The notes below the pieces were generated by a model, which saw only the letters and a program-made list of their open reading frames with translations, did not search any database and was not told the origin of the DNA. The translations under genes and the position numbers were made by a program. DNA of 35,638 nucleotides from Acidimicrobiia bacterium. Lineage in GTDB: Bacteria; Actinomycetota; Acidimicrobiia; Acidimicrobiales; Bin134. Below, in pieces: positions 1 to 35,638 of the stretch; within the stretch, counting starts at the first letter, position 1, and every line of letters starts with the position of its first letter. The stretch lies in NCBI GenBank assembly GCA_022827405.1, contig JAJDTA010000100.1, positions 1-35,638 of the forward strand. The letters run 5' to 3'.

Positions 1-765
1 ATTCTGCTTCAGGTAAAGGCTCAAATAGAGAAGCGGATCTTGTAGCAGCCCAGCGTGGCATAGCAGAAAGGTGATGAGCAGCCGCCCCACCCGGCCGTTG
101 CCGTCGAGGAAGGGGTGGATGGTCTCGATCTGCACATGGGCCAGACCGATCCGGATCAATTCCGGCAATCCGTCGTCGGTGTCGTGCAAAAAGCGCTCCA
201 GAGCGGCCATGCAATCCCCCACCTCGCTGTGGGGTGGGGGCACGAAGTCGGCATTTCCCGGCCTGGTTCCACCGATCCAGTTCTGTGAGCTTCGGAACTC
301 GCCGGGCGCCTTCTCACTCCCCCGACCAGACGACAGGAGGACGCCGTGGACCTCGCGGATCAGCCGATTCGAAAGCGGAAAGCCGTCCTCTCGAAGCCGC
401 TTCTGCCCGTGCTCCAATGCAGCGACGTAGCGGGACACCTCAACGACGTCTTCCTGAGGAGCTCCAGGAGCCCCGCCTCGTTCGTGTTGCAGCAGGTCAG
501 TGAGCGACGACTGGGTGCCTTCAATCTGCGACGACAGGACAGCCTCTTTTCGCACATAGTGATAGAGGAAGAGGTACTTGTCGGGAAGCAGGGTGGAAAC
601 GCCATCAAGGCGGCCGAGCGCGAGGTTCGCGGCCTCGAGCGCCTTCAACACAGGCCCGTCTAGTTGAAGCGCCGGGACCGGGGGCAAAGGCGCGGGGATG
701 AACGCGCGAACTTCCTCGCCGCCATGCGTCGTGATGCGGTACTTGCCCGTCTCTCCTCGTCGCAT
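1..765 (-). CDS. Fic-domain protein (probable AMP-transferase), 3' end outside window
   Basis: The minus-strand frame stays open from ATG at 765 to base 1 (255 codons), so the C-terminus lies beyond the left edge. Residues 217-225 read HPFLDGNGR, the Fic active-site motif: His217 is the catalytic base and DGNGR forms the phosphate-binding loop. Residues 78-83 (SSQIEG) match the N-terminal inhibitory-helix motif (S/T)xxxE(G/N), which marks a class II, self-inhibited Fic protein that carries its own antitoxin-like helix. Family members usually transfer AMP from ATP to a protein hydroxyl. Such proteins often run to roughly 370 residues with a C-terminal winged helix, which would be the missing part. 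A TGA stop lies just upstream in frame, fixing ATG 765 as the first possible start, and AAGGAG lies about 12 nt upstream. It is divergent from add across an AT-rich intergenic region. The target protein cannot be inferred. Confidence 0.9.
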   Translation of the reverse strand, partial: MRRGETGKYRITTHGGEEVRAFIPAPLPPVPALQLDGPVLKALEAANLALGRLDGVSTLLPDKYLFLYHYVRKEAVLSSQIEGTQSSLTDLLQHERGGAPGAPQEDVVEVSRYVAALEHGQKRLREDGFPLSNRLIREVHGVLLSSGRGSEKAPGEFRSSQNWIGGTRPGNADFVPPPHSEVGDCMAALERFLHDTDDGLPELIRIGLAHVQIETIHPFLDGNGRVGRLLITFLLCHAGLLQDPLLYLSLYLKQN

Positions 766-798
766 CGTCGTTCAGCGCTCCTTAACTCGTCCTGCCGT

Positions 799-827
799 TA
801 TTAAGATTTCGAGTCTAACTCTTAATA
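799..827. repeat. Inverted repeat, 8-bp arms, 13-nt spacer
   Basis: Arms TATTAAGA (799-806) and TCTTAATA (820-827) are perfect reverse complements separated by 13 nt. The site sits in the AT-rich gap between fic and add, about 35 bp upstream of the fic start. The arrangement suits a dimeric repressor site over the fic promoter. The binding protein is unknown and the role is inferred from position only. Confidence 0.45.
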
Positions 828-870
828 GAAGGCCGCATAGTTCAGTTCTTATGAATCAGGGCGACGCAAA

Positions 871-895
871 TTAATAGTTCAGCGTGAAATATTAA
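871..895. repeat. Second inverted repeat, 6-bp arms, 13-nt spacer
   Basis: Arms TTAATA (871-876) and TATTAA (890-895) are again separated by exactly 13 nt and share the TTAATA core with the element at 799-827. The rest of the 766-980 gap is AT-rich non-coding DNA. Matching spacing suggests two sites for one regulator, but AT-rich palindromes also arise by chance. Confidence 0.35.
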
Positions 896-967
896 CAAAG
901 GGAAGAGCAACACCAGGCGGCCAATGGCTCGTGTGGGTCTCGCCGCCTGATTGCTGAGCGGATTGCG

Positions 968-973
968 TAGCCT
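968..973 (+). promoter_or_regulatory. Putative -10 box of a leaderless add transcript
   Basis: TAGCCT fits the actinobacterial -10 pattern TAnnnT and ends 7 nt before GTG 981. This would put the transcription start at or next to the start codon. No Shine-Dalgarno is visible before GTG 981 and no good -35 box was found. The same geometry recurs before deoC, upp, pgi, hemE and the zinc-ribbon gene. Confidence 0.4.
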
Positions 974-980
974 TTGGTTA

Positions 981-2051
981 GTGATACATCCGACGATTGA
1001 TGAGGTACGGGCTGCTCCCAAGGTTTTGTTGCACGACCATTTGGACGGGGGGTTGCGTCCGCAGACTGTGGTGGAGCTGGCCGGGGAGACGGGTTACGAC
1101 CAATTGCCTACTACCGATGCCGATGATTTGGCCCGGTGGATGGTGCGGGGGGCCAGTCGGTTGGACCTCACTTTGTATTTGGAGACGTTCGCCCACACCG
1201 TGGGGGTCATGCAGACCCGCGACGCCCTGGAGCGGGTGGCGGCCGAGTGCGCTGAGGACTTGGACGACGACGGTGTGGTCTACGCCGAGGTGCGGTTCGC
1301 CCCCGAGCTGCACACCGAAGCCGGACTGAGCCTGGACGAGGTGGTCGAGGCGGTGGTGGCCGGCTTCGAGGCGGGCAGCGCCAACCGGAACATCCGCATC
1401 GGGACTTTGGTCACCGCCATGCGCACCGCGGCCCGGTCGCTTGAGATCGCGCAACTGGCCGTGCGTCACCGCGACAAGGGCGTCGTCGGATTCGACATTG
1501 CCGGGGCCGAGGCCGGCAACCCGCCTACCCGCCACCTGGATGCCTTTCACCTGATCCAGCGGGAGAACTTCCACTTCACCATCCATGCCGGGGAGGCCTA
1601 CGGGCCGCCGTCCATCTGGGAGGCCGTGCAGTACTGCGGCACCGAGCGCCTGGGCCACGGGGTCCGCATCGTGGACGACATCGAATTCGGCGCCGATGGC
1701 ACCCCCAAGCTGGGCCGGCTGGCCGCCTTCGTGCGTGACCGGCGCATCCCGCTCGAGTTGTGCCCCACGTCCAACGTCCACACCGGGGCGGCGCCGTCCA
1801 TCGCCGAGCACCCCATCAAAGTGCTGAGCGACCTGCGGTTCCGGGTGACGGTCAACACCGACAACCGCCTCATGAGCGCCACCTCCATGACCCAGGAGGT
1901 GATGCAGTTGGTGGACGAGTTCGGCTTCGGCTGGGCCGACATCCAGTGGCTCACCATCAACGCCATGAAGAGCGCCTTCATCCCCTTCGATGAGCGCCTG
2001 GAGATCATCAACAAGGTGGTCAAGCCGGCCTACGGCTCCCTGGCGCTGTGA
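981..2051 (+). CDS. add: Adenosine deaminase
   Basis: Cytosolic zinc hydrolase that converts (deoxy)adenosine to (deoxy)inosine and ammonia in purine salvage. The metal and catalytic set is complete: HxH at residues 18-20 (HDHLDGG), HAGEAYG with His202 and Glu205, RLGHGVRI with His226, and NTDNR with Asp294. The length of about 356 aa is usual for the bacterial family. The frame also contains TTG 951 and TTG 963. GTG 981 was chosen because the conserved fold begins shortly after it and a -10-like hexamer lies 7 nt upstream, as expected for a leaderless mRNA. The stop overlaps the next gene's GTG (GTGA at 2048-2051), so the two are probably co-translated. An adenosine deaminase-like enzyme with another nucleoside substrate cannot be excluded. 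The start is less certain than the function. Confidence 0.93.
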
Positions 2052-2746
2052 CCGCAGTTCCTATCGACACCGTCGGCCTCGACGCTGACGACACCCTGTG
2101 GCACAACGAGACGATCTTCGCCGACTACGAGCAGCGAATGGCCGACCTCGTGGCCCGCTATTTGCCCGATGTGGACTTCCACGAGCGGCTCATCGAACTA
2201 GAGCGGCACAACGTGGCCATCTTCGGCTACGGCATCAAGGGCTTCGTGCTGTCGATGATCGAGACTGCCATCGAGGCCACCGAAGGACAGATCACCGCCC
2301 AGGAGATTCACACCATCGTGGGCTGGGCCAAGGAGATGCACGCCCACCCGGTGGAGCTGCTCGACGGGGTGGCCGACACCATCGAGGAATTGGAGCACCG
2401 CTATCGCCTGGTGCTCATCACCAAGGGCGACCTGTGGAACCAGGAAACCAAGATCGCCGCCTCGGGGCTGGCCGACCACTTCGACGCAGTGGAGATCGTG
2501 GCCGAAAAAGACGAGTCCACCTACACCCGGCTGTTCGATCGCCACGAGATCGACATCGGCCGATTCGTGATGGTGGGCAACTCGGTGCGCTCCGACATCG
2601 AGCCCGTGGTCGCCCTCGGCGGCCGGGGCGTCCACATCCCCTACCACCTCACCTGGGACTTGGAGCACGCCACCATCTCCCCTCACGACAGCTGGGTAGA
2701 GCTAGGAGACATCCGCCAACTCCCCTCCTGGCTGGACGGCCAGTAG
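2048..2746 (+). CDS. HAD-family hydrolase (phosphatase-like)
   Basis: This 232-aa protein has the four HAD motifs. Motif I is LDADDT, with nucleophile Asp12 and acid/base Asp14. Motif II is the LITKGD strand, motif III a Lys in AEKDE, and motif [13 protein letters not shown] helical cap sits between motifs I and II. It resembles the COG1011/phosphoglycolate-phosphatase-like group, which hydrolyses small phosphomonoesters. The substrate cannot be read from sequence. Coupling to add through a 4-nt GTGA overlap makes a nucleotide or sugar phosphate plausible, but that is inference. The last coding stretch ([11 protein letters not shown]) reappears in degenerate form at 3144-3184. Confidence 0.85.
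2693..2733. repeat. Imperfect direct repeat, copy 1 (in HAD 3' end)
   Basis: These 41 bp at the 3' end of the HAD gene match 3144-3184 at 32 of 41 positions, without gaps. Both copies read WVEL(G/S)DI(R/H)QLP in translation. The pair brackets the hypothetical gene at 2765-3163. Confidence 0.6.
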
Positions 2747-2764
2747 GGAACCCTTCTGCCTCGG

Positions 2765-3163
2765 TCACAACAATTCCGGGCATTCCATCAGATAGACGGG
2801 GATACCCCACAGTTCTTGCAGCCGCAAAGAGTCGTCGGGGCTGAACGTCAGCCACTCTTCGGAATCCACAGCCCTCACGCCGACTTTCACCTGGCCAACA
2901 TCGACCAACCGGGCAGCCCACAGTTGCGTGGCTGAATCGCCGTGCCAGAAGATCGCCAGAAAACCGTATCCGTCTTCTACCAATTCCCCCTCATAGCCAG
3001 AGCCAAGCGTGGTCGTGCCAACGCGATGTGGCCACGACGTCGACTCCTCCCGAGCAACGGGGTGGCCGGGACGAGGCGGAAGTTCACATTCCGCAGGATC
3101 TGGCATATGCCCATTGTGCGGGCAGACAGTGACAGTTTGTCGTTGGGTGGAGCTGTCCGACAT
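2765..3163 (-). CDS. Hypothetical protein
   Basis: This 132-aa reading frame is not one I recognise. The start is supported by GAAGGGA 9 nt upstream of ATG 3163. The N-terminal third is low in structure (Ser/Thr, then Pro, Cys and His). The C-terminal two thirds look like a small folded domain with alternating hydrophobics and several Trp/Tyr, for example GYGFLAIFWHGD. It converges with the HAD gene 18 bp away and is divergent from the methyltransferase. Its first codons lie inside the degenerate copy of the HAD 3' end, so it may have arrived with, or been rearranged by, the event that made that repeat. Base composition looks intermediate between the GC-rich flank and the AT-richer island. 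It could be a spurious frame. Confidence 0.5.
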   Translation of the reverse strand: MSDSSTQRQTVTVCPHNGHMPDPAECELPPRPGHPVAREESTSWPHRVGTTTLGSGYEGELVEDGYGFLAIFWHGDSATQLWAARLVDVGQVKVGVRAVDSEEWLTFSPDDSLRLQELWGIPVYLMECPELL

Positions 3164-3184
3164 CCACCAACTTCCCTTCGGGCT
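3144..3184. repeat. Imperfect direct repeat, copy 2 (HAD 3'-end remnant)
   Basis: Degenerate second copy of 2693-2733 (32 of 41 identical, no gaps), just upstream of the methyltransferase gene. It may be a relic of a duplicated HAD gene or of an integration event that duplicated the gene end. The rest of 3185-3300 shows only the methyltransferase leader. Confidence 0.55.
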
Positions 3185-3300
3185 ATCCCCTCTTCAGCCA
3201 TCAGCCTCAATGGGACCCAGCATCACCCAATGTGTCACTAGGTCATGCCATCATGTCCTCGACAAATTACATCGGTGAAACCGGGGAGGAGACACAGCCC

Positions 3301-4509
3301 ATGCCAAACAGCCCTATGACGTGGCACCCCTCGGACATAAAGCCACACACTCCTCTCACCTCTCTCGATCGTGATCACATCAAGACACTTGATCATTCCT
3401 ATCGCCTCGACCACGTTGCCAAAGCCGTTGGAATGTCCCCACTGTTCGTGCGGAAGGCCACTAGCCAGAAAGACACACTCAACACGCAGAGCGTCCTACA
3501 TCTCTTGGATCTCGATGCCTTCCAAGAAACGATCATTCCTCGTTCACAGGTCATTGCCTATCTCACTTCGCTACAGCAGAATGCGATGGATAGCAATTAC
3601 ACTCCGAATCCATCGACATACGACCTACGACTTGGAAATGCACTTGATCTGATTCAGACTATCCCTGAATCAACTGTCCAATGTGTCGTAACGTCAACTC
3701 CATATTGGGGTACTCGCACCTACGAAGACGCACAAGCCACACCGTGGGCCGACGGCGAAATATGCCCGTATGGCCTAGAACAAACGCCTGAAGGGTTCGT
3801 ACGCCATACCACAGAAGTAATCGATTCACTCGCCAGAGTTCTTACAGACGACGGATCTATCTGGTGGAACATAATGGATAGTTTCAACACACGCACTCAA
3901 ATCCGAAACTCAGCTGTTGAAGCACTGAGAGCAATGGAAGGCAAGGATTCGAGAAAGTGGCACGACCACAGTATGCGCCGTTATTCGGCAGGCCATTCAT
4001 ACCTCAAGGACGGAGAGCAGTGCCTGATTCCTGCTCTCATCGCAGAGCGAGCCAGTAGAGTCGGATTGTATGTCAAGTCCGTCATCACATGGGCAAAACG
4101 AAGCACGCTACCTGAACCTCACAACTCGCGTGTAAGTCGAAATTTGGAATATGTTCTCCATATTTCAAAAACGCGAACGCCCAAATTCATTAAGAATGCC
4201 TATCTCATTGCTGATCCCCAATTCGGCGGTCGAGACGAGTTCTGCGAAACCGAAAAACTATCTGATGTCTGGGTCCTAAATACCTCCACAGGAGGAAACG
4301 GCCATGGTGCCCAATTTCCTACCGCCCTGCCCGGACGATGCATAGCCCTTTCCACTGAGCCAGGCGACCTTGTACTTGACCCCTTCGTAGGATCCGGTAA
4401 CTCTGGAGTGGCTGCTCTACATCATGGCTGCAGATTCTTGGGCTTTGACATTTCTCAGACGTATCTTTCAATCGCAAAAGATAGACTAGAAAATGCTAGC
4501 TACCGCTGA
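3301..4509 (+). CDS. DNA amino-methyltransferase (N4-cytosine or N6-adenine), beta class
   Basis: Transfers a methyl group from SAM to an exocyclic amino group in DNA. The catalytic motif IV is TSTPYWG at residues 131-137, a variant of the usual TSPPYWG. The SAM-binding motif I, DPFVGSG (about 360-366), comes after it, followed by FLGFDIS. Motif IV before motif I is the beta-class order, and an S/T-x-P-Y motif points more to N4-cytosine than to N6-adenine. About 95 N-terminal residues before the catalytic domain include an HTH-like stretch and may read the target. ATG 3301 was chosen over GTG 3232 because GGGGAGGAG lies 9 nt upstream; the product is 402 aa. The gene converges on the nuclease gene with a 14-bp tail overlap (4496-4509). 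It is AT-richer than the flanks, suggesting acquired DNA. The recognition site is unknown. Confidence 0.88.
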   Translation: MPNSPMTWHPSDIKPHTPLTSLDRDHIKTLDHSYRLDHVAKAVGMSPLFVRKATSQKDTLNTQSVLHLLDLDAFQETIIPRSQVIAYLTSLQQNAMDSNYTPNPSTYDLRLGNALDLIQTIPESTVQCVVTSTPYWGTRTYEDAQATPWADGEICPYGLEQTPEGFVRHTTEVIDSLARVLTDDGSIWWNIMDSFNTRTQIRNSAVEALRAMEGKDSRKWHDHSMRRYSAGHSYLKDGEQCLIPALIAERASRVGLYVKSVITWAKRSTLPEPHNSRVSRNLEYVLHISKTRTPKFIKNAYLIADPQFGGRDEFCETEKLSDVWVLNTSTGGNGHGAQFPTALPGRCIALSTEPGDLVLDPFVGSGNSGVAALHHGCRFLGFDISQTYLSIAKDRLENASYR

Positions 4510-5761
4510 ACTCCCCAATTCCGTCCTCATCACCCGACAAGAACCTTTCCAACACTACGGCAAGTCCACTAACCGGTGTAGAGCCAAGCACAACAGACAT
4601 ATCAGTTTCTAGACCTTTCGCCACACTAACTGTCGGAACAATTTCTTCGGGTCCTACAATGAATGCCCATACCTCCTTCGCCAAACCATTCCTTGCATCC
4701 AACGCATAACTTGAAGCTTGATGAAATCCATTGCGTCCAACATACTCTGGCCTGTCGCTCCATTTACATTCCAGAATCAACGCACGCTCTCCTGGCGATA
4801 TTAGCAAGACATCGTACCCAATCGACTTTTCCAGATAACTAATGCCTCGGACTGCAGATCTATAGGCAGATTGCTTTGCCCCATATCGTGACCGCATCTG
4901 TCGGGCTTCATACCACAGATCCCAGCTTCCCTTATCCGAGTGTATAGCGCGAATTTGCGGGCGATCCCGCGACCCATGCAAGATACTTTCCGACACGATG
5001 GAAAATCGCTGTTGTTTCAATGCATTGATCAAATAACCGAATGTCGTGAGATGAAATAGTGCGGACCTCATCTCGACATCTGGTTCCAACAGTTCAAAGG
5101 CCAGCATTTCTGGGGAATTTTTAGAAGCGATAACTTGTGCCGTGGTCTCCGCTACACTTCTCCAGGGTTCACCAGATGATCTCAAAGCGTGCAACTCAAA
5201 CCTATCGGGTTCATCAGGAACACTCGGCCATGTGTATTCCATAGCCACATCCTTGAGAGCATCTACTTGCGGGCGTATTCGTGCGGTGAGTATGGGGCTA
5301 ATTTTGGCCACGGAGCTTAAAATCGAATTTAAATGATCCGCCAACCATGACAGTGCCGAGATTGCCACATTAGAAACGTTTTTGCTTTTCGATTGAACAA
5401 GATATTTTTGAGGCGGCCAACCCTGCCGACGTAGGGTCTCAGACCACAAAATCTTACCATGCAATCTCGAATCAACTTGTTTCTCAAAAGCAGTACTAAC
5501 CGGCAAGTATTTCTCCCACTGCGAAAGTGAAGACGGTAACTTGAGGATAACGTCTTCTAATCCACCCAAGAGAATACGATGCGACCTTCGGCGGATGTCT
5601 TCAGAAGACCAACGAATACGTTCGTCATCTTCATATGTCATTGCTAAAAGTTCAATGAGATTTCCATCCCCCGCCCAAATTTTTGAAACTTCTCTTATTC
5701 CTTCACGCGGCAATACAAGGTGAATGTCCTCATCCACCGCGTCCATACTGTCGAGCCCCAT
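4496..5761 (-). CDS. McrC-like PD-(D/E)xK nuclease subunit
   Basis: Probable DNA-cleaving partner of the AAA+ ATPase encoded just upstream. Near the C-terminus are Asp317 in GYDVLL and Glu331-x-Lys333 in LECKW, forming a PD-(D/E)xK catalytic set. Gln348 to Tyr352 (QASSY) gives the QxxxY motif seen in many such nucleases. The first 300 residues are mixed helical and not recognised; in McrC-type proteins this part binds the ATPase or DNA. ATG 5761 shares one base with the TAA of the upstream gene (TAATG), indicating tight translational coupling, so the 13-codon upstream extension is rejected. The 421-aa length fits McrC/LlaJI-R2-like subunits. Composition is AT-rich like its neighbours. Family assignment rests on motif and context; no overall alignment was possible. 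Confidence 0.8.
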   Translation of the reverse strand: MGLDSMDAVDEDIHLVLPREGIREVSKIWAGDGNLIELLAMTYEDDERIRWSSEDIRRRSHRILLGGLEDVILKLPSSLSQWEKYLPVSTAFEKQVDSRLHGKILWSETLRRQGWPPQKYLVQSKSKNVSNVAISALSWLADHLNSILSSVAKISPILTARIRPQVDALKDVAMEYTWPSVPDEPDRFELHALRSSGEPWRSVAETTAQVIASKNSPEMLAFELLEPDVEMRSALFHLTTFGYLINALKQQRFSIVSESILHGSRDRPQIRAIHSDKGSWDLWYEARQMRSRYGAKQSAYRSAVRGISYLEKSIGYDVLLISPGERALILECKWSDRPEYVGRNGFHQASSYALDARNGLAKEVWAFIVGPEEIVPTVSVAKGLETDMSVVLGSTPVSGLAVVLERFLSGDEDGIGEFSGS

Positions 5762-7332
5762 TAGACAAGTACATCTATTTGCTCGATAACCCACTGCCAT
5801 TGGTCTGCATCTATGATCGACTCTTGACCAATGATTCTGTCACCAAGAGAGTTCAGAACATCGTCCCCGTACAGTGCAAGATATTTCCCTACATTTATCA
5901 CATATGATTCAACAACTGTTTCTGCTTGTTGTTTTTCTTCAGGGACCAGACTTTGCTGATCTTGAATTCCATAATATCTGCCCATTTTCAAAAACACTGC
6001 TGGCCCTAGTACCGTTTCCTGATGTTCGTAATGAGCGGAATACAATCTATATATCGCATCGTGAACTTCTTCGGCCAGGTTCGGGTGTTGTCTTTTGAGT
6101 AAGTTGTCAAATTGTCCCGGCGTGATCGCCGGTATTGGTACTACTACAAATCTACGTGACAATGCTTGGCCAAATCTGAACACTCGAAGGGCATCTTGAG
6201 GGTTATAGGTCCCGAGCATTCTCCAAGATCTCCCAACAAGATACTTCACGGGCTTTTCTGTTTGTTCTGAAATCTCAATTCTATTGGTGAGTAGTTCTGT
6301 CCACCCCAATTCAATCCTCTCACCATCATGGGGCTTTGTTCTTCCGACTTCGATAGTCTGCTCCGACAGCCATGTGATTAGAGGGCCCATAATCTTGTCC
6401 ATATCAGCCCTGTTGGTTTCATCAAGCACCAACCACCTGTTGTCGGACACTGCATTCAAAATCAACCCTGGTGCCCATTCCAGAACCCCCTGCTCATTTG
6501 GTGCATATCCCCCAACAAGTTCAAAGGCAGTCCAACTTTCTTCTGGAGTATGCCAAATGGGATCAGGTCTAAAGTGTTCTGGAAACTCATAACTTTGAGG
6601 GTTATCGGTTATATCCTTGCAAAGCCGTTCGATAAGTTTACTCTTGCCAGTACCCGGTGGGCCTACTAGAACTACAAATTTATAGTTAGCGATTGCCGCC
6701 TTTAGCATGCTCCAGACTCTTTCGTCATAGGTAAAGTAATCCTCCTTATCGATATCACTATCTGCCGACTTCTCTCTGGTGTCTCCAATTGAAGAGATCG
6801 AGACCCTAGTTGGCCCCAGTTTTCTTGGCAGGTCCGAGAGGCTCCATTCCTCAGCGGACAATAGAGGCGCCTCTAATGGGCTAGAAGTCGATATCTGGCC
6901 TAACTCTTCAACACTCATCCTTAGACTTTGAAGAAGTTCGGTTTCCGCTTGTGTCCAATTCGCGCTTTCATCAAATTCATAATTTCGAAGTATCAGGCAT
7001 GCAAGTGATTGCCATTTAGGAAGTCTCATTTGACTTTGCTCTAATGCTTCACTCACTAATTTCGCTGCATCACTCCTAAGGCCGCTACGAATATCTTCCC
7101 CTCTTCCATCCCCAATGTCGTTGAATATTGTTTTTGCTAATGTCGGTCCTCTGGTGGTGTTATTCCACACTGTCTTCCTGCCAGGTTGTTCAGAAGTCGT
7201 CCACTCATACCTGAATGGATATAGCCTTCCTGTGGGATTCTCTGGCTCTAATACAAATAACGATGAAACTGCTTCATCCACGTCCTTTACGGTTAAATTC
7301 GTTTTCTCATTTGCTTGACACCATTTGGCCAC
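5761..7332 (-). CDS. McrB-like AAA+ ATPase/GTPase (restriction motor)
   Basis: AAA+ motor of the dynein-related/McrB group, expected to translocate on DNA and activate the nuclease. Walker A GPPGTGKS is at residues 224-231, Walker B WLVLDETNRAD at 300-310, sensor GTYNPQD at 374-380 and LSRRF at 391-395. McrB has NTAD where this protein has NPQD, so the Asn and Asp linked to GTP use are kept. Whether it uses GTP or ATP is open. The N-terminal 200 residues are not recognised and could bind DNA. GTG 7332 follows an in-frame TAA by one codon and has no clear Shine-Dalgarno. The same frame continues upstream for 30 plausible codons to ATG 7428, so the annotated start may be a re-start after a nonsense mutation. 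The gene may therefore be slightly truncated. Confidence 0.85.
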   Translation of the reverse strand: MAKWCQANEKTNLTVKDVDEAVSSLFVLEPENPTGRLYPFRYEWTTSEQPGRKTVWNNTTRGPTLAKTIFNDIGDGRGEDIRSGLRSDAAKLVSEALEQSQMRLPKWQSLACLILRNYEFDESANWTQAETELLQSLRMSVEELGQISTSSPLEAPLLSAEEWSLSDLPRKLGPTRVSISSIGDTREKSADSDIDKEDYFTYDERVWSMLKAAIANYKFVVLVGPPGTGKSKLIERLCKDITDNPQSYEFPEHFRPDPIWHTPEESWTAFELVGGYAPNEQGVLEWAPGLILNAVSDNRWLVLDETNRADMDKIMGPLITWLSEQTIEVGRTKPHDGERIELGWTELLTNRIEISEQTEKPVKYLVGRSWRMLGTYNPQDALRVFRFGQALSRRFVVVPIPAITPGQFDNLLKRQHPNLAEEVHDAIYRLYSAHYEHQETVLGPAVFLKMGRYYGIQDQQSLVPEEKQQAETVVESYVINVGKYLALYGDDVLNSLGDRIIGQESIIDADQWQWVIEQIDVLV

Positions 7333-7335
7333 GAG

Positions 7336-7428
7336 TTAACTTTCGTACATCGACACCAATTGTCTGCTGTACTTGAGACTGTGCAGGTCGTTTAAGGCTG
7401 CCTGCATGGCTTCTGAACTGATCTTCAT
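7336..7428 (-). pseudogene. Possible 5' exon-like fragment of the McrB-like gene, cut off by TAA
   Basis: A 30-codon frame from ATG 7428 to TAA 7338-7336 lies in the same frame as the ATPase gene, with one codon (CTC) between the stop and GTG 7332. Its peptide is amphipathic and helical (for example MQAALNDLHSL), and its last residues flow naturally into the ATPase N-terminus. A weak AGGAAG lies upstream. It could be the original N-terminus broken by one nonsense change, a short leader peptide coupled to the ATPase, or a sequence error. Confidence 0.45.
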
Positions 7429-7537
7429 ATTGGGTCCAATCTTCCTAGACTGCTGATGCCTTCTCTTCTTTCCTAGCTTGGAGGTGTGTTGCCTTCAATC
7501 TTGCCGACGGGTAGTCATCTTTGTCTCTCTACACTTC

Positions 7538-8188
7538 TTACGGATTCCTAGCTTTTGTTAGGCGGTCGGTGCTGGGGTCGAATGTGGGGAGTTGGTGCTG
7601 GACGACGCCTTGATGGGCGGCCAGCTCGTCGTAGACCATGGCCTCCACCTCTTCCCAGGAGGTGGCCCGGGGCGGTTCCAAATCCCGGTTGTAGGGCTGG
7701 TCGAACACGATCACGGTTCGGCCCTCAGCCCGCAAGGCCTCGACGTTGTGGGGGGCGTCTTCGATATAGACGTGGGCGTCCACCGCCGATTTCCCGCCCA
7801 CGAAGCACAGGTCGCGGTAGGGAATCTTGGCCTTGTCGAGCCACTCGGCGGTGTCGCCGGCCGCGATGGCGTGGTCCCAGTTGGTGTAGAGCCGGTGGGT
7901 GATGATGCGGATCCACACCCCGGCCTCCGACAACCGCCACAGCGCCTTGGAGGCTCCCGGCATGGCCGGCATGTCAGCCAGCATCCGATGCTCCGCCACC
8001 GCCCGACGGTGGTAGGCCTCAAAGTCGCCTTCTTCGAATCCCCATTCCTGAAATCCCCAGCTGCATTCCAGGGTCAGCGATTCCTCGGCCACGCCCTTCT
8101 CCTGAGCCACGATCCTCCGGAAAGCCACAGTGTGCTGGGCGCACACCCCATCGAGGTCGACGCCGAAGACAAAGGGTCCCGCGCTCAT
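7538..8188 (-). CDS. NT5C-like HAD phosphatase (5'(3')-deoxyribonucleotidase family)
   Basis: HAD-fold phosphatase related to 5'-nucleotidase, deoxy, type C, which removes phosphate from (deoxy)nucleoside monophosphates. Motif I is FGVDLDGVC with Asp11 and Asp13, motif II is the IITHR strand, and motif IV is YIEDAPHN. Length is 216 aa. ATG 8188 overlaps the upstream ALDH stop as ATGA, so the six-codon upstream extension is not used. It is the last gene of the deoC operon. Nucleotide dephosphorylation feeding nucleoside and deoxyribose breakdown fits this place, but the substrate is inferred. The 7429-7537 gap downstream holds no gene or terminator that I can support. Confidence 0.8.
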   Translation of the reverse strand: MSAGPFVFGVDLDGVCAQHTVAFRRIVAQEKGVAEESLTLECSWGFQEWGFEEGDFEAYHRRAVAEHRMLADMPAMPGASKALWRLSEAGVWIRIITHRLYTNWDHAIAAGDTAEWLDKAKIPYRDLCFVGGKSAVDAHVYIEDAPHNVEALRAEGRTVIVFDQPYNRDLEPPRATSWEEVEAMVYDELAAHQGVVQHQLPTFDPSTDRLTKARNP

Positions 8189-9060
8189 CTTCCCTTGGGG
8201 TGCCACACGGTCTTGGTTTCGCAGAAGGCGTCGATGAGATAGGGACTCTGGGCGCCTTCATCGGCCCATTGCCGTTCAGCGGCCGATGCGCTCACCACCC
8301 GGGTGATGGTGGCTGCTGCCTGGCGGGTGGCGTCAGCCTCCAGATCGGCATCGCATCCGGTGAGGTCCAGCGCATCCACGGCCCCATGGCCAGCCAGCGG
8401 GGGGACCATTTCGCCGCGATGCCCGGTGAGGATGTTGACCACGCCAGAGGGCACATCGCTCAGCGCCAGGGTCTCGGCCAAGGTGATGGCCACCAGCGGA
8501 CTGCGCTCCGAGGCCAGCACCACCGCGGTGTTGCCCGACACAATCACCGGAGCCAACCGGGACACCAGCGGAAGCAGGGGCGAATCGTCGGGGGCCACGA
8601 TCCCCACCACGCCGGTGGGCTCGGGCACGCTGAGGTTGAAATAGGGGCCGGCCACCGGATTGGCCCCGCCCAGCACGGTGGCGAACTTGTCGGCCCATCC
8701 TGCGTACCACACCCAGCGGTCGATGGCCGCGATTGTCTCTTGGGCGGCGGCCGTCTCGCCACACCCATCGCCCGCTCGAGCCACCTCAGCGCTGAACTCG
8801 TCGCGGCGGGACTCCATGACCTCGGCCACCCGATACAGGATCTGGCTCCGGTTGTAGGCCGTGCGCCCGGCCCAGCCTCCTTGAGCCGACCGGGCCGCCG
8901 CCACTGCATCCCGAACGTCTTTGCGCGACCCCTGCACCGCGTTGGCCAGAAGCTCACCTTCGGCCCCGGAAATCGGGTACGACCGTCCCGACTCGGAGCG
9001 CTCGAATGCGCCGCCGATGAACTGCTTATAGGTCTTGTTGACCACCAGTCGGCTGCTCAT
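8185..9060 (-). CDS. Truncated ALDH-like protein (ALDH16 C-terminal-type pseudo-domain)
   Basis: This 291-aa protein looks like the first part of an aldehyde dehydrogenase. It has the N-terminal segment, the nucleotide-binding-like region (VVGIVAPDDSP, SGNTAVVLASE) and an ALDH-like tail (ETKTVWHP), but lacks the domain holding the catalytic Cys and general-base Glu. It is therefore unlikely to oxidise aldehydes alone. The upstream gene is a complete ALDH, overlapping it by ATGA at 9057-9060. In ALDH16 proteins, a catalytic ALDH domain is followed in one chain by a shorter pseudo-ALDH domain of this kind. The sizes here (495 + 291) add up to about the roughly 800 residues of ALDH16. I infer a split ALDH16 acting as a complex. 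The frame continues upstream to 9417, but ATG 9060 is the natural start. Confidence 0.8.
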   Translation of the reverse strand: MSSRLVVNKTYKQFIGGAFERSESGRSYPISGAEGELLANAVQGSRKDVRDAVAAARSAQGGWAGRTAYNRSQILYRVAEVMESRRDEFSAEVARAGDGCGETAAAQETIAAIDRWVWYAGWADKFATVLGGANPVAGPYFNLSVPEPTGVVGIVAPDDSPLLPLVSRLAPVIVSGNTAVVLASERSPLVAITLAETLALSDVPSGVVNILTGHRGEMVPPLAGHGAVDALDLTGCDADLEADATRQAAATITRVVSASAAERQWADEGAQSPYLIDAFCETKTVWHPKGR

Positions 9061-10544
9061 GCCACGAGCTCCACGTAGGGCAGGAGACCGGCCCTGCCGC
9101 CTTCTCGGCCGTAGCCGCTCTCCCGGTAGCCGCCGAAGGGGCTGGCCGGGTCGAATCGGTTGAAGGTGTTGGCCCACACCACACCGGCCTGCATTCGATC
9201 GGCCATCCACAAGATGCGCGACCCCTTCTCCGTCCAGATGCCAGCCGACAGCCCATACGGCGTGTTGTTGGCCTTGGCCACCGCCTCCTCTGCGGTGCGG
9301 AAGGTGAGCACCGACAGGACCGGCCCGAAGATCTCCTCCTGGGCGATGCGGTGGGCGGTGGACACATTGGTGAACAGCGCCGGGGCGTGGAAGAAGCCCT
9401 GTTCGGGCAGCACGCACTCCGGCGTGTACAACTCGGCGCCCTCGGCCACACCGGAGGCCACCAGCTCTTGGATGCAGTCTAGTTGGGCTTGGGAGTTGAT
9501 GGCCCCGATGTCGGTGTTCTTGTCCAGTGGATCACCCACCCGCAGGGTGTCCATGCGCCGCTGAAGCTTGCCCACCACGGTGTCGGCCACCGTCTCCTGC
9601 ACCAAAAGGCGGGATCCGGCGCAGCACACTTGGCCGCCGTTGAAGTAGATGCCGTTGACGATGCCCTCGGTCACCTGGTCGAGGGCGGCGTCGTCGAACA
9701 CGATGTTGGCCGCCTTGCCCCCCAGCTCCAGCGTGAGGCGCTTGCCGGTGCCGGCCGCCTGGGCGGCGATGGCCCGGCCCACCTCGGTCGATCCGGTGAA
9801 CGCCACTTTGTCCACGCCGGGGTGGGCCACCAGCGCCGCTCCGGTGGCGTCGTCACCGGTGATGATGTTGACCACACCGGGGGGCAGTTCGGCGTCGCGC
9901 AGCACCTCTGCCAACAACAGCGCGGTCAGCGGGGTGGTTGGCGCCGGTTTGAGCACCGCAGTGTTGCCGCAGGCCAGCGCGGGGGCCAGCTTCCAAGCCG
10001 CCATCAGCAAGGGGAAGTTCCACGGGATTACCTGGGCAGCCACTCCCAAGGGTGCGGCCTGGCGGCCGCTGAAGGCGTAGTCGAGCTTGTCGGCCCACCC
10101 GGCGTAGTAAAAGAAGTGGGCCGCGGCCAGCGGGATGTCGAGATCGCGCGACTCCCGGATCGGCTTGCCCCCGTCCATCGTCTCCAGCACGGCGAACTCC
10201 CGGGCCCGCTCCTGGAGCAGCCGGGCCACCCGGTACAGATACTTGGCCCGCTCCGCGCCGGGGAGATCGCGCCAACCGCCCTCCCAGGCGGCGCGGGCCG
10301 CAGCCACCGCCCGGTCCACATCGCCGGCATCGGCCACGCTGACCTCGGCCAGCGCCTCGCCAGTGGCCGGGTTCACGGTGGGAACCAACTGCCCCGTCGC
10401 GGGCTCCACCATCTCGCCGCCCACAAACAGGCCGTACTGCGAGGCCAAGCGCACGGGGGCGATCGACTCGGGAGCCGGCGCGTACTCCAGGTCGAAACCA
10501 CCCACGGGCGCCACCTCGTGTCCAGGAGACGAGCGATCAGTCAA
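9057..10544 (-). CDS. Aldehyde dehydrogenase (catalytic, ALDH16 N-terminal type)
   Basis: NAD(P)-dependent oxidation of an aldehyde to the acid; acetaldehyde from DeoC is the likely substrate by context. All key residues are present: Asn176 in PWNFPL, Lys199 in LKPA, FTGSTEVG near 249-256, Glu273 in LELGGK and the nucleophile Cys307 in GQVCCAGS. Length is 495 aa. The start is TTG 10544, preceded by GAGAGGA 8 nt upstream and overlapping the deoC stop by 8 bp; no ATG is available near the N-terminus. The gene ends in an ATGA overlap with the truncated ALDH-like gene. Cofactor preference cannot be read from the sequence. Confidence 0.9.
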   Translation of the reverse strand: MTDRSSPGHEVAPVGGFDLEYAPAPESIAPVRLASQYGLFVGGEMVEPATGQLVPTVNPATGEALAEVSVADAGDVDRAVAAARAAWEGGWRDLPGAERAKYLYRVARLLQERAREFAVLETMDGGKPIRESRDLDIPLAAAHFFYYAGWADKLDYAFSGRQAAPLGVAAQVIPWNFPLLMAAWKLAPALACGNTAVLKPAPTTPLTALLLAEVLRDAELPPGVVNIITGDDATGAALVAHPGVDKVAFTGSTEVGRAIAAQAAGTGKRLTLELGGKAANIVFDDAALDQVTEGIVNGIYFNGGQVCCAGSRLLVQETVADTVVGKLQRRMDTLRVGDPLDKNTDIGAINSQAQLDCIQELVASGVAEGAELYTPECVLPEQGFFHAPALFTNVSTAHRIAQEEIFGPVLSVLTFRTAEEAVAKANNTPYGLSAGIWTEKGSRILWMADRMQAGVVWANTFNRFDPASPFGGYRESGYGREGGRAGLLPYVELVA

Positions 10545-11475
10545 CGCTGAAATCCTCTCGCCGTTGGTAGCGGCCGTCGCGGAGCTTGGCCCGCTGCATG
10601 AGCACGTCGTTGAGCAGGCTGGACGCTCCCAGCCGGAACCGCTCGGGGGTCAGCCACCCCTGACCCAGCGTCTCGCCCACGATCACCAGGTAGTGCCAGG
10701 CCTGCTTGGCGGTGCGAATCCCTCCGGCCAGCTTCAAACCCACGGTCCTGCCCGTCTGCTCGGCCATGTCCCGGATGGCCTCGGCCATGCACAAAGCGGT
10801 GGGCGGGGTGGCCGCCACCCCGATCTTGCCCGTCGAGGTCTTGATGAAATCGGCTCCGGCCACCATGGCCAGCATGGATGCCCGTCTGATCTGGTCGTAG
10901 GAGCCAAGTTCCCCGGTCTCCAAGATCACCTTGAGGTGGGCCGACCCGCAGGCTTGCTTGGCCGCGGCGATCTCGTCGTAAGCCCTCTGATACTGCCCAG
11001 ACAGAAATGCCGAGCGGTTCAGCACGATGTCCACCTCGTCGGCCCCGGCGGCCACCGCCCAGGCGATCTCGGCCAGCCGGGCCTCCAATGGAGACAATCC
11101 CGCGGGGAATCCCCCGGCCACGCTGGCCACCGCCACCGAGCTGTCGGCCAGCGCCTCGGCGGCCACCGGCACCAGCTCGGGGTACACGCACACCGCGGCC
11201 ACCGGGGGCACCGACCAATCGGCGGCGTCGGGGCGACGGGCCCGGGCACACAGGGCCTGGACCCGCTCAGGGGTGTCGGCGCCCTCCAGCGTGGTGAGGT
11301 CCATCACCCGGATGGCCAAGTCGAGCGCCGCCGCCTTCGAAGTGGTCTTGATCGACCGGGTACACAGCGCGGCGGCCCGCTGCTCCAGCCCCACCGCGTC
11401 CACCGGGGTGATGCGCACCCCGGGCACGGCATCGGCAGCCCCTGGCGGGGTCTCCACTGCCAACAGATCGGTCAC
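10537..11475 (-). CDS. deoC: Deoxyribose-phosphate aldolase
   Basis: Class I aldolase that cleaves 2-deoxyribose-5-phosphate to glyceraldehyde-3-phosphate and acetaldehyde in deoxynucleoside catabolism. The Schiff-base Lys212 is in FIKTSTGK, the second active Lys248 in GLKLAGG, and Asp149 in DEVDIVLN. At 312 aa it is one of the longer DeoC proteins, with about 40 extra N-terminal residues compared with the roughly 260-aa E. coli enzyme. The frame runs open upstream to 11634, but GTG 11475 is preferred: TATCCT lies 7 nt upstream, the composition beyond it is intergenic, and the upstream extension would overlap upp. It heads an operon with two ALDH-type genes and an NT5C-like phosphatase. Confidence 0.92.
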   Translation of the reverse strand: MTDLLAVETPPGAADAVPGVRITPVDAVGLEQRAAALCTRSIKTTSKAAALDLAIRVMDLTTLEGADTPERVQALCARARRPDAADWSVPPVAAVCVYPELVPVAAEALADSSVAVASVAGGFPAGLSPLEARLAEIAWAVAAGADEVDIVLNRSAFLSGQYQRAYDEIAAAKQACGSAHLKVILETGELGSYDQIRRASMLAMVAGADFIKTSTGKIGVAATPPTALCMAEAIRDMAEQTGRTVGLKLAGGIRTAKQAWHYLVIVGETLGQGWLTPERFRLGASSLLNDVLMQRAKLRDGRYQRREDFSVD

Positions 11476-11540
11476 TCGCCCAAGGATAGGGGTGGCAGGC
11501 GACAGTGAGGCATTCGGCAAAAGCCCGCTACGGTGGGGCC
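11476..11540. promoter_or_regulatory. Divergent deoC/upp promoter region with two leaderless -10 boxes
   Basis: This 65-bp gap separates the two divergent starts. On the minus strand TATCCT ends 7 nt before deoC GTG 11475. On the plus strand TACGGT (11529-11534) ends 6 nt before upp GTG 11541. Neither gene has a convincing Shine-Dalgarno for these starts. This fits two leaderless transcripts. No clear -35 boxes or operator were seen. Confidence 0.4.
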
Positions 11541-12164
11541 GTGGACGTATCAGTCGTCGATCATCCCCTCGTTCAGGCCCGCTTGACCGCATTGCGCCGA
11601 GCCGACACTCCATCACCGGAGTTCCGACGGGCATTGGGAGAACTGAGCGGTCTTTTGATCTACGAAGCCTTGAGAGATCTTCCCGCCACCGCCATCAGCG
11701 TCGACACGCCGCTGGCCCGCACCTCCGGGGTGCTAATCGACAATCCCCCGCTGCTCGTGCCGGTATTGCGGGCCGGTCTGGGAATGCTGGACGCCGCCCG
11801 CGAGCTGTTGCCGGAGGCCGCCGTCGGCTTTCTGGGCGTGCGCCGCAACGAGGATACGTTCCAGCCCGAGCCCTATCTCAACACCGTGCCCGACAATCTC
11901 GACGGCCAGTCGGTGCTGGTTTTGGAGCCGATGCTGGCCACCGGAGGGTCGCTGGCCTACGTGTGCGGGCTGATGGCCGCCGCCGGGGCCGGGCAGATCA
12001 CCGCGGTGTGCGTGCTGGCTGCCCCCGAAGGGGTGAAGGCACTGGAGGCCGCCGCCCCCGGCGTTCAGCTGTTCACCGCGTCAGTCGACGAGGGGCTCAA
12101 CGATCGGGCCTACATCGTGCCCGGCTTGGGAGACGCGGGCGACCGCCAGTTCGGAGAACTCTGA
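11541..12164 (+). CDS. upp: Uracil phosphoribosyltransferase
   Basis: Converts uracil and PRPP to UMP in pyrimidine salvage. The PRPP loop reads [10 protein letters not shown] (about residues 128-137), with Glu where Asp is usual. The C-terminal uracil-binding region reads [18 protein letters not shown] and GFLGVRRNE are also typical of the family. With GTG 11541 the length is 207 aa, matching the usual 208-209; the 12-codon upstream extension (11505) is rejected because of the family length and the -10 hexamer placed 6 nt before GTG 11541. It is divergent from deoC and converges with the small helical protein 21 bp away. Confidence 0.93.
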
Positions 12165-12185
12165 GCGAACCCGACTGGCGAAGGA

Positions 12186-12605
12186 TCAGCCTGGGCCGCC
12201 CAAGTCGGTGTCGTAGGCGCTGTACACCACGTCGACGGCGTGGTGGTTGAGCTGGTCCACCTTGTGGACGATGTCGGCCATCGACCGTTCCAGAGTGGAG
12301 TCGGGCTCTTGGGTGTGCAGTCGATGGATCTGCTGCTCCACTGAGGCTTGTAGCTGAACCTGCTCCAAGCGGATCTTGTTCACTTGGGGTACCAGCCGAG
12401 GGGCCAGCTCGATGCAGTCGTCGAACAGCCCGAGGTCGCAATCCGAACAGAATCCGGTAAGCGCCCGGCTGAGCTCTCCGAGCTGGTCCTCGAGACGCTG
12501 CACCCAGTCGTCGAGATTGTCGGCGGGCATTCCCTCCGACAGCAGTTCTTGCAGGCCAACCCCCGCACGATTCAACTCAATGCGCCAGTCTGTGTTTTCC
12601 CCCAT
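12186..12605 (-). CDS. Hypothetical helical protein
   Basis: This 139-aa protein is not one I recognise. It looks almost entirely alpha-helical and acidic, with several heptad-like stretches (VNKIRLEQVQLQASVEQQ) and a His-rich segment (QLNHHAVD), so a helical bundle or coiled coil is likely. A Cys pair appears as CSDCD near the middle. The start is ATG 12605, with GAGGAG 6 nt upstream; the upstream extension to 12659 lacks such support. It follows the amidohydrolase on the same strand after 127 bp and may have its own promoter. There is no signal peptide or membrane segment. Confidence 0.75.
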   Translation of the reverse strand: MGENTDWRIELNRAGVGLQELLSEGMPADNLDDWVQRLEDQLGELSRALTGFCSDCDLGLFDDCIELAPRLVPQVNKIRLEQVQLQASVEQQIHRLHTQEPDSTLERSMADIVHKVDQLNHHAVDVVYSAYDTDLGGPG

Positions 12606-12667
12606 GGCGATCTCCTCGTCATCATGTGGGAACGACCACGCTGTCGCTCTTGCGTTCAACCACAGCT

Positions 12668-12735
12668 TAGGCCCACTGCCCTGTGGCGCGCCAGAGGACT
12701 TTGGCGAATTCTCTGTGAACGCCAGGTTGGGCCTA
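12668..12735. repeat. Nested palindromes between amidohydrolase and helical-protein genes
   Basis: TAGGCCCA (12668-12675) and TGGGCCTA (12728-12735) are perfect reverse complements enclosing 52 bp. Between them lies the 10-bp perfect palindrome TGGCGCGCCA (12684-12693). The outer right arm overlaps the amidohydrolase stop codon. This could be an operator for the 12186-12605 gene or an RNA structure between two genes. There is no U-tract, so a simple terminator is unlikely. Confidence 0.3.
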
Positions 12736-14400
12736 GCGGGCCGAGGGACGCAGGATGTCGCCGGGATGGGCGTCCACGCCGCTCTGATCCATCACGCCGT
12801 CGCGGCGAATGGGGGTGCCGTTGACCAGCACATGGGTGATGCCCACCGAGGCGTCGGCGGTAAGCCGCTCGGCGTTGGCCGGGAAGTCCCGAACCCGGCG
12901 CAGCGGCCCTGGTGCCACGGTGTCGGGGTCGAACACCACCACGTCGGCGTAGGCCCCCTCCCGCAGGTAGCCCCGGTCGACCAGATTGAAGAGGTCGGCC
13001 TGCACTGCGGAGAGCTTCCGCACCGCCTTCTCCATCGGCATGAGCTCGCGGTCGCGCACCCAGTTGCCCAAAAAGTCGGTGGCCTGCGGCGCATCGCAAA
13101 GCTGGCCCACATGGGCACCGGCGTCGGACAGACCCAGTGTGCAGCCGTCCTGCTGCAACAGCATGGCCACCCCATCGGGGTCGTCGTTGGCGATGATGCA
13201 GCTGATCCGAGTGGTCAAGTCGTCGGCCACCGCAGTGTCGAGCAGCACATCGAGGGGGCGCACTCCCAACTCTTCGGCCAAGTCGGTGAGCCGCCGTCCG
13301 ACTAGCTCGGGGCGAGAAGCCGTCTCAGCAATCTGGAACGTCTCCCACCGGGGAACCATGGCCTTCTGGTGCTTGAAGGCCTCCGCCGTCCGGTTGCGCC
13401 AATCCTCATCGTCGTAGGCTTTGAGCCGGGCGTCATGGTCCTCGCTCATCAGCGCGGCGAACTCGGGGTTCACGTTGAGGGTGAACGGATCGGTCATCAG
13501 CATCTGGAAGGTGAGCGGTCGAGGAGTCACCTGGGGCCACACCTCGATCCCCTGTTCCCATGCCTCCCGGTTCTTGGCCGCGCTCTTCTCATGGTTCCCG
13601 TTGGGGAAGGTCAACAGGGCACCGTAGGTGAACGGCACACCCACCTGGGGCTGCAACGCGTACATGTCGTCGATACCCACCTGCTCGCCGGGGGCAATCG
13701 ACACCACGCCCCGGCGCTTCTGGCCGAGCACGCCGATGAGCGCCTCAAACTCGTCCCGAGTGGCGAATCGGCTGGGAATGGGCAAGCCATCCGCGCCGCG
13801 GTGGGTCATGGCAAAGCTGGTGGCCAATCCGGCCGCGCCGGCATCAATGGCCTCGGCCACCACCTCCACCATGCGGGCCACCTCTTCGTCGGTGGAGGCC
13901 CGCTCGTAGGCCTCGTCGCCCACCACGAACAGCCGCAGGGCGGTGTGACCGATGTACGCCCCGAAGTTGAGGGCGATGCCCCGGCGGGAGATCGAGTCCA
14001 GATACTCGGGGAACGTCTCGAAATCCCAGGGGATGCCCTCGGCCAGGCTGTCCACGTTCATGTCCTCGACGTTCTCAAGGGTCCGGGCGATGAGATCCTG
14101 GTGGCAGGACAGGGTGGGAGCGATGGAGAAGCCGCAGTTGCCGGCGATCACCGAGGTCACCCCGTGGTAGCACGACGGGGTGAGCGCCGGATCCCAGAAC
14201 ACCTGGGCGTCATAGTGGGTGTGGATGTCGATGAATCCGGGGGCCACCACCTGGCCGCCGGCGTCCAACTCCACCTTGGCCGACAGCCCCGAGCCGATCT
14301 CGCTGATGCGGTCCCCGGTGATAGCGACGTCGGCCTCCCGTCCTGGCCCCCCCGAGCCGTCCACCACGATTCCCCCGCGAATAACTACGTCTGCACTCAT
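12733..14400 (-). CDS. N-acyl-D-amino-acid deacylase family amidohydrolase
   Basis: Metal-dependent amidohydrolase of the D-aminoacylase type, which in characterised members releases D-amino acids from N-acyl forms. The metal-site HTH is at residues 60-62 (GFIDIHTHYD), the D-aminoacylase-type Cys ligand lies in GNCGFS near residue 89, and the catalytic Asp lies in LSDAGAH late in the chain. The N- and C-terminal beta-sandwich segments (VVIRGG at the start, ADVVVFDPD near the end) are present. The 555-aa length is usual. ATG 14400 overlaps the upstream kinase-like gene as ATGA (14397-14400), so the longer upstream frame is rejected. The exact substrate is unknown; dihydropyrimidinase-like or other amidohydrolase-3 activity is possible. 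Confidence 0.87.
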   Translation of the reverse strand: MSADVVIRGGIVVDGSGGPGREADVAITGDRISEIGSGLSAKVELDAGGQVVAPGFIDIHTHYDAQVFWDPALTPSCYHGVTSVIAGNCGFSIAPTLSCHQDLIARTLENVEDMNVDSLAEGIPWDFETFPEYLDSISRRGIALNFGAYIGHTALRLFVVGDEAYERASTDEEVARMVEVVAEAIDAGAAGLATSFAMTHRGADGLPIPSRFATRDEFEALIGVLGQKRRGVVSIAPGEQVGIDDMYALQPQVGVPFTYGALLTFPNGNHEKSAAKNREAWEQGIEVWPQVTPRPLTFQMLMTDPFTLNVNPEFAALMSEDHDARLKAYDDEDWRNRTAEAFKHQKAMVPRWETFQIAETASRPELVGRRLTDLAEELGVRPLDVLLDTAVADDLTTRISCIIANDDPDGVAMLLQQDGCTLGLSDAGAHVGQLCDAPQATDFLGNWVRDRELMPMEKAVRKLSAVQADLFNLVDRGYLREGAYADVVVFDPDTVAPGPLRRVRDFPANAERLTADASVGITHVLVNGTPIRRDGVMDQSGVDAHPGDILRPSAR

Positions 14401-15419
14401 GCGCCCAAGTCTCCCACGCCAATTTCGAACGCGCCTGTTCGGGCTCCGGAATGCACCGCCTCGCCCACATCGATCACTCGGGGGCCGCCGCGCACCACCC
14501 GCAGCGAGGCAGTCTGGCCAGGGTGCAGACGGCGGCTGCGCTCGCCGTCGAAGGCCAGGAGGCACGGACCGGCCACCTCAACGGGGACATCGAGTTCCAA
14601 GTATTCGCTTCGGGCCAACCCGACGGTGGCGAACCACCCTGGTGCCAGAGCAGCCCGCACCAACCGGGCCGGATTTTGGCTCGGGGGTGTGAACTCCAAC
14701 ACCACCCCGCGTTCCTCATCTGGCATACAGGGCAGCACCGTCCCGGCGAGACCGCTGAACCCGATGGCGGACGGTTCGGCCCGGGTGAACACGCCGACCA
14801 TCATCGTCTCGGGGTCGAATAACTCCAGGGAGCCAACGTAAGGATCATTGACGGCAATGGCATCGATCAGCGCAAGGTCGGCGTCGCATTCTCCGTCTAC
14901 GCCGTGTACATCAACGGCCACAACTTTGGCCTGTTGTGAGTGAGAGGGGAGATCTACCGCGCCGGTGGCGATCAATCCGGCAGCGACCCCGGCGACCGTG
15001 GGCTCAACGTGGAAGGGAAAGGCGTTGTTGGTGCCGGTCGACAGGGGGATCAGCGGAGCGTCAGGCCATCCCAACGCCAGGGCCCGATTGGTGCCGTCGC
15101 CCCCCAAGCTGACCAGAACCCTGCATCCCGCGTCTCGCATCGCCGCGGCTGCGTCCACCGAATCGCTCTCGGTGTGATGCAAGGGCAGATCCAGCATCTC
15201 CACCTTTATGGGCAACTGGAGGTTCTCGGTGGCCCGCCGGGTAATGGAAAACGGGTCGCGGGTCAACACCAGATGCTCGGCCCCCGCCTCGGCTGCTCCG
15301 TGGATGATGCGTCGCAAGATGCTGACCTTGTCCTCGATGGTGGATGCGCCTGCACTGGTGAGCAGGCGGCGCACATCGCTACCCGAACGTGGGTTGACCA
15401 GGATGCCGACGGCCGACAT
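14397..15419 (-). CDS. ATP-NAD kinase-like protein (COG3199/AcoX type)
   Basis: Carries the NAD/diacylglycerol-kinase-fold signature: GGDGT at residues 106-110 and STGTNNAFP from 127. The N-terminus (GILVNPRSGSD) is also typical. At 340 aa it is longer than housekeeping NadK and resembles the AcoX/COG3199 group, whose substrates are mostly unproven. It probably phosphorylates NAD or a small molecule with ATP in the cytosol. It is the first gene of a two-gene unit with the amidohydrolase (ATGA overlap). ATG 15419 has only a very close GGAG upstream, and CAACAT 6 nt upstream resembles a poor -10 box. Confidence 0.82.
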   Translation of the reverse strand: MSAVGILVNPRSGSDVRRLLTSAGASTIEDKVSILRRIIHGAAEAGAEHLVLTRDPFSITRRATENLQLPIKVEMLDLPLHHTESDSVDAAAAMRDAGCRVLVSLGGDGTNRALALGWPDAPLIPLSTGTNNAFPFHVEPTVAGVAAGLIATGAVDLPSHSQQAKVVAVDVHGVDGECDADLALIDAIAVNDPYVGSLELFDPETMMVGVFTRAEPSAIGFSGLAGTVLPCMPDEERGVVLEFTPPSQNPARLVRAALAPGWFATVGLARSEYLELDVPVEVAGPCLLAFDGERSRRLHPGQTASLRVVRGGPRVIDVGEAVHSGARTGAFEIGVGDLGA

Positions 15420-15562
15420 TTCTCCATGTTGTCAGCATCGGCTCACTGCGTGGTCAGTTGCAGTCCCAAGACCACCGCGGCGATTCACGAGGAAGTGCTT
15501 TTTCGGTTTTGGGGTTGGGTTGCGTAATGTTGACGGGCACTGGCAGTAAAGGAGGTGTCGCC
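15420..15562. promoter_or_regulatory. Divergent intergenic region, kinase-like gene / LysM lipoprotein gene
   Basis: This 143-bp non-coding region lies between divergent starts and must hold both promoters. A T-rich stretch near 15500-15510 and TAATGT near 15535 are possible elements of the plus-strand promoter, but no confident -35/-10 pair was found. The strong AAAGGAGGTG Shine-Dalgarno of the LysM gene lies at its right end. Confidence 0.3.
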
Positions 15563-16108
15563 ATGCGCCAGACACGGATGTTATGGATGGTGCTGCTGCT
15601 GGCTGTGGTGGGAGCAGCCTGCGGCGGCGGAGGGGGGACTTCCACCGAGGAACGCCCATTGGGGCTGGACTCCGACGAGGTGACCGTCCCCACTATCGAG
15701 GCCCTGACTCCCACACCGCCCCCGACCCCTACACCCACTTCCACGCCTGAGGCGTTCATCTACGTGGTCCAGGGGGGCGACACGCTGGGCAGCATCGCCT
15801 CGGAGTTCGGCACCAGCCTCGATGCGATCATCGCCGTCAACGACCTGGAGAATCCCAACATCTTGAGCATCGGCCAGCAGATCGAGATACCTCAGGACGT
15901 GCCGGTCGTGCTCAACAGCGATGGCACCGTGCGGCCGGGTGATCGCACCCACATCGTGGCGGCGGGCGAAACCCTGCTGGGAATTGCCAATCAGTACGGC
16001 AAGACTCTCGACGAGGTGAAAACAGCCAACAACATAATCGTCGCCGATCTGCTCCAGATCGGCCAAGAGCTGATCATCCCCGCCGACGAGGAACCTCCCG
16101 CCCCGTAG
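15563..16108 (+). CDS. Secreted lipoprotein with two LysM domains
   Basis: A 181-aa envelope protein. Residues 1-20 form a signal peptide (hydrophobic LWMVLLLAVVG, then AAC) with Cys20 as probable lipidated residue; the lipobox is imperfect because position -3 is Gly. A Gly run follows, then a Pro/Thr-rich linker (about 50-62), LysM 1 (67-110) and LysM 2 (130-173). LysM domains bind the glycan of peptidoglycan, so the protein probably tethers to, or organises, the cell wall. No catalytic domain is present. ATG 15563 is fixed by AAAGGAGGTG at ideal distance, so the upstream extension to 15458 is rejected. It may act as an adaptor for an unlinked enzyme. Confidence 0.88.
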   Translation: MRQTRMLWMVLLLAVVGAACGGGGGTSTEERPLGLDSDEVTVPTIEALTPTPPPTPTPTSTPEAFIYVVQGGDTLGSIASEFGTSLDAIIAVNDLENPNILSIGQQIEIPQDVPVVLNSDGTVRPGDRTHIVAAGETLLGIANQYGKTLDEVKTANNIIVADLLQIGQELIIPADEEPPAP

Positions 16109-16184
16109 TCCCGGTTTCGGGGTGGACAATCTGACAGTCAAGAGTCACATCTCGGATATCCACAATTCCGGCTGACCGCGCTCC

Positions 16185-16190
16185 TAGTGT
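16185..16190 (+). promoter_or_regulatory. Putative -10 box of a leaderless zinc-ribbon gene transcript
   Basis: TAGTGT fits TAnnnT and ends exactly 7 nt before ATG 16198. No Shine-Dalgarno is visible between them. It has the same geometry as the add, deoC and pgi candidates. Confidence 0.4.
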
Positions 16191-16197
16191 GGGCGAT

Positions 16198-16395
16198 ATG
16201 GCCGCTGTGGCTCGTTCCCGGATTTTCGCGCCAAAAGCGCGGCGGAAGGCCACCATGTGGTGTCCTCGCTGCGATGTCACGTGGTGGGGGACACCTCGCG
16301 ACACCTGCTGGTCGTGCCGTGAGCACACGGCCACAACCCTGCCTCCGACCGCCCATGTACGCGTGCTGGCTACCAGCGCGGTCGGCGAGCAGTGA
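16198..16395 (+). CDS. Small zinc-ribbon protein
   Basis: A 65-aa basic protein with two CxxC knuckles, Cys22-Cys25 (CPRC) and Cys37-Cys40 (CWSC), 11 residues apart, which is a zinc-ribbon layout. The N-terminal 20 residues are rich in Arg/Lys. Between the knuckles are two Trp (TWWG). No enzyme motif is present; it may bind nucleic acid or a protein partner. ATG 16198 is chosen because of the -10 hexamer 7 nt upstream; ATG 16189 is also possible. Its stop overlaps the start of the next gene (GTGA), so the two products are likely made together. It has no specific family that I can name. Confidence 0.65.
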   Translation: MAAVARSRIFAPKARRKATMWCPRCDVTWWGTPRDTCWSCREHTATTLPPTAHVRVLATSAVGEQ

Positions 16396-17348
16396 GCGCC
16401 GGGCTTGCGATACCGGCACTGATCATCCTGGGTTGCGGTCTGCTTGCCGCCCTGGTCGCCTTCGCTACTCGCAATAAGCGAGCGCTGTGGGACATCTTTC
16501 CCGGCCCGATTCCCGAGGAGAATTCGGAGGGGGGCAGCAACGGCCCCAATCGGCTGGACCGCGAGGCGGAGTCTCCGGATGCTGAGGACGACCTCAATGG
16601 CGGCGACCGTGCCGACGACACCAAGCCGAGGCTTGAGTTGGTCAAAGACCCCGCCGAAGAACTCCCCCCAATGGTGGACCCCTCCGGGCCGAGCCACGAA
16701 AGCCTGGCGGTATGGCATCGGCACTACGAGCTGACGGTGTCGGCCTGGATCGAAAACCACCAGAAGGTTCTCGGCACGATCAACGCCTCTGGCCTCCAGA
16801 TCGACTTGGGCAACCGTGACGAGCTCATGGCCGGGCACGAAGACCTGGCGCCCAAGATGCGAGAGGCCATCGCCAGCCACCCCTCACCGGTGATGCGGGC
16901 CGAGCTGAGCGCCATGCACGTGGCCGGAGAGGCGACCGTCTTCGCGGTGTTCAAGAGCGACTACGAGACCGCCCGCCGCCAACACCTCGTATACGTGCAG
17001 TACCGGGACGAGTGGATCGAACGGCTACGACAGTTCTCTGAGGATCCAATGGGCAATCTGCGGTCGGTGTTGACCACCACCGAGTTCGAGTTGGAGGAGA
17101 TCCGGGCCGCATTGGAAACGGCGCTGACCGAAACCGGGGATCCGGCCGAAGACGAGGTCGACTTCGAGGCCCCGCTGGTGGTCAGAGAAGACTCGCCATC
17201 GGTTTTCGACCTTGAAGGCCAGCCCAAAAAAGCCCTTGAAGTGGCCGTCGGCACCCCCGAAGACACCACCGACGACCTAGAAGGCGGACGCCTCCGCCGC
17301 CTCTTCCGCCGCAAGCGCACTCCCCGCACCCCCGAAGACGAAGAGTAG
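16392..17348 (+). CDS. Membrane-anchored hypothetical protein
   Basis: A 318-aa protein starting with GTG 16392, coupled by GTGA to the zinc-ribbon gene. Residues about 3-25 form one hydrophobic membrane segment (IPALIILGCGLLAALVAF), followed by RNKR, which favours a cytoplasmic C-terminal part. An acidic, low-complexity linker follows (about 45-90), then a helical domain (about 95-225) rich in Trp, Tyr and charged residues (for example WHRHYELTVSAW), another acidic stretch, and a basic tail (RRLFRRKR). I do not recognise the family. Pairing with a zinc-ribbon peptide suggests a membrane-tethered two-part complex, which is inference. Confidence 0.8.
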   Translation: MSAGLAIPALIILGCGLLAALVAFATRNKRALWDIFPGPIPEENSEGGSNGPNRLDREAESPDAEDDLNGGDRADDTKPRLELVKDPAEELPPMVDPSGPSHESLAVWHRHYELTVSAWIENHQKVLGTINASGLQIDLGNRDELMAGHEDLAPKMREAIASHPSPVMRAELSAMHVAGEATVFAVFKSDYETARRQHLVYVQYRDEWIERLRQFSEDPMGNLRSVLTTTEFELEEIRAALETALTETGDPAEDEVDFEAPLVVREDSPSVFDLEGQPKKALEVAVGTPEDTTDDLEGGRLRRLFRRKRTPRTPEDEE

Positions 17349-17377
17349 AAAGCAAGTCTGCGACACGCGGAGATAAT

Positions 17378-17396
17378 CCAGACCTCTTTAGTCTGG
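17378..17396. promoter_or_regulatory. Inverted repeat at the probable peroxiredoxin promoter
   Basis: CCAGAC (17378-17383) and GTCTGG (17391-17396) are perfect reverse complements with a 7-nt AT-rich spacer. TAGGCT at 17412-17417 is a possible -10 box, which would place the repeat over the -35 area. It could be an operator for a redox regulator. It does not match the OxyR pattern. As a terminator for the preceding gene it is short and lacks a U-tract. Confidence 0.4.
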
Positions 17397-17462
17397 TATT
17401 GCGATAGCGGATAGGCTAAACAAGACTTCCTCCCGCAAATCGCAGTGCAAAAGGAGCCGAAA

Positions 17463-18092
17463 ATGGCCATTCGACTGGGCGACACCGCCCCTGATTTCAC
17501 CGCCGACACCACTGAGGGAACCATTTCCTTCCATGAGTGGAAGGGGGACTCCTGGGCGGTTCTGTTCTCCCATCCCAAAGACTTCACCCCGGTGTGCACC
17601 ACTGAGCTGGGCTACACGGCCACACTGGCCGAGGAGTTCGCGGCCCGCAATGTGAAGGTCATCGGCCTGTCTTGCGACACGGTGGACGACCACGTCGCCT
17701 GGTCGCAAGACATCGAGGACACCCAGGGCATCCGCCCGAACTTCCCGATGATCGGCGACGCCGACCGCGCCGTGGCCGACCTATACGACATGATCCACCC
17801 CAACGCCAGCGACACCATGACGGTGCGCTCGGTGTTCGTGATCGGCCCCGACAATGCGGTCAAGCTCACCATCACCTATCCGGCCAGCACGGGACGCAAC
17901 TTCGACGAGGTGCTGCGGGTGATCGACTCGCTCCAGCTCACCGCCACCAAGAAGGTGGCCACCCCGGTGAACTGGCAGCACGGCGATGATGTAATCATCG
18001 TTCCCGCCCTTTCCAATGAAGAGGCTGCGGAGCTGTTCCCCGACGGCTGGGACGAGCAAAAGCCCTACCTTCGTGTAGTCTCCCAGCCATAG
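17463..18092 (+). CDS. 1-Cys peroxiredoxin (Prx6 type)
   Basis: Thiol peroxidase reducing H2O2, alkyl hydroperoxides or peroxynitrite in the cytosol. The peroxidatic site reads DFTPVCTTE, with the conserved Thr and Cys and Arg residues further on. The long C-terminal domain (about residues 150-209, with PVNWQHGDDV) is characteristic of the Prx6/1-Cys group and not of AhpC. Length is 209 aa. ATG 17463 has AAGGAG 6 nt upstream; the upstream start at 17445 is less likely. It is monocistronic by spacing, with 114 bp before it and 55 bp after. A palindrome at 17378-17396 may control it. The reducing partner is not encoded nearby. Confidence 0.9.
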   Translation: MAIRLGDTAPDFTADTTEGTISFHEWKGDSWAVLFSHPKDFTPVCTTELGYTATLAEEFAARNVKVIGLSCDTVDDHVAWSQDIEDTQGIRPNFPMIGDADRAVADLYDMIHPNASDTMTVRSVFVIGPDNAVKLTITYPASTGRNFDEVLRVIDSLQLTATKKVATPVNWQHGDDVIIVPALSNEEAAELFPDGWDEQKPYLRVVSQP

Positions 18093-18147
18093 TTTTCACT
18101 ACTTACACCACGGGAATACTGGCTTACGCCGAAGGGGTGCTATTTCC

Positions 18148-18978
18148 ATGAGCGACGCGTCCACGCTGGCCACCGATGTAATGGCCGCCGCCCGCGCGGT
18201 GAGCGCGGTAAAGATATACGGGTCGGGCGAGACCGAGGTTCGAGCTCTCGACGGGGTGGACATCACCTTCGAGAAGAGCAAGTTCACCGCCATCATGGGC
18301 CCGTCGGGATCGGGCAAGTCCACGCTCATGCACTGCATGGCCGCTCTCGACAATCTCACCGAAGGCCAGGCCTTCATCGGCGACACCGACCTCAGCACCC
18401 TGTCGGACAAAGAGCTCACCATGTTGCGCCGCGATCGGGTGGGGTTCATCTTCCAGGCGTTCAACCTGGTCCCCACGCTGAACGCTATCGAGAACATCAC
18501 CCTGCCCATGGATCTGGCCCGACGCGAGCCTGACCAGGAATGGGTCGACAGCGTGATCGCTACGGTAGGGCTTCAAGACCGATTGACCCATCGGCCCAAC
18601 GAGCTTTCGGGAGGCCAGCAACAGCGGGTGGCGGTGTCGAGAGCGCTGGCCAGCCAGCCAGAGATCATCTTCGCCGACGAGCCCACCGGCAACCTCGATT
18701 CCCGCTCGGGCAACGACGTTCTCAAGTTCATGCGCGAAGCGGTGGACGATTTGGGCCAAACCATCGTGATGGTCACCCACGACGCCAAAGCGGCATCCTA
18801 CGCCGACCGGACCGTGTTCTTGGCCGACGGCTTACTCCAGGGCGAGATGCTCAACCCCACCGCGGATCAGATCCTCGACTACATGAAGATCCTTCAAGTG
18901 GGCCAGTTCGTCAAGGGCATACCAGAGGGGGCCTCCATGGAAGAAGTGCTGGAATACATGAAGGACCTGGACGATTAA
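18148..18978 (+). CDS. ABC transporter ATP-binding protein (MacB/LolD type)
   Basis: ATPase for the FtsX-type permeases that follow. Walker A GPSGSGKST is at residues 51-59, signature LSGGQQQR from 153, Walker B IIFADE at 173-178, and the switch His at about 211 (VTHDA). FQAFNLVPTL marks the LolD/MacB subgroup. It is 276 aa, about 40-50 longer than a minimal LolD. The C-terminal tail (from about 228) is acidic with repeated EYMKDL/DYMKIL-like helices and may contact the permeases. ATG 18148 follows GAAGGGG at about 10 nt. Such transporters work by mechanotransmission in the envelope and often export peptides or lipids or control wall hydrolases. The substrate is unknown. Confidence 0.9.
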   Translation: MSDASTLATDVMAAARAVSAVKIYGSGETEVRALDGVDITFEKSKFTAIMGPSGSGKSTLMHCMAALDNLTEGQAFIGDTDLSTLSDKELTMLRRDRVGFIFQAFNLVPTLNAIENITLPMDLARREPDQEWVDSVIATVGLQDRLTHRPNELSGGQQQRVAVSRALASQPEIIFADEPTGNLDSRSGNDVLKFMREAVDDLGQTIVMVTHDAKAASYADRTVFLADGLLQGEMLNPTADQILDYMKILQVGQFVKGIPEGASMEEVLEYMKDLDD

Positions 18979-19030
18979 GAATACGCCGAGGACTCCCCCG
19001 CTCCGGTGCTCGTGATCAGGTAGTTGGCTG

Positions 19031-21625
19031 ATGACACTCCTGCGCTACAGCCTCCGCAGCATCGCCGGCGTCAAAGTCCGGTTCGCCCTCACCACCCTGG
19101 CGGTGATCGTTGGCGTGGCTCTGACCGTCGGCGTGCTGATCTCCACCGACGGCCTCCGCAACTCCCTCAACGCCCTGTCGGGTCAGATCTACGACAAGTA
19201 CGACTTCACCGTTCGCGCCGCGTCCGACGTCGGTGATCGCAACGAAGGAGTGCCCCTTCTCCCGATTTCGCTCAGCGATGACCTCACGGCGATCGACGGG
19301 GTGGAGGCCGTCACGGGACTGGCGCAGGAATACAACGTTGTTGCCATCGACGGCGACGGCAATCCCGTGGACCCCGGCCAAGGACGACAACTCGGATTCG
19401 GCTGGCCCGAAACTGAGGCGCTAAGCACGGTCTACGTCTACGACGACGGCGTCAGCCGTCGACCCGTCGGTCCCGACGAATTCGCCATCGACCACTTCAC
19501 CGGGCGGGAGAGCGGCTTCGTCATCGGCCAGCGCTACAAGGTGGCCACCCCCGCTGGTACCGAAGAATTCGAGTTGGTCGGCTACCTGTACTTCCTCGAT
19601 CCCGACACCCGCATAGCACTTCAGATCGTCTCCTGGGAGATGTCCAAGGCCCGGGAGCTCATGCACAGCGGGGGCGGCTATGACCTCATCCACGGGAAGC
19701 TGGCACCAGGGGCTTCGTACGAAGGGGTGGCCTCGGCCATCAGAGCCCAGGTGGGGCCCGACATCGAAGTGATCTCCCAGCAGGACAACATCGACGAAAG
19801 CAACCAAGAATTTGCCCGAAACATCGACCTGATCCGCAACCTTCTGTTGGCCTTCGCCGTCATCGTTTTGATCATCTCATCGTTCATTACCTATAACACG
19901 TTTACCCTCGTTATGGGACAGCGCATCAGGGAGTTGGGACTGCTGCGGGTTCTCGGCGCCGGGCGGCGCCAAGTGGCCCAAGTGGTGGCAGTCGAAGCCT
20001 TGATCGTGGGAATCGTGGCCACCATCTTGGGGTTCGGCCTCGGCATTCTGGTGGCCCTTGGTATTCGGAGCGCCCTGGATAGCGCTGGTGCCCACCTTCC
20101 CGAATCCGACGTGATCATCGGCGGGTGGACCGTTGTAGCGGCGTTGATCATCGGCATAGGCGTAACCATGGTCACCGCCATTTGGCCGGCGTTGCGGGCC
20201 CGCCGGGTGACGCCCATGGTTGCGCTCGCGGACGACGCGGAGATCGATCCCTTCAATCGGCGCCGCTCCCTGGTCGTCGGTTCGGTCGTCAGCGGGGCAG
20301 GACTGGTTCTCCTGCTCGTGGGCCTGTTCTCCGACCTAACCACCTCACAGCTCGTCCTTCCCCTCGGCGTGGGGGCGTTGCTGATGCTGCTGGGGGTCAA
20401 CATCATCACGCCGGCCCTGGCCCGGTCGATGTCGCTGATCCTGGGGTGGCCCGCCGACCGGCTGTTCACCATCAACGGGCGGCTGGCCCGTCTCAATGCG
20501 GCTCGCAACCCCCGCCGCACCGCCACCACCGCCTCAGCGCTCATGATCGGGCTGGCCATGGTGTCGCTGGTCACCGTTCTGGGAACCTCCTTCAAGCAGA
20601 CCTTGAATGGTCAGCTTAAGGACTCAGTGCAGGCTGATTGGCTCGTCTGCACCAGCGATTGCAGCAACGACAAGGGGTCTTTCAGCACGCAGATGGGAGC
20701 GTTCAGCCCCGAGGTGACCCAGAGGGTTTCTGAGTCGCCCGAATTGGAGTCGGTGATGGCCTTCCAATTCCGCCCCGACGGTGTGCGCACCGCCAACGGC
20801 GAGCAGCACCGGATTACCGCCTCCGATCTCGATGCATTTTCCCCTCATGTCGACCCGGGCGTCGTATCCGGAAGCTTGGATGCAGCCGGCCCCGGTGATG
20901 TGCTGGTACACGAGGACTTGGCTGATGATCTGAACCTTGCGGTCGGCAACCATTTGATGCTGGAGTTCCCCGGCGACCAAGAGGTGGATTTCAGAGTCGT
21001 GGCTCTTCACAACGACGACTCTGTTGTCAGCGCTTTGGTGATTGACTCCAGCGACTGGGAACGCCTCGAGCTCAACTTCCAAATCAACCTGGTGACGGCA
21101 ATCACCGCTCCGGGCTACACGTCGGAGCAGGCCCGGTCGAGCATTGAGTCCAACATCTCCGGCTTTCCCCAGGTCACCGCGAAAGACCGGTCCGAATACC
21201 GGGCAGCCCGGGCCGCCGAGGTCGATAACTTCCTGGTCATCATCAACGTGTTCTTGGTTCTCGCGCTGCTCATTGCGGTGGTGGGCATCTCCAACACCAT
21301 GGCCCTGTCGATATTCGAGCGAACCCGGGAAGTGGGTCTCCTGCGAGCCATTGGCATGGCCAAGCGGCAGATATGGGGGGCGATTTTCTTGGAGAGCATC
21401 ATCGTGGCCGTTTTCGGCGGGCTGATCGGCATTGCCACCGGCGTGGTAGCGGGCTCGATCGCGGCAGGCGCCTTCCCCGGGGACTTCATCACCAGCCCGT
21501 CGGTGCCGTGGATCACCCTCGTTATCTACGTGGTGGTGTCGGCCGTGGCCGGATTGCTGGCCGCCTTCTTCCCTGCCCGGCGAGCAAACCGCCTCAACGT
21601 GTTGGAAGCCATCGCTCACCAGTAA
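19031..21625 (+). CDS. FtsX/MacB-type ABC permease 1
   Basis: An 864-aa membrane protein with two FtsX modules and about ten membrane segments: one near residues 18-38, three around 275-400, two around 415-465, one near 495-520 and three at the C-terminus. Large extracytoplasmic domains lie after the first segment (about 40-270) and in the second half (about 525-730). The second contains C-x3-C (Cys540 and Cys544) and could form a disulphide. It should pair with the ATPase 52 bp upstream. ATG 19031 has a weak AGGT 9 nt upstream. It is clearly paralogous to the next gene (shared LRYxLxSIAG start and PRRTAxTASALMI), pointing to an old tandem duplication and probably a heterodimer. The TAA stop is in the same frame as the second permease. 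Confidence 0.9.
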   Translation: MTLLRYSLRSIAGVKVRFALTTLAVIVGVALTVGVLISTDGLRNSLNALSGQIYDKYDFTVRAASDVGDRNEGVPLLPISLSDDLTAIDGVEAVTGLAQEYNVVAIDGDGNPVDPGQGRQLGFGWPETEALSTVYVYDDGVSRRPVGPDEFAIDHFTGRESGFVIGQRYKVATPAGTEEFELVGYLYFLDPDTRIALQIVSWEMSKARELMHSGGGYDLIHGKLAPGASYEGVASAIRAQVGPDIEVISQQDNIDESNQEFARNIDLIRNLLLAFAVIVLIISSFITYNTFTLVMGQRIRELGLLRVLGAGRRQVAQVVAVEALIVGIVATILGFGLGILVALGIRSALDSAGAHLPESDVIIGGWTVVAALIIGIGVTMVTAIWPALRARRVTPMVALADDAEIDPFNRRRSLVVGSVVSGAGLVLLLVGLFSDLTTSQLVLPLGVGALLMLLGVNIITPALARSMSLILGWPADRLFTINGRLARLNAARNPRRTATTASALMIGLAMVSLVTVLGTSFKQTLNGQLKDSVQADWLVCTSDCSNDKGSFSTQMGAFSPEVTQRVSESPELESVMAFQFRPDGVRTANGEQHRITASDLDAFSPHVDPGVVSGSLDAAGPGDVLVHEDLADDLNLAVGNHLMLEFPGDQEVDFRVVALHNDDSVVSALVIDSSDWERLELNFQINLVTAITAPGYTSEQARSSIESNISGFPQVTAKDRSEYRAARAAEVDNFLVIINVFLVLALLIAVVGISNTMALSIFERTREVGLLRAIGMAKRQIWGAIFLESIIVAVFGGLIGIATGVVAGSIAAGAFPGDFITSPSVPWITLVIYVVVSAVAGLLAAFFPARRANRLNVLEAIAHQ

Positions 21626-21634
21626 TACTTACCC

Positions 21635-24355
21635 ATCGGCCTCATCCGCTACGCCCTAAAGAGCATCGCCGGAACCCGCATCCGGTTCTTGCTCACCACG
21701 CTGGCCGTAGTGGTGAGCGTGGGCTTCACCGTGGGCGTGCTGATCACCACCTCCGGGCTCCGCTCCACGTTCGGCAACCTCTCACAGGACATCTTTGAAG
21801 GGGTCGATCTCTCGGTTCGCCGAGAACTGGCCTTCGGCGACCGGAGCCAGAGCGAACCGCTGCTCGATCCCGAACTCCTGGAAGTCGTGCGATCGGTGGA
21901 AGGGGTGGCCGCCGCCACCGGCACCGTTGTCGAGTTCAGCGTGGTACCCATCACCGCCGACGGCGAGGCCCTAGAGCTCGCCGGACCCCCCCAGATCGGC
22001 GTGGGCTGGCCCAGCGACGAGCGGCTGGGGGCATTAGAAGTCTGGGCCGACGGCGTCAGCCGTCCTCCCAACGGACCCGATGAGTTCGCCATGGACGCCG
22101 ATACCGCCCAAGAGCACGACTTCGAGGTGGGCCAGCGCTACCGAGTGTCAGCTTCAGGGGGCACCCAGCAGTTCACCCTGGTCGGACTCTTCCGCTACGG
22201 AAGCGGGCCCAATGCCACCGCCGGTGCGCAGATGATGGCCTGGGATACCGAGACCGCCCTCCAGTTCCTGCACAGCGGTGGCGGCTTCGACAGCGTCGAC
22301 ATTGCTCTCGAAGACGGCGCTGCTGTGCGGTCGGTGCTGGCCGCAGTTGCCGCCGCCATAGGCGATGGCCACGAAGTAGTGGCCCAACAGGACCTGATCG
22401 AAGAACAAGAAGACCTCTTCAACCAGTTCATCGGCTTCTTCGAGAACTTCTTGCTGGGCTTCGCAGTGGTGATCTTGGTGGTGTCGGCCTTCATCATCTA
22501 CAACACCTTCACCATCTTGGTGGGCCAGCGGACCCGAGAGCTGGGGCTGCTTCGGGCAATGGGGGCCAGCGGGAGACAAGTCACCGCCATCGTGGTCGGC
22601 GAGGCGCTAGCGGTGGGGGTGGTGGCCAGCGCGGCGGGGCTGGGACTGGGAGTGCTCATCTCTCTGGGCATTCGGGGACTCATAAGCAGCCTGGGTGCGG
22701 GGCTGCCCGACGCACCCATCGTGGTGGAGTGGAACTCAATCGTGGCCGCCATCTTCGTGGGGGTGGTGGTGACCGCCCTATCGGCCATCTGGCCCGCCCT
22801 GCGAGCCCGGCGCACCACCCCAATGGCGGCGATCACCGGCAACATTCCTCGCCACATCACCCAGGAGCGACGCGCCACCCGCCTCGAAAAGCTGCTCACG
22901 GTGGGCGGGGCGGTAGTGGTGGCCGTGGGCATCGTCTCGGAGTCCGCTTTGCTCGTGGTGGTGACCGCCCTGGTTGGGGCGTTGATGACCTTCGTGGGGG
23001 GCCGGCACCTTCCGTCGGGCATGGCCCAGGCCCGGGTACTCATCCTGGGACTGGCCATGCTGGTGGTGGCCTTGGTGGGCGACTTCTCCACCGGAACCCT
23101 CCTGGCCATTCTCGGCATGAGCGCGCTGTTGGTGTTCGTGGGCATGAACCTGGTCAGCCCCACCTTCGCGGTTCCGGTGGCCAGAATGCTGGGCTGGCTG
23201 CCGGCCCGAATCTCCGCGGTGAGCGGGCGCTTGGCCCGCCAAAACGCCATGCGCAGCCCCCGCCGCACGGCTAACACCGCATCGGCGCTTATGATCAGCT
23301 TGGCCCTGGTGTCCATGGTCTCGGTGGTAGGCCAATCGTTCAAGCAAACCCTGAATGACGCCATAGACCGGTCGTTGGAGGCCGACTGGCTCATATGTCC
23401 GGGAAGCTGCGTGGACCCGTCGGAGACGTTCAGTACACAAGCCGTCAAGCCCATAAGCGAGCAGCCGGAAATTGCCTCCGTGCTGACTTATCGATATCGC
23501 TTTGAGGGCATGCGCACCCTCGCCGATGACGATGTGGACGATATCGGCGCCACCGACTTGGAAGCCTTGCCGGACCACTTCAATCTCGACGTGGTGGAGG
23601 GGAGCTTTGTCGGTGCCGGGGCGGGCGACGTTGCGCTGCACACAGCCCAGGCTGAGGGCCTGTTGGTTGGCATCGGCGACCCACTCGAGATGGAGTTCCC
23701 CGACGGCGATATTGCGACCTTCACCGTTGCGGTGATCTACGACGACCAGGCCGCTATGGGTTCCTGGCTGATCGACCTCGACGACTGGGACATATACCTG
23801 CAAGACCAAGAAGCCACCCTTATCACCGCCATCACCGCCCCGGGCTACACCCCCGAACAAGCTCGGGCCGCGCTAGATGAAGCACTGCTGGACTATCCGC
23901 AACTTGAGGTGCGGGACCAAGGGGAGTTCATAGAGGCGGTAGAGAGCCAAGCCGACACCTTCTTGGCCATTGTGAACGCTCTGCTGGCCATCTCGCTGAT
24001 CGTCGCCCTGATGGGGGTGGCCAATACCCTGGCCCTGTCGGTATTCGAGCGCACCCGGGAACTGGGCCTGCTTCGGGCCGTGGGCATGACCCGGCGGCAA
24101 ACCCGGCGCATGATCCGCTGGGAAGGCGGAATCGTGTCGGTATTCGGCGGGCTCATGGGCATAGTGATCGGGGTGGTATTCGGCTGGGTCACGGTAGAGA
24201 TCATCCCCGACAGCATCATCTCGTCGTTTGCCATCCCGTGGGGAACGCTTTGGATCTACCTGGTGATCGTGGCCGTTGCCGGTTTGTTGGCCGCTTCGAT
24301 ACCCGCCTGCCGGGCCAGCCGCCTTAACATCCTCGACGCCATCGCCTACGAATAG
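21635..24355 (+). CDS. FtsX/MacB-type ABC permease 2 (apparent ATC start)
   Basis: Paralogue of permease 1 with the same module order and about ten membrane segments. The first standard start codon in frame is TTG 21689, inside the first membrane segment. Starting there would remove the basic N-terminus ([11 protein letters not shown]), which aligns residue for residue with the N-terminus of permease 1. The codon matching permease 1's ATG is ATC 21635, 9 nt after the TAA of permease 1 and in the same frame. There is no clear Shine-Dalgarno, so re-initiation after the upstream stop is likely. The second extracytoplasmic domain again has C-x3-C (CPGSC at 23396-23410). The start is uncertain: ATC, TTG 21689, stop readthrough or a sequence error are all possible. 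The protein is 906 aa from ATC. Confidence 0.85.
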
Positions 24356-24383
24356 TCGGACAAGAGGCCTTCGGCGACCCGGT

Positions 24384-24389
24384 TACGCT
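24384..24389 (+). promoter_or_regulatory. Putative -10 box of a leaderless pgi transcript
   Basis: TACGCT fits TAnnnT and ends 7 nt before ATG 24397 (5 nt before ATG's alternative GTG 24394). No Shine-Dalgarno is visible in the short gap after the permease gene. This suggests that pgi is transcribed on its own. Confidence 0.4.
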
Positions 24390-24396
24390 GCGGGTG

Positions 24397-25935
24397 ATGC
24401 AAGACACCGGCGAGTGGCACGCGCTGAGCGCGCACCGAGAAGCGCTCGACGGTGTACACCTGCGGGATTTGTTCAATGGAGACCGGCACAGGGGCGAGCG
24501 GCTTGTGGCCGAGACTGACGGTTGGCTGCTGGACTACTCCAAGAACCGTCTCACCGATGAGACGGTGGAGATGCTGGCCGCCCTGGCCGACCGCGCCGGG
24601 CTGCGCGGCCGGATTGAAGCCTTGCTCGATGGGGAGCCGGTGAATACCACCGAAAATCGCCCCGCCTGGCACGCCGCTTTGCGCCAACCCGACCCGCCTC
24701 CTGAGGTCCGAGAGGAGCTCGACCGAATGGCCGCCTTTGCCGCCGAAGCCCGCGATGGGCGATGGCAGGCGGTGGTGAACATCGGCATTGGCGGATCAGA
24801 TCTGGGGCCGGCCATGGCCACCGCCGCGCTGGGTGCCTATGCCGACACCGGGTTGGACGTGCGCTTTTTGTCCAACGTGGACGGAGCCCACTTCCGGGAG
24901 GTGACCCGGGGATTGGACCCAGCCCGAACCCTGTTCATAGTGGTGTCAAAGACCTTCACCACCGCCGAGACCCTGGCCAACGCCATCACGGCCCGAGATT
25001 GGATCGCTCACGCGGTGGGCGCTGAACAAGCTGGCGAGCACTTCGCCGCCGTTACCGCCAGCCCAAACAAGGCCCAGGAATTCGGCATCGACGCCGACAC
25101 CGTGTTCGCCATGTGGGATTGGGTGGGTGGACGCTACTCGCTGGGCTCCGCAGGCGGGCTCAGCCTGATGACCGCCGTGGGCCCCGACGCCTTCGCCGAC
25201 ATGCTGGCCGGCATGCACCACATCGACGAGCACTTCCGCTCCGCTCCGTGGAACGAAAACCTGCCTGCTTTGTTGGGACTCATCGGCATTTGGAACCGCA
25301 ACTTCTGGGGCTGGCCCACCTACGCCGTGCTCCCCTATTCGCAGGAGCTGGCCCTGTTTCCGGCCTACATCCAGCAGCTCGATATGGAGAGCAGCGGCAA
25401 GTCGGTCCGGGCCGACGGCACCCCAGTAAGCACCGCCAACGGCCCGGTGGTGTGGGGCCAGCCCGGAACCAATGGCCAGCACGCCTTCCACCAACTTCTG
25501 CACCAGGGCACCGACATCGTCCCAGTGGAGTTCATCGGCTTCTGTCGCCCCAACCACGAACTCGCCGATCATCAAGATCTGCTCATGGCCAACCTGTTCG
25601 CCCAAGCCGAAGCCCTGGCCTTCGGCGCCCCCGACGCTGGCGACCCCCACCGACAGTTCCCCGGCAACCGGCCCAGCACCGTCCTCCTCGGCGACCAGCT
25701 CACCCCCCGCTCTCTGGGCCAGCTCATCGCCGTCTACGAGCACAAGGTCTTCACCCAAGCCACCGTGTGGGGCATCAACCCCTTCGACCAATGGGGCGTG
25801 GAACTGGGCAAGACCCTCGCTACAAAGATCGCCGCCGAATTGGCCGGGATGGCCGAGCCCTCCCCCACCCGCGACTCCTCCACCCAATCCCTCATCAACC
25901 GCTACGTCGGTAGCCGTGGGTCTGTGACAAGATAG
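24397..25935 (+). CDS. pgi: Glucose-6-phosphate isomerase
   Basis: Cytosolic interconversion of glucose-6-phosphate and fructose-6-phosphate in glycolysis and gluconeogenesis. Family signatures are intact: [44 protein letters not shown] and the C-terminal [16 protein letters not shown] with the catalytic Lys. Length is 512 aa, slightly shorter than the E. coli type (about 549). ATG 24397 is preferred over GTG 24394 because of the -10 hexamer 7 nt upstream. The gene lies between the ABC transporter and the thiamine operon with no functional link to either. A TPP riboswitch begins just after its stop. Confidence 0.95.
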
Positions 25936-25943
25936 GGGCGACA

Positions 25944-28385
<2,442 letters not shown>

Positions 28386-28393
<8 letters not shown>

Positions 28394-29531
28394 GGTGCCC
28401 GCGAAGCCGGACGTCCCCACGAAGCCCGATGTCATAGTCGTGGGTGGGGGCATCATCGGCTTGTCGGCCGCCTGGCAGCTCAATCAAGAAGGCGCTGATG
28501 TAGTGGTGCTCGACCCCGCGCCAGGCACCGGAGCCAGCCACGCGGCGGCGGGGATGCTGGCCCCCATCCACGAGGCCTACTGGGGGGAGAGCCACATCTT
28601 GCGCCTGAACATGGCGGCCAGCCGGGCGTGGCCGGCGTTCGCCGAATCCCTGGGGGCCGATGCGGTGGACTACCGCCGAAACGGGATGCTGATGGCGGCC
28701 TACGACGCCGACGACAAGGCGCTGCTCGACAATCTGGGCGACTTGCACGAACAGGAAGGCCTGCCGGTGGAACGCCTCCGCAGCCGGGAATGCCGGTCCC
28801 GTGAGCCGCTGCTCGCCCCCGGGGTCCGGGGAGGGGTGTACTCCCCGCTCGACCACCAGGCAAACCCTCGCCGGGTGGTGGCCGAGTTGCTCCGCCGGGT
28901 GCCCACGATCCCGGTCTCAGCCACCGAGGTGACGGGCAATCGGGTGGTGGCCGACGACGGGCGGGTGCTGGTTTGCCAGCAGGTGGTGGTGGCCGCCGGG
29001 GCGTGGACCGGCCGACTGCTCGGAGTGCCCATCCGGCCCATCAAGGGGCAGATCCTCCGGTTGAGCGGCCCGGTGGGACTGTTGCGGCTGCCGGTGCGGG
29101 GGGTGGTGCGAGGATCGAGCGTGTATGCCGTACCCCGCAGCGACGGCGAGATCGTGGTGGGCGCCACCCAAGAGGAGCAGGGCTTCGACACTCGGGTGAC
29201 CGCGGGCGGCGTATACGAGCTGCTCCGAGATGTGCTGGCGCTGCTGCCCGGGCTGAGCGAGATCGACTTGGTGGAGACGTGGGCCGGGCTGCGACCCGGT
29301 GCCCCCGACAATGCCCCGATCATCGGGACCGGCGACGACGGCATCGTTTACGCCACCGGCCACTACCGCAACGGCATTCTCACTGCGCCCATTACCGCGG
29401 CCGCAGTGTCAGCCTTGGTTCAAGGCCGCGAGCCGCCGATAGACCTGGCTGCGTTCAGCCCCAATCGGTTCGATGCCAAACCAGGAGGTCACACCACAGA
29501 CCCCGAATCCCTCAGCGGGGTACCGGCATGA
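28386..29531 (+). CDS. thiO: Glycine oxidase ThiO
   Basis: FAD-dependent oxidase that makes iminoglycine (dehydroglycine) for the thiazole ring in aerobic thiamine synthesis, replacing ThiH. The N-terminal Rossmann motif VVGGGIIGLSAAW binds FAD; HAAAGMLAP, PIKGQILRL, WAGLRPGAPDNAPIIG and the C-terminal TGHYRNGILTAP are typical of glycine/D-amino-acid oxidases. It is 381 aa. GTG 28386 overlaps the thiE stop by 8 bp, and the product begins with a short Pro/Lys-rich stretch before the FAD fold. The end overlaps thiS (ATGA). Confidence 0.92.
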
Positions 29532-29716
29532 TCATCGTGGTGAACGGCGAGGCTCGAGACGTGCCGGCCAACTGCACGGTCGGAGCACTGGCCCCCAACC
29601 AGCGAGGGGTTGCCGTAGCCGTAAATCGGGAAATCGTCCCTCGCAGCCGGTGGGGCGAGGCCCAATTGGCTGAGGGCGATCGGGTCGAGATCCTCGAAGC
29701 GGCCAAAGGGGGATAA
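29528..29716 (+). CDS. thiS: Sulfur carrier protein ThiS
   Basis: A 62-aa ubiquitin-like sulfur carrier. The C-terminus AAKGG carries the Gly-Gly tail that is adenylated and thiocarboxylated before sulfur passes to ThiG. MIIVVNGE at the start and VAVAVNREIVPRSRW in the middle are typical. ATG 29528 overlaps the thiO stop (ATGA). It is slightly short but complete. The activating enzyme ThiF is not in this operon, so MoeB/ThiF-like function must come from elsewhere. A 38-bp gap follows before thiG. Confidence 0.93.
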   Translation: MIIVVNGEARDVPANCTVGALAPNQRGVAVAVNREIVPRSRWGEAQLAEGDRVEILEAAKGG

Positions 29717-29748
29717 GTGGGCGACTCAAACAAATCCTCGGACGGTAG

Positions 29749-30525
<777 letters not shown>

Positions 30526-30556
30526 CCCGCGCCGCCCCGGCCGAAGGGAAGACCGA

Positions 30557-31150
30557 GTGCGCCCCGTTCGCACGCTTCGACCGAGTTCCGATCACCGCCA
30601 GCCGTTCAGCCCGAAGCGGGCGCTGGCCTCTGAATTGCTGGTGCTCACCGATGTGGTGGTGAGCGCCCCGGCGGTGATTTTCCGGGCCAAAGACCGCCCT
30701 CCGCAGATCCGGCGCGAGCTGGCCAAGCTCATGAGAGACCACACCGACTGCCTCATCTTGGCGTCGATGATCGACCCGGTGGCCGACGGAGTGCATCTGG
30801 CCGGGTTCGACCGGTTTCCGAAGCCGTACCACGGCATCGTCGGACGGTCGTGCCACGGGTTGGACGATGTGCGCCAAGCCGAGCTCGACGGGGTGGACTA
30901 CGTGACCATCTCCCCCGTTTTCGAGACCGAGTCGAAGCCGGGCTATGGGCCGCCGCTGGGGCTGGCCGGATTGGGCCGGATCGCTCGACAGGCCCATGTG
31001 CCGGTGTACGCCCTCGGGGGGATCGACCGGGGACGAGTTGCCGCCTGCCGGGACGCCGGAGCGGCCGGTGTGGCGGTACAAGGTGCGGTGGCCCGCAGCC
31101 CTGATCCCGCCGAGACCGTTGCCGCCCTTCTGGCCGAATGGCACTCGTGA
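30557..31150 (+). CDS. tenI: TenI-like thiazole tautomerase (ThiE paralogue)
   Basis: ThiE-fold protein placed right after thiG. GRSCH (residues 96-100) keeps the His that is essential in Bacillus TenI, and VFETESK (121-127) matches the TenI phosphate-loop region, where ThiE has GPxxxTxTK. ADGVH and YALGGI are shared with ThiE. TenI aromatises the ThiG product to the thiazole carboxylate phosphate used by ThiE. GTG 30557 has AAGGGA 7 nt upstream and gives 197 aa; the longer frame from 30482 overlaps thiG and is rejected. A role as a second ThiE cannot be excluded. It overlaps thiD at the end (GTGA). Confidence 0.8.
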   Translation: MRPVRTLRPSSDHRQPFSPKRALASELLVLTDVVVSAPAVIFRAKDRPPQIRRELAKLMRDHTDCLILASMIDPVADGVHLAGFDRFPKPYHGIVGRSCHGLDDVRQAELDGVDYVTISPVFETESKPGYGPPLGLAGLGRIARQAHVPVYALGGIDRGRVAACRDAGAAGVAVQGAVARSPDPAETVAALLAEWHS

Positions 31151-31920
31151 AGAATCCTCCGGTGGCGCTGAGTGTGGCCGGCTCGGATGCGTCGGGGGGG
31201 GCCGGAATCGCCGCCGATCTGACCACGTTTTCCACCCTAGGAGTGCATGGGACAGCCGCGATCACCGCGGTAACCGCTCAGAACACCGTGGGGGTGCAGG
31301 GAGTTCACCCCGTCCCCGCCGAATTTGTCGCCCGCCAGCTCGACTCGGTGCTCGACGACCTGCCCGTGGCGGCGGTGAAGACCGGGATGCTGGCCAACCG
31401 GGACATCATCGCCGTGGTGGGCGATTATGCGGCGGCCGGGCGGCTGCCCAACCTGGTGGTCGACCCGGTTATGGTGGCGTCCACCGGCGCCCGGCTGCTG
31501 GATGCCGGTGCCGAGGCCCTCTACTTGGAGCTGTTGGCCCATGCCACCGTGGCTACCCCCAACGTCCGGGAGGCCGCGGTGCTCCAGGAAGTGGCCGGAC
31601 TGGAGGCCGCCGACGAGTTGGGGCGGCTTTGTCCCGGCTGGCTGGTGGTGACTGGAGAAGTCACTGCCATCGACAGAGTGCATCATGAAGGCACGTGGAC
31701 CGAGCTGGCTGGCGAGGTGGTTGACACTGCCAACGACCACGGCACCGGTTGCACATTCTCGGCCGCGGTAACTGCGGAACTGGCGACCGGGACCGAACCC
31801 ATGGAAGCCATCGTGGTCGCCAAGAGGTTCGCCCACCGCGGCATTGTTCGGTCATCTGATTGGGACCTAGGCGCGGGGCGAGGACCGGTGGCGCACCTGT
31901 CGAATCAGATCTCCGAATGA
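31147..31920 (+). CDS. thiD: HMP/HMP-P kinase ThiD
   Basis: Ribokinase-fold kinase that phosphorylates HMP and HMP-phosphate to the pyrophosphate used by ThiE. AGSDASGGAGIAAD near the N-terminus, AVKTGML, DPVMVAS, ATPNVREA and the anion-hole motif DHGTGCTFSAA near the C-terminus are diagnostic. Length is 257 aa from GTG 31147, which overlaps the tenI stop as GTGA; ATG 31138 is the alternative. The 3' end overlaps the convergent methyltransferase gene by 16 bp (31905-31920), leaving no room for an ordinary terminator. It is the last gene of the thiamine operon. Confidence 0.94.
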   Translation: MKNPPVALSVAGSDASGGAGIAADLTTFSTLGVHGTAAITAVTAQNTVGVQGVHPVPAEFVARQLDSVLDDLPVAAVKTGMLANRDIIAVVGDYAAAGRLPNLVVDPVMVASTGARLLDAGAEALYLELLAHATVATPNVREAAVLQEVAGLEAADELGRLCPGWLVVTGEVTAIDRVHHEGTWTELAGEVVDTANDHGTGCTFSAAVTAELATGTEPMEAIVVAKRFAHRGIVRSSDWDLGAGRGPVAHLSNQISE

Positions 31921-32576
31921 GTAATGAGCGTGAGGCCGTCGGCGATGGGGAGCATGACTTGGGCCGTTCGGGGGTCGGCTACCACTGAGGCATTGAACTC
32001 TCGAATGTCGGCGGTGCCGGGATTCTCTTCGAGGTCGGCGTCGGGGTTGGCTACCTGGCCGCTCCACAGCACGTTGTCCACCAAAATGATCCCCCGGGGG
32101 CTTAGCCGGCGGAGGATCTCCTCGTAATAGACAGGGTAAGAGGCTTTGTCGGCATCGATGAAGGCCAGATCGATGGGCGGATCACCGGGCAGGGCGGCCA
32201 GGGTCTCGGCCGCGGGGGCGATCACCACCTCGATGCGGCCGGCCACCCCAGCTCGTTCCCAATAGGGACGGCCCACGCTCACCCATTCATCACTCACGTC
32301 GCAGCACAGAAGCCGCCCGCCTGGGGCCAGCCCGCGGGCTATGGAAAGCGCCGAAAAGCCGGTGAACGTACCCACCTCCACCGCGAACCGCACATTGAGC
32401 AGGCGGGTGAGCATGGTCATGAATGCGGCCTGTTCGGGGGCAACCTGCATTCGGGAGATGCCGCCCAGCTCAGCGGTGACGTCGATGAGCTCTTGAGCTA
32501 TGGGATCGATGCCTGCGCCGTGAGCCACCAGGTACTCGTGCACGTCGGCGCTGAGGCCGATGCTCTTGAGGTTCAT
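31905..32576 (-). CDS. SAM-dependent O-methyltransferase (COG4122 type)
   Basis: Class I methyltransferase of the catechol/caffeoyl-CoA O-methyltransferase-like group. It is 223 aa. SAM motif I reads VEVGTFTGFS, followed by LLCCDVS, and the metal-site IDADK with the LVDNVLWSG strand is typical. It probably methylates a small hydroxylated compound with Mg2+ or another divalent metal. Its start is 2 nt after the stop of the PPOX gene, so the two are translated together. The substrate is unknown. The stop region overlaps thiD on the other strand. Confidence 0.88.
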   Translation of the reverse strand: MNLKSIGLSADVHEYLVAHGAGIDPIAQELIDVTAELGGISRMQVAPEQAAFMTMLTRLLNVRFAVEVGTFTGFSALSIARGLAPGGRLLCCDVSDEWVSVGRPYWERAGVAGRIEVVIAPAAETLAALPGDPPIDLAFIDADKASYPVYYEEILRRLSPRGIILVDNVLWSGQVANPDADLEENPGTADIREFNASVVADPRTAQVMLPIADGLTLITHSEI

Positions 32577-32578
32577 GG

Positions 32579-32977
32579 CTAGGCCCGTCCCAGCACTGAA
32601 TCCACGGCAATGATGATGGCCCGCCGATCGGCGCCCCGGTCTTTGGCTGGGCTATAGCGCTCGCCGTAACGAGCCACCGCGTCGGCGCACTCATCAGAGT
32701 CGGCGGTGACGGTGGCGTGTCCTTCCAAAGTGACCCACCGACCGCCGTCCACCTGACACAGCGCAGCTCGTCCTCCCTGGACCGCCTCCAATAACCGCAC
32801 TTTTTTGGCCCCGGCCCAGGTGATGATGCGGGCGGTGGCGGTGGCGGGCTCCCAAGTGAACCCCACCGGGGTCACATGGGGGGTGCCGTCGGGGCGGAGC
32901 ACGGTGAGCGAGGCCAGATGGCGGTCTTGGAGAAAGCCGTTCATCTCATCGGTGAGGTCGCGGGGATCGTGGGCCAT
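32579..32977 (-). CDS. PPOX-class flavin-fold protein (F420- or FMN-dependent)
   Basis: A 132-aa split-beta-barrel protein related to pyridoxamine-5'-phosphate oxidases and to actinobacterial F420-dependent family members. LASLTVLRPDG, HVTPVGFTWE, KVRLLEAV, AALCQVD and WVTLEGHATV are the expected strands. It probably binds FMN or F420 and performs a small redox reaction; the substrate is unknown. ATG 32977 has GGAGG 9 nt upstream, so the 18-codon extension to 33031 is rejected. It sits 4 bp after the helicase gene's stop and 2 bp before the O-methyltransferase. Confidence 0.85.
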   Translation of the reverse strand: MAHDPRDLTDEMNGFLQDRHLASLTVLRPDGTPHVTPVGFTWEPATATARIITWAGAKKVRLLEAVQGGRAALCQVDGGRWVTLEGHATVTADSDECADAVARYGERYSPAKDRGADRRAIIIAVDSVLGRA

Positions 32978-32981
32978 CGGC

Positions 32982-35105
32982 TCATACCTCCAGGGCACGT
33001 AGGGGTTCGGGCAGCGGTCGGGAATACACAACCACCAAGCGCTGGGTGGCCCGGGTCATCGCCACGTACAGAGCCCGCATCCCCTTGGGGAGCTTCTGGC
33101 CGATGTCGGCGGGCTCCACCACGATGGCGGTGTCCAATTCAAGACCCTTGACCAGTTCCACCGGGACGATGGTCACCTGGGATTCCAGGCCCCGCTCATA
33201 CACCAGACCGTGGTCGACTTCGGCCGCGATAAGCGCCTTGGAAATGGCATCAGCCTGGGCGTTGTGGCAGATCACCGCGAGGTTCCCGTTGGCCAGCGTG
33301 TCCAGCTCCGACTTCACTTCATGGACAACCGCCGCCACCAGGCTGTTGTGGCCGTTCTCGCGGCCCTGGCCGTTGCCCGCCGCGGCTTCATTGCCAAAGG
33401 CAGGCACAAACCGGGGAGGCCGTCCCTCGGTACGGATCGACCGGGGTGGGATCAAGCCGGGTACCGCGGCGTCAAGCACCCGGGCGGCCAGCTCCATGAT
33501 GGGCTCGGGCAGGCGATAACCAATGGTCAACTCGACGAAGCAGGGTTCTTTGTCGCCGGGAAGGTGCTCGATCACGCTGTCCCAGGTGTCGGGCCCCCAC
33601 GCCGAAGTTGCTTGGGCAATATCGCCCACCACGGTCATCGACCCGTTCAACGAGCGACGGCTGATCATCCTGAGCTGCAAGGGCGATAGGTCTTGGGCCT
33701 CGTCCACCACGATGTGGCCGTAGGTTCTCACCGAGTCGGTTTTTCTATGGCCGGGGCGCGGCCCCAGCAAGGAAAGAGCTTCATCAAGCAGGGAGGCATC
33801 GTCGGCTGTCCACACCACTTCAGATGCGTGGTCGGCTCGAGGCCGGTAGAGGAGTTCGATCTCGTCGGGGGTCAGCACCGAGCCCGCCGCGGAGCGGAGC
33901 AGAGCGAGCGAGCCGAACAAGTCGTGAAGGAAGTGGGCCGGGGTGAGCACCGGCCACATCCACTCCAGGGCCTCGCGCAGCTCGATGCTGCCGTGAAGCT
34001 GCTCCCGCACCGTCTCGACATCGGGACCGGGGGCGTTGCTGCGAGCACCGCTGTCGGCCAGGTGCTGGTACACCTGCTCTTCGACGAAGCGGCGGGCCCG
34101 GTTGTGGGTGCGGAACCGCCTCCGGGCCTGATCGACTATGTGGGCGCTTTGGTCCACGGTGAGCCTGAGCCGCCGAAGCCCCATGCCCATGACCAGATCG
34201 GTGCGCAGCGGCCGCTGGCGGTCTCGGCGGGCCCGGCGCAGCACCGAGATCATGCGCAGGTCGCCCTTGATGCGGGACACCCGGGCGGCGTCGAGTCCCT
34301 TGACCCGGATGCCGGGAAGCAAGTCGGCCAGCGTGGATACTTCTACGCCCGCTTCGCCCAGCGACGGCAGCACTTGTTCGATATAGGTGAGGAACAGCCG
34401 GTTGGGCCCGAGCACCAGCATCCCCTGGCCCTCGAGAGGGAAGCGATGGGTGTAGAGCAGGTAGGCGGCTCGGTGGAGCGCCGCCACCGTCTTGCCGGTG
34501 CCGGGGCCGCCCTGCACCACCAGCACGCCGGGCAATGGGGAGCGGATGATGGCGTCTTGTTCGATTTGGATGGTGGCGGCCGCATCGGCGAGGCGGCCGG
34601 TGCGCCCAGCCTCAAGACCGGCTCGCAGCGTGGCCTCTCCCACCAGGGGCAGGCGGCCGCGGCCGTTGCGGTCGCCAAAGTACTCGTCTTCCACCCCCAG
34701 CAGCTCTCGGCCCCGGGTGACGAAATGACGCCGTCGGGTCAGGCCCATGGACTCGCTCCCGGTGGCCCGGTAGAAGGCTTCAGCGGCCGGGGCCCGCCAG
34801 TCGATGGTCACTGGCTCCTGATCGTCGTCCCACACCGCCACTCGGCCCACGTAAAGCTGGTCGCCGCCCTGTTCCTCGACCCAGTCGAGCCGGCCGAACA
34901 CCAACGAGGCATCGCCGATATCAAGTGCTCCGAGGCGGGTGCTGATGGAGTCCCAGATTATCTCCCGCTCATAACGGGCCTGGTGAGTGCCGCCGGCGCC
35001 CACCTCCACCATGTCTTTCAAAGACAGGGCTCTTTCCCGGGCCGATTCGAGGGCTTGGTGGGCCCGATCGATATATGTCTGCTCCGCGGTGTGATCGGGA
35101 TGAAT
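32982..35105 (-). CDS. helD: HelD-like UvrD-family helicase with apparent ATT start
   Basis: Superfamily 1 ATPase. HelD proteins bind RNA polymerase and recycle stalled complexes in Gram-positive bacteria. Walker A GGPGTGKT is at about residues 199-206; Walker B is VVDEAQD; VGDIAQAT, GYRLPEP, VKGLELD and YVAMTRATQ are SF1 motifs III-VI. The first standard start is TTG 35021. However, the frame continues upstream for 28 codons encoding a HelD-like N-terminal coil (AEQTYIDRA, LESARERA) that forms the arm reaching into polymerase. It begins at ATT 35105 with GAGGAG (35112-35117) 6 nt upstream, and a TGA lies further up in frame. No ATG, GTG or TTG occurs in between. The product from ATT is 707 aa. 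AUU starts are rare (infC, pcnB) and sensitive to IF3. Confidence 0.85.
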   Translation of the reverse strand: MHPDHTAEQTYIDRAHQALESARERALSLKDMVEVGAGGTHQARYEREIIWDSISTRLGALDIGDASLVFGRLDWVEEQGGDQLYVGRVAVWDDDQEPVTIDWRAPAAEAFYRATGSESMGLTRRRHFVTRGRELLGVEDEYFGDRNGRGRLPLVGEATLRAGLEAGRTGRLADAAATIQIEQDAIIRSPLPGVLVVQGGPGTGKTVAALHRAAYLLYTHRFPLEGQGMLVLGPNRLFLTYIEQVLPSLGEAGVEVSTLADLLPGIRVKGLDAARVSRIKGDLRMISVLRRARRDRQRPLRTDLVMGMGLRRLRLTVDQSAHIVDQARRRFRTHNRARRFVEEQVYQHLADSGARSNAPGPDVETVREQLHGSIELREALEWMWPVLTPAHFLHDLFGSLALLRSAAGSVLTPDEIELLYRPRADHASEVVWTADDASLLDEALSLLGPRPGHRKTDSVRTYGHIVVDEAQDLSPLQLRMISRRSLNGSMTVVGDIAQATSAWGPDTWDSVIEHLPGDKEPCFVELTIGYRLPEPIMELAARVLDAAVPGLIPPRSIRTEGRPPRFVPAFGNEAAAGNGQGRENGHNSLVAAVVHEVKSELDTLANGNLAVICHNAQADAISKALIAAEVDHGLVYERGLESQVTIVPVELVKGLELDTAIVVEPADIGQKLPKGMRALYVAMTRATQRLVVVYSRPLPEPLRALEV

Positions 35106-35111
35106 CGGAGA

Positions 35112-35117
35112 CTCCTC
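35112..35117 (-). promoter_or_regulatory. Shine-Dalgarno for the ATT start of helD
   Basis: GAGGAG on the minus strand, 6 nt upstream of ATT 35105, is an ideal ribosome-binding site with no standard start codon at its proper distance. It decides the helD start. The rest of 35118-35176 is non-coding, with a possible -35-like TTGAAC near 35140 but no confident promoter. Confidence 0.55.
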
Positions 35118-35176
35118 AGACTCAGTTCAATTTCAGTGAGCGTTCAAGTCTAATACGCGAAAGGAGGGTCGGGACA

Positions 35177-35458
35177 CTAGGAGGTGATGGGCTCGCCGAT
35201 CTCCTTGAGGGCGTCGCCGATGGCGGCCCGGAGGCGGCGGGCGAGATGGGGGGGCAAGTGGGCTACCAGTCCGTAACCGGCCTGGCCCACCTCTTCCACG
35301 GTGAGCACCACCCGAGGGGTGGCATCTTCATAGTCGTCGGCGATGGCCACCGCCCATGACACCGGGGAAAACTCGTCGTCGTCTCCGGGAGGGAGGTCGG
35401 CTGGGTCGAAGGGGTAGTCGTCGATAGACCGGCGCACTGCATGGATGGTACCGGCCAT
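35177..35458 (-). CDS. Small conserved-looking hypothetical protein
   Basis: This 93-aa acidic protein is not one I recognise. It has a Pro/Asp-rich N-terminal third ([12 protein letters not shown]), then a strand-helix pattern ([17 protein letters not shown]) and a C-terminal helix ([17 protein letters not shown]). There is no signal peptide or membrane segment. ATG 35458 has no clear Shine-Dalgarno. TATAAA on the minus strand at 35481-35476 may be its -10 box, giving a short leader. It is divergent from hemE by 24 bp and precedes helD on the same strand. Confidence 0.65.
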
Positions 35459-35470
35459 CTCATATGTCAG

Positions 35471-35476
35471 TACCGT
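35471..35476 (+). promoter_or_regulatory. Putative -10 box of a leaderless hemE transcript
   Basis: TACCGT fits TAnnnT and ends 6 nt before GTG 35483, with no Shine-Dalgarno between. It is the same geometry as upp. Confidence 0.4.
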
Positions 35477-35482
35477 TTATAC

Positions 35483-35638
35483 GTGACCAACGGTGCTGCC
35501 ATCACCAACGACACCTTTGTGCGGGCCTGTCGCGGGCTGCCAGTGGAGCGGGTGCCGGTGTGGTTCATGCGCCAGGCCGGTCGATCATTGCCCGAATACC
35601 GGGCCATCCGGGGGGAGGGTTCGATGCTGGAGGCCATC
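35483..35638 (+). CDS. hemE: Uroporphyrinogen decarboxylase, 5' part only
   Basis: Fifty-two codons run to the right edge of the window. [20 protein letters not shown] is the classical N-terminal HemE signature, whose Arg residues bind the substrate carboxylates. The enzyme removes four acetate carboxyls from uroporphyrinogen III to give coproporphyrinogen III in haem synthesis. GTG 35483 is the start, with a -10-like hexamer 6 nt upstream. It is truncated only by the window. Confidence 0.93.

Follow-up and report, generated by a model that had tools for sequence, protein, structure and literature searches.

A candidate mobile restriction-modification system joining a beta-class methyltransferase to a McrBC-type engine in an Acidimicrobiia bacterium

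We have analysed a stretch of 35,638 nucleotides from an environmental Acidimicrobiia bacterium (the window) in which a beta-class amino-methyltransferase faces a McrB-like AAA+ and nuclease pair (3301-7428), a trio proposed by the original prediction and confirmed here. These genes probably form a mobile three-gene restriction-modification system with a McrBC-type engine, similar to LlaJI and PcaI, that would restrict DNA lacking its own mark; we put the probability of this reading at about 0.8. It is based on linkage of the methyltransferase to an engine in 11 of 12 loci, a profile test of the AAA N-terminal domain, the McrBC-like engine, an orphan methyltransferase in a phage, the pattern of decay, and the precedent of PcaI and LlaJI. 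Comparison established the gene content, the recurrent linkage, the likeness to McrBC, the co-occurrence of N-terminal domain and methyltransferase, and the exchange of engines. The features are listed in Table 1.

Table 1. Features of the predicted system and its surroundings (coordinates of the window)
Feature	Position	Strand	Basis or remark
Inserted island, ~4.8 kb	2747..7559	.	Sits between two convergent core genes (HAD, NT5C)
132-aa ORF, function unassigned	2765..3163	-	Left half of the island; without Pfam match
Beta-class amino-methyltransferase, 402 aa	3301..4509	+	PF01555, E 7.7e-37
Methyltransferase N-terminal extension, ~130 aa	3301..3690	+	In all nine aligned rows
Motif IV TSTPYW (SPPY variant)	3691..3708	+	Same in 11/12 family members
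Block replaced in G801	4490..7550	.	39-70% identity in 150-base blocks
McrC-like PD-(D/E)XK nuclease, 421 aa	4496..5761	-	AlphaFold model (pLDDT 77); Foldseek
Nuclease active-site stretch, D317...E331-C-K333	4763..4813	-	Invariant alignment columns
McrB-like AAA+ protein, 523 aa from GTG 7332	5761..7332	-	PF07728, E 1.2e-13
McrB signature NxxD (NPQD, loop TYNPQD)	6193..6204	-	AAA+ protein
P-loop GPPGTGK	6643..6663	-	AAA+ protein
AAA N-terminal domain, proposed target-site reader	6688..7332	-	Common to methyltransferase-linked AAA proteins
5' end of AAA gene by homology	7333..7428	-	In-frame TAA at ~7336-7338

Co-location of the three genes elsewhere had been named beforehand as the test that could refute the system, and an AAA gene and a partner gene lie next to this methyltransferase in 11 of 12 loci, the window included. 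The methyltransferases of the other loci are 47-96.5% identical to that of the window, and recurrence of the same trio is more than chance. The twelfth locus is a lone methyltransferase on a phage contig, with a terminase-like ORF on one side and genes for portal and head protease on the other, as expected of anti-restriction. Within the order, 6 of 397 genomes (window included) have the nuclease; five have the methyltransferase adjacent and the sixth is cut by a contig end. Methyltransferases 24-36% identical (L012-L023) were left out of the family count, and same-place duplicates (L001, L002, L024-L027, L029, L031-L033, L035, L055, L057-L059, L063-L067) were counted once. The AAA frame of L009 is open to its contig end. 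A scan of genome contigs gave at least three loci, an undercount because only two short patterns were used. The Rhodococcus locus has an NxD motor and a DUF3644 gene beside a 455-aa ORF; tblastn of its AAA protein and 455-aa ORF against plasmids gave no record beyond Rhodococcus's own, and neither the McrC of L034 nor the nuclease had a plasmid match.

In the methyltransferase, motif IV (TSTPYW) precedes motif I (DPFVGSG), which is the beta-class order. The variant catalytic motif suspected earlier proved to be a family trait, with STPY instead of the canonical (D/N/S)PP(Y/F/W) tetrapeptide in 11/12 members; SPPY is present in the phage orphan and in all 11 distant beta-class enzymes examined. 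On the sequences compared, conservation of STPY in this methyltransferase lineage is new. We chose the start at 3301 because GGAGGAG lies upstream of this ATG and because DNA identity to the congener G801 rises at this point from a lower level in 3151-3300. The N-terminal extension is at most weakly helix-turn-helix-like (HTH_31 in just two relatives, at E 0.018 and at E 0.062), and the N-terminus of the window enzyme gave no HTH_31 match. Homology of this N-terminus to that of the AAA protein was rejected (0.1%).

The nuclease gene ends at 4496 and overlaps the methyltransferase gene tail-to-tail by the predicted 14 bp (4496-4509). Its ATG at 5761, placed by homologues, overlaps the AAA stop as TAATG. 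As anticipated, the protein is hard to recognise by sequence: no match exceeded the cut-off in Pfam or in NCBIfam, and PADLOC had none. Its proposed McrC-like identity was supported by structure prediction, the best four Foldseek matches of the AlphaFold model being McrC chains (E 3.5e-8), at low TM-scores of 0.22-0.33. D317, E331 and K333 are invariant in seven aligned rows and the active-site motif is present in six close relatives, both counts including the window. Profile comparison linked the L009 nuclease to the Acidimicrobiia nucleases at 99.0%; L011 and L034 each reached 2.3%, and the Rhodococcus 455-aa ORF reached 0.7%, at which its nuclease identity is not demonstrable by this method. 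One relative carries PF10117 McrC (E 2.5e-20). Viral scans with the single nuclease sequence, the nuclease alignment and the AAA N-terminal alignment yielded no confirmed match.

The assignment of the ATPase as McrB-like stands on PF07728, on McrB among the PDB matches and on the NxxD loop, which is found in 10 of 11 family motors, with NxD in the eleventh. The Pfam name of the domain is AAA_5. With phmmer against the PDB, midasin came first (9.9e-11) and E. coli McrB next (6hz4_A, 5.6e-4). With a Foldseek search using the model of the L006 homologue, NorQ/MoxR proteins matched best (NorQ 1.9e-10) and McrB was 13th (E 3.1e-9).

The N-terminal domain of the AAA protein goes with the methyltransferase. 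In a leave-one-out profile comparison, the N-termini of four divergent methyltransferase-linked proteins were recovered at 89-99%, and those of nine control McrB-like proteins reached at most 1.0%; for the motor part, the same controls scored 99-100% and the Rhodococcus partner 54%. This methyltransferase was found in none of the nine control loci. Six of the controls are among the best 20 of 52 plasmid AAA matches besides L004 and L005, and L005 is not a control. The contig of L069 (G856) breaks off within the nuclease gene, so that no methyltransferase was seen; this locus entered the AAA test but not the set of 12 methyltransferase loci. G725 has lost the N-terminal domain by deletion, and its protein was therefore left out of the comparison of N-termini. 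A profile built from Acidimicrobiia alone reached L003 at 99.6%, L009 at 72.6%, L011 weakly at 27.3% and missed L034 (0.8%), which was reached only with L009 and L011 in the profile. No Pfam match, including DUF3578, was obtained for the domain, and a PDB profile search gave two matches at E ~0.7, taken as chance. We claim no fold, because the AlphaFold model lies below pLDDT 50 over most of the length of the domain; with a model of such low confidence, DNA binding by the domain is a proposal from position and co-occurrence. On these comparisons, the unrecognised domain, accompanying this methyltransferase on three dissimilar engines and found on 0/9 control motors, is new, and we infer that it reads the target site.

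A congener, G801, carries an island at the same site in which the methyltransferase is 96% identical and the AAA-nuclease pair only 48-52% identical. Sliding DNA identity places breakpoints at ~4490 and ~7550, the two ends of the pair. Taken together, the relatives suggest that the methyltransferase travels with the part presumed to read the target and that the scissors part is exchanged. Under the 96% identical methyltransferase, the AAA N-terminus of G801 (residues 1-130) is 55% identical, so the same target as in the window is not assured. We propose tentatively, at slightly worse than even odds, that the methyltransferase and the AAA N-terminal domain are a transferable specificity pair, a new reader, without a Pfam family, of one unmodified DNA site and the enzyme that hides this site. 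This pair would be joined to at least three McrBC-type engines across the NxxD/NxD division, with engines exchangeable at one chromosomal site while the methyltransferase stays constant, and the methyltransferase by itself may be carried by phages as a shield.

Horizontal transfer of the island is supported by its absence from the same site in congeners: in seven of them the HAD and NT5C coding ends lie 25-26 nt apart (7/13 other congeners with the flanking genes abutting). The AT-richer composition that had first suggested transfer is also evident, with 45-50% G+C in the three system genes against 65-68% in flanking genes. The unassigned 132-aa ORF has a 94% identical homologue at the same position in G801. 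Terminal repeats were limited to short, chance-like ones, none linking the two ends of the island, and sigma-70-like promoter sites numbered none against a mean of 5.7 in shuffles, a count that is uninformative.

The right end of the system had been set at 7428. Homologues do start there, but in the window their frame meets an in-frame TAA at codon 31, which had been missed, and the longest open frame runs from GTG 7332. The AAA copy of the window may therefore be broken or shortened; intact copies exist in relatives. AAA genes are damaged in 2 of 11 loci, by the stop in the window and by a deletion of the whole N-terminal domain in G725, and the methyltransferase frame is open in 12/12. Restriction by the window copy may be lost, or may rely on restart at GTG 7332, and loss would make the methyltransferase solitary in effect. 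That the copy has decayed in this way, with a dead AAA gene, restriction lost and a methyltransferase working alone for an epigenetic mark or for protection from the restriction of others, seems to us a little short of an even chance. The stop itself points to decay, as does the parallel of G725, where the methyltransferase is open and the nuclease gives a full-length match without a stop. Against decay, a GTG follows directly on the stop, the remaining 523 codons of the AAA frame and the 421 codons of the nuclease frame are open, bacteria are known to reinitiate translation after a stop, and the single assembly leaves room for sequence error. Decay of this copy is compatible with restriction-modification as the explanation for the family.

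In the restriction-modification reading, the methyltransferase, inferred to be cognate to the AAA-nuclease pair, would mark a host DNA sequence, perhaps with N4-methylcytosine (our guess) and otherwise with N6-methyladenine. A palindromic target is likely because one methyltransferase suffices. On foreign DNA that lacks the mark, the AAA protein would use its N-terminal domain to recognise this site, form a McrB-like ring, hydrolyse nucleotide and move along the DNA, and the ring would recruit and activate the McrC-like nuclease to cut. Polarity towards unmodified DNA and translocation are expected properties of the system. We counted against this reading the interrupted AAA gene of the window, the patchy N-terminal and nuclease profiles, the divergent N-terminus of G801, the low TM-scores to McrC, and the ranking of NorQ/MoxR and midasin above McrB.

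A type IV McrBC that cuts modified DNA and merely neighbours an unrelated methyltransferase would fit the McrC-like fold and McrB-like loop of the window system, and E. coli McrBC is itself modification-dependent and has no methyltransferase partner. We judge this very improbable. Linkage holds in 11/12 loci, including three dissimilar engines and the swapped engine of the congener, the N-terminal domain tracks the methyltransferase rather than the motor, and a nuclease that targeted its neighbour's mark would cut the host.

Less probable again is that the pair is a MoxR/NorQ-type AAA+ remodelling module whose PD-(D/E)XK partner serves another process. The placing of NorQ above McrB in Foldseek and of midasin above McrB in phmmer, and the name AAA_5, speak for it; the NxxD or NxD loop of all 11 family motors speaks against it, as do McrC as first match of the nuclease model, the use of PF10117 McrC by one family member, and the absence of a vWA protein among seven window proteins scanned against Pfam. 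The least probable of these readings follows the proposal made for CoCoNuTs: nuclease and AAA protein would form a module for cell suicide or RNA targeting that is released on loss of methylation, which is a known trigger in restriction-modification addiction. The Rhodococcus locus, with its DUF3644 gene and NxD motor, lends this some support, but Pfam revealed no cold-shock or HEPN domain in any of the three proteins of the window system, and the window loop is NxxD, not NxD.

The LlaJI-like logic foreseen for the system is supported, as is a McrB/McrC-like pair with a cognate-looking methyltransferase. LlaJI of Lactococcus is described as restricting un-methylated DNA in vivo, with a McrB-like specificity subunit (R1) and an R2 subunit bearing PD..D/ExK (PMC1459862). 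It differs in its two C5-cytosine methyltransferases for an asymmetric site and four genes in one direction (PMC1459862) and in its reader, given as a B3 domain (PMC12707154, PMC7680126); the window has one N6_N4_Mtase in opposed orientation. PcaI of Pectobacterium carotovorum (M.PcaRCI, PcaIA and PcaIB) is another close system: as described, it restricts unmethylated CCNGG, is thought mobile, and has one methyltransferase, a McrB-like AAA+ protein whose N-terminal domain is unrelated, and a DUF2357/PD-(D/E)xK nuclease (PMC8989522). Compared by description, it departs from the window in its Dcm-like C5-cytosine methyltransferase for CCNGG, where the window has a beta-class amino-methyltransferase (PMC8989522). 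The title of the 1995 paper on LlaI of Lactococcus names three restriction genes that share an operon with llaIM. LlaI has in common with the window system a McrB-like subunit (LlaIB) and a single methyltransferase gene, llaIM (PMC1459862, PMC7680126). It differs in those three restriction genes and in its McrB-like subunit, which at 337 aa is short and lacks an N-terminal reader. Like the window enzyme, M.LlaI belongs to the amino-methyltransferases, with adenine as its substrate.

Since PcaI has one methyltransferase, and LlaI one llaIM, we reject the suggestion that a single methyltransferase marks a separate subtype. What sets this lineage apart, as far as the sequences tell, is the beta-class methyltransferase with STPY and the shared, unrecognised AAA N-terminal domain. 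E. coli McrBC resembles the window system in nuclease and AAA+ engine and has the NxxD loop; it is described as having no methyltransferase partner, reading methylcytosine through DUF3578 and cutting modified DNA (PMC11090510). Here no DUF3578 was found in the AAA N-terminal domain and a methyltransferase is linked. CoCoNuTs have an NxD GTPase, with coiled coils and RNA-binding domains on the nuclease; the window loop is NxxD, and Pfam showed no RNA-binding domain of that kind. The window system instead combines an NxxD AAA+ protein, a separate McrC-like nuclease coupled by TAATG and a linked methyltransferase, as in McrBC-type restriction-modification. A census reports McrB GTPases beside predicted DNA methyltransferases in the NxxD, NxD and NxxxD branches and, in the part available, defers methyltransferase-associated branches to a later publication (PMC11090510). 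No description of this lineage was among the matches listed in the open literature on McrBC-type systems, a scope that leaves aside REBASE and subscription papers.

The system would add to McrBC-type restriction-modification, where LlaJI and PcaI use C5-cytosine marks, a lineage of beta-class amino-methyltransferases with its own reader-like domain. Additionally, the same reader-like domain and methyltransferase on three engines may represent a natural experiment in the way McrB motors acquire recognition of unmodified DNA. Thus, the seat of specificity in McrB-like motors becomes testable by domain exchange.

We found 12 loci with the methyltransferase (MTase) of this contig: the window's own copy and eleven homologues that share 47-96.5% identity with it. 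These lie in the congener G801, in G725, G746 and G075 (L002, L007) of the same order, in the named Acidimicrobiia MAGs L006 and L008 (such MAGs are the named relatives of the window's order here), in G348 (locus L034) from another class of the phylum, on a Rhodococcus fascians plasmid (L003) and on three IMG/VR contigs (L009, L010 and L011). The originally predicted association with a McrB-like AAA+ protein and a McrC-like nuclease recurs elsewhere: an AAA gene and a gene in nuclease position stand beside the MTase in 11 of the 12 loci, window included. In ten loci the MTase and nuclease genes are convergent; in Rhodococcus the MTase and AAA genes are divergent. The trio adjoins an integrase in L011 (phrog_1, 1.6e-16) and lies near a serine recombinase in L009 (phrog_95, 1.8e-114). 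L010 holds a lone MTase, preceded by a terminase-like ORF (phrog_9, 2.7e-9) and followed by portal and head-protease genes; this solitary phage-contig gene (659-1927, canonical SPPY) is a possible anti-restriction candidate.

Prevalence of the MTase was low: 3 of 396 genomes of the phylum and 5 of 397 of the order (the window counted in both), and 1 of 31 in G348's class, which is G348 itself. Searching from the nuclease side gave 6 of the 397 genomes of the order, window included, with the MTase adjacent in five; in the sixth, G856, the contig breaks off within the nuclease gene.

The window spans contig C103 from end to end, in a 3.77-Mb genome of 237 contigs, and the restriction-modification (R-M) island extends over about 2747-7559. 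The 14-bp tail-to-tail overlap of the MTase and nuclease 3' ends is borne out, as is the AT-richer composition (G+C 45-50% in the MTase, nuclease and AAA genes, 65-68% in the flanks). The stop codon of the AAA gene overlaps the start codon of the nuclease gene in the sequence TAATG. A 132-aa ORF accompanies the MTase in two congeners (G801 counterpart at L060 8400-8801, 94% identical) and has a weak match elsewhere in G657.

Features of the island, in window coordinates
Feature	Position	Strand	Best family match
132-aa ORF	2765-3163	-	no family match
MTase	3301-4509	+	PF01555, 7.7e-37
Nuclease	4496-5761	-	no Pfam match above cut-off
AAA+ gene	5761-7332	-	PF07728, 1.2e-13

A search with the flanking NT5C gene matched 15 of 26 genomes (13 of 15 congeners, plus the window and a single genome from another family). 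Among the 13 congeners, the gap between the HAD and NT5C genes (window 2746-7560; loci L040, L045-L054) was empty in seven, with coding ends 25-26 nt apart (G655, G657, G663, G666, G664, G661, G252), filled by other DNA in five (G658, 0.85 kb; G665, 0.83 kb; G660, 1.4 kb; G242, 3.1 kb; G654, at least 2 kb, measured up to the contig end) and ended by the contig in G662. Thus, this gap is a recurrent insertion site in the genus. Translations read by eye show antitoxin-like and PIN-domain-toxin-like ORFs in the G658 and G654 fillings.

G801 carries its island between the same two flanking genes. Its proteins are 92-95% (flanks), 94% (132-aa ORF) and 96.5% (MTase) identical to those of the window, and its AAA protein and nuclease 51.5% and 47.6%. 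DNA identity, taken in blocks of 150 bases, is 87-99% over 1051-4500, 39-70% over 4501-7500, 70% in 7501-7650, which spans the right break, and 85-96% over 7651-8250; the left break is the 3' end of the MTase. The AAA protein itself shows 55% identity over residues 1-130 and 63% over residues 201-345. As the whole AAA-nuclease block differs under a nearly constant MTase, we read this as probable replacement by recombination.

AAA regions before the P-loop were compared by hhalign, with profiles built without the tested protein. These N-terminal profiles gave 99.4% for L003, 95.8% for L011, 95.5% for L009 and 89.2% for L034, and at most 1.0% for nine McrB-like controls (L004, L028, L030, L070-L075) from loci without such an MTase, the sole trace of it being a 56-residue match (E 1e-4) in L004. 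With the motors the pattern reversed: the nine controls scored 99.2-100%, L034 96.1% and L003 only 54.0%, with L009 and L011 at 99.9-100%. A profile of seven Acidimicrobiia N-termini alone gave 99.6% for L003, 72.6% for L009, 27.3% for L011 and 0.8% for L034, so the L034 link depends on intermediate sequences. In 40 trials against an earlier profile of six rows, shuffled sequences never scored above 2.1%, and the domain has no convincing relative in Pfam or PDB. The N-terminal domain thus appears to go with the MTase, not the motor, and by analogy with LlaJI R1, which reads the target site (PMC1459862, in part), we infer a putative reader of the site that the MTase hides.

The control loci have other neighbours. 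L004 holds two other MTases; on this Paenarthrobacter plasmid (977-7177) a McrB-like AAA gene and a short ORF bearing a PD-(D/E)XK-like motif diverge from them, another McrBC-type R-M arrangement. C5-type MTases occur in L028 and L030 (translations read by eye) and, three genes away, in L072. On the IMG/VR contig L028 (947-5663), the McrB-like AAA gene and the gene for a nuclease that matches DUF2357 weakly lie tail-to-tail with the apparent C5-cytosine MTase. No MTase was named within the stretch fetched for the other controls (L073 genes are all called hypothetical).

The nuclease model (7 rows, pLDDT 77) had McrC chains as its four best solved structures (6hz4_M, 3.5e-8; then 6ut7_G, 6ut6_G, 6ut5_G), with low TM-scores of 0.22-0.33, and none of D317, E331, K333 and Y352 varies among the 7 aligned rows. 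For the AAA protein, the model (made for the L006 homologue from 6 rows) was confident in the motor only; NorQ matched best (1.9e-10) and McrB 13th (6hz4_A, 3.1e-9), and by sequence midasin (9.9e-11) preceded McrB (5.6e-4). Consensus-loop N410 and D413 matter in Thermococcus gammatolerans McrB (PMC7680126, in part); family motors have NxxD in 10 of 11 cases and NxD in Rhodococcus, a division used to split McrB motors (PMC11090510, in part). Against six Acidimicrobiia nucleases, profile comparison gave 99.0% for L009, 2.3% each for L011 and L034, and 0.7% for a putative Rhodococcus nuclease, a 455-aa ORF with PD..DxK-like residues by eye. The L034 partner is PF10117 McrC (2.5e-20), and L011 was grouped with the Acidimicrobiia engine by its motor (99.9%) and PD-(D/E)XK motif only. 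So at least three engines (motor plus nuclease) probably serve this MTase: Acidimicrobiia/L009 with L011, Rhodococcus, and L034. In the Rhodococcus plasmid region (5487-9798), the MTase is accompanied by the NxD-type AAA gene, the 455-aa ORF and also, next to that ORF, a DUF3644 gene.

The variant catalytic motif proposed originally is real: 11 of 12 MTase members have TSTPYW as motif IV, and the phage orphan L010 and 11 of 11 distant beta-class MTases examined (viral set, L012-L022) have TSPPY. STPY is a conserved feature of the engine-linked MTases, not decay. Serine as the first residue of this tetrapeptide would suggest N4-cytosine as the base. The best solved phmmer relatives are named as cytosine-N4 enzymes (8s9m, 3.6e-16, residues 323-398 only); next come a putative methylase and CcrM, which acts on adenine, and CcrM is also the nearest NCBIfam model, far below cut-off.

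The right end first assigned to the system, 7428, equals the start of AAA homologues, which lies about 32 codons before GTG 7332; an in-frame TAA at codon 31 of the homologous frame had been passed over. Relatives have intact copies. The window gene is thus either damaged, or translated from a restart at GTG 7332, or owes its stop to mis-assembly. Damage affects 2 of 11 loci, the window (stop) and G725, which relative to G746 has lost about 0.68 kb net, the N-terminal domain included (L061, about 11506-11554, adjoining an oxidoreductase gene). AAA frames are open in the remaining nine, and the MTase frame in all 12. Loss of restriction before modification would be what an R-M system predicts, here in small numbers.

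We found no description of this MTase/reader lineage in the openly readable literature searched. LlaI reportedly marks adenine; if so, the pairing of an amino-MTase with a McrB-like subunit has a precedent. LlaI combines a McrB-like subunit with one llaIM gene (PMC1459862, PMC7680126, both in part). PcaI, with one Dcm-like MTase, McrB-like PcaIA and DUF2357 PcaIB, restricts plasmids and phage that lack its methylation (PMC8989522, in part), so single-MTase McrBC-type systems were already known and a single MTase does not mark a separate subtype. MTase-associated McrB motors occur in several branches, their treatment deferred (PMC11090510, in part). LlaJI has two C5 MTases (PMC1459862, in part), whereas the window has one beta-class MTase. 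In the features compared here, the predicted R-M system would work like LlaJI and PcaI; its lineage is set apart by a beta-class MTase with the STPY motif and by a reader-like domain of its own.
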